Below, piece after piece: positions 1 through 64,000 of a stretch of DNA of 64,000 bases. Source of the DNA: Idiomarina rhizosphaerae (GTDB lineage: Bacteria; Pseudomonadota; Gammaproteobacteria; Enterobacterales; Alteromonadaceae); assembly GCF_024159085.1 (NCBI RefSeq), contig NZ_JAMZDE010000008.1, positions 248,001 through 312,000 of the forward strand, read 5' to 3'. Under the pieces are notes generated by a model. It did not search any database, had not been told where the DNA came from, and saw only the letters and a program-made list of their open reading frames with translations. The position numbers were made by a program, and so were the translations under genes. Every line of letters starts with the position of its first letter. Position 1 is the first letter of the stretch.

Positions 1-2
1 AT

Positions 3-668
3 GCTTTTATAATGCAGGCCTGCTACGCCATGTTTTACGGTATAGGGCCTATGTATGCTTCCTACATCGGCCTTAGTGTGGTGCAAATTACCTTTTTCAT
101 GGCAGCCTTTATTGCCGGTGGCTTAGTGTCGCAGGCACCCTTTGGTTTGTTATCAGACCGAATAGACCGTCGTTTTGTCATTGCCATTTGCGCCGCTGGG
201 GGAACACTGACCGCTGCTGCTCTGTCGCAGCTCGATGCATCAAACGCCATTTTCATTTACTTAAATGTGGGGCTTTTAGGCGCCTTCATACTGCCCTTGT
301 ACTCTCTGGGTATGGCACACACCAACGACTATCTGGAACGTGACCAAATGGTGGGAGCAACCGGTGCCATCATTAAAATTGGGGGAGCAGGCTCTATTAT
401 TGGTGCGCCTGCGGTAGCCGCGTTAATGCAGTTTGGTGCCATTAATTACTTCTTTTTACTCTTAGCCGCGCTTACCTCCTGTGTTGGCTTTTATTCTCTG
501 TACCGCATTACACGTCGGGCAAAAGCAGAAGACCAGCTGCACAGCAACTTTGCCATACTGGCACCGTCACAAACTTCTGATGAACTTTTAACGTCAATGG
601 CTGAGGAAGCCCCGGAAACGGAAGAAGAAGACGACGAGGAAATGGAATCCAACGCCGTCCTTCGTTAA
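3..668 (+). CDS. MFS transporter, C-terminal part (5' end outside window)
   Basis: The reading frame is open to the left edge, so this is the 3' part of a larger gene; the ATG at 12 is internal rather than a proven start. The 218 visible residues hold about six hydrophobic segments and a G-L-L-S-D-R-I-D-R-R motif near residue 45, which is the conserved loop between helices 8 and 9 (second half) of major facilitator superfamily carriers. The pattern resembles YcaD-type MFS proteins. The tail after the last helix is hydrophilic and strongly acidic (runs of Glu and Asp near residue 200). The substrate cannot be told from the sequence. It converges on pgm with a gap of only four bases. Confidence 0.8.
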   Translation, partial: AFIMQACYAMFYGIGPMYASYIGLSVVQITFFMAAFIAGGLVSQAPFGLLSDRIDRRFVIAICAAGGTLTAAALSQLDASNAIFIYLNVGLLGAFILPLYSLGMAHTNDYLERDQMVGATGAIIKIGGAGSIIGAPAVAALMQFGAINYFFLLLAALTSCVGFYSLYRITRRAKAEDQLHSNFAILAPSQTSDELLTSMAEEAPETEEEDDEEMESNAVLR

Positions 669-672
669 AGGC

Positions 673-2310
673 TTAGTCTGACAGCAGGTCATTAACCCAG
701 GTGGTGGCCTGCTCCAGAATGTCATCCAGATGTTGCTCGCTGACAAAGCTTTCTGCATAAATTTTATAAACGGGTTCTGTGCCTGAAGGTCTGGCAGCAA
801 ACCATCCGTTCTCGGTAGTCACTTTTATCCCACCAAACTGAGCGTCATTCCCTGCCGCTTTGGTAGAAATGTCAGACACACTGTCGCCCGCCAGTTCAGG
901 CAATTTTACTTTATAGGCTCGAATGTCTTTAAAGCGCCCATTCTTTTGTGCACTGGAAGCCGTATCAACCCGACGATAATAAGCCGTACCATGTTGCTGG
1001 CATAAGTCATCGTAATACTGTCCGGGGTTTTTACCGGTTTTCGCCAGTATTTCAGCTGCCAGCAGTGCCATGACAATGCCGTCTTTATCGGTCGTCCAGG
1101 TATTGCCTTTACGGTCAAGTAAAGTAGCACCGGCACTTTCTTCACCGGCAAACGCAATTGAACGCTCGAACAGTCCTTTAGCAAACCATTTAAACCCCAC
1201 CGGTACTTCCATCAGAGGTCGCTCGTTTGCGCCCACCACTCGGTCGATCATGGCACTGGACACTAAAGTTTTTCCAATAGCAATACTGTTATCCCAGTCG
1301 CGGTTCTTACATAAGTAGTCTATTGCAACAGACAAATAATGATTCGGATTCAGCAAGCCGTGTGTCGGAGTCACTATGCCATGACGGTCGTAGTCCGGGT
1401 CGTTACCAAAAGCCAAATCGTAGTTGTCTTTTAGCTCAAGTAAGCTGGCCATGGCAAAAGGCGACGAACAATCCATTCGAATTTTGCCGTCTTTATCCAG
1501 TGGCATAAACGAGAATGTCGGGTCAACCACGGCATTGCGAACTTCAATCGACAAGTTATAGTGCTCTGCAATTTGCGTCCAGTACTTAGCACCGGAGCCA
1601 CCCATAGCATCAACGGCCAATGTCAGTTTCGCATTCTGAATAGCCGACATATCAATACAGTCGTCCAGCTGGCTAATATACTGCGTGCGCCAGTCAACAA
1701 AGGTTAGTTTCGGGTGCTGTAATACGTCTTCGCTCTCGCAGGTATTCACCCCGACAAGCCCTGATGACAGCAGCGCGTTTGCGTATTTTTCTATGGTTCG
1801 GGTCACGTCAGAGTCTGCCGGACCACCATGTGACGGGTTGTATTTAAAACCGCCATCTTCTGGTGGGTTATGCGAGGGTGTAATCACCACGCCATCGGCT
1901 TTAGCTTTATTCTCACGATTCCACTCAATAATTGCGCGGCTTAATACCGGCGTTGGCGTATAGTCATGCTCAGCCTGTACCTGAACCTCTATGCCGTTGC
2001 CAATAAAGACATCTAGTGCACTAATGTAAGCGGACTCAGACAGCGCATGAGTGTCTTTAGCTACCATAATAGGTCCGGTAATGCCCTGCTCTTCGCGATA
2101 AGCGCAAATAGCCTGTGCAATAGCCAGAATATGCGCTTCATTAAAGGAACGCTTCAATGAACTGCCGCGATGGCCCGACGTACCAAAGCTGACTTTTTCA
2201 GCCGCTTTGCGTGGGTCCGGCTCATAAACATAATACGCACTAGTCAGTTGCGCTATATTGGTCAAGTCGCTGGCCTGCGCCAACTGGCCTGCTCGCTCGT
2301 GATCCGCCAT
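673..2310 (-). CDS. pgm: Phosphoglucomutase (alpha-D-glucose specific)
   Basis: This cytoplasmic enzyme interconverts glucose 1-phosphate and glucose 6-phosphate, linking glycolysis with glycogen and cell-surface sugar synthesis. The protein is 545 residues (E. coli Pgm 546). The catalytic serine lies at residue 146 in T-P-S-H-N-P-P, the metal-binding loop G-N-D-P-D-Y-D-R-H near residue 308, the sugar-binding G-E-E-S-A-G loop further on, and the phosphate-binding R-P-S-G-T-E-P at the C-terminus. Its ATG overlaps the TAA of seqA by one base (TAATG), so the two are almost certainly translated from one message, an arrangement conserved in gammaproteobacteria. Confidence 0.97.
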   Translation of the reverse strand: MADHERAGQLAQASDLTNIAQLTSAYYVYEPDPRKAAEKVSFGTSGHRGSSLKRSFNEAHILAIAQAICAYREEQGITGPIMVAKDTHALSESAYISALDVFIGNGIEVQVQAEHDYTPTPVLSRAIIEWNRENKAKADGVVITPSHNPPEDGGFKYNPSHGGPADSDVTRTIEKYANALLSSGLVGVNTCESEDVLQHPKLTFVDWRTQYISQLDDCIDMSAIQNAKLTLAVDAMGGSGAKYWTQIAEHYNLSIEVRNAVVDPTFSFMPLDKDGKIRMDCSSPFAMASLLELKDNYDLAFGNDPDYDRHGIVTPTHGLLNPNHYLSVAIDYLCKNRDWDNSIAIGKTLVSSAMIDRVVGANERPLMEVPVGFKWFAKGLFERSIAFAGEESAGATLLDRKGNTWTTDKDGIVMALLAAEILAKTGKNPGQYYDDLCQQHGTAYYRRVDTASSAQKNGRFKDIRAYKVKLPELAGDSVSDISTKAAGNDAQFGGIKVTTENGWFAARPSGTEPVYKIYAESFVSEQHLDDILEQATTWVNDLLSD

Positions 2311-2792
2311 TATAAAAAGTCCCTAATTTTTTCTGCATCAGCCGATTGATAACCCAGTTTTTCTGCTACCTGAGTCAGCATGGCTTTTTTCTTAGTCGTA
2401 TTGGTATTGGTAATTACCCAAAATGGGGAGTCCGGTATCTGCTTCGGATTGGTGCTGTTACCCGATGTCAGTAAAGCTTCTTCTGAGCGGGCAAAATATT
2501 GACGATCGCGGCCGCGAATATCCAGCACTTGCGAAAACTCGCTCGGGTGGCAGCGGTACAACATGCTTAAAATATACAGAAAGCGCGCTACTACGCTTTT
2601 CTGAATACGCACATCCTGCTCGTTTAAACGGTTAAAAACCGACTCAGTTTGTTCACTCTTAGCGTCTACTGCAGATTCCGTACTATTCACATCAAGCAAG
2701 CGACGCAGAATATCCGATGCGCTCTCGCCTATTTGCCTGGTGTGGCTTGCAATGTACGTGTATAAGTCATCGTCAATGTCAATCCGCTTCAT
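2310..2792 (-). CDS. seqA: SeqA, negative modulator of replication initiation
   Basis: SeqA binds hemimethylated GATC sites behind the fork and sequesters oriC. The start at 2792 was chosen because it gives the family N-terminus M-K-R-I-D-I-D-D-D-L-Y; the frame is open 31 codons further upstream but that extension looks non-coding. The protein is then 160 residues, shorter than E. coli SeqA (181). Residues 1-35 form the oligomerisation domain, followed by a variable linker. The C-terminal half (F-L-Y-I-L-S-M-L onward, with the T-N-T-N-T-T-K-K-K loop) matches the DNA-binding domain. The linker is the short part. It is the first gene of seqA-pgm and divergent from ybfF. Confidence 0.95.
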   Translation of the reverse strand: MKRIDIDDDLYTYIASHTRQIGESASDILRRLLDVNSTESAVDAKSEQTESVFNRLNEQDVRIQKSVVARFLYILSMLYRCHPSEFSQVLDIRGRDRQYFARSEEALLTSGNSTNPKQIPDSPFWVITNTNTTKKKAMLTQVAEKLGYQSADAEKIRDFL

Positions 2793-2898
2793 TGTTGACT
2801 TTCTACCTCTAAAAATTGAAAGGTTGCGCTTTGTCACTTGCAACACCCCGACAAAGCCTTGAAAATATAGACCAAAGTTTATCACTAAAGGCAGTTCG

Positions 2899-3675
2899 AT
2901 GGCAGACTCTTCATTGTTGAATCACGAAACATTAGGTACGGATACCGATCCGGCTATCATCATTATTCACGGCCTGTTTGGCGATAAAGACAACTTAAAA
3001 AGTCTTGCCCGTGAACTGTCAGAAGACTATTACTGCATTTTGCCCGACGCCCGTAATCATGGTGAGTCGTTTCACAGTGACAACATGACTTACCCGGACA
3101 TGGCAGAGGACATTATCAAACTGGCTGACTCGCTGAACCTGAAACAGTTTTATTTAGTCGGTCATTCTATGGGTGGCAAAATAGCAATGGAAACTTGCAT
3201 AAAAGCCCCTGAACGGATTAAAGCGGCAATATTTGCTGATATTTCACCCGCCGCTTACGACGGTACCCACGACAGCATATTAGACGCTCTTTCTAACCTA
3301 GACATAGACCAGGTAAAAAGCCGCGGCGACGCCGACAAACAATTAGCTGAGACAATTTCAGAAAAAGGTGTACGCCAGTTTCTGCTGAAAAACCTGAAAA
3401 AAACTGACGACGGTTACCAGTGGCGGCTTAACCTAAAAGCGCTAAGAGAAAACTACCAGCAAATTTCAGCGGCCGTCAGCAAAGGCCAGTACGAAGGCCC
3501 GGTACTTTTTATAAAAGGAGGTAGCTCAAACTACCTCACAGAAAAGCATCAACAAGACGTGGCGTCGCGATTTAGCAATGCCTCGGTAAAAGTTATTGAA
3601 GGTGCAGGTCACTGGCTACATGCCGAGAAACCCAGAATATTTAACCGCCTGGTCATTGAGTTTATAGCGCAGTAA
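2899..3675 (+). CDS. ybfF: YbfF-type esterase, alpha/beta hydrolase
   Basis: This 258-residue alpha/beta hydrolase probably acts on acyl esters or acyl-CoA-like thioesters in the cytoplasm. The oxyanion region I-I-I-H-G-L-F-G is near residue 25, the nucleophile elbow G-H-S-M-G places the catalytic serine at residue 90, and G-A-G-H-W-L-H near residue 238 supplies the histidine. There is no signal peptide. A ribosome-binding site (AAAGGCAG) precedes the ATG. Its position divergent from seqA-pgm and upstream of fldA-fur matches the E. coli order. The physiological substrate is unknown. Confidence 0.9.
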   Translation: MADSSLLNHETLGTDTDPAIIIIHGLFGDKDNLKSLARELSEDYYCILPDARNHGESFHSDNMTYPDMAEDIIKLADSLNLKQFYLVGHSMGGKIAMETCIKAPERIKAAIFADISPAAYDGTHDSILDALSNLDIDQVKSRGDADKQLAETISEKGVRQFLLKNLKKTDDGYQWRLNLKALRENYQQISAAVSKGQYEGPVLFIKGGSSNYLTEKHQQDVASRFSNASVKVIEGAGHWLHAEKPRIFNRLVIEFIAQ

Positions 3676-3775
3676 TCTCGCCACCAGCCATGCTTTATGG
3701 TAATCTAAGCGCCGTAAAAAACAGTCAAGACCGCATTAAGCATTCTTAGGTTAAGTACCAGCGAGGTTAAGCAGT

Positions 3776-3991
3776 ATGTTAGCTGAGTATTACGAACAAA
3801 TTGAAGTTCTGGCCACCAATTTTACGCTGGGCATACTATTCTTACTAATAGGCTTAGCCATTCGGGACGTGTTAAAACGTTCTGCAGTACCCAAATTTGG
3901 TCAGGTTATTGTCTGGATGGTGCTCTTTCTTGGCTGTTTTGGTTTTATCGCTAAAGGTATTATTCAGGTGCTCTGGGAGTCCGGAGTTTAA
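3776..3991 (+). CDS. DUF2788 small membrane protein
   Basis: A 71-residue protein with two hydrophobic segments (about residues 13-30 and 42-65) separated by a short basic loop. Size, sequence character and position just upstream of fldA-fur fit the DUF2788 family found at this spot in many gammaproteobacteria. A good ribosome-binding site (GAGG) is near. No function is known. It may form a transcript with fldA. Confidence 0.75.
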   Translation: MLAEYYEQIEVLATNFTLGILFLLIGLAIRDVLKRSAVPKFGQVIVWMVLFLGCFGFIAKGIIQVLWESGV

Positions 3992-4068
3992 CCCAATTGA
4001 TAATTTACGCCGCTGAATGGCAATCCGTTCAGTACTGTTTATTAGTATAATCAGGTGAAAATTGACTT

Positions 4069-4602
4069 ATGGCAACTGTTGGAATTTTCTTTGGAAGCGA
4101 CACCGGTAACACCGAAGCCGTCGCACAGATGATTCAGAAAGAGCTTGGTAAAAAGCTCGTTGATGTAAAAGACATCGCCAAATCCAGTAAAGAAGATATT
4201 GCCAATTACGACTTACTATTGTTCGGTATTCCGACGTGGTATTACGGCGAAGCTCAGTGCGATTGGGATGACTTTTTCCCCGAACTGGAAGAAATCGATT
4301 TTACGGACAAGCTCATTGCCATTTTTGGCTGTGGCGATCAGGAAGATTACGCTGAATACTTTCTTGATGCCATGGGCATGGTTCGTGACATTGTTGAAGC
4401 CCGTGGTGGCATTATTGTCGGGCACTGGCCTACCGAGAGCTACAATTTTGAAGCCTCTAAAGGCATGGCCGACGACACACATTTTGTCGGTCTGGGCATA
4501 GATGAAGACCGTCAGCCAGAGTTAACCAAAGAACGCGTTAGCAAATGGTGCCAGCAAGTTTATGAAGAAATGTGTCTGGCAGAACTGGCAAGTGACAGCT
4601 AA
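4069..4602 (+). CDS. fldA: Flavodoxin FldA
   Basis: A 177-residue long-chain flavodoxin (E. coli FldA 176), an FMN electron carrier that replaces ferredoxin under iron limitation and feeds radical SAM enzymes and others. The phosphate-binding loop G-S-D-T-G-N-T-E lies at residues 9-16. The isoalloxazine-stacking regions P-T-W-Y-Y-G (near 56) and G-D-Q-E-D-Y-A-E-Y-F (near 90) are present. A perfect TATAAT is seen at 4046-4051, just upstream. It lies directly before fur, as in E. coli, where the pair is co-regulated by redox and iron. Confidence 0.96.
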   Translation: MATVGIFFGSDTGNTEAVAQMIQKELGKKLVDVKDIAKSSKEDIANYDLLLFGIPTWYYGEAQCDWDDFFPELEEIDFTDKLIAIFGCGDQEDYAEYFLDAMGMVRDIVEARGGIIVGHWPTESYNFEASKGMADDTHFVGLGIDEDRQPELTKERVSKWCQQVYEEMCLAELASDS

Positions 4603-4647
4603 TACAGGGTATGCTGTTATACATGTTTAACTGAGATACTAATTATT

Positions 4648-5094
4648 ATGGCGAGTAACGACGAACAGCTGAAAAAAGCAGGACTAAAAGTCACTTCCCC
4701 ACGGATGAAGATTCTGGAGATTTTGAAAAAACCAGATAACCAACACATCAGTGCCGAAGATGTCTATAAAATTCTGCTGGAACAAAAAGATGAAATTGGC
4801 CTGGCTACCGTTTACCGGGTACTAAACCAGTTTGATGACGCTGGTATTATTACTCGCCACCATTTTGAAGGTGGGCGTTCGGTATTTGAGTTGAGTGCGA
4901 AGCACCACCACGATCATCTGGTGTGTTTAACCTGTGGCCACGTCTTTGAATTTGAAGATGACGTAATAGAAGAGCGTCAGGAAAAAGTAGCCGCAGAAAA
5001 TAAAATTAAACTGACTAACCACAGCCTGTACCTTTACGGTGAATGTCAGCGCGGCGAAAGCTGCGAATACAAAGCTGCCGCTGAGGCAGAGTAA
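4648..5094 (+). CDS. fur: Ferric uptake regulator Fur
   Basis: A 148-residue iron-sensing repressor, the same length as E. coli Fur. The N-terminal winged helix covers residues 1-85 (G-L-A-T-V-Y-R-V-L recognition helix near 50-60). The His-rich hinge and dimer domain follows: H-H-H-D-H near 88-92, the C-L-T-C zinc site at 95-98 and a second Cys pair near the C-terminus (G-E-C-Q-R-G-E-S-C). With Fe2+ it would bind Fur boxes; two good candidates occur in this window, at about 35.8 kb (predicted sRNA) and 38.34 kb (TonB receptor). It lies 45 bases after fldA. Confidence 0.97.
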   Translation: MASNDEQLKKAGLKVTSPRMKILEILKKPDNQHISAEDVYKILLEQKDEIGLATVYRVLNQFDDAGIITRHHFEGGRSVFELSAKHHHDHLVCLTCGHVFEFEDDVIEERQEKVAAENKIKLTNHSLYLYGECQRGESCEYKAAAEAE

Positions 5095-5098
5095 TAAT

Positions 5099-6136
5099 AT
5101 GGCGCTGCGCTGGCTCATTTACGGTGCATACGGTTACTCGGGCAAACTTATTGCTCATCAGGCTAAAAAACGTGGTTACCAACCTATTTTAGCTGGCCGT
5201 AACGAAAACGCTCTTGAGCCAGTGGCACGCCACTTAGACTTACAATACAGGGCCTTCTCGCTCGACAGTATTGATGAAGTTCAAAAGCAATTAGAAGACG
5301 TAGACTTAGTCATTAATTGTGCAGGCCCATTCAGCCAGACCGCAGTTCCCCTTATTCAAGCCTGTATTGATACCAAAACCCACTATTTAGACATTACCGG
5401 CGAGATAGACGTATTTGAATACGCTCACTCTATGGACAAAGCCGCGCGCGAAGCCGGCATTGTTATATGTCCTGGCGTTGGCTTTGACGTTATTCCAACC
5501 GACTGTATTGCCGCGCGACTCAACGCCCAAATGCCGGAAGCAACACACCTGGCCTTAGGTTTTGATTCAGGTTCACGCATGAGTCGTGGCACTGCCAGAA
5601 CCAGCATTGAACGTTTAGGTCGTGGTGGCGCCGCCCGTATTAAAGGACAAATTACCGATGTCCCTCACGCCTGGCATTCTCGCTGGATAGATTTTGGTAA
5701 TGGCGAGAAATATGCCATGACCATTCCCTGGGGCGATGTCTCTACCGCCTACTACACCACGGAAATACCCAACATCGAAGTGTATATACCGGCCAGCCCG
5801 CGCTTAGTAAAAAAAATGCGCCGGATGAACTGGTTCCGTTGGGTATTCAACTGGAAATGGGTTCAGGCTAAGCTGAAGAAAAAGCTGGAATCACAGCCTG
5901 CTGGCCCTGAAGAAAAAGAACGGAAAAATAACCCGACTTACGTTTGGGGTGAAATTGGCGACGCCAAAGGCAATAAGAAAAGTATGCGGGTAAAAGTGAA
6001 AAACGGCTATTCGCTAACTGCCGAAGGGGCTGTTGAGGTAGCCATTCATACCTTAAGCCAGAAACAGTCAGGGGGCTTTTACACCCCCTCGCGTTTGTAC
6101 GGCGCTAAGCTACTGGACCAGTTTAAGATCCAGTAG
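5099..6136 (+). CDS. Saccharopine dehydrogenase-like NAD(P) oxidoreductase
   Basis: The start at 5099 is preferred over one at 5039 because it begins just before the Rossmann motif and the upstream start would lie inside fur. The protein is 345 residues with G-A-Y-G-Y-S-G-K near residue 8, the nucleotide-binding loop of the saccharopine dehydrogenase/trans-acting enoyl reductase family. The C-terminal half is basic and not conserved with lysine-pathway enzymes, so true saccharopine dehydrogenase activity is unlikely. Bacterial relatives are mostly uncharacterised and some act on lipids. It starts four bases after the fur stop and its end overlaps the glnS end by 14 bases (convergent). Confidence 0.8.
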
Positions 6137-7808
6137 TTTGTTCCTGTTCTATTTTCGCCCAGCTATCGCGTAAACCAACAGTCTGGTTGAATATTAAACG
6201 GCCTTCTGTCTCAGCGTCCTGATCCAGACAATAGTAGCCCAGACGTTCAAACTGGAAGTTCTCGCCCAGTTTCGCACTCGCTAAGTTAGCTTCCACAAAG
6301 CCTTTCTTAATAATCAAAGACTCAGGGTTAAGAGTTGAGAACAAGTCTTCCTCGGCTGCCGGGTTAGGCACCTGGAATAAGCGGTCATACACACGGAATT
6401 CTGCTTCTTTTGCGGTTTCTGCAGACACCCAGTGAATAACACCCTTCACCTTACGACCATCCGCCGGGTCTTTACCCAAAGTGTCGGCGTCGTAATGACA
6501 GTAAATGGTCTGAATTTCGCCATTATCGTCGGTTTCTACCCGATCTGCGCGAATTACGTAGGCATTACGCAAACGCACTTCTTTATCCAGCACCAGACGC
6601 TTAAACTTTTTATTCGCAGATTCACGGAAGTCTTCCCGCTCAATCCAAATTTCGCGGCTAAAAGTCACCTGACGCGAGCCCATTTCAGGATCATTCGGAT
6701 GGTTCGGCGCATCCAGCAATTCCTGTTCACCTTCCGGGTAGTTCTCAATAACAATTTTCACCGGATCCATCACCGCCATAGCGCGTGGTGCGTTAGCGTT
6801 CAGGTCATCACGAATGCAGGCTTCCAGCATGCTCATTTCTACCTGGTTATCCATTTTGGTCACACCAATACGGCGGCAGAATTCACGAATTGAATCTGGT
6901 GTATAACCACGGCGACGCAAACCAGCAATACTGGCAATGCGCGGGTCATCCCAGCCACTGACTTTATTCTCGTCCACCAGCGTATTAATAATGCGCTTAC
7001 TCATTACCGTGTATTGTAAGTTAAGGCGCGAGAATTCAATTTGCTGCGGGTGACAGTCAATGCTGATGTTATCCAGCACCCAGTCATACAAGCGACGGTT
7101 ATCCTGGAACTCCAGCGTACACAATGAATGTGTAATGCCTTCCAGCGCATCCGAAATGCAGTGGGTGAAGTCGTACATTGGGTAAACGCACCATTTATCA
7201 CCGGTCTGATGATGGTGTACAAAGCGCACACGGTAAATAACCGGATCGCGCATACACATAAACGGCGAGCTCATATCAATTTTTGCCCGTAATGCCGCGG
7301 TGCCTTCTTCGTGCTTACCTGCTGTCATGTCAGCAAAGTGCTTTAAATTCTCTTCCACAGAGGTATCACGGTAAGGACTGTTTACGCCCGGCTCTTTCAG
7401 CGTACCGCGCATTTCGCGCATTTTATCCTGCGGACTGAAGTCAACGTAAGCCAGGCCTTTTTCAATCAGCTCAACCGCAAACGCGTGCAGCTGATCAAAG
7501 TAATTAGAGGAGTAACGCGGCTCGCCTTCCCAGTGATACCCCAGCCACTCCACGTCTTTTTTAATGGAGTTCACATAGTCCACTTTCTCTTTCAGAGGGT
7601 TGGTATCATCAAAACGCAGGTTACAGGTGCCGTTGTAGTCTTCGGCAATACCGAAGTTCAGCACTATCGATTTGGCATGGCCAATATGCAGGTAACCATT
7701 CGGCTCCGGAGGAAAACGGGTGTGTACAGTTGCGTGCTTACCACGGGCCAAATCTTTATCGATAATTTGACGAATAAAATTACTGGGACGAGAGTCAGTA
7801 TCTGCCAT
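6123..7808 (-). CDS. glnS: Glutaminyl-tRNA synthetase
   Basis: A 561-residue class I aminoacyl-tRNA synthetase charging tRNA-Gln (E. coli 554). The HIGH signature is at residues 41-44 within [12 protein letters not shown], and the KMSKS-like V-M-S-K-R is near residue 271. The catalytic half is followed by the two beta-barrel anticodon-binding domains. The pattern is GlnRS rather than GluRS (P-E-P-N-G versus P-S-P-T-G). It follows pxpC by 48 bases on the same strand, so read-through from the pxp operon is possible, though an own promoter is expected. Confidence 0.97.
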
Positions 7809-7856
7809 GAACCTTTTGTCTCCGCTACAAAATCAACACCGGATAATATGAAGCAG

Positions 7857-8810
7857 CTATGATCGCAGGTTATCGCCAGCCTGACAAGCTAAGCGAACAT
7901 TAAAAAACTGATAAAAGCGGCGCAATTGCTGCTGTGCAACTTTACCCTCAATGCGGGTAAAACGAACGGTCTGCCCCGGCTGGCATTGTGCCAACCGACC
8001 TAAATCGAACGGGTTAATGGTGCCCAGTTTCGGGTAGCCGCCTAAGGTCTGGCGGTCGTTCATCATAATAATAGGCTGGCCATTTGCGGGCACCTGTACA
8101 GACCCCACGTTCACACCTTCAGACACCAGCCCCTCACCGTCATATTCCAACGCTTTACCGGACAAGCGAATGCCCATGCGGTCGCTGTCTTTAGTCACTT
8201 CGTAATCTTCGTAACAGAAAGCTTCTCTTGCAGACATGGGAAAGGCGTCGTACTGAAAGCCCGGTATTAAGCCAATGACCGGGGTTTTCTGATAGTCGGA
8301 TCTGTAAGCCCAGCCCACGCGGCGCGATACCTGATAGTTCTGCTCATTAAAACTCAGTTCGTCACCCGCTTGTAAAAACGCGCCATCGCCGTGCAAGCCG
8401 CCGACTGCGTCGCGAGTAACGGTTGCACAACTGCCCCACTTAGGCTCCACCTGAAAACCGCCCTGCACCGCTAAATAGGCTCTGACACCAGCACTGGCAT
8501 ACCCCATCTTCAGGCGTTGACCCGCGCGTACTTTAAAGTTTTGCCAGGTATTTAACACCTCGTCGTCCAGCGTCAACTCCACATCAGCACCGGTCACAGC
8601 GCACTGGCAGTCACGGTCAAATTCTACTTCAAAGCCGCCCAGGGTAATTTCTATTTGAGCGGCATTAAAATGGTTACTCAGCAACCGGTTCGCCCATAAA
8701 AACGCGTGTTCATCCATGGGACCGCCGCGGGTCAGGCCTTTCGACAAATACCCAAAGCGCCCAAAATCCTGAACGGCTGAGCGCATACCCGGCTCAATAA
8801 TACGCATCAT
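7857..8810 (-). CDS. pxpC: 5-oxoprolinase subunit C (PxpC)
   Basis: The 317-residue KipA-like, biotin-dependent-carboxylase-like subunit of the prokaryotic ATP-dependent 5-oxoprolinase PxpABC, which opens pyroglutamate to glutamate. Visible family signs are G-M-R-S-A-V-Q-D-F-G-R near the N-terminus, the R-G-G-P-M-D segment near residue 30 and S-E-G-V-N-V-G-S-V-Q-V-P in the C-terminal third. The start overlaps the pxpB stop by four bases (ATGA), pointing to translational coupling and complex formation. Confidence 0.93.
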   Translation of the reverse strand: MMRIIEPGMRSAVQDFGRFGYLSKGLTRGGPMDEHAFLWANRLLSNHFNAAQIEITLGGFEVEFDRDCQCAVTGADVELTLDDEVLNTWQNFKVRAGQRLKMGYASAGVRAYLAVQGGFQVEPKWGSCATVTRDAVGGLHGDGAFLQAGDELSFNEQNYQVSRRVGWAYRSDYQKTPVIGLIPGFQYDAFPMSAREAFCYEDYEVTKDSDRMGIRLSGKALEYDGEGLVSEGVNVGSVQVPANGQPIIMMNDRQTLGGYPKLGTINPFDLGRLAQCQPGQTVRFTRIEGKVAQQQLRRFYQFFNVRLACQAGDNLRS

Positions 8811-9520
8811 GACAAGGCCTCCGTGTCGCCGCCTTCCTCAATAAACTGCTCTTTGCTTACCGCGTAAAATTCTACTTCATCGCCTACGTTCAACGGGCTG
8901 ATGGTCCCCGATGACGGGTTATATAGCTGGGTAGAAGTACGGCCGATAATGTTCCAGCCACCGGGCGATGCCGACGGATAAACAGCAGTCTGACTTTCAG
9001 CAATAGCAACACTGCCTGCGGTAATGCGCTTTCTGGGGTTATCTAAACGGGGCGTTCTTAACTTTTTGGCAACTTCACCCAAATAAGCAAAGCCCGGCGC
9101 AAAGCCCATGGCATATACGCGGTACGTCTGCTCGGTGTGCATTTTTATTACATCATCTACAGAGCAATTGTTCATGTCAGCAATGCGAGCAAGGTCAGGC
9201 CCGACACTTTCATCATAATAAACCGGAATGCGATGCCGCTTGCCGCTCTGCTCGCTGCTATCCGTGCTGAGGTCAGCTAAAGCTTTGCGCAAGCGTTCAC
9301 GTATTTCAGGCTCATCAATGCTCAGCACGTTGTAGTAAACCATTAAGGAGTTATAGGACGGCACTAAATCCAGCACAACGTCAGACAGTTGGTCTTTAAC
9401 TACCTTAACCGCAGCCAGAACACGCTGGTTAACCGACACGCTAATACCCTCGCCTAAATAGACAATAACCGCGTCGGCGCCGGCTGAAACGAGTTTTGGG
9501 AAATCGCTCTCTTTACTCAT
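8807..9520 (-). CDS. pxpB: 5-oxoprolinase subunit B (PxpB)
   Basis: A 237-residue KipI-like subunit that works with PxpC in phosphorylating 5-oxoproline. Family landmarks include G-D-A-(V/A)-I-V-Y-L-G-E near the N-terminus, Y-A-M-G-F-A-P-G-F-A-Y-L-G in the middle, and R-I-T-A-G-S-V-A-I-A then P-G-G-W-N-I-I-G-R-T in the C-terminal part; the last two are hallmarks. The E. coli protein is 218 residues. It lies between pxpA (18-base gap) and pxpC (4-base overlap). Confidence 0.93.
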   Translation of the reverse strand: MSKESDFPKLVSAGADAVIVYLGEGISVSVNQRVLAAVKVVKDQLSDVVLDLVPSYNSLMVYYNVLSIDEPEIRERLRKALADLSTDSSEQSGKRHRIPVYYDESVGPDLARIADMNNCSVDDVIKMHTEQTYRVYAMGFAPGFAYLGEVAKKLRTPRLDNPRKRITAGSVAIAESQTAVYPSASPGGWNIIGRTSTQLYNPSSGTISPLNVGDEVEFYAVSKEQFIEEGGDTEALS

Positions 9521-9538
9521 AAGTCATTCAAATATGGT

Positions 9539-10333
9539 TTATTCGTTATCGTTAGCTTGCCGGACTATGCTCCGCAGCTTCTCTACGGTTTCTATCGCTT
9601 TGGGGTTATCCCCGTGAACACAAAGAGAATCAATCTCAATTTGCAGCGACTTGCCCGACACACTCTCAATAGCACGGCCTGTCGCAAAAGCCTCCGCCTG
9701 AGCATACATGGCCTCAACATCGCCATGCACAGCGTCGGGGTTACTCCGTGAACGCAACTGACCATTGTCGTCATAAGCGCGATCGGCAAAACCCTCGAAC
9801 CATAATTCAACACCAAACTGCTGTGCGCGGTGACGCCAGGCGTCATTTTCGGGCGTTGCCATAACCATTAATGGCAAGGGTTCATGCCTGTCGTCCTGCA
9901 AGGCGGCAATAGCCTGACAAACAGCATCGAATTGCTGACCGTCGCTTAACATGTCGTTATAAAGTGCGCCGTGTGGCTTCACATAGCTCACTTCAGTTTT
10001 CTGACCAGCACAAATGCCCTGTAACGCCCCCACCTGATACTGAATTAAAGCGGTTACTTCATCGGGTTTCAATGCCATATGACGTCGACCAAAACCAACG
10101 AGATCGGGGTACGCAGGATGTGCGCCTATCGTCACGTTATGCTGCTTGGCTAACTTTACTGTTTTCAGCATAGTTAACGGGTCTGACGCATGAAAACCAC
10201 AAGCCACATTAGCGCAGTCGATGTGCGGCATAATTAAGTCATCGGCGCCCATTTTCCAGGCTCCGAAGCTCTCACCAATATCGCTGTTTAATGTAATTTC
10301 CTGGCTACTTTGAGGGGTAATTTGACGACTCAT
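9539..10333 (-). CDS. pxpA: 5-oxoprolinase subunit A (PxpA, LamB/YcsF family)
   Basis: A 264-residue LamB/YcsF-family subunit that carries the ring-opening part of 5-oxoprolinase. Signatures are L-N-S-D-I-G-E-S-F-G-A-W near residue 15, N-V-A-C-G-F-H-A-S-D-P near 43, I-G-A-H-P-A-Y-P-D near 73 and Y-V-K-P-H-G-A-L-Y-N near 122. It is about 20 residues longer than E. coli PxpA, all at the N-terminus. The ATG overlaps the upstream membrane-protein stop by four bases, tying that gene into the operon. The order here (A-B-C) differs from E. coli (B-C-A). Confidence 0.94.
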   Translation of the reverse strand: MSRQITPQSSQEITLNSDIGESFGAWKMGADDLIMPHIDCANVACGFHASDPLTMLKTVKLAKQHNVTIGAHPAYPDLVGFGRRHMALKPDEVTALIQYQVGALQGICAGQKTEVSYVKPHGALYNDMLSDGQQFDAVCQAIAALQDDRHEPLPLMVMATPENDAWRHRAQQFGVELWFEGFADRAYDDNGQLRSRSNPDAVHGDVEAMYAQAEAFATGRAIESVSGKSLQIEIDSLCVHGDNPKAIETVEKLRSIVRQANDNE

Positions 10334-10734
10334 TCCTCACCTTTTTCCGATTTTCTGGCTTCAATGTCTCCCATCAACTTAACCAGACCCACGGCAAACA
10401 AGTATAAACCAACACCTACGGCGGCGAGTTGTAACGGCGGCAAGCAAAGCACCACCAGTTGATGTTTCACAAATACCGCTGCTGCACCAGTGAGTCCCAT
10501 GGTCGTTATTGCACTGGCAACTAAGGTAACAGGCGCCATCCAGGACAGCAGCCAACGGAACTTTAACAGCGCGCAAAGCCCACCAATGACTAAGCCCCAG
10601 GCAACAGGAACGCCCAGTTTGTACCAGCTCAGATTAAAGTTCGCAATTAAGGTAATCAGCTCTTCCTGCTCTGCGGTATAAAAAAACAGCCCCACTGCAC
10701 CGGCCAAAATAACAATTCGTTTTGCTATATTCAT
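10330..10734 (-). CDS. Small integral membrane protein in the pxp operon
   Basis: The start at 10734 is chosen because AGGAA stands the right distance upstream and the hydrophobic sequence begins there; the frame is open a further 28 codons. The 134-residue product has about four membrane segments and a charged C-terminus (A-R-K-S-E-K-G-E-E). I do not recognise the family. Overlap with the pxpA start by four bases suggests a link to 5-oxoproline use, perhaps uptake or membrane anchoring, but this is inference from position only. Confidence 0.7.
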   Translation of the reverse strand: MNIAKRIVILAGAVGLFFYTAEQEELITLIANFNLSWYKLGVPVAWGLVIGGLCALLKFRWLLSWMAPVTLVASAITTMGLTGAAAVFVKHQLVVLCLPPLQLAAVGVGLYLFAVGLVKLMGDIEARKSEKGEE

Positions 10735-10745
10735 GAATTCGGTTC

Positions 10746-11006
10746 CTACATGAAAAGACTGATAATAAAGATGATGATCGCAATAATAGGTATCCAGAGA
10801 ATTGGAGACTGATACCATTTTAACGTTGGCTTGTCGGTACGATTAAGCGACTTCAACGTCGGTTGCTTATACAGCCAGATAATACCAATTAACATCAGAA
10901 CCGCGCCGGTTAATCTAACGGGAGTATCGTTGTCACTGACCACACCCAGAACGGCCAGAAGCAAGCCCACAATAAGAATCAGTAATGCCAAAACACGTTG
11001 CCACAT
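10746..11006 (-). CDS. Small membrane protein leading the pxp operon
   Basis: An 86-residue protein with an N-terminal hydrophobic segment (residues 4-23), a second at about 31-46, a basic hydrophilic loop (K-S-L-N-R-T-D-K) and a C-terminal hydrophobic anchor (69-86). No known family recognised. It lies 11 bases upstream of the next membrane gene and is the first gene of the predicted five-gene operon. Together the two could form a small membrane complex, but nothing in the sequence shows a transport function. Confidence 0.65.
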   Translation of the reverse strand: MWQRVLALLILIVGLLLAVLGVVSDNDTPVRLTGAVLMLIGIIWLYKQPTLKSLNRTDKPTLKWYQSPILWIPIIAIIIFIISLFM

Positions 11007-11023
11007 ACTTCCCCCAAATCATT

Positions 11024-11055
11024 GTTCTTATAATTATTGTCTTTATACTAAGAAC
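11024..11055. promoter_or_regulatory. Inverted repeat between divergent genes (possible operator)
   Basis: A perfect 7-base inverted repeat, GTTCTTA at 11024-11030 and TAAGAAC at 11049-11055, lies in the 76-base gap between the pxp operon and the divergent membrane-anchored protein. The half-sites are 25 bases apart centre to centre and the region is AT-rich with promoter-like elements (TTATAC). It could be an operator for a dimeric regulator. No regulator gene for pxp is seen nearby. Confidence 0.3.
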
Positions 11056-11082
11056 TTATACTGTATCAGGTTCTGGAGCCAT

Positions 11083-11541
11083 ATGTTAAAGCAAATTCTT
11101 ATCTGGTTAGGCGCTTCGGCCGTCACCCTTCTCGTCATTTTTGTCAGTGTTGTTGTGTACCAGTACACCGCCATGGAGCCTGAATTACCGCATGAAGACG
11201 AATGCGACATTCGTCAACTGGAAACCAGTAAAGACGGCGCGCTGGAGGTTCATAGCTACTGGTGCGAACGAGGCGAGAAACAAAGTTGGCAGGGCCATGA
11301 AATTTGGCTGCACGAACCACAGCCGGATAAATGGGAACGCATAATGACCACTGAACACGATGGCTGCATTAAACTGGAACTGGCTGATCAGCGGCTGGAA
11401 ATCAACCACGATGGCAAGCGCGGCGACATGTTTTTAGTCGAGCCGGTGTTTCTGTTTAACGATGCACAAGGCGTCAGCCAGTCTCTGTCAGTGCAGGTTT
11501 CTACCCGAGGTGACGCCGTGTGCTCTGGCTCCGGTGAGTAA
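11083..11541 (+). CDS. Hypothetical membrane-anchored protein
   Basis: The ATG at 11083 is chosen for its ribosome-binding site (TCTGGAG) and because a hydrophobic N-terminus starts there; the frame extends 84 codons upstream through the divergent intergenic region and the opposite gene. The 152-residue product has one N-terminal membrane helix (about residues 6-28) and a soluble, acidic, periplasmic-looking part with four Cys residues that could form disulfides. No family recognised. Confidence 0.65.
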   Translation: MLKQILIWLGASAVTLLVIFVSVVVYQYTAMEPELPHEDECDIRQLETSKDGALEVHSYWCERGEKQSWQGHEIWLHEPQPDKWERIMTTEHDGCIKLELADQRLEINHDGKRGDMFLVEPVFLFNDAQGVSQSLSVQVSTRGDAVCSGSGE

Positions 11542-11548
11542 CCAAGAG

Positions 11549-12319
11549 TTAAGCCAGCTTTAACACCCACTTTAACGGCAAGCGTTTCATTAAAAACGCC
11601 ATTAATGCCCAGGGCCAGCGCGGAACATAAGCTTTTACTGGCTCTTTATTAATGGCTTCTGCCAACAAACGACAACCGGTTTCGGTGTCCACCATAAAAG
11701 GTGTGTTTTTCACTTTTTCGTTAATTTCTGAGCGAATGTAGCCCGGGTAAATGGTCGAGACTTTTATTGGACTGTTGCTGCCGTAGGTTTTCATTAAGTC
11801 TGCACGAATGCCCTCGGTTAGCGAGGCCAAACCTGCTTTAGTTGCCGCATAAACCGTCATAGCCCGCGGCATACCGCGAAAAGCACTCATGGACGAAATA
11901 GTCACCAGGTGCCCCTGCTTTTGCTCTCGTAGAATTTCCATAGCCGCTTCACATTGCGCCAGCGCGGCTACGAAGTTCGTTTCAGCCGTGGCTTTGTTTG
12001 CTTCAAAGTAGCCAGTGCCAAGCGCCGCACCTTTACCCATGCCCGCGTTAATAATAAAGCGGTCAATTTGTCCCTGCTCTTGCTTAAACTCCTGAAACAC
12101 GCGGAATACGTCTTCATGAGCATTTACATCCAGAGTTTTAATGCTGACCGTTATACCAGAATGCTTTTCTTCCAGTTCGGTTTTTAAGGCTTCCAGCCGG
12201 TCTAACCGACGTGCGCACAGGCATAGGTCTTTGCCCTGAGCGGCAAACTCGCGAGCCATACCTTGCCCCAGACCAGAACTGGCTCCGGTAATTAAAATGG
12301 TCTTCCTTTCTTGAGACAT
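11549..12319 (-). CDS. Short-chain dehydrogenase/reductase
   Basis: A 256-residue SDR-family NAD(P) oxidoreductase. The cofactor loop T-G-A-S-S-G-L-G is at residues 11-18, the N-A-G motif at 91-93, the catalytic Ser at 142-143, and Y157-x3-K161. The C-terminus is basic and hydrophobic. It is 43 bases after the phosphotransferase gene on the same strand. With the acyl-CoA dehydrogenase upstream this suggests lipid or fatty-acyl metabolism, but the substrate is unknown. Confidence 0.88.
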   Translation of the reverse strand: MSQERKTILITGASSGLGQGMAREFAAQGKDLCLCARRLDRLEALKTELEEKHSGITVSIKTLDVNAHEDVFRVFQEFKQEQGQIDRFIINAGMGKGAALGTGYFEANKATAETNFVAALAQCEAAMEILREQKQGHLVTISSMSAFRGMPRAMTVYAATKAGLASLTEGIRADLMKTYGSNSPIKVSTIYPGYIRSEINEKVKNTPFMVDTETGCRLLAEAINKEPVKAYVPRWPWALMAFLMKRLPLKWVLKLA

Positions 12320-12362
12320 TATTGAGCTCTCTTTATTGTTATTGTCTTTTTACTCGTATTTT

Positions 12363-13448
12363 TTAGGCTTTGGCAATACGACGACGGCAACGCCACAGCA
12401 AATAGTTCACCAAAAACCAGAAGTTCTTAAAGGCTTTGTTGGTGGTTTGCTTATGGTGGTACCGATAATAAATTTGCTGGGCTATCACCGCTAAACGGAA
12501 TAAACCAAACACTTCGTAAAAGGCAAAGTCTTCTACCTTGGTGCTGGTGCGCTCGCAGTAGTAATCAATAATTTCTTTACGGGTTAGCATGCCAGGATAG
12601 TCGCTCGGCTGACGTTTCGTCGCGCGCGCAACTTTGTCATCGCCTGCTTCAATCCAGTAAGCCAGCGAGTTGCCCAGGTCCATTAACGGGTTGCCTAAAG
12701 TCGCCAGTTCCCAGTCCAGAATACCGATAATGTCGGTTGGGTCATTCGGGTTGAGTATCAGGTTGTCTAAGCGAAAGTCGTTGTGAACCAGACAAATTTT
12801 CTCGCTTTGCGGTTGGTTCTCTTTAAGCCAACGCATAACCGAACCCGCGCCGAATACATTCCAGGTCTTTGCCTTTTCATAACGCCCACACCAGCCATTT
12901 ACCTGACGTTCGGTATAGCCTTTACCTTTAGCAATTTTGCGCAGTCCGGTGCTGTCTAAATCTACCTGGTGCAGCTTTATCAGTTTATCCAGCGCGTTCG
13001 TGCATAACTGTCGCGCCTGCTCAGAACTTAGGTCCAGCCCTTTAGGAAAACGCCTCCGCGGAATAATGCCGGTTACGTGTTCCATCACATAAAACTCGGC
13101 ACCAATAACCGACTCGTCACGGCAATATGCCAGCATTCGGGGCACATGAGGAAACGCCGGACGCAGGCGTTTTTGCAGACGGAACTCACGTCCCATATCA
13201 TGGGCTGACTTGGCTTTTGTGCCATCTGGTGGGCGGCGCAACACTAATGCCAGGCCGTTGTAATCTAAACGGTAGGTCCAGTTGGACACGCCACCGGTAT
13301 ATTGGGTAATGCGCAAAGTACCGCGATCTTCGGGTAGCTCGTCACCAATGTGCTCCGCCAGCCAGCTATCTAATGCCTCTACGGGCAAGGTTTCTTCTTC
13401 GCGTACGTCACTCGCCTGATCGACTACGGCGGATGATGGATCAGTCAT
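12363..13448 (-). CDS. Phosphotransferase, aminoglycoside-phosphotransferase fold (ACAD10-like)
   Basis: A 361-residue APH/choline-kinase fold protein. The catalytic loop H-N-D-F-R-L-D-N-L lies near residue 227 and the metal-binding D-W-E near 247. The N-terminal G-G-V-S-N-W-T-Y-R segment is the nucleotide loop. This type is regularly next to acyl-CoA dehydrogenases in proteobacteria and is the N-terminal partner in eukaryotic ACAD10/11, where it phosphorylates 4-hydroxyacyl-CoA. Its start overlaps the acyl-CoA dehydrogenase stop by eight bases. The same role here (4-hydroxy acid breakdown) is a reasonable inference. Confidence 0.85.
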   Translation of the reverse strand: MTDPSSAVVDQASDVREEETLPVEALDSWLAEHIGDELPEDRGTLRITQYTGGVSNWTYRLDYNGLALVLRRPPDGTKAKSAHDMGREFRLQKRLRPAFPHVPRMLAYCRDESVIGAEFYVMEHVTGIIPRRRFPKGLDLSSEQARQLCTNALDKLIKLHQVDLDSTGLRKIAKGKGYTERQVNGWCGRYEKAKTWNVFGAGSVMRWLKENQPQSEKICLVHNDFRLDNLILNPNDPTDIIGILDWELATLGNPLMDLGNSLAYWIEAGDDKVARATKRQPSDYPGMLTRKEIIDYYCERTSTKVEDFAFYEVFGLFRLAVIAQQIYYRYHHKQTTNKAFKNFWFLVNYLLWRCRRRIAKA

Positions 13449-14688
13449 TAGAGCGCCCTTTCCATTGTTTTTCTCTTTGTTTCAACTCTGTTTTAGCAAT
13501 AGTCGCACGGTGAACCGCGTCGGGTCCGTCGGCAATGCGCAGCGAACGCGCAACGGTTAATAAACCCGGTAATGGTGTGTCATGACACATCGAAGCACCA
13601 CCAAACAGTTGCATGGTTTCGTCCACCACCCGCTGCAGCACATTCGGTGCCACCAGCTTAATGGCCGATATTTCTTTAATGGCTTTCATGGCACCAATAT
13701 TGTCTATTTGCCAGGCCGCGTGCAGTGTTAGTAACCGCACCTGATCAATGGCTACACGCAAGTCAGCTAAACGCTCGGTATTGCCACCCAGCTTCATTAA
13801 TGGCTCACCAAAGGCAATGCGCGATACGCCACGCTCAATGAAAAGCTCCAATGCACGTTCTGCCGCGCCAATAGCTCGCATACAATGATGAATACGGCCC
13901 GGGCCTAAACGCCCCTGCGCAATTTTAAAACCCGCACAGGGGCCAACAATAATGTTTTCTTTCGGTACGCGAACGTTATCGAACATCACCTCGCCATGGC
14001 CATAAGGGGCATCGTACTCGCCCAGAGCAGGTAACATACGTTCAATATTTACACCCGGCGTGTTTAACGGCACCAATACCATGGAATGGCGATGATGCTT
14101 TTCGGCGTCCTCGTCGGTCAGCCCCATAACAATGGCAATTTCTGCGTCCGGGTGACCTAAACCTGTACTCCACCACTTACGGCCGTTTATGACCCAATCA
14201 GAGCCATCGGCTTTAATGGTAGTTTGCATATTGGTGGCGTCGGATGACGCGACATCGGGCTCGGTCATACAAAACACCGAGCGAATGTCACCGTTTAAAA
14301 GTGGTGTTAACCACTGCTCTTGCTGCGGGTCATCACCAAAGTGATACAGCACTTCCATATTGCCCGTGTCGGGTGCGTTGCAGTTGAAGACTTCCGGCGC
14401 TAACAGGCTGCGCCCCATACGCTCAGCCAGCGGCGCATACTCCAGCGTAGTTAAACCAGCGCCAAGCTCATCGTCCGGCAAAAACAAGTTCCACAACCCC
14501 TGCTCTTTCGCCATCTGCTTAAGCTCCGCCACCCGCGGCGGCACCTGCCACTCACGCCAGTTCGGTGTGCTATTTAGCCGGTAATTTTCTTTTTGATACT
14601 GATCTTCGTACGGCTCAATATACTCGCGCATAAAGGCATCAAGCCGCGCCAAATAATCCTTTGTTTTCGCACTGTAGGAAAAGTCCAT
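13441..14688 (-). CDS. Acyl-CoA dehydrogenase (ACAD10/11-type)
   Basis: The start at 14688 follows a GGAG ribosome-binding site; the frame is open 20 codons more. The 415-residue flavoprotein has the acyl-CoA dehydrogenase layout: N-terminal helical domain, the F-C-M-T-E-P-D-V-A-S-S-D FAD/substrate motif near residue 145, the beta domain with W-V-I-N-G-R-K-W-W-S-T-G, and the C-terminal helical domain with M-Q-L-F-G-G-A near 370. It probably oxidises an acyl-CoA to the 2-enoyl-CoA in the cytoplasm. Overlap with the downstream phosphotransferase gene supports a joint pathway for hydroxylated or branched fatty acids. Confidence 0.9.
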   Translation of the reverse strand: MDFSYSAKTKDYLARLDAFMREYIEPYEDQYQKENYRLNSTPNWREWQVPPRVAELKQMAKEQGLWNLFLPDDELGAGLTTLEYAPLAERMGRSLLAPEVFNCNAPDTGNMEVLYHFGDDPQQEQWLTPLLNGDIRSVFCMTEPDVASSDATNMQTTIKADGSDWVINGRKWWSTGLGHPDAEIAIVMGLTDEDAEKHHRHSMVLVPLNTPGVNIERMLPALGEYDAPYGHGEVMFDNVRVPKENIIVGPCAGFKIAQGRLGPGRIHHCMRAIGAAERALELFIERGVSRIAFGEPLMKLGGNTERLADLRVAIDQVRLLTLHAAWQIDNIGAMKAIKEISAIKLVAPNVLQRVVDETMQLFGGASMCHDTPLPGLLTVARSLRIADGPDAVHRATIAKTELKQREKQWKGRSND

Positions 14689-14813
14689 AACACCCACTCC
14701 CAGCCAACAATAATAAGCATTGTAGACATGAAATGGTTGGTGGTACAACCAGAGTTGACCACAAAACTCTATTGCATATTGGGACTAAAACTCGCCAATC
14801 AGAAAGATTAGAT

Positions 14814-15803
14814 TCAACTACCTGAAGTGAAACTGAGACGACCAAAGTGGCTGCGATAATCGGAAGGAGTATAGCCAGTAATGTTTTTAAAGGTTCTGCG
14901 AAATGAGCTGTCGTCAGTAAAACCTAACTGGTCGCTGATTTGCGAAACCGATTGTGAACTATAGATTAAATAATCCGATGCCTGTTTAACTTTCACAAGC
15001 CGCATAAAATGTGCGCATGACAGTCCGGTTGTCACTTTCACTTTTCTCGCAAGTGTCCGTTCAGTTGTATGAAGTACTTGAGCCAGAGCAGATACCATTA
15101 AACAATTCGCTACTGTTTCTTCAGCCCAGGCATAAACCCGGCGGATCAATGGTTCTTCAAACTGCATCATATTGACAGCACGTAAAGGGGTCACCTTATG
15201 TTCCGGCCTGGGAACAACCATAACTTCAATAATATCCCTCAGTATGTTGTGTCCAAGCTCCTGTTCAATAATCGCCTGTGCGATGGGCAAATGCCCATTA
15301 ACCCCTGAGGCTGTCATGACATTTCCGTCGGCAACAAAGGTCTGAGAAAAACGCCAGAACGTTTCGCGGTTTCGGGCAGAAAGAAAATCGGTCAGCCACC
15401 AGGTTGATGTTGCTCTCCTGTTCTTCAAAAGACCGGCTTCAGCCAATAGACTCACCGCGGAGCAATAAGCCCAAAGCTGAGTCGATGGAGATATCCCCTT
15501 CAGGGTACTGATAAGGTCATCATAGTTATCCAGTAAACCGCTTAGGTCGTCCTCACCGTCCGTCCAGAAACCAGGGATAAGCAATGCTTCTAGTGAGTCG
15601 TCTGTCATTGGCAACGCGGGTACGACAGAAACATTAGCCCCGTACCGAGTCACTTGAATATTTACAGGCTTATCGTTAACGCCTGTCCAGACAACATCAA
15701 ATTGCGTTCTTCCAGAGCGTTGATTGGCAGCCTCGAGCAACTCCGCGAATGCCAGCAAACCGGACGCCATGCATCCTGGGTAAACCACCAGACCAATTCT
15801 CAT
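14814..15803 (-). CDS. GlxA-family AraC-type transcriptional regulator
   Basis: A 329-residue regulator with an N-terminal DJ-1/PfpI-like amidotransferase-fold domain (about residues 1-170: L-V-V-Y-P-G-C near 7, A-Y-C-S-A-V-S-L-L near 110) and a C-terminal AraC double helix-turn-helix (about 225-325, ending in L-G-F-T-D-D-S-S-F-R-R-T-F-K). Relatives such as ArgR, CdhR and GbdR sense small nitrogenous metabolites. It is divergent from the metallo-hydrolase gene, with an inverted repeat in the shared gap, so that gene is its likely target. Confidence 0.9.
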   Translation of the reverse strand: MRIGLVVYPGCMASGLLAFAELLEAANQRSGRTQFDVVWTGVNDKPVNIQVTRYGANVSVVPALPMTDDSLEALLIPGFWTDGEDDLSGLLDNYDDLISTLKGISPSTQLWAYCSAVSLLAEAGLLKNRRATSTWWLTDFLSARNRETFWRFSQTFVADGNVMTASGVNGHLPIAQAIIEQELGHNILRDIIEVMVVPRPEHKVTPLRAVNMMQFEEPLIRRVYAWAEETVANCLMVSALAQVLHTTERTLARKVKVTTGLSCAHFMRLVKVKQASDYLIYSSQSVSQISDQLGFTDDSSFRRTFKNITGYTPSDYRSHFGRLSFTSGS

Positions 15804-15833
15804 TTCCCACCCGTGTGGCTGATATTGAATGGT

Positions 15834-15854
15834 TAATGTCTTAAACGGACATTA
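15834..15854. promoter_or_regulatory. Inverted repeat, possible operator of the GlxA-type regulator
   Basis: A perfect 7-base inverted repeat (TAATGTC, seven spacer bases, GACATTA) sits in the 108-base gap between the divergent regulator and the metallo-hydrolase gene. Its place and symmetry fit an operator controlling one or both genes. That the neighbouring regulator binds it is inference. Confidence 0.4.
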
Positions 15855-15911
15855 TGGTGAGTGCTCAATAAAAATACAATGACTTCATTACCAATAAGGA
15901 AGCTACCAACG

Positions 15912-16685
15912 ATGAAAATTACCCAAATAAGAAACGCGACCATTGTTATCCATTACGAAAATGAAGTTATTCTTGTTGACCCAATGCTTGCACCGAAAGG
16001 CGCAATTCCACCACTGAAATATCTCACTACCACGCGGACAAGAAACCCAACAGCCCCGCTGCCTTACAATACCGATAAACTATTAGATAGCGTCACAGCG
16101 TGCTTGATCACGCATTGTCAAAAAGGACACTTTGACCACTTAGACAGAGCTGCCGCGAAGTGGCTTAGACAGCATCAAATTCCTGTCTATTGCTCCGATA
16201 AAGACGCACGATTTCTGGCACGGAAAGGACTGAACGTGCAGTCGCTAAGTACTGAACAAACTAACTCCTTTTTACACGGTACTATTAACCTTATTCCCTG
16301 TGTTCACGGAGAAGGCATTATTGGCCGACTCATGGAACATGGCCATGGCTTTTTAATTAAGCAAGCCAATGAACCCAGCTTATATATTACCGGAGACACC
16401 CTTTTAACTGACGATGTTCGCCACTGTATTACCTCAGAGCAGCCAGAATGGATTGTACTGCCCGCTGGAGGAGCGCAGTTTGACGTTGGGGGACATATCA
16501 TTATGGGTATTGAAGAGGTTCTGGAAGTGGCTACATTAAGCAAAGGCAATATTGTCGCCAACCATTTAGAGGCACTGGATCATTGCCCGGTGACTCGTAG
16601 TCAGCTCATGGATTCCGTTAAAGAACAGCTATTAACAGACAAAGTTCATATACCGCTCGACGGAGCGACTATTTTGGCTTCATGA
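15912..16685 (+). CDS. MBL-fold metallo-hydrolase with variant metal motif
   Basis: The start at 15912 has AAGGAAG upstream and gives a family-like N-terminus; the frame extends 17 codons further. The 257-residue protein resembles UlaG-type metallo-beta-lactamase-fold hydrolases. The metal motif is unusual: H68-x4-H73-F-D75-H76, so the first His of HxHxDH is replaced by Lys71 and another His lies three residues earlier. Later ligands look normal (I-T-G-D-T near 180, N-H-L-E-A-L-D-H-C near 224). There is no signal peptide. Divergent from the GlxA-type regulator; substrate unknown. Confidence 0.8.
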   Translation: MKITQIRNATIVIHYENEVILVDPMLAPKGAIPPLKYLTTTRTRNPTAPLPYNTDKLLDSVTACLITHCQKGHFDHLDRAAAKWLRQHQIPVYCSDKDARFLARKGLNVQSLSTEQTNSFLHGTINLIPCVHGEGIIGRLMEHGHGFLIKQANEPSLYITGDTLLTDDVRHCITSEQPEWIVLPAGGAQFDVGGHIIMGIEEVLEVATLSKGNIVANHLEALDHCPVTRSQLMDSVKEQLLTDKVHIPLDGATILAS

Positions 16686-16705
16686 GAATGGCCTTTCAGG
16701 GTTCT

Positions 16706-17149
16706 TCAATAAAACCAGCCTGTTCGAAACGAAACACCCACAACAACGAATAAAATGGAAATAACAGTAACCGACACAATGTGCCATGCCATTACTTTGA
16801 GGTTTGCTGGCGAGAGGTTGGGTAGGACAAGAAACCTTGCGCTAATGGCAAAACCAACCGTCAACGCAAGCAAACCCAGTTTTGCCATTATTGGATAAGC
16901 AACCGGGTTACTGGTATTGAACCACAGGCTGACATCTGGGAGCAGCCTGTGCGCCAGCATTACGCCTGTAATTATTTGAATGATGAGCGCGGGCATGCCA
17001 ATTTTTTCATAGACAGACTCAAAATCGAGGAGCAACTGAGGTGACCGCTCCTTCAAAACCTTGGGCAGCACAACGACGGACAGGACAATGTGCCCACCTG
17101 TCCAGATGGTTGCCGCGAGAATGTGGAGTAGTAAAAGTGAACCGTACAT
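16706..17149 (-). CDS. CopD-like membrane protein
   Basis: The ATG at 17149 has GAGGT six bases upstream; the frame is open 11 more codons. The 147-residue product has four membrane segments, with H-I-L-A-A-T-I-W-T-G-G-H in the first, a histidine pattern seen in CopD-type and related haem- or copper-associated membrane proteins. A second conserved His lies in the M-A-W-H-I-V-S segment near residue 120. Possible roles are copper handling or haem binding. It converges on the metallo-hydrolase gene. Confidence 0.65.
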   Translation of the reverse strand: MYGSLLLLHILAATIWTGGHIVLSVVVLPKVLKERSPQLLLDFESVYEKIGMPALIIQIITGVMLAHRLLPDVSLWFNTSNPVAYPIMAKLGLLALTVGFAISARFLVLPNLSPANLKVMAWHIVSVTVISILFVVVGVSFRTGWFY

Positions 17150-17345
17150 TGGTACCTCATGGATAACGCCAGCCACGGCCAAAAATTTGGGGCAAGAGCT
17201 CTAGCCTTGTTCAACCACTAAATTAGCAGCGTCATACCCGAATTGCCATGGAGTACCTCTTCAAAGGTAGTACTGCCACTTAAAGAAGTGTTTTAGCTTA
17301 GTCTGTCGCTTTGGGATGCCTATTAGATCTGTAGCGGTTTACTAA
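17150..17345. other. Intergenic region without recognised features
   Basis: About 200 bases upstream of the CopD-like gene. No open frame with a ribosome-binding site, no strong hairpin and no known regulatory motif was seen. It must hold the promoter of the CopD-like gene if that is not driven from further upstream. Confidence 0.5.
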
Positions 17346-17579
17346 TCAACTTTTATTCTCATTGTGATTATCTTCATCAGTCTGCTCTTGCTTTACCACG
17401 ACATCAATTCTTCGTTCAACATTTGGGTTAGGTAGAAAAGTCTGAAGTACAAAGCCCAAAGCTATAGCACTCCGCCTCCCTTTCTTTACCCAAGTTGTCA
17501 ACCCGAAAAAAAATATTATAAAACCGAAAACTATAACCCATGGGACAAGATGTAGTAGCAAATCATAAAGCGAATTCAT
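17346..17579 (-). CDS. Small single-helix membrane protein
   Basis: A 77-residue protein with a strongly hydrophobic segment at about residues 8-30, a basic patch (K-K-G-R-R) and a polar, acidic tail. A good ribosome-binding site (GAGGGAACAAG) precedes the ATG, which supports it as real. No family recognised and no functional context. Confidence 0.55.
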   Translation of the reverse strand: MNSLYDLLLHLVPWVIVFGFIIFFFGLTTWVKKGRRSAIALGFVLQTFLPNPNVERRIDVVVKQEQTDEDNHNENKS

Positions 17580-17906
17580 CTTGTTCCCTCAATATTAAAA
17601 CAACTAAATTGTTACACTAATTCATTAGATGCTGTCTATTTAATATATTTCAAGTCGCTAAAGATTTTTTGACTAATTTTTATATAGAACCCAACTTGTT
17701 GTTGGCCTGTATTCGCCGGAAAAACTCATAAACCCTTTACTGAATTTGAATTACGTGTAGACATGGGCTTAGGACAAGACTAAGCCGAAATTATTCTATT
17801 TTAATAATCAAGTAGCATAAAATTTTCCTGGTATTTTCTTTACTAAGCCTTATTTATGCAATATATTGCGAAATAAATTGCGTAAATGGCTTTTAGGGAA
17901 TATTTA
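17580..17906. other. AT-rich intergenic region with one hairpin
   Basis: This 327-base stretch is very AT-rich and carries no convincing gene. It holds one clear inverted repeat, GGCTTAG at 17766-17772 and CTAAGCC at 17780-17786 with a 7-base loop, about 120 bases before the serine hydrolase start. It marks the left edge of the AT-richer accessory stretch. Confidence 0.5.
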
Positions 17907-19127
17907 ATGAGAATTTTTTTGGTGATTTTCTTAGTTCTATTAAGCACAATCATAGCTTTCAACTACTATCCTCGTTCAATTGAGCGAACCAACTACTCAA
18001 ATGAAATTGATCTACTTGCAAAAGAGCTTATAGAAGATACAGCTATTCCTGGTTTAGCAATTGCACAAATTAGAAAAGGTGACGTTGATTTCATAGGAAC
18101 CTATGGATATGCAGATATCGACAGCCAGAAACCCGTTAATGAAAATACTCTTTTCAATGTTGCATCAATAAGCAAGCCTATTTTGGGCTTAGCTCTTTTA
18201 GAGCTTGTGAAGCAGGGAAAACTATCTCTTGATAAAGACATCAATGAATACCTTTCTTTTCCAATTGACAACCCCCACGTTCAAGACGAAGTTATTACAG
18301 TAAGACATCTCGCGAGCCATTCATCCGGAATTGCAGATTATTACAACACAGAGTCTTACACGCCAAACCGAGATCCCGAAACCACTTTAAAGCAACACCT
18401 TATTAGTTTGCTTACTACGACGGGTGAATACTACAACTCCGGTAAGTATTACTTACCACACCTACCAGGTGAAGAGCGGCACTATAGCAATTTGGCTGCC
18501 GCATTAGCAGGGCAACTAGTAGAAGAAGTGAGTGGCTTAACACTGGCAGAATTCAGCAAGTTATATGTTTTCCCCAGGCTTGGCATGGAAAATAGTAGTT
18601 GGTTATTAGGCGACCTCGACTTTCAAAATATTGCTACTCCATATGAAGTTGAACAATGTATACCTTGGCTATTTGTATGCGCTAATACGGAAGAACCTGA
18701 GCTTAACTACTTGATAAGTAAATTTGTAAATCCGCCCAGAGAATATAAGCGCTTTAGTGCATACCCTCATTTTGGAAACCCGCAATATCCCGATGGTGGT
18801 TTACGTGGCTCTATCAAAGAGCTATCAAGCTTCATGACGCACCTACTAAAAAATAAAGATGTATATGGTGAGGAACTGCTATCAAGAGATCTGTTTCAAG
18901 AATTTTTTGCACTGCAATTAGAGAAACAAGTTTCAGATAGCCAACGTTTCTTCTGGAGAGACAGAGAAGGACTAACCGGGCATATGGGATCTGATTTAGG
19001 GGTCTTCGCCGCTATGTATTTTGATCTAAACAGCCAATCCGGTTTTATCATAGTGATGAATCGAGGAGCGGATGCGAAAGCGGGGTTCGCAATGCAAAAG
19101 CTTGCCGCCGCATTAATGGTTCAATAA
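17907..19127 (+). CDS. Beta-lactamase-family serine hydrolase, membrane-anchored
   Basis: The start at 17907 has AGGGA eight bases upstream; an ATG 21 bases earlier lacks one. The 406-residue protein starts with a hydrophobic signal anchor (residues 2-22) and belongs to the class C beta-lactamase/penicillin-binding-protein-like serine hydrolases (S12). The motifs are S87-x-S-K90, Y-S-N near 193 and H-M-G near 358, the last in place of K-T-G. Such proteins are esterases or D-aminopeptidases as often as beta-lactamases, so resistance should not be assumed. It is followed 26 bases on by a MarR-like gene, probably its co-transcribed regulator. Confidence 0.85.
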   Translation: MRIFLVIFLVLLSTIIAFNYYPRSIERTNYSNEIDLLAKELIEDTAIPGLAIAQIRKGDVDFIGTYGYADIDSQKPVNENTLFNVASISKPILGLALLELVKQGKLSLDKDINEYLSFPIDNPHVQDEVITVRHLASHSSGIADYYNTESYTPNRDPETTLKQHLISLLTTTGEYYNSGKYYLPHLPGEERHYSNLAAALAGQLVEEVSGLTLAEFSKLYVFPRLGMENSSWLLGDLDFQNIATPYEVEQCIPWLFVCANTEEPELNYLISKFVNPPREYKRFSAYPHFGNPQYPDGGLRGSIKELSSFMTHLLKNKDVYGEELLSRDLFQEFFALQLEKQVSDSQRFFWRDREGLTGHMGSDLGVFAAMYFDLNSQSGFIIVMNRGADAKAGFAMQKLAAALMVQ

Positions 19128-19152
19128 TGAACTCGAAGTATTGGAGAAACTG

Positions 19153-19650
19153 ATGAACGACACCAACAAATTTGCTCAGTCCCTCAAACACAATAGAGCT
19201 TTTACAGCAAAACTGTTGTTCGACTTACACTTAATAATTACGGAGCAAGCGGCAGATGTATATCGTGATATGGGAATAATTTTTCCGGTGAGTGTCTCAT
19301 CAACCGTCTTGTATCTTAATAGTGTAGAACAAGCTTCGTTGACCCAAATAGCAAAAGCACTATCACAACCTCATCAACTAATTTCTCAACGAATTAAGAC
19401 TCTTCTGAAATTAGATTTGTTAGTAAAATCATCAGATAAAGTTGATAAACGCAGGACCTTCTATTCACTATCCTCTGTCGGCAAACAGCAAGGGAAGTTA
19501 CTAAAAGAGTATTGTTACGGAGCGGAAGTAGCCTTCAATAATATTTCGGAGGAAATTGGTGTAGATTTACATGAACTACTTAACCAATCTATAGACTCAC
19601 TGCACAAAAATTCCTTTTCTAACCGCTGGAAAAGAACAGAGAACGACTAA
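19153..19650 (+). CDS. MarR-like transcriptional regulator
   Basis: The ATG at 19153 has GGAGAAACTG directly upstream, preferred over a TTG 12 bases earlier. The 165-residue product has a winged helix-turn-helix core of MarR type: S-L-T-Q-I-A-K-A-L-S-Q-P-H-Q-L-I-S-Q-R near residues 66-84, then a wing with D-K-R-R-T-F-Y-S-L near 100. A helical C-terminus would provide the dimer interface. It is co-directional with the serine hydrolase 26 bases upstream, so it may control that gene. The ligand is unknown. Confidence 0.75.
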   Translation: MNDTNKFAQSLKHNRAFTAKLLFDLHLIITEQAADVYRDMGIIFPVSVSSTVLYLNSVEQASLTQIAKALSQPHQLISQRIKTLLKLDLLVKSSDKVDKRRTFYSLSSVGKQQGKLLKEYCYGAEVAFNNISEEIGVDLHELLNQSIDSLHKNSFSNRWKRTEND

Positions 19651-19735
19651 GAAATAATAAGTCGCCTATCGATCCTCAAACACTACAAATTCAATATTAT
19701 GTGTTGGGTTTCGGGTGGAAAATTTTAATTCCAGA

Positions 19736-20911
19736 TTACTGAGCCAACAGGTTAAGTAATCTCTCTTTTCGGGCAGCATAAACCTCGTAACCATCATACC
19801 CTTCATTCGACAGAGAGAGGGCTTTATTGACCTGTACGAGTGACTCTTCGTACATTTGGCTCTGCTCGTAACCATAAGCTAAACCGTTATACGCGTCAGG
19901 TTTTTCGAGATAAAGCGTTATACCAAACTTAAAAAGCTTGATAGCTTCTTTGAGATTGCCGTTATTTACGAAATGGTAACCCAGCTCCCGAACAACCCAT
20001 TCCGGCGGCGTCTTCTCTCCATACTGATTTGATAGACGATTGTAATATTTTGAAATCGAGCTAATTTCGCCATTATATGCTCGTGCCGGCATCCTCACAG
20101 GCAGAAAAAGGTTATGATAAGCATTGAAAACCCCAGCAGCTGAAGTCAGCCTATGAGGAACATTATCGAATTCATCACTTATGAACTTTAAGCCCTTTGG
20201 CGTGTTAGACGAAATAAAGTCGAGCATATCGTCATATCGCTCTCTCATAAAGCCACTTTCTTCACCGATATCCATGTACAAATAGCTATCTAAGTTATTT
20301 GTTTCAGATATGAACGCTTTTGTACTTTTTGCTGTTGCTCCATAATTCCACCATACAGCTGGACTGTAAGCTAAATGCGCCTGAAAAAGTTCAGGATTGG
20401 CTTGGAGCGCATAAAGCGCGAATACGCCGCCAGCGGATGCACCTGCAATTACTTTAAAATTATGAGTGCGATATCCGTTATCAACAAAAGGGATAAGCTC
20501 ACTTTCTACAAAGCTTAAAAACTTTGACGCTCCGCCGCCAATTCCCATTGGACCATTTTGCTCTTCATTAACCGTAGGATAAAAATCTCTCAATCTATCA
20601 GTATTTTCAATTGCGACAATAATTACTTCAGGCGCAGCCTCTGCTTCTTGCAGTCTCTCTAACACAGCAGTGATGAGAAGCAGATTGCCTTTGCCATCAA
20701 GGCGATAAATTACCGGATATTCTTTATCTGGCTTTGCAGCATAGCTCTTGGGAAGCTGAACAGTGATGGTTCTTTTTTCGTCGAGTATTTCTGAGAAGAG
20801 TACCTCTGTCTGTAATTTATAACCTTCATCACGGTTTTGGACTTGCTGCGCAAAAACAGCAGATGTAGAAACCATGAAGATCACAAAGGCCGAAAGCATT
20901 ACTTTTTTCAT
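19736..20911 (-). CDS. Exported esterase (alpha/beta hydrolase) with C-terminal TPR
   Basis: A 391-residue protein with a cleavable signal peptide (residues 1-21, V-F-A before Q-Q). The body is an esterase D/IroE-Fes-like alpha/beta hydrolase: Y-P-V-I-Y-R-L-D-G near residue 65, the nucleophile elbow G157-A-S159-A-G161, and the C-terminal P-H-R-L-T segment holding the likely catalytic His near 250. Residues about 310-390 form tetratricopeptide-like repeats. It is active-site complete, unlike its paralogue upstream (20987-22135). The two are 75 bases apart, same strand and same architecture, a tandem duplication. The substrate could be an ester of a siderophore or peptide, but this is unproven. 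Confidence 0.82.
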   Translation of the reverse strand: MKKVMLSAFVIFMVSTSAVFAQQVQNRDEGYKLQTEVLFSEILDEKRTITVQLPKSYAAKPDKEYPVIYRLDGKGNLLLITAVLERLQEAEAAPEVIIVAIENTDRLRDFYPTVNEEQNGPMGIGGGASKFLSFVESELIPFVDNGYRTHNFKVIAGASAGGVFALYALQANPELFQAHLAYSPAVWWNYGATAKSTKAFISETNNLDSYLYMDIGEESGFMRERYDDMLDFISSNTPKGLKFISDEFDNVPHRLTSAAGVFNAYHNLFLPVRMPARAYNGEISSISKYYNRLSNQYGEKTPPEWVVRELGYHFVNNGNLKEAIKLFKFGITLYLEKPDAYNGLAYGYEQSQMYEESLVQVNKALSLSNEGYDGYEVYAARKERLLNLLAQ

Positions 20912-20986
20912 TATTTTTTCTCTTATTTCAATAGCTTTACTAAGCTAGGTTGGATACGCTCAGCAGATCTCTCACTCCTGCTCGCA

Positions 20987-22135
20987 TTATTCTCCGCTAA
21001 GCTCGAACTGATATTGGTCAAGAGCAGCTCGGTGCTTTTTCTGATGCCATGTTTGCTGATTCTCTGAATACTTAACTGCGTCCGTTTGAAACTTAACTGC
21101 ATTCTCGAAATCTCCTAAGCTTGCGTATGCCTCGGCGACATAGTGGTAGCTATAGGAGTCATCAGGATAGAGTTCAATGAGTTGTTTAAGTACTGATAGC
21201 CCCTTTTCGGGATTAGAGCCGATAAGGTGATTTCCGAGATTTTGAATGGAACGCTTAGGCGACACCTCAAACCCATATTTTTTATCTGAAAGAAACTTGT
21301 AGTGCGCCACAATCTTATTCACTCCTTGTTTTGAAACAGCGGAGTCAGGCGCTAAGCCGTTATGGACATCATCAAATAGTGCTTCTACTCCCATTACCGT
21401 CGACAATATTGGTAAGGACATAAAGTAATTGTCGGCAAAATGCTTTTCGTGCCAATCCAGGCTTGAGGGTGCATATTGCTGGAGTGTTTTGCTTAACTCC
21501 ATATAGTCATCCTGCTGATGATTTTCTTTTACATTAGTGCCATAGCTGAAGAGTAAAAACCTCGGCTTTTTGTCGAGATTTGAAAGCATCTTTCTCGAGT
21601 CTGATTGCAGGCCAACAAAGTCATCTTTAAGCTCTGGGCTCACAGCAATGTAGGCATTCAGCATATCCGGTTTCCTGAACAACGCTGATAATACAATACT
21701 GCCATTGTGCCTAAACCCGCTCATAATACGAAACCCATTAGTACGGTAGGTTTTATCTATTTCAACAAACAGTTCTTGTTCGAAAAAATCGAGGAGCGGA
21801 GTCGTTTCCCCGGAACTGTCAAATAGCTTACCTACCGGATTACCATAATCGAGCGTAATAATAATTGTCTTAAGCCACGGCCACTCACCGTTATGACTCA
21901 TCCAGTCATGCATGCCTCTTAAATATGTCGTTGCATGGGGATGAAAATCAAAAAGCACCGGGTAATGCTTAGAGTTTTCCCCCTGATAGCCAGATGGCAA
22001 AACAACATTGAACACAAGAGGAACTTCAAATTCGGGATGCTGAATTTCCAGTTTTTTGGTAACTGATGACGCATGAGCAGAGAAGCTCAGAACAAGAATC
22101 AAGAAGCTTAAAAATAGGCGTTTTGTATTTATCAT
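20987..22135 (-). CDS. Esterase-TPR paralogue lacking catalytic residues (pseudoenzyme candidate)
   Basis: A 382-residue exported protein (signal peptide 1-22, A-H-A-S) with the same layout as its downstream neighbour: esterase D-like alpha/beta domain and C-terminal TPR-like repeats (about 300-375). At the nucleophile elbow the neighbour has G-A-S-A-G-G while this one reads G140-F-R142-H-N-G145, so the serine is replaced by arginine. The segment matching the catalytic His (P-H-R-L-T) reads N-Y-F-M-S. The reading frame is intact and the fold seems kept, so this is a degenerate active site in an otherwise maintained protein. It may bind rather than cleave, or regulate its paralogue. Confidence 0.78.
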   Translation of the reverse strand: MINTKRLFLSFLILVLSFSAHASSVTKKLEIQHPEFEVPLVFNVVLPSGYQGENSKHYPVLFDFHPHATTYLRGMHDWMSHNGEWPWLKTIIITLDYGNPVGKLFDSSGETTPLLDFFEQELFVEIDKTYRTNGFRIMSGFRHNGSIVLSALFRKPDMLNAYIAVSPELKDDFVGLQSDSRKMLSNLDKKPRFLLFSYGTNVKENHQQDDYMELSKTLQQYAPSSLDWHEKHFADNYFMSLPILSTVMGVEALFDDVHNGLAPDSAVSKQGVNKIVAHYKFLSDKKYGFEVSPKRSIQNLGNHLIGSNPEKGLSVLKQLIELYPDDSYSYHYVAEAYASLGDFENAVKFQTDAVKYSENQQTWHQKKHRAALDQYQFELSGE

Positions 22136-22279
22136 CGAAGTTCCATTTCAAAATTTGTTAGTTTCACGTTATCACAACTAGTCTTACGTACTAGTAAAAA
22201 ACACTCAGTGAACCTCCACAAGCAGATTAGAAAGTTTGTTCCGTCAAACTCCCAACCACCTATTCTAAGCCTTGGCAAG

Positions 22280-23281
22280 CTATGTACGGCTTAAGCTTTC
22301 TGAATCTAGGCGTTCTACCCGTTCAAAACCTTTTGTCTTTTTAAAAGACATATTATGTATAAAGTTACTCATCGAATCTGAAGGATCTATTGTTTCGAGA
22401 TTGAGACTATTCATCGTACTGCGGGATATGGCGGCAGATAATACCGGGGTTTCTTCTAAATGCCCTGTTTTAGAGTTAAGTAGTTCATCTACAGCTGTAA
22501 CAATCACCAAGCTATCTGGAATACATGAAAACAGCTCATTAGCTACTCTTAACACGCAACTGCACACATAGTCTTGATATATTTCATTAAATTTTCCTTT
22601 CGGCATATTTTTAACAGACAGCTTTCCACTCTTTAAAAGACTCTTCGACTCGCTTGGCACGATATCGTTACCATGAACGTTAATTGTCGCTTCCAACAGA
22701 CCATTGTCATATACAACCACCGATATGCTCGAGCCAAGATTAGAAATTTCGGTAAAAGGCTGTAGATTGTCTATTGCTTCGAGCTTAGCTTTGGGCTCCC
22801 CTTTTAATAGAGCTTCAGCTATATCCACACTCTCTTTCCATTCTGCAAATTCCTGTTTCCAGCGCGAGACTCTCGATTCATATTCATCGTTATCAGCTTT
22901 TATCGCTATTTCAATTTCTTGTGCGATGATCGCTTTTTTCTTTTCCTCATTATTGAAAAGTCGAGCGAATACTCCAGGCTTATATTGTTCTAATTTAAGC
23001 TGAGCTTTTTCCTCTCTATGGCTCGTTTTTTTTGGCTCTTTAGGCGGTTTAGAGCTTGCAACACTCGACCAGTCTACAAGCGAGCTGCATTCTTTATGGA
23101 TCGACTGAATCACCTCGATATGGTTTTCATAAACATCAACTTCGTATGCAGCCTGCTCTAACTCCTGCATTTTCGCATATTGCTTATGCTTTCTTTCTAA
23201 TTCTTTCTGTCTGCGTTTCGCATCTCGTTCTGCTGCACGAACCGCTGCACCGATAGACCTAACCGTTCCCTTCCATCCCAT
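22280..23281 (-). CDS. Hypothetical protein with N-terminal coiled coil
   Basis: A 333-residue soluble protein with a good ribosome-binding site (AAGGA) and no signal peptide. The N-terminus begins with G-W-K-G-T-V-R-S-I and continues into a long, highly charged helical region (about residues 10-50) and a second (about 90-165), likely coiled coils. From about residue 175 the sequence becomes mixed alpha/beta, including I-S-V-V-V-Y-D-N-G-L-L-E-A-T-I-N-V and a V-S-D/V-D-E-L-L region. I have no named family for it. It stands alone between two exported-protein genes. Confidence 0.7.
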   Translation of the reverse strand: MGWKGTVRSIGAAVRAAERDAKRRQKELERKHKQYAKMQELEQAAYEVDVYENHIEVIQSIHKECSSLVDWSSVASSKPPKEPKKTSHREEKAQLKLEQYKPGVFARLFNNEEKKKAIIAQEIEIAIKADNDEYESRVSRWKQEFAEWKESVDIAEALLKGEPKAKLEAIDNLQPFTEISNLGSSISVVVYDNGLLEATINVHGNDIVPSESKSLLKSGKLSVKNMPKGKFNEIYQDYVCSCVLRVANELFSCIPDSLVIVTAVDELLNSKTGHLEETPVLSAAISRSTMNSLNLETIDPSDSMSNFIHNMSFKKTKGFERVERLDSESLSRT

Positions 23282-23343
23282 CTTAGAGATCCTTCATTTT
23301 GTATACAGTTGATACGCAACTTATTCGCTTGTTAAACCACTGG

Positions 23344-23775
23344 TCAGAAGTAGTGCCTAATCAGCTTTATCTTGTTGTTTTCAAATTCGAATAAAGTAAC
23401 TAGTTCTTGCTTATTATTTTCAGGATCAGAGTTTCCATTTTTATCAATGCAGGGATGTAAGTATTCGACGGTGACAGCATTAAGCCCTTCAATGATATTC
23501 TTAACCTGAATATCGCATTCGCCATAGCTTCCTAAATAGTACAGCAGGCCTTTCTCATATTCGTTTTTTGATTGAACAGCATTAAATCTGGGGTGTTCAA
23601 ATGTTGCGTCTTCAGTTAGCAGTGCTAATAAACTAGTCACATCGCTTTTAGTTGAATTTCTATGCTCTACGGCTTTTTGCGCTTCGAAATACTGGTTAAC
23701 TCTGGCTGTTAAGTCACTTGCAGAGGCCACGTTAGAGAGTAATAGCGATGCAAAAATTACATAACAATATTTCAT
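23344..23775 (-). CDS. Exported SnoaL/NTF2-like protein
   Basis: A 143-residue protein with a signal peptide (1-19, A-S-A-S) and an excellent ribosome-binding site (GGAGGAGAA). The mature part has the layout of a NTF2/SnoaL-like cone fold: an N-terminal helix, L-L-T-E-D-A-T-F-E-H-P-R-F, and a C-terminal beta strand ending H-Y-F. Two Cys residues (near 84 and 112) may pair in the periplasm. Function cannot be told. Confidence 0.65.
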   Translation of the reverse strand: MKYCYVIFASLLLSNVASASDLTARVNQYFEAQKAVEHRNSTKSDVTSLLALLTEDATFEHPRFNAVQSKNEYEKGLLYYLGSYGECDIQVKNIIEGLNAVTVEYLHPCIDKNGNSDPENNKQELVTLFEFENNKIKLIRHYF

Positions 23776-24051
23776 TTCTCCTCCTTGAGGATCTATTAAT
23801 TAACTACCGAAGCGCTAGTTATTCCTATTAAGCATTATAGAGTTTCGTTACGCGCCGTTCTCTGATTAGTTTAATTATCAACCAATTAAACTACTCTTTT
23901 ACGACAATAAAGCAACCCAGATATAAAACATTTAACTTGAGCGAGAGCCCCTATTGGATTCAGACCTTACCCAACAATTAAATGAAATGCAGCACCCACA
24001 GCTCTCAGGTACAATGCCAACTATTATCACCGTTGAATTGCATATTGATAC
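23776..24051. other. Intergenic region before the RNA helicase gene
   Basis: 276 bases hold the divergent promoters of the SnoaL-like gene and the DEAD-box gene. On the + strand a frame is open from about 23938 to 24055 and its TGA overlaps the helicase ATG (ATGA), but it has no start codon with a ribosome-binding site. The helicase itself shows no clear Shine-Dalgarno. The long leader may be regulatory, as in cold-inducible helicases; nothing else is recognisable. Confidence 0.4.
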
Positions 24052-25230
24052 ATGACTTTTTCTGAACTCGGACTTTACCCTGAAACCATTGCCGCCCTTA
24101 CACGCCAAGGTTATACAGAACCAACACCTATTCAGGAGCAATCAATTCCGACGATCCTTGCTGGTAAGGACCTAATGGCTGCAGCACAAACAGGCACGGG
24201 AAAAACCGCGGGTTTTACCTTACCGATTTTAGACAGACTAAAAAGTAACGAGCGCGCAAAGGCAAACACAGCACGCGCGCTCATTCTTACGCCTACTCGA
24301 GAATTAGCGGCTCAGGTGGGTGAAAGTGTTGCTAACTTAAGCGCGGGTCAGCCACTGAATTACGCGGTGGTGTTTGGCGGTGTGAAAATTAACCCGCAGA
24401 TGATGAAGCTTCGCAAAGGCGTGGATATTCTTATCGCCACACCTGGCCGCTTGCTGGACTTATACACACAGAATGCCATCCGCTTCCCGAAATTAGAAGT
24501 ATTGGTAATTGATGAAGCCGACCGCATGCTCGATATGGGCTTTATTCACGACATTAAGAAAATTATTAAGTTATTACCAGCTAAGCGCCAAACACTCATG
24601 TTCTCAGCGACCTTTTCCGACGGCATTCGTACCCTGGCTAAAGGCTTGCTGAAAAGCCCGGTAGAAATTTCTGTGGCACCACCGAACGCTGCCGCAGAGC
24701 CTATTGAACAAACAATGTATGCGGTACAGAAAAGCGAAAAGCTGCGCATGCTACTACGACTACTGCACAGCCTTAACGAGCCGCAAGTGCTTGTGTTTTC
24801 CCGCACCAAACAAGGCGCTAATAGGTTAGTTAAGCAACTGGATAAAGCCGGTTTCTCTGCCGCAGCTATTCACAGCGCGAAAAGCCAGGGTGCCCGCACC
24901 AGAGCGTTGGCTGAATTTAAAAGTGGCAAGGTTCAAGTGCTTATCGCAACCGATATCGTCGCGCGGGGCATTGATATTGAAAAGCTGCCGTACGTTATCA
25001 ATTATGACCTACCACAGGTTGCTGAAGACTATGTGCATCGCATTGGCCGCACCGGTCGTGCCGGCCAGGTTGGTCATGCCATATCTTTGGTCACCGACGA
25101 AGAACTGGCCTTCCTGAAAGCCATTGAAAAACTGATTGGTCAGCCGATTGAACAGCGTAAACTAGAAGGCTTTGCCGACGTCGAACTTAACGGAACGACG
25201 CCGGCTCCGACTAAAAGTCAGCGCTCATAG
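24052..25230 (+). CDS. DEAD-box RNA helicase, RhlE-like
   Basis: A 392-residue ATP-dependent RNA helicase. Motifs in order: Q motif with G-Y-T-E-P-T-P-I-Q (20-28), Walker A A-Q-T-G-T-G-K-T (45-52), P-T-R-E-L-A (81-86), T-P-G-R (130-133), D154-E-A-D157, S185-A-T187, A-R-G-I-D near 304 and H-R-I-G-R-T-G-R near 332. It matches RhlE but ends soon after the helicase core, without the basic tail of E. coli RhlE (454 residues). A role in ribosome assembly or RNA turnover at low temperature is likely. Its 3' end overlaps that of the convergent S41 gene by 20 bases. Confidence 0.93.
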   Translation: MTFSELGLYPETIAALTRQGYTEPTPIQEQSIPTILAGKDLMAAAQTGTGKTAGFTLPILDRLKSNERAKANTARALILTPTRELAAQVGESVANLSAGQPLNYAVVFGGVKINPQMMKLRKGVDILIATPGRLLDLYTQNAIRFPKLEVLVIDEADRMLDMGFIHDIKKIIKLLPAKRQTLMFSATFSDGIRTLAKGLLKSPVEISVAPPNAAAEPIEQTMYAVQKSEKLRMLLRLLHSLNEPQVLVFSRTKQGANRLVKQLDKAGFSAAAIHSAKSQGARTRALAEFKSGKVQVLIATDIVARGIDIEKLPYVINYDLPQVAEDYVHRIGRTGRAGQVGHAISLVTDEELAFLKAIEKLIGQPIEQRKLEGFADVELNGTTPAPTKSQRS

Positions 25231-26203
25231 TTTTGCTACTTAACTCATGAGCATGATCTAAAGCATCCATAGCCGGTACTTCAATATCCGGAATAATTCC
25301 CGTGCGCTCCCAGTTATTCCCGGTTGCCGTTATTATCGGTTTAAGTAGTGATATGCGAAATGCAAGCGTGTCAGTAATTCGACGCACTCCAACATAAAAA
25401 CCGGCGCTAGCGGTGGTGTCACCAACCAACACAGCCTTTGAATTCGCCTGTAAAACACCAGCAAAAAGTTCAGAAGCACTGGCTGTGTTGCGACTGGTTA
25501 ATATCCAAACCGGAAAATCACCGCGAAAGCCTTGGTGAGCTGCGGTATCAGATGCTGAAATCTCTGCCGTCTTTTCGTTTGCAGAATCAAGCACATACCA
25601 AAGAGGTGTTTCGTCGGACAGAAAATAGCTCAACATGTACTGAACTAAATCGGGCGAACCACCAACGGTATCTCGCAAATCAATGATTATGCCGTCGCTC
25701 TGACCAAGAAAGTTAAAAGCTGCGTCAACGGCTTCCCTGGCCTGCTTTTCCGGCGAAAACTTATTAAACTTCAAATAGCCAATGTTACCGCTCAGGTAAC
25801 GCACTTCCTCGAAACCACAGTTATTGGTTAACTTTCCTTCTTCATGGGTCAATATATGGGTGATTTCTTCGTCTGGGTTAACGGTATACAAACTTAGATG
25901 GTTATCGCCTGTAACCGCTCGTAAATCTTGTCCCAGCACGCGCGCGAAACCCTCCAGAGACGTCAGCGAATCGTGCTGTCCCAATTCCAGCTTGTTTAGA
26001 AATAACTCCCTTAACTCAGGAACCACTTCCGGTTCTATGTAGTTGTCCTGCATAACATCGAACGTTTTAGTCATCAGCTGACGAATATGTTCTGACGACA
26101 GGTTGTTCTCATCGGCCTGAGAAATTTCCGAATTCGACAGTAGAGAAATAAGCAAAAGTAACAGAGCAATAAGTCTGCACGGTTTAAGAAAAATAGTTTT
26201 CAT
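25211..26203 (-). CDS. S41-family peptidase, exported
   Basis: A 330-residue protein with a hydrophobic signal sequence (about residues 10-30). The C-terminal two-thirds match the S41 tail-specific/IRBP-like protease domain: T-G-D-N-H-L-S-L near residue 98, G-Y-L-K-F-N near 145, I-D-L-R-D-T-V-G-G-S near 175 and the nucleophile region T-S-R-N-T-A-S-A-S-E-L-F. The lysine of CtpA-type enzymes is absent (G-D-T-T-A-S-A-G), so this is the tricorn/IRBP-like group, which uses Ser-His instead. No PDZ domain is present. Confidence 0.82.
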   Translation of the reverse strand: MKTIFLKPCRLIALLLLLISLLSNSEISQADENNLSSEHIRQLMTKTFDVMQDNYIEPEVVPELRELFLNKLELGQHDSLTSLEGFARVLGQDLRAVTGDNHLSLYTVNPDEEITHILTHEEGKLTNNCGFEEVRYLSGNIGYLKFNKFSPEKQAREAVDAAFNFLGQSDGIIIDLRDTVGGSPDLVQYMLSYFLSDETPLWYVLDSANEKTAEISASDTAAHQGFRGDFPVWILTSRNTASASELFAGVLQANSKAVLVGDTTASAGFYVGVRRITDTLAFRISLLKPIITATGNNWERTGIIPDIEVPAMDALDHAHELSSKTMSADF

Positions 26204-26283
26204 GAGTTTACCTTTAAAAATCCATTAGTAAGGGCTGGCTTCAACCAGTCCAGCTTTCGTTATTCGTTTAGGAACTAATGGAT

Positions 26284-26688
26284 TCAGATAAAGGCGTTCT
26301 TGATTTTGAATTGTATGCCAACGTCTTTCCACCCAGACAGGCGAAAACGACTTGATGGCTTTATTAAAAACCAATCGACAAGAATAGGTTCGGTGAGTAA
26401 ATAAATATTAGCAACGGCAACGCTGAACTTAGTTTCATCAACACGCTCAAACTGCCAGTTTGCCGACTGCTTATGGTGTTCAAATTGACTAGCGCTTAAG
26501 TATGGTGAAGCCGAGACAGCCACGTCGTCACTTACCTCAGACGTAACAATTGTATCGGCAAACGCAAACTGCGTATTGGTGGTTGAGTCCGGGTTACTGA
26601 AAAACAGCCAACAGAACACACACAGCATAATTGCCGTAATTGTGACCTTTGCTGTCTGAAAGGCGTGTTTTTTGGCTGTATCAACCAT
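26284..26688 (-). CDS. Hypothetical membrane-anchored protein
   Basis: A 134-residue product with one N-terminal membrane segment (about 14-31) and a periplasmic domain without recognisable motifs. Its ATG overlaps the TAA of the upstream hydrolase by one base (TAATG), so the two are likely translated together and may work together. No family recognised. Confidence 0.6.
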   Translation of the reverse strand: MVDTAKKHAFQTAKVTITAIMLCVFCWLFFSNPDSTTNTQFAFADTIVTSEVSDDVAVSASPYLSASQFEHHKQSANWQFERVDETKFSVAVANIYLLTEPILVDWFLIKPSSRFRLSGWKDVGIQFKIKNAFI

Positions 26689-27422
26689 TAAAGTTTCTCA
26701 CACCCAAGTCCTTTCAAATAGCTCTGCACAGCGCTGTTAATTTCGTCTTTAAGCCACGCGGGTCCGTGGTCCGTCATATCATTATGCCGGGACTTTGGTA
26801 TTTTCTTAACGCACATACCGTATTCCTCGCTCTCTCGCTGTGACGGCAACACCCCGTCGTCTGCAGGGTAATCGCTGCCGCGAATTGAGAGCACACCAAT
26901 ATCCTTATTGCGGGGAAGCGGAACACGGCGGTGGTCAATCGTAATGACAGTTTCTATGTAATCCTTGCCTTCATTCGCAAGCCAGGACGAGATATCGCCT
27001 CCGTTTGAGTGGCCAATCAGCAGCAAGTCATTAAAATTGTATTTCGGGTAAGTTGGCTCGAGGTTGTGCTTAACGAAATCCAGCGTTTTAGCGCCCCTGT
27101 TCCAGTTCTCGCTTCTGGTTTCATAAAGATCACCCGACACCGACAGCGGAGGATCGCTCTCTAGCTCATGGCCAATAGCCACAACCATATAACCCAACAG
27201 GTTTAGCTGTTTAGATAAAAAACTATACTTGGTATGCGAAACTCCGTAACCAGCACTAAGAAAAGCTACCGAACATTTTTGAGCTTCACTACACTGCTCT
27301 TCAGAAGTTGGATACGAGATTTGTATAGGAATATTTCTGTCTCTGGACTCATCGTAAACCGTTTTATCGGCAAAGCTAAATGAGCTGAAAAATAAGCCAG
27401 CGAGTACTATGAGGAATTTCAA
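26688..27422 (-). CDS. Exported alpha/beta hydrolase (TTG start)
   Basis: The codon at 27422 is TTG, but AAGGA stands eight bases upstream and the signal peptide begins exactly there (K-F-L-I-V-L-A-G, cleavage after S-F-A), so TTG is the likely true start. The 244-residue product is an alpha/beta hydrolase: L-L-I-G-H-S-N-G-G near residue 145 gives the nucleophile and K-S-R-H-N-D near 225 may give the His. The family resembles dienelactone hydrolase/lipase-like exported proteins. It is coupled to the small anchored protein downstream. Confidence 0.72.
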   Translation of the reverse strand: MKFLIVLAGLFFSSFSFADKTVYDESRDRNIPIQISYPTSEEQCSEAQKCSVAFLSAGYGVSHTKYSFLSKQLNLLGYMVVAIGHELESDPPLSVSGDLYETRSENWNRGAKTLDFVKHNLEPTYPKYNFNDLLLIGHSNGGDISSWLANEGKDYIETVITIDHRRVPLPRNKDIGVLSIRGSDYPADDGVLPSQRESEEYGMCVKKIPKSRHNDMTDHGPAWLKDEINSAVQSYLKGLGCEKL

Positions 27423-27529
27423 ATTATAGTCCTTTACGATTTGATTTCGTGTTCTTTAACTGTACTACGATTTAAAATCTATGTCTGCTTATCGCACGGA
27501 CGCTGCTCCCGGAAACATAGACATTAAAT

Positions 27530-28336
27530 TCATAATTTGCCTAAAAGCTTAACTAATTCATTCAGCACGAGTTCAGGCTCATCAACCTGAACAAAATGGC
27601 CGCTATTCTCTGTTAGGACAGCTTCACCTTGTGGGAACTGATTCACCCATTCGCTTTGATATTGTCCCCACAGTTCACGACCTCGCGCCGTCTCAAATGC
27701 GTTTGATGGCTGTTCCGCTACCTTAACACCCGCTATTAAGGTGACAGGTATATCGCCAATATCTGAAAAACCTACAGCCTTGGATTTATCCCAAATCACA
27801 TCCAAAAAGCACCATTTCCCCTCGCCCATCTCGTAATCGTTCTTTTTAATTGCATCGATTTCATCCTGGCCACCTGACGGATTCAGCTCTTTAACGATAT
27901 CAACATCGCGAGGGTTTGCAGGATCAATCATAAGTAATGCCGCGACATCGCCCTTATGTTTAGCAGCAAAGTTTCTCGCTGTTATTCCACCAAGAGAATG
28001 ACTCACATAAACCAAAGGTCTGTCTATATTCAACTTGGTAAGCAACTGGTCAACTTCATTCACGTAGTCTGAAATACTCCGCTGTCCTGTACAGGGGTCG
28101 GAGTTACCCTCACCCAGCCGGGAAAACCGTATAGCGGTGATTTCCTCTGGCAAATCATCCCAGATTGAGTCCCAGCCTGCCATTCCGGACAACGCGCCCG
28201 CATCAAACAGAACAATTGTGTCGCCACCTGCTTTTATCTCATATTCGATACGACCGCCATCCACTTCTATCATGGATGATGCACCTGCCTGAGCGCTCAG
28301 GAAGATGAAAAGAAAAATGCCTATTAGTTTTTGCAC
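27530..28336 (-). CDS. Exported alpha/beta hydrolase (GTG start)
   Basis: Starts with GTG at 28336, with AAGGAAACACT just upstream and a signal peptide (about residues 1-19, A-Q-A-G-A-S) beginning immediately. The 268-residue protein is an alpha/beta hydrolase; Y-V-S-H-S-L-G-G near residue 115 is the nucleophile elbow (S-H-S-L-G), and S-G-H-F-V-Q-V near 248 holds the His. The acid is probably in the I-D-P-A-N-P or later region. Substrate unknown. Confidence 0.78.
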   Translation of the reverse strand: MQKLIGIFLFIFLSAQAGASSMIEVDGGRIEYEIKAGGDTIVLFDAGALSGMAGWDSIWDDLPEEITAIRFSRLGEGNSDPCTGQRSISDYVNEVDQLLTKLNIDRPLVYVSHSLGGITARNFAAKHKGDVAALLMIDPANPRDVDIVKELNPSGGQDEIDAIKKNDYEMGEGKWCFLDVIWDKSKAVGFSDIGDIPVTLIAGVKVAEQPSNAFETARGRELWGQYQSEWVNQFPQGEAVLTENSGHFVQVDEPELVLNELVKLLGKL

Positions 28337-28400
28337 AGTGTTTCCTTACTGAGGAGTGCGAACGTCATGCCAGCTTAATCTCCGTAGGCTCGCGAGCATC

Positions 28401-28586
28401 TTAACTATCTAGCTTATTTCTCGTAAGTAACCAAATTATAACAGCGCCTGCCAAAACGCCGACTAACATTGATACCAAGACCAAACTTATAGGATTCAAA
28501 CCCAAAGATATAAGCGCAACAGGAATATACTTATATGAGATTCCGACAATCACTAACACCAAAATTAAGGAGGTAACAGTCCGCAT
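28401..28586 (-). CDS. Small two-helix membrane protein
   Basis: A 61-residue protein almost wholly hydrophobic, with two membrane segments (about residues 3-27 and 33-55) and a charged end (T-R-N-K-L-D-S). AAGGGA eight bases before the ATG supports it. No family recognised. Confidence 0.55.
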   Translation of the reverse strand: MRTVTSLILVLVIVGISYKYIPVALISLGLNPISLVLVSMLVGVLAGAVIIWLLTRNKLDS

Positions 28587-28674
28587 GACTTTTCCCTTTA
28601 AGTGAAATTTATCAATGTTTCAGTAACATAACGTCCTGAAAATATGCAGTATACGGTGGACACGCTACCATTTT

Positions 28675-29052
28675 CTATGTCTTTCCCTGCCTAGAAATAA
28701 CAGAATGAAATGTTATTGCCGAAATAATTAATGGTAAAATCAGCGCATCGTTAACAAACGGTTTTAATTCTCTTAACTCCGTGAAATGAATCGCCATTAA
28801 AATACCAATAACAAACAGCAGCAAAAGTGGAAAAGCAATAAAATTTATACCCTTAACATGCCGATACCTAGAAAGAATTTTAGTTGATAAAAAGTAACCA
28901 ACTAAAACACCGATCACTGACCACGCAATATAAGAGAAAAAATCTATTAAAGTGAATTTAATATCGCTAATAAGCAACTCAACAGCGTAGAGTATTGGCG
29001 GCCAAAGAAGAACCAAAGTCCAAAACAACTGCTTTCTCGATAAGTCCTTCAC
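28675..29052 (-). CDS. Hypothetical four-helix membrane protein (GTG start)
   Basis: A 125-residue protein with about four membrane segments and basic loops. The GTG at 29052 has GGAGAG four bases upstream. No family recognised; it is one of several small membrane genes in this stretch. Confidence 0.58.
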   Translation of the reverse strand: MKDLSRKQLFWTLVLLWPPILYAVELLISDIKFTLIDFFSYIAWSVIGVLVGYFLSTKILSRYRHVKGINFIAFPLLLLFVIGILMAIHFTELRELKPFVNDALILPLIISAITFHSVISRQGKT

Positions 29053-29267
29053 CTGACTCTCCTATAACCTGTGACATTGTACAAATTCATGCAATAGCTA
29101 ATTTTAATTTCATTATGTAACTGACATTAAACGAATTAAAACCGCAATTCAAACACCTATCCACGAACGGCTCCCCAGTACCGACTCTTAATACACCTTG
29201 CTCGGCTAGCCACAAAATGCTTATTATTAATAACCTAAATCACAACGTTCACTAAGCAGGTACAGCA

Positions 29268-29966
29268 ATGCCAAGCAATTTAAAGCTTTACGAAGCAATC
29301 ATGCTGCTCGCGTTGTGCGAGGAAAAAGGCACTATGAATGGCGCGTATGTGGAATATGCAACTGCTGGCGCAATAGCGGCCGAGTTATTAATGCTTGGAC
29401 GTATAAAAGTTGATGACGACAGTAAAGAAAAAGTTTCAGTGGTTGATGACAGCTCCACGGGTGACTCTTTATTAGATGAAGCTTTAGCGATGATTTTGGA
29501 AGCCAAGCGTCAGCGTAAATTGAAAGACTGGGTACAGAAGCTCGGTGGCATTAAAGACCTTAAACACAAAGTAGCGCAGGCACTTGCTGCTGACGGGATA
29601 GTGGCATCAGAAAAAGAGAAAGTCTTGTGGCTATTTGAGCGCCGTGTATACCCAGAGGTAAACCCTGAACCTGAAGAGCAGTTACGCCAAGAAATGCACA
29701 CTGTAGTACTGAGTGATGAAAGCGATATTGAGCCGCGAATAGCTATTACCGTTGCTTTAGCCAATAGCGCAAAACTTCTGCCACAAGTGTTTAGTAAGCG
29801 GGAACTAAAAGATCGCAAGCAGCGCATTAAGCAAATAGAAAACGGCGAACTGATATCCAAAGCCGCAAAAGAAGCCATCCAGGCTATAGAAGCAGCAGTT
29901 ATGATAGCTGCCATTATGCCGGCTATTACTGCAGCAACGGTAACATCGAGCCCAAGCTCCTGTTAA
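29268..29966 (+). CDS. GPP34 (GOLPH3/VPS74-like) family protein
   Basis: A 232-residue protein starting L-Y-E-A-I-M-L-L-A-L, continuing with alternating helices and charged loops (Y-A-T-A-G-A-I-A-A-E-L-L-M-L-G-R-I near 25-42), which is the pattern of the GPP34 family. In eukaryotes GOLPH3/VPS74 binds phosphatidylinositol 4-phosphate and sorts glycosyltransferases; bacterial members are found mainly in actinobacteria and some proteobacteria and have no known role. The C-terminus is alanine-rich and hydrophobic, unusual for a soluble protein. Neighbours give no hint. Confidence 0.75.
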   Translation: MPSNLKLYEAIMLLALCEEKGTMNGAYVEYATAGAIAAELLMLGRIKVDDDSKEKVSVVDDSSTGDSLLDEALAMILEAKRQRKLKDWVQKLGGIKDLKHKVAQALAADGIVASEKEKVLWLFERRVYPEVNPEPEEQLRQEMHTVVLSDESDIEPRIAITVALANSAKLLPQVFSKRELKDRKQRIKQIENGELISKAAKEAIQAIEAAVMIAAIMPAITAATVTSSPSSC

Positions 29967-30003
29967 AGAAGCACCGTTGCCGTTGTACGCTAGTTTACTA
30001 GTT

Positions 30004-30687
30004 TTATTTTGCCCTGCGCTCTCCCGTTATCCATGCTTTTATCTCTTTAAACATTAGCCCTTGCGAAAACTGTAAACCGTGGTAGTCATCATAAATAACC
30101 AGCTTATGGGGATGATTAATATCGGATAACTTATCCGCTAAGATCTTTGCTTGCTCCACAGAAACCCTTTCATCCTTGGCTCCGTGAAGTATGAGGATGG
30201 GTAATTCACCAGGTAGCTCATCCAGCCAATACACTACGGAGCGCTTCTTTAATTCGGACTCTCTGTTGCTCGTGAAATTCGGTACTCTATAATCGAAGAC
30301 CCTTTCCATTTCAGGCCTTTCTTCAATTGTTTTAAATAAATCCGAAGGGGCACCGAGCACCGTCAGTGACTTTATATTATTCAGCTCTTTGAGTGATATA
30401 AAAGCCGACATTCCACCCCGACTAAACCCAATCATATGCATTTGATTTTCATCTACGTATGGCAGCTGAGAGGCTAGCCGGACAATATTAATAACATCTT
30501 TCACATCGCTCCCACCAAACTCATCAACACTCTCGTCCGGTCCATCCGTTAACTCCATTCCACCTCTGTATTGAGTGGCTAAAACAGCAACTCCCATTTC
30601 AGCAATCGGTTTCAAATGCAGGAAAATAACAACGAAATAAATATTAAAGCTAATTTTGTGATGTTCCTTATCATTTTTCAGTCTCAT
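30004..30687 (-). pseudogene. Prolyl-oligopeptidase-like hydrolase, 5'-disrupted
   Basis: The C-terminal catalytic domain of an S9-type alpha/beta hydrolase is intact: V-A-V-L-A-T-Q-Y-R-G-G, G-F-S-R-G-G (nucleophile), H-G-A-K-D-E-R-V (acid) and D-D-Y-H-G-L (His). The expected N-terminal part is missing: the frame has no ATG with a ribosome-binding site, and the longest extension starts at a TTG at 30744. In another frame an ATG at 30674 encodes a clean lipoprotein signal peptide (19 residues ending L-L-F-S-C), which runs into TGA at 30612. The most likely history is a deletion that joined signal peptide and catalytic domain out of frame. Any residual product from an internal start would lack a signal. 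Confidence 0.65.
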
Positions 30688-30804
30688 ATTGCCATAATTT
30701 AAAGTGTGATTCGCTTGATAGCGACGGAATATTATCTGACTCAAGATATTGTTATTAGTTCTTTTGACAGTGAGTATGTAAACGATTCAAAAGTCAGCCA
30801 TGGC

Positions 30805-32244
30805 TCATAGTGATTTTTTTATCTTAACGATAGCTTCAGCCGCATTTCGATTATCTTCATCCAGTAAAAGTGCTTTCTCGTAAGCTACCAATGCTTTCTT
30901 AAATTCTTTATTCGCAAGGTAAGCCTCACCGAGACTGTCATAGGCATTGGATGAGTTTGGGTGCTCATCAGAATTAATCTGAAAGAAAGCTATCGCCGCT
31001 TCTTTATTTCCTACTTCCATCAATTGATAACCAAAAGAATTCAAACCTCGCTCACTGAAACCACGGTCCAATTTCTGAAATTGCATATACGCATTAATGG
31101 CAGCTTCGAGCCCATTTTGGCGAAGTGTAGAATAGAGCCTATCTTCAATACCGATTTGTGCAAAAGTAACCGGCTTATTGTAAATAATATTCAGGATCCC
31201 CTCAGTCATAGCACGAAGTGGAGCGCCTCCAGTGTTATTTTGAATGATGATAGTAATATCGTCTTCAATAATCCGAACCACGTCACCATTGAAGCCGGGC
31301 ATCATTCCTGGATGGTGTATTTGAGTCAGCTTTTTACCGAAATTTTCCTCCGGTAAGTCAGTAATTAACCAGCCGTAACCATAGTTTCGGTGAGGTGACA
31401 CTGAAAAGGTTTTTTGCTTTAGCTCTTCACTCAATAGTCCACCTAAATGTAAGGCCTTGCTGAACTGATATAAGTCTCTAACCGTTGAATAAATCGAGCC
31501 AGCTGCATGCGTAACTGTCATATCAATGTTCTTCGCGGGTTTAAATCCTGCTAACGTTCTCTCATAACCTTCGGCTAATTTCGGAACAACAGCTTCGGCG
31601 TAGGAATCTCCGCTGTTGTGCATTTTCAATGGAGCAAAAATATACTTCTGCAAAGCCTGTTGATAACTTAATTCGCTTACTTGCTCTACTATTTTTCCCA
31701 AAATGGTGTAGCCAGCATTACTGTAACGAAACTGAGTGCCTGGCTCGAACTGCAGATCGCCACTACAAAATTTTGAGATAAAATCATCCAGCCCGTAAGG
31801 GTTATTTGCTTCTATATTTCTGAACTCAGGATGACTAAAGACGTTTGGAATTCCCGATGTATGATTTAACAACTGATGAATACTCACTTTTCCGCCAGTA
31901 TCACTGCGATAATCAGGCAGGTACTCACCGATAGAGTCACTTAATTTTATCTTCCCCTCCTCGACTAGCTTTAAAACCAACGCAGCTGTAAAAGGCTTGG
32001 TTGTGGAAGCTATCCTAAATTTGGTATCAACCGAATTGGGAATTTCCCACTCCATATTGGCATAGCCATAACCTTTTTCCAGCAACACATTGCCTTCATA
32101 AGAAATCAACACCGAACCGTTAAACTCCCGATTTTCGGTGTATGACTCAACAAAATCATCTAATTTTTTGGCTTTGTCTTCCGTCGCTCCGGCAGTGGCA
32201 GTCGCCAAAAGCAGGAAAGAAATGCTCAATAATTTTATGTACAT
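30805..32244 (-). CDS. Exported serine hydrolase (S12/beta-lactamase-like) with TPRs
   Basis: A 479-residue protein with a signal peptide (1-19, A-G-A) and AAGGAC before the ATG. The N-terminal domain (about 28-370) is of beta-lactamase/D-Ala-D-Ala carboxypeptidase S12 type, with S80-T-T-K83, Y-S-N near 168 and H-P-G near 312. The C-terminal 100 residues form TPRs (A-Y-D-S-L-G-E-A-Y-L-A near 430). It is divergent from the CadC-like regulator, which also carries TPRs, so that regulator probably controls it. Confidence 0.85.
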   Translation of the reverse strand: MYIKLLSISFLLLATATAGATEDKAKKLDDFVESYTENREFNGSVLISYEGNVLLEKGYGYANMEWEIPNSVDTKFRIASTTKPFTAALVLKLVEEGKIKLSDSIGEYLPDYRSDTGGKVSIHQLLNHTSGIPNVFSHPEFRNIEANNPYGLDDFISKFCSGDLQFEPGTQFRYSNAGYTILGKIVEQVSELSYQQALQKYIFAPLKMHNSGDSYAEAVVPKLAEGYERTLAGFKPAKNIDMTVTHAAGSIYSTVRDLYQFSKALHLGGLLSEELKQKTFSVSPHRNYGYGWLITDLPEENFGKKLTQIHHPGMMPGFNGDVVRIIEDDITIIIQNNTGGAPLRAMTEGILNIIYNKPVTFAQIGIEDRLYSTLRQNGLEAAINAYMQFQKLDRGFSERGLNSFGYQLMEVGNKEAAIAFFQINSDEHPNSSNAYDSLGEAYLANKEFKKALVAYEKALLLDEDNRNAAEAIVKIKKSL

Positions 32245-32412
32245 AAATGTCCTTAAGTCGTTCGAAATAAGATAAGGTTTACACTAAGTTGAGGAACTGT
32301 ACTGAATATATAAAAAGAAACATGACTCAGCAGGTCTTTTTCGGTGACTTATAGTGACGACTAAATAAAGCAATTAAAATCAATTAGTTAAAATAAAAAA
32401 GTGAGTTTGATA

Positions 32413-33987
32413 ATGGATGTCTTTAAAGTGGGGAACGACCTAACCCTGGATACTTTAAACAGAAAGGTAGTCAAGAACGGGGACAATATCCCTTTACCGG
32501 AGCTGTCTTATCGCTTACTAAAAGTACTTGTTGAAAATGCTCCCAATATTGTGACCCATGACCAGCTTATTGAAGCCGTCTGGAAAGAGAGGGTCGTCTC
32601 TGATGAGAACCTTAAAAAGCGAGTATCCCGCTTAAGAGAATCATTATCAGATACTTATTCTGAACCAAAGTACATCGTCGCCGAACGCGGAATGGGGTAT
32701 CGATGCATTGCTCCGGTCGCAAAAGTCATGAGTTCAGAGGGAAATAACAATAATGATGGTGCCGACTCTCAATCTACTTCTTCAAATAAAAGATCGATCT
32801 CCCGCTTGCCCGTGGTGTCATTTCTAGCCCTTGGTTTACTCGCCATAGGAACCATTTTATTCTTAATCTTTAACCTTCAAAACGAAAGCCCATTTAATCA
32901 AAGAAACGAAGATCTCAGCTACAAAGCCGCTCAGTATTATTTCAAATACACTGAAAAAGATAACGACACTGCGATTTCCTTATATCAGGATGCGATAGAT
33001 AGCGCTCCTGAAGAAGCTTCAAACTATAGTGGTCTGGCTGACGCATATCTCCAAGGGTATTGGCATTATGGTAAGAACGAGACTTGGTTGGAACTTGGAA
33101 AAAAGTATGCGGAAAAAGCTGTGCTACTCGATGACAACTTAGCATGGAGCCACAAATCTCTTGGGCTTGCCTACTATTTATCCGGGCAGTTTGAAAACTC
33201 AATTGCTTCATTCAATCTTGCTCGTCAAATAGAACCCAACTGGGGAGAGGTATCAGCCTATACCTCACTTGCACACATTCAATTAGGTCACCTAATCGAG
33301 GCGCACAAGCTTGCAACATCGGCGGTTGAACTCGACCCCGGAAATCCATTGACTAACGCCTCTCTCGGAGAGCTTTACCGGCAATCATATCGTTTCTCTG
33401 CAGCCGAGGAGCAATTCAAAGAAACGTTAAATAAAGAGCCTAATTCTCTTATATCCCGGTTATTTTTTAGTGAGTATCTTCTTGCAAGCGGGCGACATAT
33501 TGAAGCTATTTCCTTGTTACGCGAAGTGATAAAAAAAGAGCAGTATTCACAGCAAGCCCATTGGCTAATGGGTATGGCGTTATTAATAGATACACAAACT
33601 GAAGAATCGATTAACGAGTTTGCCGAGGCATCCCGACTAGGAGGACGATATAGTCTGCCCGCGAAAGTCTATCTGGCCGCACTTAAAATGGACAGCTCAA
33701 AATTAACTGACTTAGGGGAACAAGTTGCAGAACTCAAATTTAATGGAAACCAGTGGGCTGAACTGACTTTTCTGGAGGGGATAGTATTAATGGCCAATAA
33801 CCAGACGGAGCGAGCAACAGAGAAATTTAAACTTGCTGTCACTGAAGGGTTTACACCCACGTATCGATTTACTCATCTGCCGGTAAGCTCATCCGTAGCG
33901 ACTTCAAATCGTTTTAACCGTTTACTGAATCTGATTGAATCAAAAAACAGAGGCAAGATGCCAAAGCGCATTCCCCCAACAACCTAA
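32413..33987 (+). CDS. CadC-like transmembrane transcriptional regulator with TPRs
   Basis: A 524-residue protein (a GTG four codons upstream at 32401 is an alternative; neither has a strong ribosome-binding site). The N-terminal OmpR/PhoB-type winged helix covers about residues 5-100 (V-W-K-E-R-V-V-S-D-E-N-L-K-K-R-V-S-R-L-R). A polar linker follows, then one membrane helix at about 142-160, then a periplasmic domain of TPR repeats to the end. Such regulators sense signals outside the membrane and act directly on DNA, without phosphorylation. It is divergent from the serine hydrolase-TPR gene. Confidence 0.87.
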   Translation: MDVFKVGNDLTLDTLNRKVVKNGDNIPLPELSYRLLKVLVENAPNIVTHDQLIEAVWKERVVSDENLKKRVSRLRESLSDTYSEPKYIVAERGMGYRCIAPVAKVMSSEGNNNNDGADSQSTSSNKRSISRLPVVSFLALGLLAIGTILFLIFNLQNESPFNQRNEDLSYKAAQYYFKYTEKDNDTAISLYQDAIDSAPEEASNYSGLADAYLQGYWHYGKNETWLELGKKYAEKAVLLDDNLAWSHKSLGLAYYLSGQFENSIASFNLARQIEPNWGEVSAYTSLAHIQLGHLIEAHKLATSAVELDPGNPLTNASLGELYRQSYRFSAAEEQFKETLNKEPNSLISRLFFSEYLLASGRHIEAISLLREVIKKEQYSQQAHWLMGMALLIDTQTEESINEFAEASRLGGRYSLPAKVYLAALKMDSSKLTDLGEQVAELKFNGNQWAELTFLEGIVLMANNQTERATEKFKLAVTEGFTPTYRFTHLPVSSSVATSNRFNRLLNLIESKNRGKMPKRIPPTT

Positions 33988-34206
33988 ATATCTCAGTTTT
34001 ACAATATTTAAATTCAGGAAACGAAGAAAGAATTCCTGGACGGCTAATATCAGTTGGCTATTCTTTGGCCTCTGTCTTTTGGTATTAGTTCCGGTAACTA
34101 GCTTTATATGGACTCGTCTAAAATTCAAATCGCTAAGCGACAAATAAACTTTTAACCAGACTTTATCGTACTGCTAAATACATTTAATAATTTAAGGCAG
34201 TCATTA

Positions 34207-34383
34207 ATGTTTGGACTTTTTAAGTCAGACCCTACGAAGAAAATGCGCAAAGAACTAAAGCAACTGCAAGAAAAAGCTATGGAAATGCAACGTAACGGAA
34301 ACATTCGCGATAGTTCGCATATCAGCCAACAAGCAGACGAACTCTGGAATAAAATTCAGGCACTGGAAAGTCAGAATAAGTAA
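34207..34383 (+). CDS. DUF6435-like small protein
   Basis: A 58-residue protein beginning M-F-G-L-F-K-S-D-P-T-K-K, followed by one charged helical segment and Q-R-N-G-N-I-R near residue 28. This matches the small DUF6435-type proteins of marine gammaproteobacteria. It is too short for most gene finders. AAGG stands close to the ATG and a hairpin terminator follows. Function unknown. Confidence 0.7.
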   Translation: MFGLFKSDPTKKMRKELKQLQEKAMEMQRNGNIRDSSHISQQADELWNKIQALESQNK

Positions 34384-34395
34384 GCTTGCGGTTTT

Positions 34396-34420
34396 GGGTT
34401 GCTAACTGGCAACCCGCTTT
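34396..34420 (+). terminator. Terminator after the DUF6435-like gene
   Basis: A 7-base-pair stem (GGGTTGC and GCAACCC) with a 6-base loop, followed by GCTTT, begins 13 bases after the stop. The T-run is short, so termination may be partial. It also lies just beyond the convergent M1 peptidase gene end. Confidence 0.5.
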
Positions 34421-34423
34421 CAC

Positions 34424-35662
34424 CTAATGCCCTTCCAGCAATAGCCTAAACCACTCTTCGTCTTCATCGCTCGCCAGCTTCCCTAAATTCTGCAGAAGTT
34501 TTTCAGTCTCGGTTACGGGTTCTGTCATATACCAATGCAGTAACTGCTCAAATTTCTCCTCACCAATTCTGTCTTTTAACTTTTTCAACATAAGCGGGCC
34601 AAGGCCGTAATTCACTTTGAAAGAAGCTCGTTGTTCAGTGTCAGCACGCCAGACAAAGCTCTGCCCTTTTGCTCGTGCTTTCCACTCAGCCAGTATTTGC
34701 TCATATGCCTCAGTGCCAAACACTGATTTAACTTCTTCCGCAGCGATGTATTCGGCAAAAGACTCCATCATCCAATAGTCATGTGACATGGCATCGCCAA
34801 GTGCTGTCCAGTTATGAGAAAGCTCGTGACAAATATAATGATAGCTTTGTTGCTTTGACTTCAGCCGTTGGCTACTAACCGATAAGTAATTCCCGCGTGC
34901 AAAGCTGGGACCGTCACGATCTAAAATCACTAAAGTAGCTGATTCCAATTTGTCTTCCTGACCAAATTTCTGATTCAACGCGGCCAGACAGCCGCTACCT
35001 AAGGCTGCAAGTGACTTCGCATTCTCTTCGTTTGCTTTGTCATAAACAACAGAGAAACTTCCGTCGTTGTACTCATTGCTGCTTGAGGTGGTATAGAAAG
35101 ACACATCAACCTGGTTTTTTGTTCCTGTTAGTTTGTGTTGGTTGTCACGCTGAGTAACCGCCCCGGGGCCGTACATCTTCCAACCAGGTGGTAACTTCAC
35201 CTCAAGTTCGCCTTGCATAGGTGTTGCGAAATTCGTATAGAACGGGTGCCAGGCAGAATCTATACTCAGATGAATACCGTCTTCAGTAATAAAGTTGCCA
35301 TGCCCACCGGTATTATCGATTACACCAGTATAAGAAAGCGTAATTTCGTGTGCTTTTGAGGCCCCCTCAAAAACCAAAGCAACTTCGTTCCATGGCGGAA
35401 CTTTTTCCGAAGAGTTAACCGAGTATTCTTTTAAGCTTTCGCCTGAAATATCAGCAATATTAAAACTCTTATTAAGAAACAACCGAGCCTCATTATTCGT
35501 TAAAGCCGACACCGGAATCGTTAACTCAGTCGTTACCTTCAACTCACCAGACTTGATATCAAACTCAGCTGAAGTATCGTATTGCGAGAAGTCTGTCGGG
35601 TTCTGGGCAATAGCAACGCATGGTAAGAGTAATAAAATAGAGAGTAAGAAAGCTGTTTTCAT
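34424..35662 (-). CDS. M1-family metallopeptidase, exported
   Basis: The ATG at 35662 has AGGGAAAG upstream and starts a signal peptide (19-20 residues, A-I-A-Q); the open frame 54 codons upstream has no such support. The 412-residue protein carries the zinc motif H279-E-L-S-H283 with a following Glu (M-M-E-S-F-A-E-Y near 300). The usual exopeptidase G-x-M-E-N motif is not seen; F-A-R-G-N-Y stands in the matching place, so aminopeptidase activity is uncertain. A Fur box lies about 140 bases upstream, which could also affect this gene. Confidence 0.82.
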   Translation of the reverse strand: MKTAFLLSILLLLPCVAIAQNPTDFSQYDTSAEFDIKSGELKVTTELTIPVSALTNNEARLFLNKSFNIADISGESLKEYSVNSSEKVPPWNEVALVFEGASKAHEITLSYTGVIDNTGGHGNFITEDGIHLSIDSAWHPFYTNFATPMQGELEVKLPPGWKMYGPGAVTQRDNQHKLTGTKNQVDVSFYTTSSSNEYNDGSFSVVYDKANEENAKSLAALGSGCLAALNQKFGQEDKLESATLVILDRDGPSFARGNYLSVSSQRLKSKQQSYHYICHELSHNWTALGDAMSHDYWMMESFAEYIAAEEVKSVFGTEAYEQILAEWKARAKGQSFVWRADTEQRASFKVNYGLGPLMLKKLKDRIGEEKFEQLLHWYMTEPVTETEKLLQNLGKLASDEDEEWFRLLLEGH

Positions 35663-35791
35663 ATTCTTTCCCTGAACATTATTTAGCTCTACACTAGCAA
35701 ACCTGATCAGGCTTCTCACTAACCTATTTTTTACAAAATATTGGTTTTTCCAATCTATGTATTCACTCCTCATCAGAATATTAAAACAAAC

Positions 35792-35820
35792 TTGCAAATA
35801 GTAATAATTCTCATTATGAT
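35792..35820 (+). promoter_or_regulatory. Promoter with overlapping Fur box, driving a predicted sRNA
   Basis: A -35 hexamer TTGCAA at 35792-35797 and a -10 hexamer TATGAT at 35815-35820 are separated by exactly 17 bases. Positions 35802-35820, read on the minus strand, contain ATAATGAGAATTATTA, which matches 14 of 16 positions of the E. coli Fur consensus core. The box covers the spacer and the -10, the typical place for iron-dependent repression. Predicted start of transcription is about 35827. That Fur binds here is inference from the consensus. Confidence 0.72.
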
Positions 35821-35826
35821 CCACTA

Positions 35827-35929
35827 CGCAATTACTTAAACACTCTTAAGTTTTGCTTTTACAGGTCTTTGCTTTTCCTCTCCCTGGAAGTGCAAATTTG
35901 TTCCCTAGCTTCGGCTAGGGAACTTTTTT
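35827..35929 (+). ncRNA. Predicted Fur-repressed small RNA (RyhB/PrrF-like in function)
   Basis: About 103 bases between the Fur-box promoter and a strong terminator, with no protein gene on either strand. The 5' part can form a hairpin (ACTTAA at 35834-35839 with TTAAGT at 35846-35851). The middle (about 35852-35885) is pyrimidine-rich and mostly unpaired. It contains ACAGGUCUUU, complementary to sdhC codons 4-7, and CUUUUCC, complementary to purine-rich ribosome-binding sites. The end is a cUUCGg hairpin with a U-run, as in Hfq-bound RNAs. I see no sequence similarity to E. coli RyhB beyond this, so it would be a functional analogue rather than a clear homologue. Confidence 0.7.
35900..35929 (+). 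terminator. Rho-independent terminator with UUCG tetraloop
   Basis: A perfect 10-base-pair stem (35900-35909 with 35914-35923) closed by a C(UUCG)G tetraloop, followed directly by six Ts. On the opposite strand the hairpin is followed by AAATTTG, so the orientation is +. No + strand protein gene lies upstream for 1.5 kb, which is why a short RNA must be its source. Confidence 0.88.
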
Positions 35930-35952
35930 ACCAAGACCATAATTAGTACACC

Positions 35953-36411
35953 CTAAAGATCCATAACCCGCTCAAACGCCGGTAAATTTAAAAACGCATT
36001 CACTTTTACTATCTTCTCGTCCACAAAGTGCATTATCCAAACATACCGATTTATATAACTGCCTCCGGATTTCAATTCTGCCTCAGCAGAAAACAGCACT
36101 ATTACCGTATTACCATCCTGAAAAAGCTCAAACTCTATCGGCATAAGTGGAGTTGCAAGCTTTGCGTTGAACGGAATAACGAGTTCTTCCAAAAACTGCT
36201 CCTTATTGAAAGTGCCCGACTGCGGTCCCTCGCCTTCAACTCTCCATTGAATAGAGTCCGCTAAAAGCTCAAAAGGTGACCCTGTTCCTTCTTGCCACAC
36301 AGTAAACTTGTCGGCAACGAGAGCTTTTAGACTCTCGCTTTGGGCTGACGCCGGTACATTCATTAGCAGCACCAGCAAAGTCGCTAATACAATACTTTTA
36401 AGGCTATTCAT
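35953..36411 (-). CDS. Exported NTF2/SnoaL-like protein
   Basis: The start at 36411 opens a signal peptide (about 24 residues, A-S-A-Q); the frame extends 32 codons more into the SDR gene. The 152-residue product has the NTF2/SnoaL-like pattern: W-R-V-E-G-E-G-P, then V-I-V-L-F-S-A-E-A-E and N-R-Y-V-W-I-M-H-F-V-D-E-K-I. These proteins are small ligand-binding or isomerase-type folds. It overlaps the SDR stop by eight bases, so the two are co-transcribed. Confidence 0.7.
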   Translation of the reverse strand: MNSLKSIVLATLLVLLMNVPASAQSESLKALVADKFTVWQEGTGSPFELLADSIQWRVEGEGPQSGTFNKEQFLEELVIPFNAKLATPLMPIEFELFQDGNTVIVLFSAEAELKSGGSYINRYVWIMHFVDEKIVKVNAFLNLPAFERVMDL

Positions 36412-37237
36412 GGTCGGTAGATACCGAAGTATCTCTCCATTTTTCCAGTTCATCTGTCCGGGCGCTAAGTACGTCCTGTGACATTTTAAGCGCATCGGAT
36501 CCTGCAACCATCCTTAAGGGGTAGCTTTCTTTTCCCGCAATTTTGACAATAACTTCAGCCAGTTTGACCGGATCACCGGGTTGGGCATGACTGTAGCTGT
36601 CGAATTGCGAACGCAGCTTTTCAATTGCTTCCGCATAGTCATCAATTGCCTTTTCGCCGTATTTAACTGAGGAGGAATCGAGAAAGTCGGTGCGGAAAAA
36701 GCCGGGCTCGACAATCGTCACGCTAATGCCTAAAGGCTCGACTTCCAGTGCCAGGCTTTCAGAAAAACCTTCAACGGCAAACTTTGTGGCACAGTAAATA
36801 GAGGACGACTCAAACCCAAGCACACCACCAATAGACGACAGGTTAAATATATGACCCGAACGTTGTTTTCGCATGGTGGGCAGCACGGCGCGGGTCACAT
36901 CCATTAAACCGAACACATTGGTGGCAAACTGACTATCGATTGCCTCTCTTGATACTGTTTCGAAGTGACCAAGCTGACCGTAACCGGCGTTATTGACCAG
37001 CACATCTATCCGGCCAAATTTCAAAAGCGCCGCGTCTACCGCGTTTTGCGTTTGCTCTGGTGACTGCACGTTTAGCTCAGCAAATGTCAGTTGCTCTGAG
37101 GGCTGGCCTAAAGCCGCTTCTAACTTCTCCAGGTTTCTTCCGGTGGCAACCACCCTGTCATTATTGGCCAGCGCCGCTTGAGTAATTTCTAATCCAATTC
37201 CCCGGTTTGCGCCGGTAATAAACCATGTTTTATGCAT
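36404..37237 (-). CDS. Short-chain dehydrogenase/reductase
   Basis: The ATG at 37237 follows GGAG; 277 residues. Classical SDR with T-G-A-N-R-G-I-G at residues 8-15, N-N-A-G near 82, S134, Y148 and K152. The pattern is the oxidoreductase type often paired with AraC-family regulators. It is divergent from the AraC gene and followed by the SnoaL-like gene with an 8-base overlap. Confidence 0.88.
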   Translation of the reverse strand: MHKTWFITGANRGIGLEITQAALANNDRVVATGRNLEKLEAALGQPSEQLTFAELNVQSPEQTQNAVDAALLKFGRIDVLVNNAGYGQLGHFETVSREAIDSQFATNVFGLMDVTRAVLPTMRKQRSGHIFNLSSIGGVLGFESSSIYCATKFAVEGFSESLALEVEPLGISVTIVEPGFFRTDFLDSSSVKYGEKAIDDYAEAIEKLRSQFDSYSHAQPGDPVKLAEVIVKIAGKESYPLRMVAGSDALKMSQDVLSARTDELEKWRDTSVSTDHE

Positions 37238-37375
37238 TTTGAACTCCAATATTCTTGTCATGGAGAACAAATACTACTCAGGTTCACACAGCTATCGATA
37301 TCATCGACCTCTTAATTTCTTGTATAATCCTCTATATTATTAAAATCGTGCTTTTTTAATTTATAGGGTTAAACC

Positions 37376-38272
37376 ATGCGTAACCTATCAGATGCTGTGA
37401 AGCAAGTAATGACTCTGGCCAGTCACGAGGGATTGCATAAAACACCGTTACCCTGGTTAACCCTTGTTCGTGCGGATAACCCCACCACGCTTGAAATGGT
37501 GTTGTACGAGCCTTCGGTATGCATTGTTCTGCAAGGTAAAAAGGAAACCAGACAGGAACACACCACTTTTTACTCACACGCTGCTAATTGTATTCTGGGC
37601 GCAGTCAACTTACCCGTGTTAGGCGCGGTCATCGAGGCTTCCCCTTCTGAACCTTACCTCTGCCTGCGCATTGACATAGACCCATCAATTATTGCCGAAC
37701 TGGTAGATGAGCATGACCTATCGGGCTCCGCTCCAAACGCTGACAGCGCAATGACACTCGGAGCCGTTGACGAGAACATGATAGATACTGTCAGCAGATT
37801 GCTGGATTCGCTGGAATCTGAAGCCGCCGCGAGGGCTCTGGCCCCACTTATTCAAAAAGAGCTGTATTGGCGTCTTTTGCAGCAGATTCCGGCCAGGGTG
37901 CTACTCAGCCAATTGGCTAAAGACAGCAAGTATTATGCGCTTTACAAAGTTATAAACTGGTTGGAAACTAATTTTTCGCAGCAGGTAACCATGGATGACT
38001 TAGCCAATCAAGCAGCTATGAGCTTATCCAGCTTTTACGCTCACTTTAAAGCCGCCACTGGAATTTCACCGCTACAATACCGCAACCGCTTGCGCTTAAT
38101 AAAAGCCAGAAAACTAATGCTTCTACAGGGCTGTAACGCTGCGGAGGCCGGTTTCGCTGTGGGCTATCAGGAACCGGCTCAGTTTAACCGTGAGTATTCC
38201 CGTTTATTTGGCCTACCTCCCAAACGTGATTTGTTCCGGTTGAAATCCCATTCTTTAGCCGAGTTTGTCTGA
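37376..38272 (+). CDS. AraC-family transcriptional regulator
   Basis: A 298-residue regulator with an AraC_N-type sensor domain (about residues 20-180, with L-Y-E-P-S-V-C-I-V-L-Q-G-K-K near 42) and a C-terminal AraC HTH pair (about 195-285, with F-A-V-G-Y-Q-E-P-A-Q-F-N-R-E-Y). It is of the YqhC type, which activates divergent oxidoreductase genes, here the SDR. TATAAT at 37323-37328 is a likely -10 and AGGG precedes the ATG. Confidence 0.9.
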   Translation: MRNLSDAVKQVMTLASHEGLHKTPLPWLTLVRADNPTTLEMVLYEPSVCIVLQGKKETRQEHTTFYSHAANCILGAVNLPVLGAVIEASPSEPYLCLRIDIDPSIIAELVDEHDLSGSAPNADSAMTLGAVDENMIDTVSRLLDSLESEAAARALAPLIQKELYWRLLQQIPARVLLSQLAKDSKYYALYKVINWLETNFSQQVTMDDLANQAAMSLSSFYAHFKAATGISPLQYRNRLRLIKARKLMLLQGCNAAEAGFAVGYQEPAQFNREYSRLFGLPPKRDLFRLKSHSLAEFV

Positions 38273-38328
38273 TCTTCTAACGAATTTCAGCTTGTTCACT
38301 AAAACTTAAAGCTTATTTAAATTCATTA

Positions 38329-38357
38329 TTGAAACGCAAATCATTCTCATTTATTAT
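38329..38357 (+). promoter_or_regulatory. Promoter with Fur-box-like spacer before the TonB receptor
   Basis: TTGAAA at 38329-38334 and TATTAT at 38352-38357 are 17 bases apart. The spacer contains AAATCATTCTCATTT, which matches about 11 of 15 Fur consensus positions when read on the minus strand. The predicted transcript starts about 20 bases before the receptor ATG at 38386. Iron repression is expected for a siderophore receptor. Confidence 0.6.
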
Positions 38358-38385
38358 TAACCTCCGACATTTCACGGGGGTATCA

Positions 38386-40539
38386 ATGAAACTGACAAAA
38401 TGCTTTATCGCACTGACTCTGGCAGGTATGACAAGCACACCACTGCTGGCACAAGAAACACAAACAACAAACGAATCAGACTCAACTAGCGCTCAAGAAA
38501 ACATAGAGCACATTAACGTTAAAGGCCGGGCTCAAACGCTCTACCGTCAGGACTCAAGCAGTGTCGCCACACGCACGAATACGCCCATTGAAGAAATTCC
38601 ACAAAGCGTTCAGGTGCTGACCGAAGAACTCATGAAAGATCAGGCCGCCCGCCAAATAACCGATTTGTATCGCAGCATCAGTGGTGTGAATTCATTCAGT
38701 TACTCAACCATTACTTTCCGCGGTTTCCGTCAGGATGACATTTTTTATGACGGTGTTCGTGGTGACCCCTTTAACGGATTCGCGGTTCCCCAGCTGTTCA
38801 ACATTGGACAAATTCAGGTATTGAAAGGCCCAAGTGGCGCCATGTTTGGTAGCGGTCAGCCCGGCGGTGTTATTAACTACGTGACAAAAAAGCCGACAGC
38901 AACGGCGGAGCGTTCCATTGAACTGGGGCTCGGAAATTACGACTACAAACGCGGTTCTGTTGAATTAAGCGGTCCGCTTACCGAAGATGCTTCTCAGCGT
39001 TACCGCGTCGGTTACTATTATGACAACGAAAAACCATTTCGCTATAACACAGAGCAAACCAATAAAATTCTCGATTTAGGTTACGCTTTTGATGTAGGAA
39101 GCGACAGCGAGATCATTCTTCAGTTAACCGACTACGAGCAAGATTACCAGGGCGCTCGCCTTCGCGGCGTGCCGGTTGATAACGACGGTAACTTTGTCAC
39201 CGACCGTAAATGGAACCATAACGAAGCGAGCGACTTCCAAAGATTAGAAGCTACCGTTTATCAGGCCCGTATTAATCACGACTTCTCGCTTAACTGGCGC
39301 GGCGATTTAACCGTTCGTCACTATGAGAACACCGAGCGTCAGAATTATCACGAGCCTCGCGGCCTGCTTGATGCCGACTTAAATCCTGTGGACGACCCTA
39401 GAGAGGCAGTTTATAGTCAACGTCAATTCCGTAACCAGTATCGTGAAAACGAAGCCACCAGCGTTACCGGTAACTTAATTGGTGAACTCAATATTTCCGG
39501 TCTGGAACATACCGTGTTGATGGGTGCCGAAAGTTATACGGCAGACAACACCTTTATTGGCAACAACGCAAACCCTGGCGAAGTTCCCAATTTAGAGATC
39601 CATAACCCAGTTTACGGACTGACCTCAGGCCCCTACTCTACCGCATTAGAAAATGCGACCCCAAGAGTTACAAAAACTCAGCGCGACGGCTTCTACCTGC
39701 AGGATCAAATTTCGTTTAATGAGAAAGCGAACCTGTTACTGGGTCTGCGTTACGACCAGTTTGAAGACGAGACCAACGCAGCAGATTTTGATGACAGCGA
39801 TTTAACCTACCGTATTGGCGGAACTTATGAGTTTGCCGACTGGGTTCGGGCTTATGCGTTATACGGTACAGGGTTCTCACCGCAATCGGCCGGGGATCAG
39901 GAATCAGAGGTTGGCGGTCCTTTCGAGCCGGAACAATCGGATATTAAGGAGTTGGGCGCCCGTTGGTCATTGATTAACGACAGCATTCGCGTCAGCACCG
40001 CAGTTTACGAAATTAACCGCGAAAACATTTTGCAGGCAACCGGTGAAGTCAGCGAAGACGGTCGCAATGTTTTAGGCAACGTAGGCAAAGTGCGCAGCCG
40101 TGGGTTTGAAATTGATGTGCTGGGCGACATTACCGACCAATGGGTTATTAATGCTAACTATGCATACAACGATGCAAAAGTGGTAGAAACCGTACCTGGC
40201 CAGGGTATTACCAACGCAGTCGGTGACCAGTTCGCAAACGCTCCTATGCACCAAATGGGTTTATGGACGCGCTATGACTTGCCTGCACTGAACTCCTCTA
40301 TCAGCGGTGGTATGGATTACGTCAGTGAGCAAATAAGCTTTTCGAACCCCGCTCAACGAGTTAAGCCCTACACTGTGTTTGATATCAGCTGGCAAACTGA
40401 GTTTGACCAGTGGTTAGTTCAGGTTAATATCAAAAACTTATTTGATAAGGAATATGCGTCAAGCGGCTTCTTAACCCGTACCGGACATTTCCCGGGCGAA
40501 CCTCGTCGCATTTACGCATCGGTTAAATATCGTTTTTAA
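38386..40539 (+). CDS. TonB-dependent siderophore receptor
   Basis: The ATG at 38386 starts a signal peptide (about 23 residues, L-L-A-Q-E); a TTG 57 bases upstream is less likely. The 717-residue outer-membrane protein has the plug domain (about 65-170: E-I-P-Q-S-V-Q-V-L, R-G-F-R-Q-D-D, V-L-K-G-P-S-G-A-M-F-G) and a 22-strand barrel ending in Y-R-F. The type is the siderophore (TonB-siderophor) family; the ligand cannot be told. It is followed 12 bases later by a PepSY protein. Confidence 0.93.
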   Translation: MKLTKCFIALTLAGMTSTPLLAQETQTTNESDSTSAQENIEHINVKGRAQTLYRQDSSSVATRTNTPIEEIPQSVQVLTEELMKDQAARQITDLYRSISGVNSFSYSTITFRGFRQDDIFYDGVRGDPFNGFAVPQLFNIGQIQVLKGPSGAMFGSGQPGGVINYVTKKPTATAERSIELGLGNYDYKRGSVELSGPLTEDASQRYRVGYYYDNEKPFRYNTEQTNKILDLGYAFDVGSDSEIILQLTDYEQDYQGARLRGVPVDNDGNFVTDRKWNHNEASDFQRLEATVYQARINHDFSLNWRGDLTVRHYENTERQNYHEPRGLLDADLNPVDDPREAVYSQRQFRNQYRENEATSVTGNLIGELNISGLEHTVLMGAESYTADNTFIGNNANPGEVPNLEIHNPVYGLTSGPYSTALENATPRVTKTQRDGFYLQDQISFNEKANLLLGLRYDQFEDETNAADFDDSDLTYRIGGTYEFADWVRAYALYGTGFSPQSAGDQESEVGGPFEPEQSDIKELGARWSLINDSIRVSTAVYEINRENILQATGEVSEDGRNVLGNVGKVRSRGFEIDVLGDITDQWVINANYAYNDAKVVETVPGQGITNAVGDQFANAPMHQMGLWTRYDLPALNSSISGGMDYVSEQISFSNPAQRVKPYTVFDISWQTEFDQWLVQVNIKNLFDKEYASSGFLTRTGHFPGEPRRIYASVKYRF

Positions 40540-40551
40540 GGACTTTGCTCA

Positions 40552-41784
40552 ATGACTAACCGCCAGTGGTTCAAATTTCATTCCTGGGCTGGCTTCGCCT
40601 TTGCGGGACTTCTGCTGCTTATTTGTATCACTGGCGTTTTAGCTACTCTGAGTTACGAAATTCAATACCTTAGTGACGAAAAATACCGGGCTCTAGAAGA
40701 ACGTGAAGGCCCGGTGGCCTGGAAAGAGCTAGAGTCTAACCTGAGTGAAAACTACCCTGAGAGCCATATTTTAGGGGCGCAGGTGCACTCGCAAGACTAC
40801 CTCTCCGGCGAAGTCCGTTTAATGACCCCAAATGGCTTTCGCTTTGTTTATTTCGATGCAGCCAGCGGAAAGTTACTGGGTGAAGGTGGTTGGGGACAAG
40901 TATCACGCTATTTGCGCGACATTCACATGTATTTGTCTATGGGGGGCGTCGGTAAATACATTGTCACCCTCACCAGCCTCCTGCTTCTTATTTCTCTTGT
41001 TTCCAGCTTTTATGTTTACCGAAAATGGTGGCGCGGATTTCTCGCGAAACCCGGTAAGCTCAGTTGGAAAAAACGAACGGAGTGGTCCTCTTGGCACAAA
41101 TGGATGGGGCTTTGGAGTTGGTGGTTCATCGCTACTATTACAATTACGGGAATATGGTATTTAGCCGAACATATGATGTTCAATTTTGACATTGAACATT
41201 ACCCGGCAGCACCAACAGTTGAGCATACCGAAGCGCAACAGCAACAGCCCGCGCGTTCACTCACTGAACTCGTTAGTATTGCGCAAGCCGCCCGACCAGA
41301 TATGGACATTACCCGATTCTACTATCCGCACCAATACAACCAGCCCATGTCCTTTACCGGACAAAATGGTTCAATACTGGTGCGTGACCGCGCTAACCGA
41401 GTATATCTTGACCCGGTTACCGGAGAGGTTGCAGGAACTCAGTACGCCGGCAATTTAGGTCTTGTCGCCAGAATTTCCGATACAGCCGACCCACTCCACT
41501 TTGGTGACTTCTCCGGACTGACCGTAAAACTTATTTACGCCTTCTTCGGACTCATGCTAGTGGCATTAGTTGCAGGAGGAATGAGAATGCACTATTTACG
41601 GACTCAAAAACGCGACCCAAACACCGCCAAATGGCTGGGAATTACCGGCAGTTTATCGCTTGTACTAAGCGTTGTAGCACTCATCTACACCACCGTTGTC
41701 TTCGACGAATACAGCAATACTTCCACGTCAATTTCGCCGCAGCTTGAACAGCTTAAAACCAAAAACTCTAACTACTCAGAGTAA
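40552..41784 (+). CDS. PepSY-domain membrane protein (PiuB-like)
   Basis: A 410-residue inner-membrane protein with four membrane segments (about 13-34, 137-160, 185-207 and 325-347), of the PepSY-associated TM/PiuB family. The N-terminal W-A-G-F and W-H-K-W-M-G-L-W-S-W-W segments carry conserved His and Trp. It sits directly after the TonB receptor, an arrangement common for siderophore systems, where such proteins are thought to reduce Fe3+-siderophores in the periplasm. It should share iron control with the receptor. Confidence 0.87.
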   Translation: MTNRQWFKFHSWAGFAFAGLLLLICITGVLATLSYEIQYLSDEKYRALEEREGPVAWKELESNLSENYPESHILGAQVHSQDYLSGEVRLMTPNGFRFVYFDAASGKLLGEGGWGQVSRYLRDIHMYLSMGGVGKYIVTLTSLLLLISLVSSFYVYRKWWRGFLAKPGKLSWKKRTEWSSWHKWMGLWSWWFIATITITGIWYLAEHMMFNFDIEHYPAAPTVEHTEAQQQQPARSLTELVSIAQAARPDMDITRFYYPHQYNQPMSFTGQNGSILVRDRANRVYLDPVTGEVAGTQYAGNLGLVARISDTADPLHFGDFSGLTVKLIYAFFGLMLVALVAGGMRMHYLRTQKRDPNTAKWLGITGSLSLVLSVVALIYTTVVFDEYSNTSTSISPQLEQLKTKNSNYSE

Positions 41785-41909
41785 ACTTATTCCTTAACAC
41801 CAAAACTACAAATGGTCGCTATCTGTACAACGAACAAAGTTTAGTGTAACTTGAAATAATCATCAGATAAGGATTCCAGCCATAGTAGGCTGTTTATTAA
41901 AGGGATTTT

Positions 41910-42275
41910 ATGAAGAAAAAGTGGGAAGATTTAACCTTTTTACAAAAGGCGGTAGCTGGCGTTGTTCTAATGGCTTTAGCACTGCTGGCTCCCGAGTTTG
42001 CCATGCTGGTTCAGTTTGGTGGCATTGAAGTCGCTTTCGCATTTTTACTTTTATACCTCAAACCCACGTTGCTATGGCTTCAGACTAAATACAGCGAACT
42101 AGAAGCTAAACTCTTTACAGCTTATTTGTCGTTCACGCAAAGCGCATCGACCAAACCATCTGTGTTTATTACCCAGGCAACATTCTGCTGCGCAGCGCTT
42201 GCCCTTACGGGCTCAATGGCTCTTTCCTTTAGCTTTTTTATGCCCGCTCTCTTATTCAATTCAGTGTTAGTTTAA
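41910..42275 (+). CDS. Hypothetical membrane protein
   Basis: A 121-residue protein with three likely membrane segments (about 12-30, 35-55 and 88-115). AAAGGGA stands eight bases before the ATG and a bidirectional terminator follows. No family recognised. Confidence 0.6.
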   Translation: MKKKWEDLTFLQKAVAGVVLMALALLAPEFAMLVQFGGIEVAFAFLLLYLKPTLLWLQTKYSELEAKLFTAYLSFTQSASTKPSVFITQATFCCAALALTGSMALSFSFFMPALLFNSVLV

Positions 42276-42283
42276 AAACAAAA

Positions 42284-42306
42284 AAGGGAGGTAACCCTCC
42301 CTTTCG
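42284..42306. terminator. Bidirectional terminator
   Basis: A stem of AAGGGAGG pairing with CCTCCCTT around a short loop, with A-runs on the left and T-rich sequence on the right. It lies between two convergent genes and can end both. Confidence 0.7.
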
Positions 42307-42323
42307 TAATTCAGTATCAGTTT

Positions 42324-42962
42324 TTAAAAAATTTCAGCTGTAGTAACTCGCTTCGCAGTCACTTGTATATCGCCTGTAATATCGTCACTAAACTCGCCAG
42401 ATACCGAAACATAATCATCTTTTTCAATTTGCTGAAAACCAACATTATCAAGAAGGTTGGTCGACATCTGAGATACATCAACTGTGACTTTCTGAATACC
42501 ATTATCGATAGTAAATTCATCCGCACTATCATCCACCGATGTCACGGTGCCATTGATATCTACAGGACTCATAGTGTCCATGGCAATAACGTCGAGACTC
42601 GCGTTAATCTCGCCCGACTCTTCGTCCGTAGCACTTGCATAAAAGTAGCTATCGAGATTTTCTACATACACGCTGGAAGCTTCTATTTTAGCGTCTTCAG
42701 CAAAGTCATTGTCAACCTCACCATAGACGGTAACATTATCACCACTCAAAAGAGCTGAACCTTCGTTAACATACCAATCCCAGTCATCCATTTCGACTGT
42801 GATATAGCCGTCACCGTAATCCAGAGTGAATGACTCCGGAGAAGCAGTTGCAACTTCACCTGATATTGAGACCCAGGTTTGATCTGGTTTTTGCTCGAAG
42901 TTTTGTGCTTGTACAGAAAATGCAGCTGCAATAGCTGATGCTATAAGTGTTGTGCGTAACAT
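42324..42962 (-). CDS. Exported OB-fold protein with two tandem domains
   Basis: The ATG at 42962 has the ideal site AGGAGG and opens a signal peptide (about 20 residues, V-Q-A-Q). The 212-residue product is acidic. It has two similar halves: S-I-S-G-E-V-A-T-A-S-P-E-S-F near 30 and D-I-N-G-T-V-T-S-V-D-D near 132, then V-S-V-S-G-E-F at the end. The beta pattern fits BOF/DUF5666-like OB folds in the periplasm. Function unknown. Confidence 0.68.
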   Translation of the reverse strand: MLRTTLIASAIAAAFSVQAQNFEQKPDQTWVSISGEVATASPESFTLDYGDGYITVEMDDWDWYVNEGSALLSGDNVTVYGEVDNDFAEDAKIEASSVYVENLDSYFYASATDEESGEINASLDVIAMDTMSPVDINGTVTSVDDSADEFTIDNGIQKVTVDVSQMSTNLLDNVGFQQIEKDDYVSVSGEFSDDITGDIQVTAKRVTTAEIF

Positions 42963-43149
42963 ATTTCCTCCTAAATCTTGAGAAAAATTCGTACTGCACT
43001 TTATACTTACCAATTAATTGACTGATTAGATCAACTTTTTAGATAATTTTAAAAAAGATTAGTTTGTTTGTCGCTGAGACAAGCGCACACGGACGTGCTC
43101 GTAGCGTCTCCGTGAGGCCGAGTCCTTATTCCCTCAAAGCCAGCAACAA

Positions 43150-43176
43150 AAAACCCGGCTCGAAGGCCGGGTTTTG
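43150..43176 (-). terminator. Terminator of the suc operon (after sucD)
   Basis: A 6-base GC stem (CCCGGC with GCCGGG) extended by four A-T pairs, 6-base loop, followed on the minus strand by TTTTTTG. It starts about 20 bases after the sucD stop. Confidence 0.88.
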
Positions 43177-43196
43177 TTTAAGCGTTGGCTAAGTTA

Positions 43197-44069
43197 TTAC
43201 CAGCCAGTTTTCTCCGCTACAGCTTTGCCGATATCGGCCAGGCTGCGTACAGTTTTAACGCCTGCTGCTTCAAGTGCAGCAAATTTCTCGTCAGCAGTAC
43301 CTTTACCGCCGGCAATGATGGCACCAGCGTGGCCCATACGTTTGCCCGGAGGAGCAGTAACACCAGCAATGTAAGAAACAACCGGCTTAGATACATTGTT
43401 TTTAATGTACTCTGCCGCTTCTTCTTCTGCTGTTCCGCCGATCTCACCGATCATTACGATAGCTTCGGTTTCTGGATCTTTCTCGAACAGTTCCAGAATA
43501 TCGATGAAGTTAGAACCCGGGATAGGGTCGCCACCGATACCAACACAGCTAGACTGACCAAAACCAGCGTCAGTAGTCTGCTTAACCGCTTCGTACGTTA
43601 ATGTACCTGAACGTGACACAATACCCACTTTACCTTTCTTGTGGATGTGGCCAGGCATGATACCGATCTTGCACTCGTCAGGAGTGATAACGCCTGGGCA
43701 GTTTGGACCGATCATACGCACATTTTTGTGCGTCAGATATTCTTTAACGTACAGCATATCCAATGTAGGAATACCTTCAGTAATACAAACAATCAGTTCG
43801 ATACCAGCGTCTGCTGCTTCGATGATTGAGTCTTTACAAAAAGGCGCTGGTACGTAGATAACTGAAGCCGTTGCACCAGTTGCTTCTACAGCTTCTCTTA
43901 CAGTATTGAATACAGGCAGACCTAAGTGCTCTTGACCACCTTTACCAGGTGTAACACCGCCAACCATTTGCGTACCATAAGCAATAGCTTGTTCAGAGTG
44001 GAAAGTCCCCTGACCACCAGTAAAGCCCTGGCAGATAACTTTGGTATTTTTATCGATCAAAATGCTCAT
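43197..44069 (-). CDS. sucD: Succinyl-CoA synthetase alpha subunit
   Basis: A 290-residue ADP/GDP-forming subunit (E. coli 289) that carries the phosphohistidine: G-H-A-G-A-I-I near residue 247. The CoA-binding [10 protein letters not shown] is at 15-24 and G-P-N-C-P-G near 123. Its ATG overlaps the sucC stop by one base (TAATG). It is the last gene of the suc operon. Confidence 0.97.
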
Positions 44070-45235
44070 TATTGACCTCCTGCCGCAGCAACAACTTTAT
44101 CAGCAGCATCAGATAAGCTCTCTGCAGCGATAATGTTCAGGCCACTTTCTTTCAGTTTTTCTCTACCCAGCTCCGCGTTATTACCCTCTAAGCGGACAAC
44201 AACCGGTACTTTAACGCCAACTTCTTCAACAGCGCCCATGATACCTTCAGCAATCATATCGCAACGTACGATACCGCCAAAGATGTTAACCAATACGGCT
44301 TTAACAGAGCTGTCTGACAGGATAATTTTAAACGCTTCAGAAACACGTTCTTTTGTCGCGCCGCCACCAACATCAAGGAAGTTAGCTGGTTCGCCGCCAC
44401 TCAGTTTAACGATGTCCATAGTACCCATCGCCAAACCAGCACCGTTAACCATGCAACCAATGTTGCCGTCTAGTGCTACATAGTTCAGTTCCCATTTAGC
44501 AGCTTCTGCTTCACGCGCGTCGTCTTGTGACGGATCGTGCATTTCACGGATTTTAGGCTGACGGTACAATGCGTTGCTGTCGATGCCAACTTTCGCATCC
44601 AGGCAGTGAACGTTACCTTCGTCAGTAATAACCAATGGGTTAATTTCTAACAGTGCTAAGTCGTACTGTTCGAACATTTTCGCCAGGCCCATGAAGACCT
44701 TAGTGAACTGCTTAACCTGGTCTGGAGTCAGACCCAGTTTAAAGCCTAGCTCGCGACCTTGGTATGGCTGCGCGCCAACCGTAGGGTCAATTTCAGCTTT
44801 CAAGATTTTCTCAGGTGTTTCTTCAGCAACGGTTTCAATTTCTACGCCGCCTTCGGTTGATGCCATGAACACGATTTTGCGTGAAGCACGGTCAACAACT
44901 GCACCTAAGTAAAGCTCGTCTGCAATGTCAGTGCAGCTTTCAACTAAAATCTTAGCAACCGGCTGACCTTTCTCGTCGGTCTGGAAAGTTACTAAGTTTT
45001 TACCTAACCACTGCTCAGCGAATGCGCGAACGTCGTCTAAACTTTTCACTAATTTCACGCCACCCGCTTTACCGCGGCCACCAGCGTGAACCTGACATTT
45101 GACAACCCAAATGTCGCCACCAATACGTTTTGCCGCTTCTACCGCTTCATCAGCAGTGTCGCAGGCATAACCTTCAGATACTGGCAAACCAAACTCTTTA
45201 AAGAGTTGTTTACCCTGATACTCATGCAAATTCAT
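44069..45235 (-). CDS. sucC: Succinyl-CoA synthetase beta subunit
   Basis: A 388-residue ATP-grasp subunit, the same length as E. coli SucC. The N-terminal [10 protein letters not shown], the ATP-binding [10 protein letters not shown] (53-62), G-L-A-M-G-T-M-D and [10 protein letters not shown] are all present. It forms the TCA-cycle step succinyl-CoA to succinate with ATP synthesis. It is separated from sucB by 136 bases with three hairpins. Confidence 0.97.
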
Positions 45236-45266
45236 GATGCTCTTCCGATTCGTTGAAACAACTTAA

Positions 45267-45358
45267 GCAGCGAAATGCTGCCTACCCGAATACCGCGCCG
45301 AATTTTAACCTGCTCGGCGCATAATTTACAGCCGCAAGCCAAAATAGCGTTGCGGCTG
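45267..45358. repeat. Three tandem inverted repeats in the sucB-sucC gap
   Basis: Three hairpins lie in the 136-base gap: GCAGC/GCTGC at 45267-45281, GCGCCGA/TCGGCGC at 45295-45320 and CAGCCGCAA/TTGCGGCTG at 45329-45358. None is followed by a T-run on the minus strand, so they are not simple terminators. They may set mRNA stability or processing between the E1-E2 genes and the sucCD genes. Confidence 0.6.
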
Positions 45359-45371
45359 GTTCTCAGCGTCT

Positions 45372-46937
45372 TTAGATATCCAGGATAAGACGTTGAGGAT
45401 CTTCTAATAACTCTTTCACGGTAACCAGGAAACCTACCGATTGTTTGCCATCAATAATTCGATGGTCATAAGAAAGAGCCAGGTACATCATCGGTAAAAT
45501 TTCAATCTTACCGTCTACCACCATCGCCCGCTCCTGGATTTTATGCATACCCAGAATAGCGCTTTGTGGTGGGTTCAAAATTGGCGTTGAAAGCAGTGAA
45601 CCAAATACACCACCGTTAGTAATGGTGAAGTTACCACCCTGCATTTCATCCATAGTCAACTTACCGTCACGGCCTTTGATAGCCAGGTCACGAATACCGT
45701 TTTCCATATCCGCAATGCTTAAACGGTCAGTGTCACGAAGAACTGGAGTTACCAGACCACGAGGCGTTGATACCGCGATGCTGATATCGAAGAAATTGTG
45801 GTAAACAATATCGTCGCCATCAATGGATGCGTTGACGTCTGGGAAACGTTTCAGTGCTTCAGTTACTGCCTTTACGTAGAAGCCCATGAAACCAAGACGC
45901 GTACCGTGCGTTTCTTCAAATACGTCTTTGTATTTCTTACGCAGGTCCATAATAGGCTTCATGTTGATTTCGTTAAACGTGGTCAACATGGCCGTGTCGT
46001 TCTTAGCTTGCAACAGACGCTCAGCAATACGCTTGCGCAGACGTGTCATAGGTACACGCTTCTGCTCACGGTCACCTGAAACGGCAGGCTGTGAAGACTG
46101 CTGTTTACTGCTGTCAGACGATTTAGACGAAGACTGACCTTTCACGTGTTTTTCAACGTCTTCTTTAGTGACGCGACCGCCTTTACCAGTGCCTTTAACG
46201 TCACTTGGCTTAAGGCCGTGTTCACCAAGTAAACGACGAACTGCAGGACCCGCTACTTCGTTGTCACCGTCATCTTCTTTGCTTTCTGAAGAAGATTCAG
46301 ATTTGCTCTCTTCAGACTTGCTTGAACTACCGCCGGCAGACCCACCAGCTTCTACAATACCGATAACGTCATCGGCACCGACTGTCGCGCCTTCTTCGTG
46401 CTTAATTTCAGCTAAAACGCCATCAGCCGGAGCAACCACTTCCAGAACCACTTTATCGGTTTCAATATCAACCAGGTTCTGGTCACGTTTTACCGCATCA
46501 CCGGCTTTAACGTGCCAGGTCGAAACGGTCGCATCAGAGACTGATTCTGGTAGTTGAGGAACTTTAACTTCCATCTTCTCGCCAGAACCTTTTTTGTCAG
46601 AGCCTTTGTCTTCTGAAGAATCAGATTCTTTTTTCTCTGACTTCTTGTCGTCGCCTGAGTCTTTATCGTCTGATTTATCGTCAGATGCCGACGCGCCGTC
46701 GCCTTCTTCAATTTTTCCGATTACTTCTTCAGCCGTTACGGTAGTGCCTTCTTCGGCAGTAATTTCGCCCAAAACACCGTCTGCCTCCGCAACCACTTCA
46801 AGCACTACCTTGTCGGTTTCGATGTCAACCAGATTCTGGTCGCGAGACACTTTATCGCCAGGTTTTACGTGCCATGTTGCAATTGTTGCATCTGCAACAG
46901 ACTCGGGTAATTGAGGAACTTTAATATCAATCGCCAT
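45372..46937 (-). CDS. sucB: Dihydrolipoamide succinyltransferase (E2o) with two lipoyl domains
   Basis: A 521-residue core E2 of 2-oxoglutarate dehydrogenase. Two lipoyl domains are seen (residues 1-78 and 122-198), with lipoyl lysines K43 and K162, each in the sequence [11 protein letters not shown]. They are joined by a charged linker (Asp/Lys/Ser/Glu-rich). The E1/E3-binding domain follows (about 233-270, G-P-A-V-R-R-L-L), then the catalytic domain with H492-R-I-I-D496-G. E. coli SucB has 405 residues and one lipoyl domain, so a lipoyl domain has been duplicated here. It is 13 bases after sucA. Confidence 0.95.
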
Positions 46938-46950
46938 GGTTCATCTTCAC

Positions 46951-49758
46951 CTATTTAATGGTTAGCGCTTCGTCAACAAGGTTTTGCTGCTGCTTGTTGT
47001 GCTCTGAAATGTATCCGACCGCCGGTGCGGCTGACGCACTACGACCACGATAAGACAACTGAGCTCCTTTCGGAATTGCGGCCCAGAAGTGATGTTGGCT
47101 GCTATACCATGCACCCTGGTTCTGAGGCTCTTCCTGACACCAGACAAAATCTTTAACGTGCTGATAATCTTTCATAATTTCTGCCACTTCTTCCGCAGGG
47201 AACGGATACAGCTGTTCGATACGAATAATGGCAACATCTTCTTGTTCACGCTCGCGGCGTTCTTTCAGTAAATCGTAGTAGACTTTACCTGAGCAAAATA
47301 CCACGCGTTTTACTTTTTTCGGATTCAGATCATCGATTTCACCAATCGCGTTCTGGAATCCGAGATCCGCTAAATCATCCATTTCTGAAACCGCCAACGG
47401 ATGACGTAACAATGATTTCGGTGTCATAACAACTAACGGACGGCGAACCGGACGCAAGTGCTGACGACGTATCATATGGAAAACCTGTGCAGGCGTTGTC
47501 GGTACGCAGACTGACCAGTTGTGATCAGCTGATAATTGCAGGAAACGCTCAAGACGGGCTGAACTGTGCTCAGGGCCCTGCCCTTCGTAACCGTGGGGCA
47601 ATAACAATGTTAAACCGCATAAACGTCCCCATTTCTGCTCGCCAGAACTTAAGAACTGATCAATAACAACCTGGGCGCCGTTAACGAAATCACCAAATTG
47701 GGCTTCCCACATAACCAGAGACTGCGGTTCAGCCGTAGCGTAACCGTATTCGAAGGCCACAACCGCGGCTTCTGATAAAACCGAGTCGTAAATTTCAATT
47801 TGCCCCTGATCTGAACCTAAGTTGTTCAGTGGCATATAAGTTGAACCATCTTTTTGGTTATGCAAAACCGCGTGGCGGTGGAAGAAGGTACCACGGCCGC
47901 TGTCCTGACCGGTCAAACGAATATGAGTGCCGTCGTTAACTAAGGTGGCATAAGCTAAAGTTTCAGCAAAGCCCCAGTCCATTGGTTTATCGCCTTTCGC
48001 CATTTTCAGACGTTCTTGATAAACTTTTTCAACGCGGGAATTCAGCTTGTCTTCTTCCGGATACTGAGTGATTTTTTCACCCAAGTCTTTTAGCTTGTCT
48101 GTCGAAACTTTGTAGTCGTACTCAACGTCCCAGTCATTACCTATATAAGGAGACCAGTCAACAGAGTGCTGACGCATAGGACGGTGTTCATCAACCACCA
48201 CTTCGCCTTTATCTAACGCATCACGATAGTCAGACATCCACTGCTTAGCCGTGTCTTCATCAACTATCGATTTCTCTATCAAGCGCTTGCCATAAAGCTC
48301 GCGGGCAACCGGCTGTTTTTTAACTTTTGCGTACATCAGCGGTTGTGTTGCACTTGGTTCATCGGCTTCGTTATGTCCATGACGACGATAACAAACCAAA
48401 TCAATAACCACGTCGCGCTGGAATGCATTACGGTAATCAAGCGCTAACTGAGTGACAAAAACAACGGCTTCAGGGTCATCCGCATTAACGTGGAAAATTG
48501 GCGCCTGCACCATTTTGGCAATGTCAGTACAATACTGAGTAGAACGCGCATCTTCCTGTTTAGATGTAGTGAAACCAACCTGGTTATTCACCACTATACG
48601 GATAGAGCCGCCTACACGGTAAGCACGTGTCTGCGACATATTGAACGTTTCTTGTACCACACCCTGACCAGCAACAGCTGCATCACCATGAATGGTAATT
48701 GGCAGTACTTTCTTTCCTTCAGGGTCTTTCAGGCGATCCATGCGTGCACGAACCGAACCCATAACAACCGGGTTTACAATTTCAAGGTGCGACGGGTTAA
48801 ATGCCAAAGCAAGGTGGACGTCGCCGCCCGGCGTTGCATAGTCAGAAGAGAAGCCCATGTGATACTTAACATCACCCGATCCCTTACTGCTGTCATGCTT
48901 ACCGGCAAACTCGTCGAATAAGTCTTGTGGCTTTTTACCCAGAACGTTGACTAAAACGTTCAAACGACCACGGTGAGCCATACCAATCACTACTTCTTTG
49001 GCACCTTGCTCACCAGAGCGTGAAATGAGTTCTTTTAACAACGGAACCAGACTGTCACCGCCTTCTAATGAAAAGCGCTTTGCTCCCGGGAATTTTGACC
49101 CAAGATACTTTTCCAGCCCGTCAGCGGCTATCAGTTCTTTTAAAATTTTAGTCTGCTGTTCTTTTTCAAACTTGGGCTTTCCAAGGACACCTTCCAACCG
49201 TTGCTGAATCCAGCGTTTTTCTTCGGTTGAAACAATGTGCATGTATTCGGCACCAATAGAGCCACAATAAATATTTTCCAGCGCTTCGTGAATATCACTC
49301 AGCTTCATTGTGTCTTTGCCAACAGCTAAAGAGCCGACATTAAACTCGCGTTCTAAGTCGTCTTTGCTTAAATCGTGGAAGTTTAATGAAAGGTCTGGAA
49401 CGGTTTCCTGTTTCCATAAACCAAGAGGATCAAGGTTGGCGTGCTGATGGCCGCGGAATCGGTAAGCATTGATGAGCTGTAAAACTTTAACTTGCTTCTG
49501 ATCTGCGGCAGTCGTGCTGCCTGTTTGAGATTGCTTGAGCTTATTCTTAGCGGCCTGGCGAAACTGCTCCCGGACATCGCTGAGTTTAGTATCAACAATG
49601 TGATTATCCTTCGGCAACGCATCGAACATTTGACGCCATTCATCACTGACTGCCGTCGGATCATCCAGATACGCCTCAAACATTTGTTCAATGTAGGCAA
49701 CGTTACCACCGGCTAGATGCGATGTTTCTAACCATTCACGCATTACACCATCTTGCAT
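46951..49758 (-). CDS. sucA: 2-oxoglutarate dehydrogenase E1 component
   Basis: A 935-residue thiamine-diphosphate enzyme (E. coli 933) that decarboxylates 2-oxoglutarate and passes the succinyl group to SucB. The N-terminal binding helix, M-A-H-R-G-R-L-N-V-L near 263, the G-D-A-A-V-A-G-Q-G cofactor loop near 365 and the C-terminal region with R-I-E-Q-L-Y-P-F-P are present. A GGAAA ribosome-binding site precedes the ATG. The gap to sdhB contains a terminator-like hairpin. Confidence 0.97.
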   Translation of the reverse strand: MQDGVMREWLETSHLAGGNVAYIEQMFEAYLDDPTAVSDEWRQMFDALPKDNHIVDTKLSDVREQFRQAAKNKLKQSQTGSTTAADQKQVKVLQLINAYRFRGHQHANLDPLGLWKQETVPDLSLNFHDLSKDDLEREFNVGSLAVGKDTMKLSDIHEALENIYCGSIGAEYMHIVSTEEKRWIQQRLEGVLGKPKFEKEQQTKILKELIAADGLEKYLGSKFPGAKRFSLEGGDSLVPLLKELISRSGEQGAKEVVIGMAHRGRLNVLVNVLGKKPQDLFDEFAGKHDSSKGSGDVKYHMGFSSDYATPGGDVHLALAFNPSHLEIVNPVVMGSVRARMDRLKDPEGKKVLPITIHGDAAVAGQGVVQETFNMSQTRAYRVGGSIRIVVNNQVGFTTSKQEDARSTQYCTDIAKMVQAPIFHVNADDPEAVVFVTQLALDYRNAFQRDVVIDLVCYRRHGHNEADEPSATQPLMYAKVKKQPVARELYGKRLIEKSIVDEDTAKQWMSDYRDALDKGEVVVDEHRPMRQHSVDWSPYIGNDWDVEYDYKVSTDKLKDLGEKITQYPEEDKLNSRVEKVYQERLKMAKGDKPMDWGFAETLAYATLVNDGTHIRLTGQDSGRGTFFHRHAVLHNQKDGSTYMPLNNLGSDQGQIEIYDSVLSEAAVVAFEYGYATAEPQSLVMWEAQFGDFVNGAQVVIDQFLSSGEQKWGRLCGLTLLLPHGYEGQGPEHSSARLERFLQLSADHNWSVCVPTTPAQVFHMIRRQHLRPVRRPLVVMTPKSLLRHPLAVSEMDDLADLGFQNAIGEIDDLNPKKVKRVVFCSGKVYYDLLKERREREQEDVAIIRIEQLYPFPAEEVAEIMKDYQHVKDFVWCQEEPQNQGAWYSSQHHFWAAIPKGAQLSYRGRSASAAPAVGYISEHNKQQQNLVDEALTIK

Positions 49759-49795
49759 TGCGTTTCCTTCACCTGAATAGATAAACCGTTTTTAT

Positions 49796-49824
49796 AAAAA
49801 AATAGCCATCCTTTGTGGGATGGC
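49796..49824 (-). terminator. Terminator or attenuator between sdhB and sucA
   Basis: A 7-base-pair stem (GCCATCC with GGATGGC, loop of 6) is followed on the minus strand by TA and seven Ts. It lies 46 bases after the sdhB stop. Only about 37 bases separate it from the sucA start, too few for an independent promoter, so partial read-through from sdh into suc is likely. Confidence 0.78.
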
Positions 49825-49869
49825 CATCCACAACATCAACCGTTCAAATTGGCGCGATAATTTAACGAG

Positions 49870-50583
49870 TTAAACAGCGCGACTCAAAAGCATCGATTTG
49901 ATGTGTCCAATAGCCTTTGTTGGATTCAACCCTTTTGGACATACGTTAACGCAGTTCATGATTCCGTGACAACGAAATACACTAAAGGCATCATCAAGTT
50001 CGTCCAAACGCTCGTCCGTTGCTGTGTCACGGCTATCAATTAAGAAACGATAAGCGTGCAGCAGACCAGCTGGCCCAACAAATTTATCTGGGTTCCACCA
50101 GAACGACGGGCATGATGTTGAACAACATGCACATAAAATACATTCGTAAAGACCATCAAGCTTAGCACGGTCTTCCGGCGACTGCAGTCGTTCACGCGCT
50201 GGTGGCGTTTTGTCATCGTTAATAAGGTACGGTTTGATTTTCTCGTACTGTTGATAGAACTGGCTCATATCAACAATCAAATCACGAATGACCGGCAAGC
50301 CTGGTAGCGGACGAATCACAATTTTGTCTGATTTCAAAGAAGACAAGTGAGTGATACATGCCAAACCATTTTTACCGTTAATATTCATACCATCGGAGCC
50401 ACAAACACCTTCACGGCACGAGCGGCGGAACGCCAGCGATGGATCTTGTTCTTTCAATTTGATCAGTGCTTCTAGCACCATCAAATCCTGACTGTCTTCC
50501 ATCTCCAACGTGTACTCTTTCATGTGAGGCGCGTTGTCGACATCAGGATTGTAACGATAAATTGAAAATGTGTACTTTTTCAT
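49870..50583 (-). CDS. sdhB: Succinate dehydrogenase iron-sulfur subunit
   Basis: The ATG at 50583 follows GGAGGG and gives a 237-residue protein (E. coli 238); the longer frame would start inside sdhA. The [2Fe-2S] cysteines are in C-R-E-G-V-C-G-S-D-G, the [4Fe-4S] in C-I-L-C-A-C-C and the [3Fe-4S] in the C-H-G-I-M-N-C-V-N-V-C-P region. It passes electrons from the flavoprotein to quinone. Confidence 0.97.
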   Translation of the reverse strand: MKKYTFSIYRYNPDVDNAPHMKEYTLEMEDSQDLMVLEALIKLKEQDPSLAFRRSCREGVCGSDGMNINGKNGLACITHLSSLKSDKIVIRPLPGLPVIRDLIVDMSQFYQQYEKIKPYLINDDKTPPARERLQSPEDRAKLDGLYECILCACCSTSCPSFWWNPDKFVGPAGLLHAYRFLIDSRDTATDERLDELDDAFSVFRCHGIMNCVNVCPKGLNPTKAIGHIKSMLLSRAV

Positions 50584-50596
50584 ATTACCCTCCAAC

Positions 50597-52363
50597 TTAG
50601 TAGGTACGAGCTTTCGGAGGGAAAGCTTCACGCAGTTTAGGTGCCATGTTGACCTCCCGCGTCACCATATCTTCCTTTTCAGGACGATAAACAGTGTGTA
50701 CTAACCACTTCTCATCATCACGATCCGGGTAGTCTGCACGGCTGTGAGCACCGCGGCTTTCTGTACGGAAGCTAGCAGCAACTGCAGTTGAGTAAGCGGT
50801 TTCCATCAAGTTATCTAACTCAAGGCACTCGACGCGCTGAGTATTAAACTCTTTAGAAGTGTCATCAAGACGGGCATTTTTCAGGCGTTCGCGAATTTCG
50901 CGCAGCTCAGCAAGCCCTTCTTTCATTGAATCGCCTTCGCGGAAAACCGAGAAATTAAGTTGCATGCACTGTTGCAGGTCTTTCTTAATTTGTGCTGGAT
51001 CTTCACCTTTTTGAGTGTTTTCCCAACGATTATAACGCGCTAGTGCAGCGTCAATGTCGTCGCTACTTGCTTCTCTGGCTTCTACGTTAGCCGCAAGAGT
51101 TTCACCCAGGTGCATACCGGTTGAACGGCCAAATACCACCAGATCAAGCAGTGAGTTACCACCTAAGCGGTTCGCACCGTGTACGGATACACAAGCAATT
51201 TCACCACAAGCAAACAGGCCTTTAACGTGAGATGTCTGACCATTGTCGTCTACAGACAACACTTGTCCGTTAACGTCCGTCGGAATACCGCCCATCATGT
51301 AGTGACAGGTAGGAATAACCGGAATAGGCTCTTTCACCGGATCAACGTGAGCGAATGTGCGTGATAAGTCACAAACACCCGGCAAACGACTTTCCAGGGT
51401 TTCTTTACCCAGGTGATCCAATTTCAGTTTAAGGTGCGTACCCCATGGGCCTTCACAACCACGTCCTTCACGGATTTCAGTCATCATAGCGCGGGAGACA
51501 ACGTCACGAGACGCCAAATCTTTCGCGTTTGGTGCATAACGCTCCATAAAGCGTTCGCCGTCTTTGTTCAGCAGGTAACCGCCTTCACCACGACAACCTT
51601 CTGTAACAAGCGAGCCCGCTCCGGCAATACCGGTTGGGTGGAACTGCCACATTTCCATATCTTGTACTGGAACGCCAGCACGTAACGCCATACCGATACC
51701 GTCACCAGTATTGATGTGTGCATTAGTGGTGGAAGAATAAATACGACCCGCACCGCCGGTAGCAAGAACAACGGCCTTAGCTTTAACAAAGTAAACTTCG
51801 CCGCTTTCGATATCCATGGTAGTTACACCACAAACTTCACCGTCTTGGTTCTTAACGATATCCAGTGCATACCACTCAGAGAATACGGTGGTTTTTTTCT
51901 TCACGTTTTGCTGATAAAGCAAATGCAGCAAAGCGTGACCAGTACGGTCAGCTGCAGCGGCAGTACGAGCTGCCTGCTCGCCACCAAAGTTTTTCGACTG
52001 CCCACCAAATGGACGTTGATAAACTTTGCCGTTTTCAAAACGCGAGAATGGTAACCCTAAGTTTTCCATTTCTAAAATAGCTTCAGGGCCAGCTTTACAC
52101 ATGTATTCGATAGCGTCCTGGTCACCAATATAGTCCGAACCTTTAACGGTATCGAACATGTGCCATTCCCAGTTATCTTCATGCGCATTACCTAGTGCTA
52201 CGGTAATACCACCTTGAGCAGAAACTGTGTGAGAGCGTGTTGGAAACACTTTGGACATCAACGCGCAGCTCAATCCCTCTTGGGAAATTTGCAGCGCTGC
52301 TCGCATGCCGGCACCGCCAGCACCAATCACCACTGCATCATATTCTAAAGTTTTAACAGTCAC
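50597..52363 (-). CDS. sdhA: Succinate dehydrogenase flavoprotein subunit
   Basis: 588 residues, same as E. coli. FAD dinucleotide loop V-I-G-A-G-G-A-G at residues 12-19, flavinylated His45 in [10 protein letters not shown], substrate-site H-P-T-G near 242 and catalytic R-G-E near 287. It oxidises succinate to fumarate at the inner face of the cytoplasmic membrane. It directly abuts sdhD. Confidence 0.98.
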
Positions 52364-52711
52364 TTAAACACCCCACAGTACGAATAAGCCAGTGAGCCAA
52401 ACAGCGATCAGACCAACGCTGAAAACCAGTTGGATAAAAGCTCTGAGACCGGACGCTTTCACGTAGTCTGTTGATACTTGCCAAATGCCAATCCAGCCGT
52501 GAATTAACACAGAGGACAAGGCCAGCATAGTGAATACTTTCATCCAAATGTTGGCAAACAACCCACTCCACACTTGATAAGTTACATCTGGCGTAGAAAG
52601 GAAGAACCCAGCCATGAACAGTGAATATAGAACCATTACAATCGCGCTGGCTCTCAATAAAATAAAGTCATGAGAACCGCTACGACCAAAAGTAGCTGCT
52701 GCTGTTACCAT
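52364..52711 (-). CDS. sdhD: Succinate dehydrogenase membrane anchor, cytochrome b556 subunit D
   Basis: The ATG at 52711 follows GGAG; a TTG two codons upstream is less likely. The 115-residue product has three membrane helices. It carries the haem ligand His in the L-S-S-V-L-I-H-G-W-I-G-I-W segment near 70. Its start overlaps the sdhC stop by seven bases. Confidence 0.93.
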   Translation of the reverse strand: MVTAAATFGRSGSHDFILLRASAIVMVLYSLFMAGFFLSTPDVTYQVWSGLFANIWMKVFTMLALSSVLIHGWIGIWQVSTDYVKASGLRAFIQLVFSVGLIAVWLTGLFVLWGV

Positions 52712-53079
52712 AGCCAAACTCCTACTAATACGGAAAAGATCACAGAAAGAGCAATCGAGATAATTGCGCTGATTCTTCCGGAATCGAGTTCTTCCCAGTA
52801 GCCCATGTCCATTACTAAGTGACGCAGACCAATGATTAAGTGAAATCCTAGCGCTGTCAAAATACCCCAGCCAATAAATTTAGCGATAAAGCTGGTCATG
52901 ATACTCTCGATTTGAGCAAAGCCTTCAGGGCCACTAAGTGACACGGCAAAAGCCCAAATTAGAAAAGCCAGAGAGAACAGCATAGCAACACCGGAAATAC
53001 GATGCAGTATGGATGCTTTGGCAGCGGCAGGAAGCTTGATAGTTGATAAGTCTAAATTAACAGGTCTTTCTTTTTTCAC
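52705..53079 (-). CDS. sdhC: Succinate dehydrogenase cytochrome b556 subunit C (GTG start)
   Basis: Start taken as GTG at 53079 because the protein then begins (V)-K-K-E-R-P-V-N-L-D-L, the conserved SdhC N-terminus, and AAGG stands nine bases upstream; the longer frame to 53151 has no such support. 124 residues, three membrane helices, haem His in G-F-H-L-I-I-G-L-R-H near 80. First gene of sdhCDAB. Codons 2-7 are complementary to the predicted Fur-controlled sRNA at 35827-35929 (10 consecutive pairs, 15 with one bulge), so repression under iron starvation is predicted. Confidence 0.93.
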   Translation of the reverse strand: MKKERPVNLDLSTIKLPAAAKASILHRISGVAMLFSLAFLIWAFAVSLSGPEGFAQIESIMTSFIAKFIGWGILTALGFHLIIGLRHLVMDMGYWEELDSGRISAIISIALSVIFSVLVGVWLW

Positions 53080-53405
53080 GATAGATTGCCTTTTAATAAA
53101 GCACAAAAGAAATGCAATTTTCGTTTGCGCGACACAGAAACATGCCACCAATACGGCGCAAAGTATATCTAGCCAAGCTATTAATTACAACGACAAACTC
53201 AGATTTGAACGCTGGCTAAAATACGCTTTACTACTAAAGTCTAACTTAAAGAGATAATTCTTCAATCTGAGTAATCTTTTCGTCATGTTTGTTACGTATA
53301 TTTAGCTATAATTGGTTCATGTTCCCCGATTAAAATTGACATTTAAGGGCATGATCGAGTTAAATTAGCGCACTTTTTCAAAGTAGATAGCGAGGAGAAT
53401 TCCTT
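53080..53405. promoter_or_regulatory. Divergent promoter region sdhC / gltA
   Basis: The 326-base gap holds promoters for both sides. For gltA, TTGACA at 53336-53341 is followed after 18 bases by TTAAAT at 53360-53365. For sdhC, TATACT (minus strand, 53167-53162) is preceded after 17 bases by TTGTAA (53190-53185). The rest is AT-rich, and no gene, terminator or known operator was recognised. The layout matches E. coli, where ArcA and CRP act here. Confidence 0.55.
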
Positions 53406-54686
53406 ATGGCTGATCGTAAAGCCACTTTACAGATTGACGGCCAATCCATTGAATTGCCGGTACTATCACCAACGGCAGGAAAGGATGTAGTTGACGTCCG
53501 AACTCTGGGAAAACATGGTTATTTTACTTTTGACCCAGGGTTTCTGGCTACAGGCTCTTGCGAGTCGGCTATCACCTATATAGATGGTGAAAACGGCGTT
53601 TTACTGCACCGCGGTTACCCTATTGGTGAGTTAGCAACTAAAGCAGATTACTTAGAAGTTTGCTACATGTTGTTGCACGGCGAAGCTCCTACCGAAAAGC
53701 AATACCATGAATTCAAAAACACCATTACTAAACACACTATGGTGCATCAGGGAATTCACAATTTCTTTAATGGTTTCCGTCGCGATGCTCACCCTATGGC
53801 AATGTTATGTGCCGTAACGGGTGCTTTATCATCGTTCTATCATGATGATCTGGAGATTCACGACGAAAACCAACGTTTACGCAGTGCTTATCGCTTAATT
53901 GCTAAAATTCCGACAATTGCAGCAATGGCTTATAAATTCAGCATCGGCCAACCTTTCGTGTACCCACGTAACGACTTAGGTTATGCAGAAAACTTCCTGA
54001 ACATGATGTTCTCGGTTCCTGCGGAAAACTACAAAATAAGTCCTGCAGTAGCTCGCGCTATGGATCGTATTTTCACTTTGCATGCTGACCACGAGCAAAA
54101 CGCATCAACGTCAACAGTGCGCCTTGCCGGTTCTTCAGGTGCTAATCCTTATGCATGTATCGCGGCGGGTGTTGCGTCTTTATGGGGACCTGCTCACGGT
54201 GGTGCCAACGAAGCTTGCTTGCGTATGCTGGCTGAAATAGGCTCTGTTGAAAACATTCCAAAATACATCGAGAAAGCAAAAGACAAAGACGATCCTTTCC
54301 GTCTAATGGGCTTTGGTCACCGTGTTTACAAAAACACTGACCCTCGTGCAACAGTAATGCGCGAGTCTTGCCACGAAGTGCTGAAAGAATTGGATCGTGA
54401 TGACCCATTACTTGACGTCGCAATGGAACTGGAGCGCATCGCACTGGAAGACGACTACTTCATCGAGAAGAAACTCTTCCCTAACGTTGACTTCTACTCT
54501 GGTATCGTACTGAAAGCTATTGGTATCCCTACCAATATGTTCACCGTTATCTTTGCACTGTCACGTACTGTCGGCTGGGTTTCTCACTGGCACGAAATGA
54601 TGGGCGAAGAAAACCAGAAAATTGGCCGTCCTCGTCAGTTATATACTGGTTATACAAAACGCGAATTTTCACCAATTAAAAAATAA
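53406..54686 (+). CDS. gltA: Citrate synthase, type II
   Basis: A 426-residue enzyme (E. coli GltA 427) condensing acetyl-CoA and oxaloacetate. Visible are [12 protein letters not shown] (catalytic His near 229), [10 protein letters not shown] (His near 265), F-G-H-R-V-Y-K (His near 306) and N-V-D-F-Y-S-G (Asp near 363). The N-terminal domain is of the NADH-sensitive hexameric type. GAGGAG precedes the ATG. Confidence 0.98.
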
Positions 54687-54702
54687 ATTGGTTTAAGTTA
54701 AG

Positions 54703-54729
54703 AAGGCGCTCGATTGAGCGCCTTTTTTT
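54703..54729 (+). terminator. Rho-independent terminator of gltA
   Basis: A 9-base-pair stem (AAGGCGCTC with GAGCGCCTT), 4-base loop and a run of Ts begin 16 bases after the gltA stop. Confidence 0.93.
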
Positions 54730-54902
54730 ATGCCTGCTTCAAATTAGTTTGAGTACATTGCTTTTCACGCCTTACAGAACGTGCAACTAAGTCTTAAATT
54801 CTTTATACTACGTCGCATTTCGTTGGTCGCCAAAGAGAGAGCTGACAGACAAATTCATTTTCAACGTGCTTTAGCAAGTTGCAGATAATTACAGAGAGGC
54901 TT

Positions 54903-56249
54903 ATGCAGCAAGTAGTCAATGTACAACAACCCATCATTACACCACGTAAATTCAAGGTATATCAGCATCGCCAGTTAGATAAAATTGAGGCGTTAAAGAA
55001 AGTTCCGGCTGACATGCGTTTTGAAATGAAAGTCGTCGCTAATGTACTGCCATTCAGAGTTAATGAATATGTGTTTAACGAACTGATTGACTGGGAAAAT
55101 GTACCCAATGACCCGCTGTTTCAGCTAACTTTTCCGCAAAAAGATATGCTGGAGCCTTCTGCGTACCAACGCATGGCTGACCTAATGTCAGGCAAGCACA
55201 CCACCAATGAGGTATTTGATTTAGCGACCCAGTTACGCGATGAGATGAACCCTCACCCGGCCGGACAAATGCAAATGAATGTGCCGCATGTTGACGGTGA
55301 GCCTTTGCCGGGTATGCAGCATAAATACCGCGAAACGGTGCTCTTTTTCCCGGCTCAGGGACAATACTGCCACTCTTACTGCACTTTCTGCTTTCGTTGG
55401 GCGCAGTTTGTCGGTAAAGCTACCCGCTTTAATTCAAACGACGCAGATCAATTGCATCGCTACCTGGCTCAGCACAAAGAAGTTACTGACTTGCTGGTGA
55501 CCGGCGGCGACCCTATGGTGATGCGCACACGCAAGCTGGCTCATTATTTAGAAGGTTTACTGCAACCTGGGTTCGAGCACATTAAAACCATACGCATCGG
55601 CACTAAATCATTAACCTTCTGGCCATATCGCTTTATCACCGACCCCGATGCTGACGATTTACTACGTTTATTAGAGCGCTTAGTTGATGGTGGCAAGCAT
55701 GTGTCAATCATGGCGCATTTAAACCATCCGAATGAGTTGCGCACGGAAGTATGTCAGGAGGCCATTCGTCGCCTGCGTGCTACGGGTGTTCAAATCCGCT
55801 GTCAGGCACCTTTACTCAAACACATTAACGACGATCCGGATGTCTGGGCTTCTATGTGGGAGAAACAGGTACAACTCGGATTAATCCCTTATTACATGTT
55901 TGTCGAACGGGATACCGGTGCCAAACGTTACTTTGAAGTACCGTTGGAGCGTACCTGGGAAATTTTCCAGAAAGCGTATCAGCAGGTTTCAGGTATAGCT
56001 CGTACCGTGCGAGGCCCTTCCATGAGTGCAGGCCCGGGAAAAGTAGAGGTTCAGGGTGTTACTGAAATTGCCGGTGAGAAAGTCTTCGCCTTACGCTTTA
56101 TTCAGGGACGCAACCCGGACTGGGTACAACGCCCCTTCTTTGCTAAATACGATCCGGATGCCACCTGGCTGCATCACTTGAAACCCGCTTTCGGTGAAGA
56201 AAAATTCTTTTTCGAAGATGAGTATTCACAAATGTCGGCGATGGATTAA
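54903..56249 (+). CDS. KamA-family radical SAM protein (aminomutase-like)
   Basis: The ATG at 54903 follows GAGAGG; a TTG eight codons upstream is less likely. The 448-residue protein has the radical SAM cluster motif C156-x3-C160-x2-C163-F, T-G-G-D-P-M near 200 and the PLP-binding lysine at K380 in S-A-G-P-G-K. The lysine-2,3-aminomutase substrate residue Asp293 seems kept (L-L-K-H-I-N-D310), but the second, Asp330, appears to be Glu335. It is longer than EpmB (342), which modifies EF-P, and differs in its N-terminal 140 residues. The substrate is open. It overlaps the end of kdsB by four bases. Confidence 0.85.
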
Positions 56250-57007
56250 CCATCGCCTGCCAGTTTTCGTGCTCGCTGCAGGTCCTCTTCAGTATCAATG
56301 CCTGTAGCTGGTGCGAGAATGGCTTCAGCAACATGAATACGCTCTCCGTGCCAAAGCACCCGCAATTGTTCTAACGACTCAAGCTGTTCAATAGGACTTG
56401 GTTGCCATTCTACATAACGTCTGACGAAACCCGCCCGATAAGCATAAATACCAATGTGACGATGGTAGTGCTCAGTAACAATATCAGTCGCCCGGTCGGC
56501 AGAAAAATGGTCTCTGTCCCAGGGAATAGCTGCACGACTAAAGTACAGCGCATAACCCGCAGCATCGGTAACCACTTTTACTGTGTTCGGGTTAAAAATA
56601 TCTTCAGCGTCGGTAATAGGCACGGCCAGCGTCGCCATAGGTGCCTGCCGTTGATTCGCTAAATTATCAGCTACCTGTCGAATAATTTCAGGTGGAATAA
56701 AGGGTTCATCGCCCTGCACATTAACCACCACTTCATTTTCTGCCAAAGCTAATTGCTCGATAACCTCAGCCAGCCGCTCCGTACCTGACGAGTGTTCACT
56801 TGAGGTCATCATTACGCGACCACCAAACTTATCAACGCCCTCTTTAACCCGCATATCATCGGTAGCAACTATGACTTCGGCAGCGCCACTAGCCTCTGCT
56901 CGCTCAACCACATGCTGAATCATCGGCTTTCCGGCAATATCGGCTAAAGGTTTGCCCGGCAAACGGCTGGAACCGTAACGAGCGGGAATGACAACGGTAA
57001 AACTCAT
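56246..57007 (-). CDS. kdsB: CMP-KDO synthetase (3-deoxy-manno-octulosonate cytidylyltransferase)
   Basis: A 253-residue enzyme (E. coli 248) activating KDO for lipopolysaccharide core synthesis. The nucleotide loop [15 protein letters not shown] is at residues 7-21, and V-N-V-Q-G-D-E-P-F near 95 binds metal. Its ATG overlaps the ycaR stop by four bases. Confidence 0.96.
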
Positions 57008-57201
57008 GAAGGAACCTTTTCTAACTCTTCTGAAGATAATTCGCGGGCTTTATCCGCTATAAGCACGGGAATATTCTCGTCTATCGGGTAAGCCAGGCGC
57101 TCCCCGCGGCATACTAGCTCGTCTTTATCGCCGTAATAGGTCAACTTACCTTTACACTTTGGGCACGCCAATATTGCTAATGTCGTTTTATCGATGGCCA
57201 T
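57004..57201 (-). CDS. ycaR: Trm112-family protein YcaR
   Basis: A 65-residue protein (E. coli 60) of the Trm112p/UPF0434 family. A first Cys pair is at residues 13 and 16 (A-C-P-K-C-K-G-K); the second zinc-knuckle half is reduced to V-C-R-G near 31. It lies between lpxK and kdsB as in E. coli, overlapping both. Confidence 0.93.
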
Positions 57202-58177
57202 TTTTCTTCCTTTCCAGCTCTGCCAATAAGTTAGTTTTCATCACTTCGGGCAGCTTCGCTTCAATCGTTTGGTAATACCAGTCAGCTTGGGCAAAAGACT
57301 GGCATTTACCGGCATCTTTTTCTGTCATTAATATAGGGTTATCAGCCAGGTTAGAAAAGTCCTGTTGGCTAAAAGCATGATGATCAGCAAACCCCTGACT
57401 GTTCTCCAGTTCAATACCCTGTTCAATTAGCGAGTTAAAAAAGCGCTGCGGATAACCTATACCAGCAACTGCATTAAATTTGCTCTCGGTTTTTAATTCA
57501 ATTTGCTCATTGTTATCAACCCGATACCAGTGACCCGGCTCGACGTCCACAACATGCCGGGCGAATGCGTGGCGACCATAGTTAGAAATAACCCAGTCAG
57601 ATCCTTTCAAACGCCAGGGACCTTCCCGTAAGGGGCCTGCGGGCAATAGCCATCCATTTCCGATTCCTCGCTCAGCATCTATCATAATTAATTCAATGTC
57701 GCGCTTAAGTCCATAATGCTGCAGTCCGTCATCAGAAATAATAACATCCACTTTTGGATGCTGTTCAGCCATAAGCTTTGCGGCCTGAGCTCGTTTTGGC
57801 GCAATAACAACTGGGCAGCCAGTGCGACGACGCATAAGCAAGGGTTCATCGCCGGCTTTCTCCGGAGAGTCGCTCTCTAAAACATCGTAAGGAAAAGGTC
57901 CTTTTGCGCCGTAACCGCGACTAATAATGCCCGGATTCCAGCCCTCATCTTTTAGCCATTGGCTTAAGGCCACAACCATAGGTGTTTTGCCAGTGCCGCC
58001 CACGCTAATGTTTCCCACCACTATGACCGGAACATTGGCTTTGTAGCGTGGCATTAACCCAAAAGCATAAAAACTGCGACGCAAGTTTGTCACCAGCCAA
58101 AACACTAGTGACAGTGGCGTCAGCAAAAACAGTAAAGGATGCAGTCTGGCGTTATACCACTGCTTTTGGAGCCACAT
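57188..58177 (-). CDS. lpxK: Tetraacyldisaccharide 4'-kinase (lipid A synthesis)
   Basis: A 329-residue inner-membrane-associated kinase (E. coli 328) that phosphorylates the 4' position of the lipid A precursor. The Walker A motif is G-G-T-G-K-T-P near residue 57, and D-D-G-L-Q-H-Y near 139 holds the catalytic Asp pair. An N-terminal hydrophobic segment (about 15-35) anchors it. Its start shares one base with the msbA stop. Confidence 0.96.
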   Translation of the reverse strand: MWLQKQWYNARLHPLLFLLTPLSLVFWLVTNLRRSFYAFGLMPRYKANVPVIVVGNISVGGTGKTPMVVALSQWLKDEGWNPGIISRGYGAKGPFPYDVLESDSPEKAGDEPLLMRRRTGCPVVIAPKRAQAAKLMAEQHPKVDVIISDDGLQHYGLKRDIELIMIDAERGIGNGWLLPAGPLREGPWRLKGSDWVISNYGRHAFARHVVDVEPGHWYRVDNNEQIELKTESKFNAVAGIGYPQRFFNSLIEQGIELENSQGFADHHAFSQQDFSNLADNPILMTEKDAGKCQSFAQADWYYQTIEAKLPEVMKTNLLAELERKKNGHR

Positions 58178-59925
58178 TAGGCGCTCCCGCTAAACTGCAA
58201 GTTATGCAGCTGGAAGTATGAGCCTTCCTGATCAAGCAATTGCTGGTGTGTACCGCGCTCAATAATCTCACCGTTGTCCATGACTAAAATTTCATCGGCA
58301 TTTTCAATGGTTGATAAACGGTGCGCAATAACAATAGCTGTACGGTTTTTACGCAAAGTTCCTAACGCATCCTGAATATGACGCTCGGACTCCGTGTCCA
58401 GCGCCGATGTTGCTTCATCCAGTATAAGAATAGGCGCGTCCTGTAATAACGCACGAGCTATAGCAATACGCTGACGTTGACCACCGGACAACATCACCCC
58501 GTTCTCACCCACCATAGTATCCAGACCTTTTGGCATGCTGTCGGTGAACTCAGTAACATAGGCTTGCTCAGCGGCTTTAGTGATGTCTTCACGTGAGACA
58601 TCTTTCGAGGCACCGTAAGCAATATTGTTTGCTATGGTGTCGTTAAACAGTATTACGTGCTGAGATACCAGCGCGAACTGGCGCCTTAGGCATTTCAACT
58701 TATAATCTTTAATATTATGACCATCAAGCAGAATACTGCCCTGCTCTACATCATAGAACCTAGTGAGCAAGTTCGATATTGTCGACTTACCACTACCTGA
58801 ACGCCCCACCAGTGCCACGGTTTTGCCCTGATCAACTTTAAAATTAATGTGCTGAAGCGCTGGCTCATCATCTTTTTGATAAGAAAAAGTCACGTCATCA
58901 AAGACAATATCACCCGCTGCACGATCAACCACTCGCGAGCCCTTATCAACTTCAATAGGCTCGTCAAGAATCGCAAACACACTGGTCGCCGCCGCAATAC
59001 CGCGCTGGAAATCACTATTTACGTTAGTAAGCTGCTTTAATGGGCGAAGCAGCATTATCATAGCGGTAAGCAGTGTAGTAAAAGCACCGGCAGATAGTTC
59101 CCCCAGCATTTCAGGAAAACTGGCAATAACCAGAACCATAGAAAGGCTTAACGAAGCAATAAACTGAATAACCGAGGTACTGATAGCACGGGTGTTAACC
59201 AGCTTCATATTCTGGTTACGAGTAATGTTGTTTATTTCTGAAAAACGTGCCGACTCACCTTTTTGACCCTGGTGCATGATCACAACCTTGTGGCCGTTGA
59301 TCATCTGCTCTGCAGTTGTAGTTACATTCCCCATAGCGGTCTGAATACGGCTACTGACTTTACGGAAGCGGCGTGAAACAACCCCAACAACTTTTGCAAC
59401 CAAAGGGCCTATCACTAAAAATACTAATGATAATTGCCAGCTTTGGTAAAACATTAGGCCTAATAACCCGGCTACGAAGGCTCCTTCTTTTACCAAAACC
59501 AGAACGGCTCGACTGCTCGCTTCTGCTACCTGCTGAGTGTCATAAGTTATTTTTGAAATCAAGTCGCCAGTTGAGTGCTGATCATGGAAACCGACTGGCA
59601 GTTTCATCATATGATCAAACAATTGCTGCCGCATTTTGGTAACAACTTTAAAGCCAACCCAATGCAGGAAATAGCTGGAGGCAACATTCAAAGAACCGCG
59701 AAGGATGAAAATAAAAGGAACAAAAAGCGCACCATAAAGCAGTATATTAGAGTCCTGCTCTGTTAACCCGTCATCTATTAAGGTTTCGATTTGGGATAAA
59801 AACAATGTATCAATGGCAGAGTAACCAATCATACATAAGACCGCAGCAATAAAAGCTGCCTTATAAGGTTTGATATAACCCAATAAGCGTTTAAAGGTCG
59901 TCTTTTTTTTAAGCTGAGAATCCAT
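58177..59925 (-). CDS. msbA: Lipid A export ATP-binding/permease protein
   Basis: A 582-residue ABC half-transporter (same length as E. coli) that flips lipid A-core across the inner membrane. Six membrane helices (about 20-310) precede the ATPase: Walker A G-R-S-G-S-G-K-S-T near 377, L-S-G-G-Q-R-Q-R near 481, Walker B I-L-I-L-D-E-A-T near 500 and H-R-L-S-T near 537. In the order comEC-msbA-lpxK-ycaR-kdsB. Confidence 0.97.
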   Translation of the reverse strand: MDSQLKKKTTFKRLLGYIKPYKAAFIAAVLCMIGYSAIDTLFLSQIETLIDDGLTEQDSNILLYGALFVPFIFILRGSLNVASSYFLHWVGFKVVTKMRQQLFDHMMKLPVGFHDQHSTGDLISKITYDTQQVAEASSRAVLVLVKEGAFVAGLLGLMFYQSWQLSLVFLVIGPLVAKVVGVVSRRFRKVSSRIQTAMGNVTTTAEQMINGHKVVIMHQGQKGESARFSEINNITRNQNMKLVNTRAISTSVIQFIASLSLSMVLVIASFPEMLGELSAGAFTTLLTAMIMLLRPLKQLTNVNSDFQRGIAAATSVFAILDEPIEVDKGSRVVDRAAGDIVFDDVTFSYQKDDEPALQHINFKVDQGKTVALVGRSGSGKSTISNLLTRFYDVEQGSILLDGHNIKDYKLKCLRRQFALVSQHVILFNDTIANNIAYGASKDVSREDITKAAEQAYVTEFTDSMPKGLDTMVGENGVMLSGGQRQRIAIARALLQDAPILILDEATSALDTESERHIQDALGTLRKNRTAIVIAHRLSTIENADEILVMDNGEIIERGTHQQLLDQEGSYFQLHNLQFSGSA

Positions 59926-59960
59926 GTAGTCTCAAATAAGTCATTAACACTTTTGATATT

Positions 59961-62258
59961 CTACCTGTTTTCAAAGGGTAACTCCAAACTCCATGTGTTG
60001 CCGTCACTAACTATGGTCAGTTGTCCGCTGTCTTTGGTTCCAAACCAGGGCTTTTGAGTACGGGAAAGTCTTTCCAGTGTATAGCGATGAGGAAAGTCAT
60101 ACCCCTTATGTTTACCGTAACTAAGAAGGTAAACATCGGCATCGACCGCCTGTAGCAAAGGCCAGCTAGTCGATGTTTTGCTGCCATGATGTGGAATCAG
60201 AAGGACATCTGAGCTAGCTTCAGACAGCTCATGTAAAGATTCCAGCAATAATTGTTCCGCCATCATTTCAATGTCTCCGGGCAGAAAAACACTGAAGTCT
60301 TTATAACTGACGCGTAATACACATGAACGATTATTTTTACTTAACCGATTTGCATCCTGATAAGCAGGCGTTGGCCAAAGAGTCTCCCATTGCATGCTGT
60401 TCCATTCACCTTTATCACCGGCGCGACAGGGTTTATCACTGGAATCTCCGCGCCACTCTAGCTGAGGATACCTTTGCCTAAGAAAATCTCTGCCGCCGTT
60501 ATGATCTCTATCGCCATGGCTAATAAAAGCCAGCTCAGGCCGCAAACCATGATAATTAAGAAAAGGTTCAATAACAGATTCCGCAACACTGAAACCGGAA
60601 TTAAACTCAATACCGGTATCAATCAGCATGGCTTTGCCGTCCTTCTCTATTACTACAGCCTGGCTTTGTCCCACATCCAGAACATGAAGACGCAACTTTC
60701 CGTCCCGTTGATTAAAAAATGAAAAAGCCACAACAGGCAAGCACAATAATAGAGCTAACCTTTGCCAACCACGACTTACCGGCAACAGCAATGCCGCAGT
60801 AAGTGCGAACAGCACAGCAAACCGCGCGGCACGAGTTATCGGCCATTGGTTCAGCTCCAACCAATTAGCCGAGCACCCCGCTATAGCTTCCAATAGTGGA
60901 GTCAAATAGGAAACCGGGAGTTCAGCCAATTGCCAGAACAACACAGCAATACCAGAATCACACAAAGCAAAAACAGTTCCGGTTAATGCCAGCGGCAATA
61001 ACCAAAAGCTGATAACAGGCAACACGAACAAATTGACTACGGGAGCAAAAAGTGAAAAGCCGCCAAATAATAAAAATGATAAAGGAGACATCACCACCAA
61101 CAGCAGCCATTGAATTGACCAAAGGCCTTTTACCGCGGAGAAACGACCACGACTTTTGCTCCAGCGCCAACTGGCTAGAAAAAGTGCTGCAACGGCAGTA
61201 ATAGACAACCAAAAACCGGGATCCTGCCAGGCGAAAACATCAACCACTAGTACAGCAGTAACCACTCGCAGCAATAAACTTAGCGGATTTAACTTGAGAT
61301 TTAACACAATATGCAGAAGAACCACCAGAAACATGGTTAAAGCTCTTACAGTCGATATTGAAAAATCTGCCAAACCAGCATAACCACTTACCACAATTGC
61401 CGCGAATGCTAGCGACCACAGCCGAATGTTTAGCCACTCTCTGGTTTGTAAGCTGATGGGAAAACAGTGAAAACAAAAACGAAAGAATAAAGTAGCGGCG
61501 CCGGCGACCATCCCCAGATGCAAGCCAGAAATGGCTAAGCTATGGGCTAACCCCGTTCTTTTCCAGATTTCACGAGTGGCTGAGGTTAACAGGCTGCGTT
61601 CGCCAATAGTTAAAGCGGCCAATATACCTGGTTCAGATAAATTCGCTTGTTTTATGCCATCAAAAATTTTCTGTCGAAAACTGATTAAGCTGGTAAGTTT
61701 TTCGCCGTCTTTAACTGTTCCTAAGGAATAAATATTATTACGCAGTAAGTATTGCCGGTATCGAAAACTCCCCTGATTGCGGTAGTCCGTTGCCTGTTTC
61801 AGCTTCACTTCCAGTTGCCAACGCTCGCCAGCTTTCGGCACCTGTTTATGGTGGCTGTTATACCAATTCAGTTGAACCCGGGGTTGCTGCCAGAAAGGCA
61901 AAACTTTACCAGCCAGAACTTCTACCCTGCCCGTCATACGCAAATGAAAAGGATAACGGCGTGATATTTCATCCACGACAAGCGTCAATTGAACTTCGTT
62001 ACCCATCAATTCGTCTGGTATAGCACGTAATTTTTGCCAATAAAGGTTGGCATTACCCCATAAAATACCGCAAAATAACACCATCAGTAGCAGTACGATG
62101 GTTCGCTGTTTTACTTCCCTCTGTCTAAAATAAAAAAAGGCATTAACTGTCGCCAAAAGTAGTAGTGCGATAGTTGAAACAATTAGCCAGAATTTAATGT
62201 CAGAGTGTAACGAGGCGGACAATATTCCGCCAATAAAGACCAGTAACCAACGATCCAT
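59961..62258 (-). CDS. comEC: ComEC/Rec2-family DNA uptake channel
   Basis: A 765-residue inner-membrane protein of the competence channel that takes single-stranded DNA into the cytoplasm. An N-terminal domain with two early hydrophobic segments, a central multi-helix competence domain (G-L-A-H-S-L-A-I-S-G-L-H-L near 233) and a C-terminal metallo-beta-lactamase-like domain (S-H-G-D-R-D-H-N near 580, P-H-H-G-S-K near 680) are seen. The domain order is complete. It lies upstream of msbA, as in E. coli. Confidence 0.95.
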   Translation of the reverse strand: MDRWLLVFIGGILSASLHSDIKFWLIVSTIALLLLATVNAFFYFRQREVKQRTIVLLLMVLFCGILWGNANLYWQKLRAIPDELMGNEVQLTLVVDEISRRYPFHLRMTGRVEVLAGKVLPFWQQPRVQLNWYNSHHKQVPKAGERWQLEVKLKQATDYRNQGSFRYRQYLLRNNIYSLGTVKDGEKLTSLISFRQKIFDGIKQANLSEPGILAALTIGERSLLTSATREIWKRTGLAHSLAISGLHLGMVAGAATLFFRFCFHCFPISLQTREWLNIRLWSLAFAAIVVSGYAGLADFSISTVRALTMFLVVLLHIVLNLKLNPLSLLLRVVTAVLVVDVFAWQDPGFWLSITAVAALFLASWRWSKSRGRFSAVKGLWSIQWLLLVVMSPLSFLLFGGFSLFAPVVNLFVLPVISFWLLPLALTGTVFALCDSGIAVLFWQLAELPVSYLTPLLEAIAGCSANWLELNQWPITRAARFAVLFALTAALLLPVSRGWQRLALLLCLPVVAFSFFNQRDGKLRLHVLDVGQSQAVVIEKDGKAMLIDTGIEFNSGFSVAESVIEPFLNYHGLRPELAFISHGDRDHNGGRDFLRQRYPQLEWRGDSSDKPCRAGDKGEWNSMQWETLWPTPAYQDANRLSKNNRSCVLRVSYKDFSVFLPGDIEMMAEQLLLESLHELSEASSDVLLIPHHGSKTSTSWPLLQAVDADVYLLSYGKHKGYDFPHRYTLERLSRTQKPWFGTKDSGQLTIVSDGNTWSLELPFENR

Positions 62259-62308
62259 CGTTGCTCCTTCCCTGGGGCAGTAACCGGATAGGTAATAAAC
62301 GTCAAATT

Positions 62309-62824
62309 ATGGCCAGACGCTTCATTAAACGCTTAATGCCTGATCATCAGAAAGTGCGCGAATCCAAAGCGATTCGCTTATTCGGCAGCCTTCTGCACGA
62401 TGCAAACTTATGGCATTTAAACCGACGGTCAGCTTCAGGCGCATTTGCGGTCGGCTTATTTTGCGCTTTTATACCGGTTCCTTTTCAAATGCTATTAGCG
62501 GCAGCTTCGGCAATTCCTTTTCGCGTTAATCTGCCACTTTCTGTTGGACTTGTCTGGGTTTCAAACCCAATAACGATGCCGCCGATATTTTATCTCTGCT
62601 ATTTAGTCGGTAATGCCATACTGGCCGAACCTCCACAACCCTTTGCCTTTGAGGCCAGCTGGGAATGGTTAATGCACAGTATTTCGACTATAGGCCCTGC
62701 ATTTTTGCTTGGTTGCCTCATTCTGGGCACGTTATCCAGCTTTATTGGTTATATCGGTATACGCTTACTTTGGCGCCAGTCTGTGGTCAAAGCCTGGCGA
62801 CGTCGTAATCCAGGAAGCAACTAG
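62309..62824 (+). CDS. DUF2062 membrane protein
   Basis: The start at 62309 gives M-A-R-R-F-I-K-R-L-M-P, the usual family N-terminus; the open frame 16 codons upstream is not needed. The 171-residue protein has three membrane segments and the F-A-V-G-L-F-C-A-F-I-P-V-P-F-Q-M motif near 50-65, with S-N-P-I-T-M-P-P near 92, typical of DUF2062. The role is unknown. It is divergent from comEC and its end overlaps lolE by four bases. The ribosome-binding site is weak. Confidence 0.85.
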   Translation: MARRFIKRLMPDHQKVRESKAIRLFGSLLHDANLWHLNRRSASGAFAVGLFCAFIPVPFQMLLAAASAIPFRVNLPLSVGLVWVSNPITMPPIFYLCYLVGNAILAEPPQPFAFEASWEWLMHSISTIGPAFLLGCLILGTLSSFIGYIGIRLLWRQSVVKAWRRRNPGSN

Positions 62825-63999
62825 GTACTTTCATGCAAGGCCTTAGCGGGTTCAACTTTAACCGCCCGCCAGGCTGGGTAAATAGTGGCTAGCAAGCTCA
62901 TTACCAGTGCCACGCTCGCGACTAAAATAACATCGCCCCAAACCCATTCAGAGGGCACCTCACCAACAAAATAAATATCGTTAGAGAGCACTTCGAAGTG
63001 GAACCAAGATTCAAGCGTCAGCATAATATCCGGTAGAAATTGCGCCAAAAGTATCCCGCAGAAACAACCTATAACCACTCCATATAGTCCATTCATTAAT
63101 CCCTGTAACACAAAGGACTGCAGTAAGGACCTGTCTTTCATACCCAGGGTTTTCAACATGGCAATTTGGCTGCGCTTTTTCGCTACTGTCATAATGAGCG
63201 TTGAAACAATATTAAAGCAGGCTACGGCCATAACCAGAATCAAAACCAGATACACCACCCAGCGCACCAGTTCAATATCACGATATAAATGGCCATGACT
63301 TCGGGTCCAGTCATCCAGATAGACCAATTCTGGCAACTGGTTACCTATTTCCCGGGCAACCGCAGGAGCCGAAAAAACATCCTTTAACCGCAAGCGTACC
63401 GAGCTGACATCACTAGCAAAATTCAACACGTTCTTAGCCGTTTCCAGAGAGACATAGGCATTTTGATAATCAATTTGTCCGCCAAACTTAAACAGCCCGG
63501 TGACTTCCAGTCGCACCCGCTCTGGCGAACGAAAACCTCGCTCAGACTTTTCCGGTGTTAGTAAGGAAACGGAGTCGCCAACAGCTAGGTCGAGCTTCTC
63601 GGCTAAACCTGCCCCTAACAATAAACCGCCTTTTTGCTGCCATCGTTGCCAGTCTTCGTTACTTACATAGTCGGATAAAGCCGATACTTTTTGTTCCTGC
63701 TCTGCAGATATTCCGCGAACCTGAATACCATGAAAGGTTGACTGGGTTTGCACCATAACGGTGGAATTAATTCCAGGAGCCGCAGCTATAACTTGCGGGT
63801 GTTCCCGGGCTATTTCTGCTATTTCCTGCCAGTCATCCAGCGCGCCTTCTACTGCGCTGTATTCAACCTGAGGGACAACCGCTAATAACCGCTCCTGTAA
63901 CACCTGATTGAAGCCGTTCATCATCGACAAGGCAGCAATTAAAACTGCACACCCAAGCGCTATACCAATAGTTGATGACGCCGATATAAACGACAAAAA
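62821..63999 (-). CDS. lolE: LolC/LolE-type lipoprotein-releasing permease (5' end outside window)
   Basis: The frame is open to the right edge; the first in-window initiation codon (TTG at 63996) is not the real start, since the family N-terminus lies further on. The 393 visible residues begin in the first membrane helix (S-T-I-G-I-A-L-G-C-A-V-L-I), then a periplasmic domain, then three helices (about 245-385) with the FtsX-like A-C-F-N-I-V-S-T-L motif. LolCDE extracts lipoproteins from the inner membrane. The D-I-Y-F-V-G-E-V-P-S-E loop and H-L-Y-R-D-I-E-L match LolE better than LolC. Confidence 0.9.
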   Translation of the reverse strand, partial: FLSFISASSTIGIALGCAVLIAALSMMNGFNQVLQERLLAVVPQVEYSAVEGALDDWQEIAEIAREHPQVIAAAPGINSTVMVQTQSTFHGIQVRGISAEQEQKVSALSDYVSNEDWQRWQQKGGLLLGAGLAEKLDLAVGDSVSLLTPEKSERGFRSPERVRLEVTGLFKFGGQIDYQNAYVSLETAKNVLNFASDVSSVRLRLKDVFSAPAVAREIGNQLPELVYLDDWTRSHGHLYRDIELVRWVVYLVLILVMAVACFNIVSTLIMTVAKKRSQIAMLKTLGMKDRSLLQSFVLQGLMNGLYGVVIGCFCGILLAQFLPDIMLTLESWFHFEVLSNDIYFVGEVPSEWVWGDVILVASVALVMSLLATIYPAWRAVKVEPAKALHEST

Positions 64000-64000
64000 G

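Follow-up and report, generated by a model that had tools for sequence, protein, structure and literature searches.

Does a gap without + strand protein genes in an Idiomarina genome encode a small RNA (sRNA) that saves iron, and which messages would such an RNA meet? The question arises at positions 35792-35929 (+) of the window, by which we mean the whole stretch of 64,000 nucleotides analysed here (G000:C8:248001-312000, within the 2.87-Mb genome of Idiomarina rhizosphaerae). RyhB, PrrF and NrrF share a layout of Fur-type promoter and terminator, and have iron enzymes among their targets. A preliminary description of the locus had proposed an sRNA of iron starvation. In the present study, the unit is read as probably a Fur-repressed, trans-acting, iron-sparing sRNA, which is a functional analogue of RyhB and not a member of its family. 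At the level of sequence, the earlier proposal is supported by the complementarity to sdhC and acnA, and by sister RNAs that carry the same core, some of them behind Fur-like promoters.

Results

The elements of the candidate unit, from promoter to terminator (35792-35929, +), were read directly from the sequence. The -35 element TTGCAA (35792..35797, +) and the -10 element TATGAT (35815..35820, +) are separated by a spacer of 17 bases, and the two hexamers together score 9/12. About 100 bases after this promoter, a perfect 10-bp stem (35900-35923) with a UUCG loop and the run TTTTTT (35924-35929) form an intrinsic terminator (35900..35929, +). These parts had been named in the preliminary description and are confirmed as real; around the unit we found no + strand gene of note, as had also been claimed. 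The promoter hexamers alone stand at chance level, with 4 promoter-like sites in 34500-37000 vs 3.6 +/- 1.9 in shuffles. Terminator-like sites in the same region numbered 4 vs 2.3 +/- 1.6 in shuffles; the terminator of the unit has 10 pairs and the other three have 5 or 6.

A Fur-like operator in overlapping registers lies over the spacer and the -10 element (35794..35821, +). Scoring was made against the 19-base consensus GATAATGATAATCATTATC. The best register (35800-35818) scores 14/19, and overlapping registers at 35794 and 35803 score 13/19; the match of 14 of 16 core positions that had been given for 35802-35820 was not reproduced. Across 60 stretches of the own genome, 57 of 1,198,920 positions score at least 14, and the window has 5 such places, this operator included. 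A score of 14/19 is uncommon in this genome, not unique.

The predicted sRNA (35827..35929, +) would be about 103 nt long, with its 5' base placed from the -10 element. Its folding energy is -35.6 kcal/mol vs -17.9 kcal/mol in shuffles (z -5.9), a figure that includes the terminator. In the minimum-energy fold, a 5' stem-loop (35828..35856, +) is followed by an unpaired stretch, UUUUACAGGUC in RNA letters, and then by the seed hairpin (35868..35896, +) with its 7-base loop UCUCCCU at 35879-35885. Two putative seeds are seen here. Seed A (35857..35870, +) runs from the unpaired TTTTACAGGTC (35857-35867) into the next stem, and seed B is CTCTCCC (35878..35884, +), the complement of the ribosome-binding site GGGAGAG of acnA. 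At the gathering threshold, Rfam gave no match across the whole window nor in 16 related loci; sub-threshold matches of the window copy to AsxR, Phe_leader and NsiR1 were dismissed as chance or terminator-driven.

By blastn, the unit was found in 2 of 18 congeneric genomes, G016 (88% identity) and G004 (74%), so that the long RNA is present in 3/19 Idiomarina genomes when the own genome is counted. From the -35 element to the terminator, TTGCAAATA at the -35 element, ATTCTCATTA in the operator, TTTACAGGTCT in seed A, TTTCCTCTCC and the TTCG stem are kept in all three homologues, and the 5' part and the flanks drift. The preliminary description had predicted just such a pattern, in which promoter, seed and terminator are conserved and the rest drifts, and it holds in these two relatives that retain the RNA. 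In the terminator, three pairs are changed on both sides among the 3 homologues, and 98.1% of 54 cells are paired vs 24-57% in slid controls; the shuffle control for this covariation reached only 25/500, with three sequences. We regard the conservation in G016 and G004 as the strongest evidence that the unit is real. An AT-rich promoter-like stretch brought together by chance with an orphan terminator would explain why the hexamers do not exceed the shuffles; conservation across changing neighbourhoods, the compensated pairs and the sister RNAs with a common core make this explanation very remote.

The neighbourhoods of the three copies were compared by reading translations. In G016, the RNA has a DEAD-box helicase gene on one side and sucD on the other, and in G004 it lies 3' of an oxidoreductase-like gene. 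In the close relative G005, no copy of the RNA was found, and other genes, including a transposase-like one, lie between the helicase gene and sucD. In the window, the unit is flanked by a divergent, M1-peptidase-like gene (34424..35662, -) and by a convergent downstream gene (35953..36411, -) with a weak SnoaL-like match below cut-off. About 140 bp separate the Fur-like site from the start codon (ATG at 35662, -) of the peptidase-like gene, which the site could serve, with the terminator ending another transcript and no sRNA being made. This is highly unlikely, as G016 and G004 lack the peptidase-like neighbour beside the RNA and nevertheless keep promoter, middle and terminator together. The transcript might also encode a small peptide, and by eye the window copy can be read in a frame of about 21 codons that starts with TTG. 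The three homologues differ by one-base indels that put any reading frame out of register, which argues against a conserved small protein, and no ribosome-binding site was seen before the TTG frame; the peptide is scarcely credible.

A pattern scan across genomes matched 6 stretches. Of the four that were read, only L060 (I. aquatica) is a true homologue, and L056, L057 and L059 were dropped; the other two stretches, L055 and L058, have archaeal titles.

Complementarity to the start regions of iron enzymes, which marks the class of iron-sparing sRNAs, was found at two genes, each of them a classic target of such regulation. The first is sdhC, which lies in the window with a GTG start at 53079 (-) and was identified by PF01127. 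Within its codons 4-7, AAAGACCTGT (53060..53069, -) is a perfect 10-nt complement of ACAGGTCTTT (35861-35870) and is the proposed target site of seed A. Start regions were ranked for 741 of 748 called genes, which were simple ORF calls (7 were dropped for short flanks or N). For seed A, sdhC was 2nd among the 741 with accessibility and 58th by duplex energy alone, and for the whole RNA it was 41st with accessibility and 79th by duplex energy. Over 1162 genes, the longest perfect runs were one of 15 nt and eight of 10, sdhC being among these nine. The site is identical in 17/19 genomes, a conservation that is expected anyway because the site is coding. In addition, 19 bases of the window RNA (35858-35876) are exactly complementary to the sdhC start of other families in 7/98 genomes, a match that exceeds the 10-base match in the own genome. 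As a conserved sRNA seed this 19-base match was rejected, for it is the antisense of the sdhC start: of six loci inspected among the seven (L016, L018-L022), three translate VKKQRPVNLDL and three hold the same DNA on the opposite strand. It appears to be a lead to the target, not to homologues.

The second gene is acnA, in which GGGAGAG, the complement of CUCUCCC, is the ribosome-binding site in 17/19 genomes and the best-kept 7-mer of the leader. Control genes, chosen for having GGGAGAG in the own genome, kept it less often (lon 6/19, nqrD 6/19, ccoO 5/19, glnD 2/19, and BCCT 5/17, this gene having been found in 17/19 genomes); acnA was singled out after looking. Some of these counts may be lower bounds, because in some glnD, BCCT, ccoO, nqrD and acnA rows the frame shown begins a few codons away from the real start. 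Among 1162 sampled genes, 8 have GGGAGAG in the start region, namely acnA, ccoO and nqrD, with Pfam-supported identities, and lon, glnD, a BCCT transporter, a response regulator and an ECF-sigma-like gene, which were named by reading. NqrD contains iron. Five of the 8 are not iron enzymes, and GGGAGAG is also a plain ribosome-binding site. Among the 741 start regions, acnA was outside the 15 best for seed B with accessibility, a ranking in which ccoO was 12th, and outside the 15 best for the whole RNA. G005 retains the acnA site and has no detected RNA.

These non-iron genes with GGGAGAG would suit another reading, in which a Fur-regulated RNA mainly does something other than spare iron. Seed B would then be a loop directed in general at ribosome-binding sites and used by several sRNAs of Alteromonadales, and sdhC would match only by coincidence. 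We consider this reading unlikely, in that GGGAGAG is far more widely kept at acnA than at the five other genes. An asnB-like gene (L197, G000:C8 near 325731, -) gave the longest match of all those sampled, 15 nt of perfect complementarity at its ribosome-binding site, and this would also agree with a general loop. Of 16 genomes read, 12 keep the core of the site, also where the long RNA is absent, and the G004 RNA is altered at the stretch that matches it. As the presence of the RNA makes no difference to the conservation of the site, the asnB-like gene is only a weak candidate target.

For the iron-sparing reading, the joint weight of the two complementarities was estimated with 5000 shuffles of the RNA body. 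A run of at least 10 at sdhC arose in 234, a run of at least 8 at acnA in 266, and both in 6; neither run alone is rare in shuffles. Both targets had been picked with RyhB in mind, and the statistical weight of the target complementarities is moderate.

Relatives of the RNA were sought with covariance models. R1, built from the three long RNAs, gave weak matches in G010 (E 0.0046), G014 (0.078), G009 (0.157) and G018 (0.78, at the relevant place). These four places hold one short RNA with the same promoter type and Fur scores of 13-14 of 19; it adjoins a gene reading as a cold-shock protein and has TTGCAAATAACAATCATTTTCATTA, CTCTCTCCCTGGCTAATG and a terminator in this order. R2, built from the four short RNAs, retrieves all three long RNAs, with E values of 2.6e-6, 8.0e-6 and 1.3e-3, and promoter and terminator contribute part of these scores. 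This evidence is reciprocal, not independent, because R1 had found the four short RNAs. Searching with R2 further uncovered a third Fur-box RNA, in G011 (14/19), and hairpins behind a receptor gene. The core common to the long and sister RNAs is CUCUCCC, which is predicted to be mostly unpaired. In folds of 21 core-bearing elements, it has at most one base paired in 16 and lies half in the loop in 3, the exceptions being the 3'UTR of the own genome, in which it is part paired, and G013, in which it is all paired. Matches in L046 (G018), L070, L071 and L075 had no CUCUCCC core and were rejected.

Across 395 family genomes, R1 gave six genomes with E <= 0.05, four of them in Idiomarina; those outside were G155 and G353, and the G353 match showed no convincing relative. 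The place in G155 (L061:1500-1633) has a Fur-box-like promoter (12/19), about 100 bases and a terminator, in a sequence unrelated to the window RNA, and it is a candidate iron sRNA in genus g25.

The pattern CTCTCCCTGG-N(16-46)-TTTTT was present in 13/19 Idiomarina genomes and the reversed pattern in 0/19. In the family, the pattern was present in 85/395 genomes, many of them outside Idiomarina, and this breadth, which includes an RNA downstream of a putative polA in G013, is again what a general loop would give; some of the 85 are chance, seeing that the reversed pattern occurs in 5/395. The place G000:C7:130017 fits the pattern and has no clear sRNA layout, and it was set aside.

The G013 element (L104:1440-1555) is a different RNA with CTCTCCCTGG and a terminator, downstream of a gene reading as polA, and its best Fur-like score is only 10/19. 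In E. coli, spf/Spot 42 sits downstream of polA. Against Rfam, this RNA scored 29.7 bits for anti-hemB (RF02837), 28.7 for mmgR (RF00519) and 25.6 for Betaproteobacteria toxic sRNA (RF02278), all below the curated cut-offs, and 17.2 bits for Spot 42, also below cut-off. The likeness to the first three lies in a CUCUCC/CCUCC-type motif followed by a terminator; none of the three was among the matches listed with E up to 10 for the window copy. In genus g27, the CTCTCCCTGG pattern was seen in all 26 genomes counted. In addition, an element of the form CTCTCCCTGG(A/G)CCCGATTTC.CTAGCGC with a T-run was seen in L174-L177 (genus g15) and in G107 and G168 (genus g81); it is apparently intergenic and common to several genera.

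The hairpins found with R2 lie behind the gene of a TonB-dependent receptor, which is present in 16/19 Idiomarina genomes at E <= 1e-15. In G011, part of the receptor matches a Pfam beta-barrel, and its best NCBIfam match is a siderophore receptor, below cut-off. A CUCUCCC- or CCUCCC-type hairpin with a terminator follows the receptor stop codon directly in 11/16 genomes (L145-L156). The own genome is among the 11 (G000:C5:134943 onward, L151, loop CUCUCU), and G001 has only UUUUCCC there. The four genomes without the hairpin are exactly those with the short RNA. We consider the hairpin and terminator a candidate 3'UTR-derived sRNA. Before the gene, all six receptor promoters examined have TTGCGAAT(C/T)ATT in common, and as Fur sites they score between 12 and 14 of 19. 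A score of at least 12 occurs at 1760/1,198,920 positions, or about 1 per 700 bases, which is near chance, so that these scores no more than hint at Fur control of the receptor.

Discussion

The iron-sparing reading, which we consider probable, would work as follows. When iron is present, Fur-Fe would cover the operator that overlaps the spacer and the -10 element. When iron is absent, the promoter would fire and the RNA of about 103 nt would end at the UUCG terminator. Its loop CUCUCCC would pair with GGGAGAG at the acnA ribosome-binding site, and ACAGGUCUUU would pair with codons 4-7 of sdhC, with the aid of Hfq if this should be needed. Ribosome entry on the acnA and sdhC messages would then be blocked, and iron would be saved.

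Among the known systems, RyhB (RF00057; Enterobacterales, Vibrio, Shewanella) is like the window RNA in its strong terminator and in features that are predicted for the latter, namely the Fur-type promoter, the length of about 100 nt and the probable acnA and sdhC targets; PrrF (RF00444, Pseudomonas) is like it in the terminator and the putative Fur-type promoter. NrrF (Neisseria) and ArrF (Azotobacter) resemble it in layout and in the proposed function. In the interval 35700-36000, Rfam showed no match to RyhB or PrrF, although E values up to 10 were admitted, and for RF00057 this bears out the earlier remark that the RNA has no clear sequence homology to RyhB. One sister 3'UTR (L145) scored 19.9 bits against the RyhB model, under the 55-bit cut-off, in an alignment that was mainly terminator. 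With the PrrF consensus, the short sister RNA has UCUCC and GGCUAAU in common, at 19.7 bits (E 0.13), far under the 90-bit cut-off. Membership in the RyhB or PrrF family fails by score; likeness of function does not.

According to PMC8891985, RyhB is present in Shewanella with an iron-sparing role. In PMC9410917, aconitase is described as a target common to iron-sparing sRNAs, and IsrR of Staphylococcus aureus is a Fur-regulated RNA with C-rich single-stranded stretches, some of them in loops, directed at the G-rich ribosome-binding sites of iron-enzyme messages. IsrR is similar to the window RNA, which also has a C-rich stretch, predicted to be single-stranded and putatively aimed at a ribosome-binding site, and differs in being staphylococcal and in having three C-rich regions and three stem-loops.

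The window RNA forms a new family by sequence and would belong to a functional kind that is already known; a literature search, judged by title, found no paper on an iron-regulated sRNA in Idiomarina. What may go beyond the known kind is a loop-terminator module that recurs on different transcripts, some of them with Fur-like promoters. We tentatively suggest, as a possibility somewhat short of an even chance, that the iron-sparing regulator of Idiomarina is a portable module, a short CUCUCCC hairpin with a terminator. By lineage, it would be carried either by a stand-alone RNA with a Fur promoter, of at least three kinds, or by the 3' end of the mRNA of a TonB receptor that would itself be under iron control. 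The carrier gene would change, and the loop and the ribosome-binding site of aconitase would not. Homology, exchange or convergence could each be the source of this recurrence.

If the iron-sparing reading is true, the RyhB strategy would have arisen independently once more, again with aconitase as a target. A series of close relatives that have the same pairing core on different transcripts makes the birth and relocation of sRNAs testable, and the candidate target sites allow rapid testing of the claim.

Close to the unit, the window at 37376-41784 holds genes for an AraC-type regulator (matches below cut-offs), a TonB-dependent siderophore receptor (TIGR01783, above cut-off) and a PepSY-type membrane protein (by reading), likely an iron-uptake cluster near the candidate sRNA.
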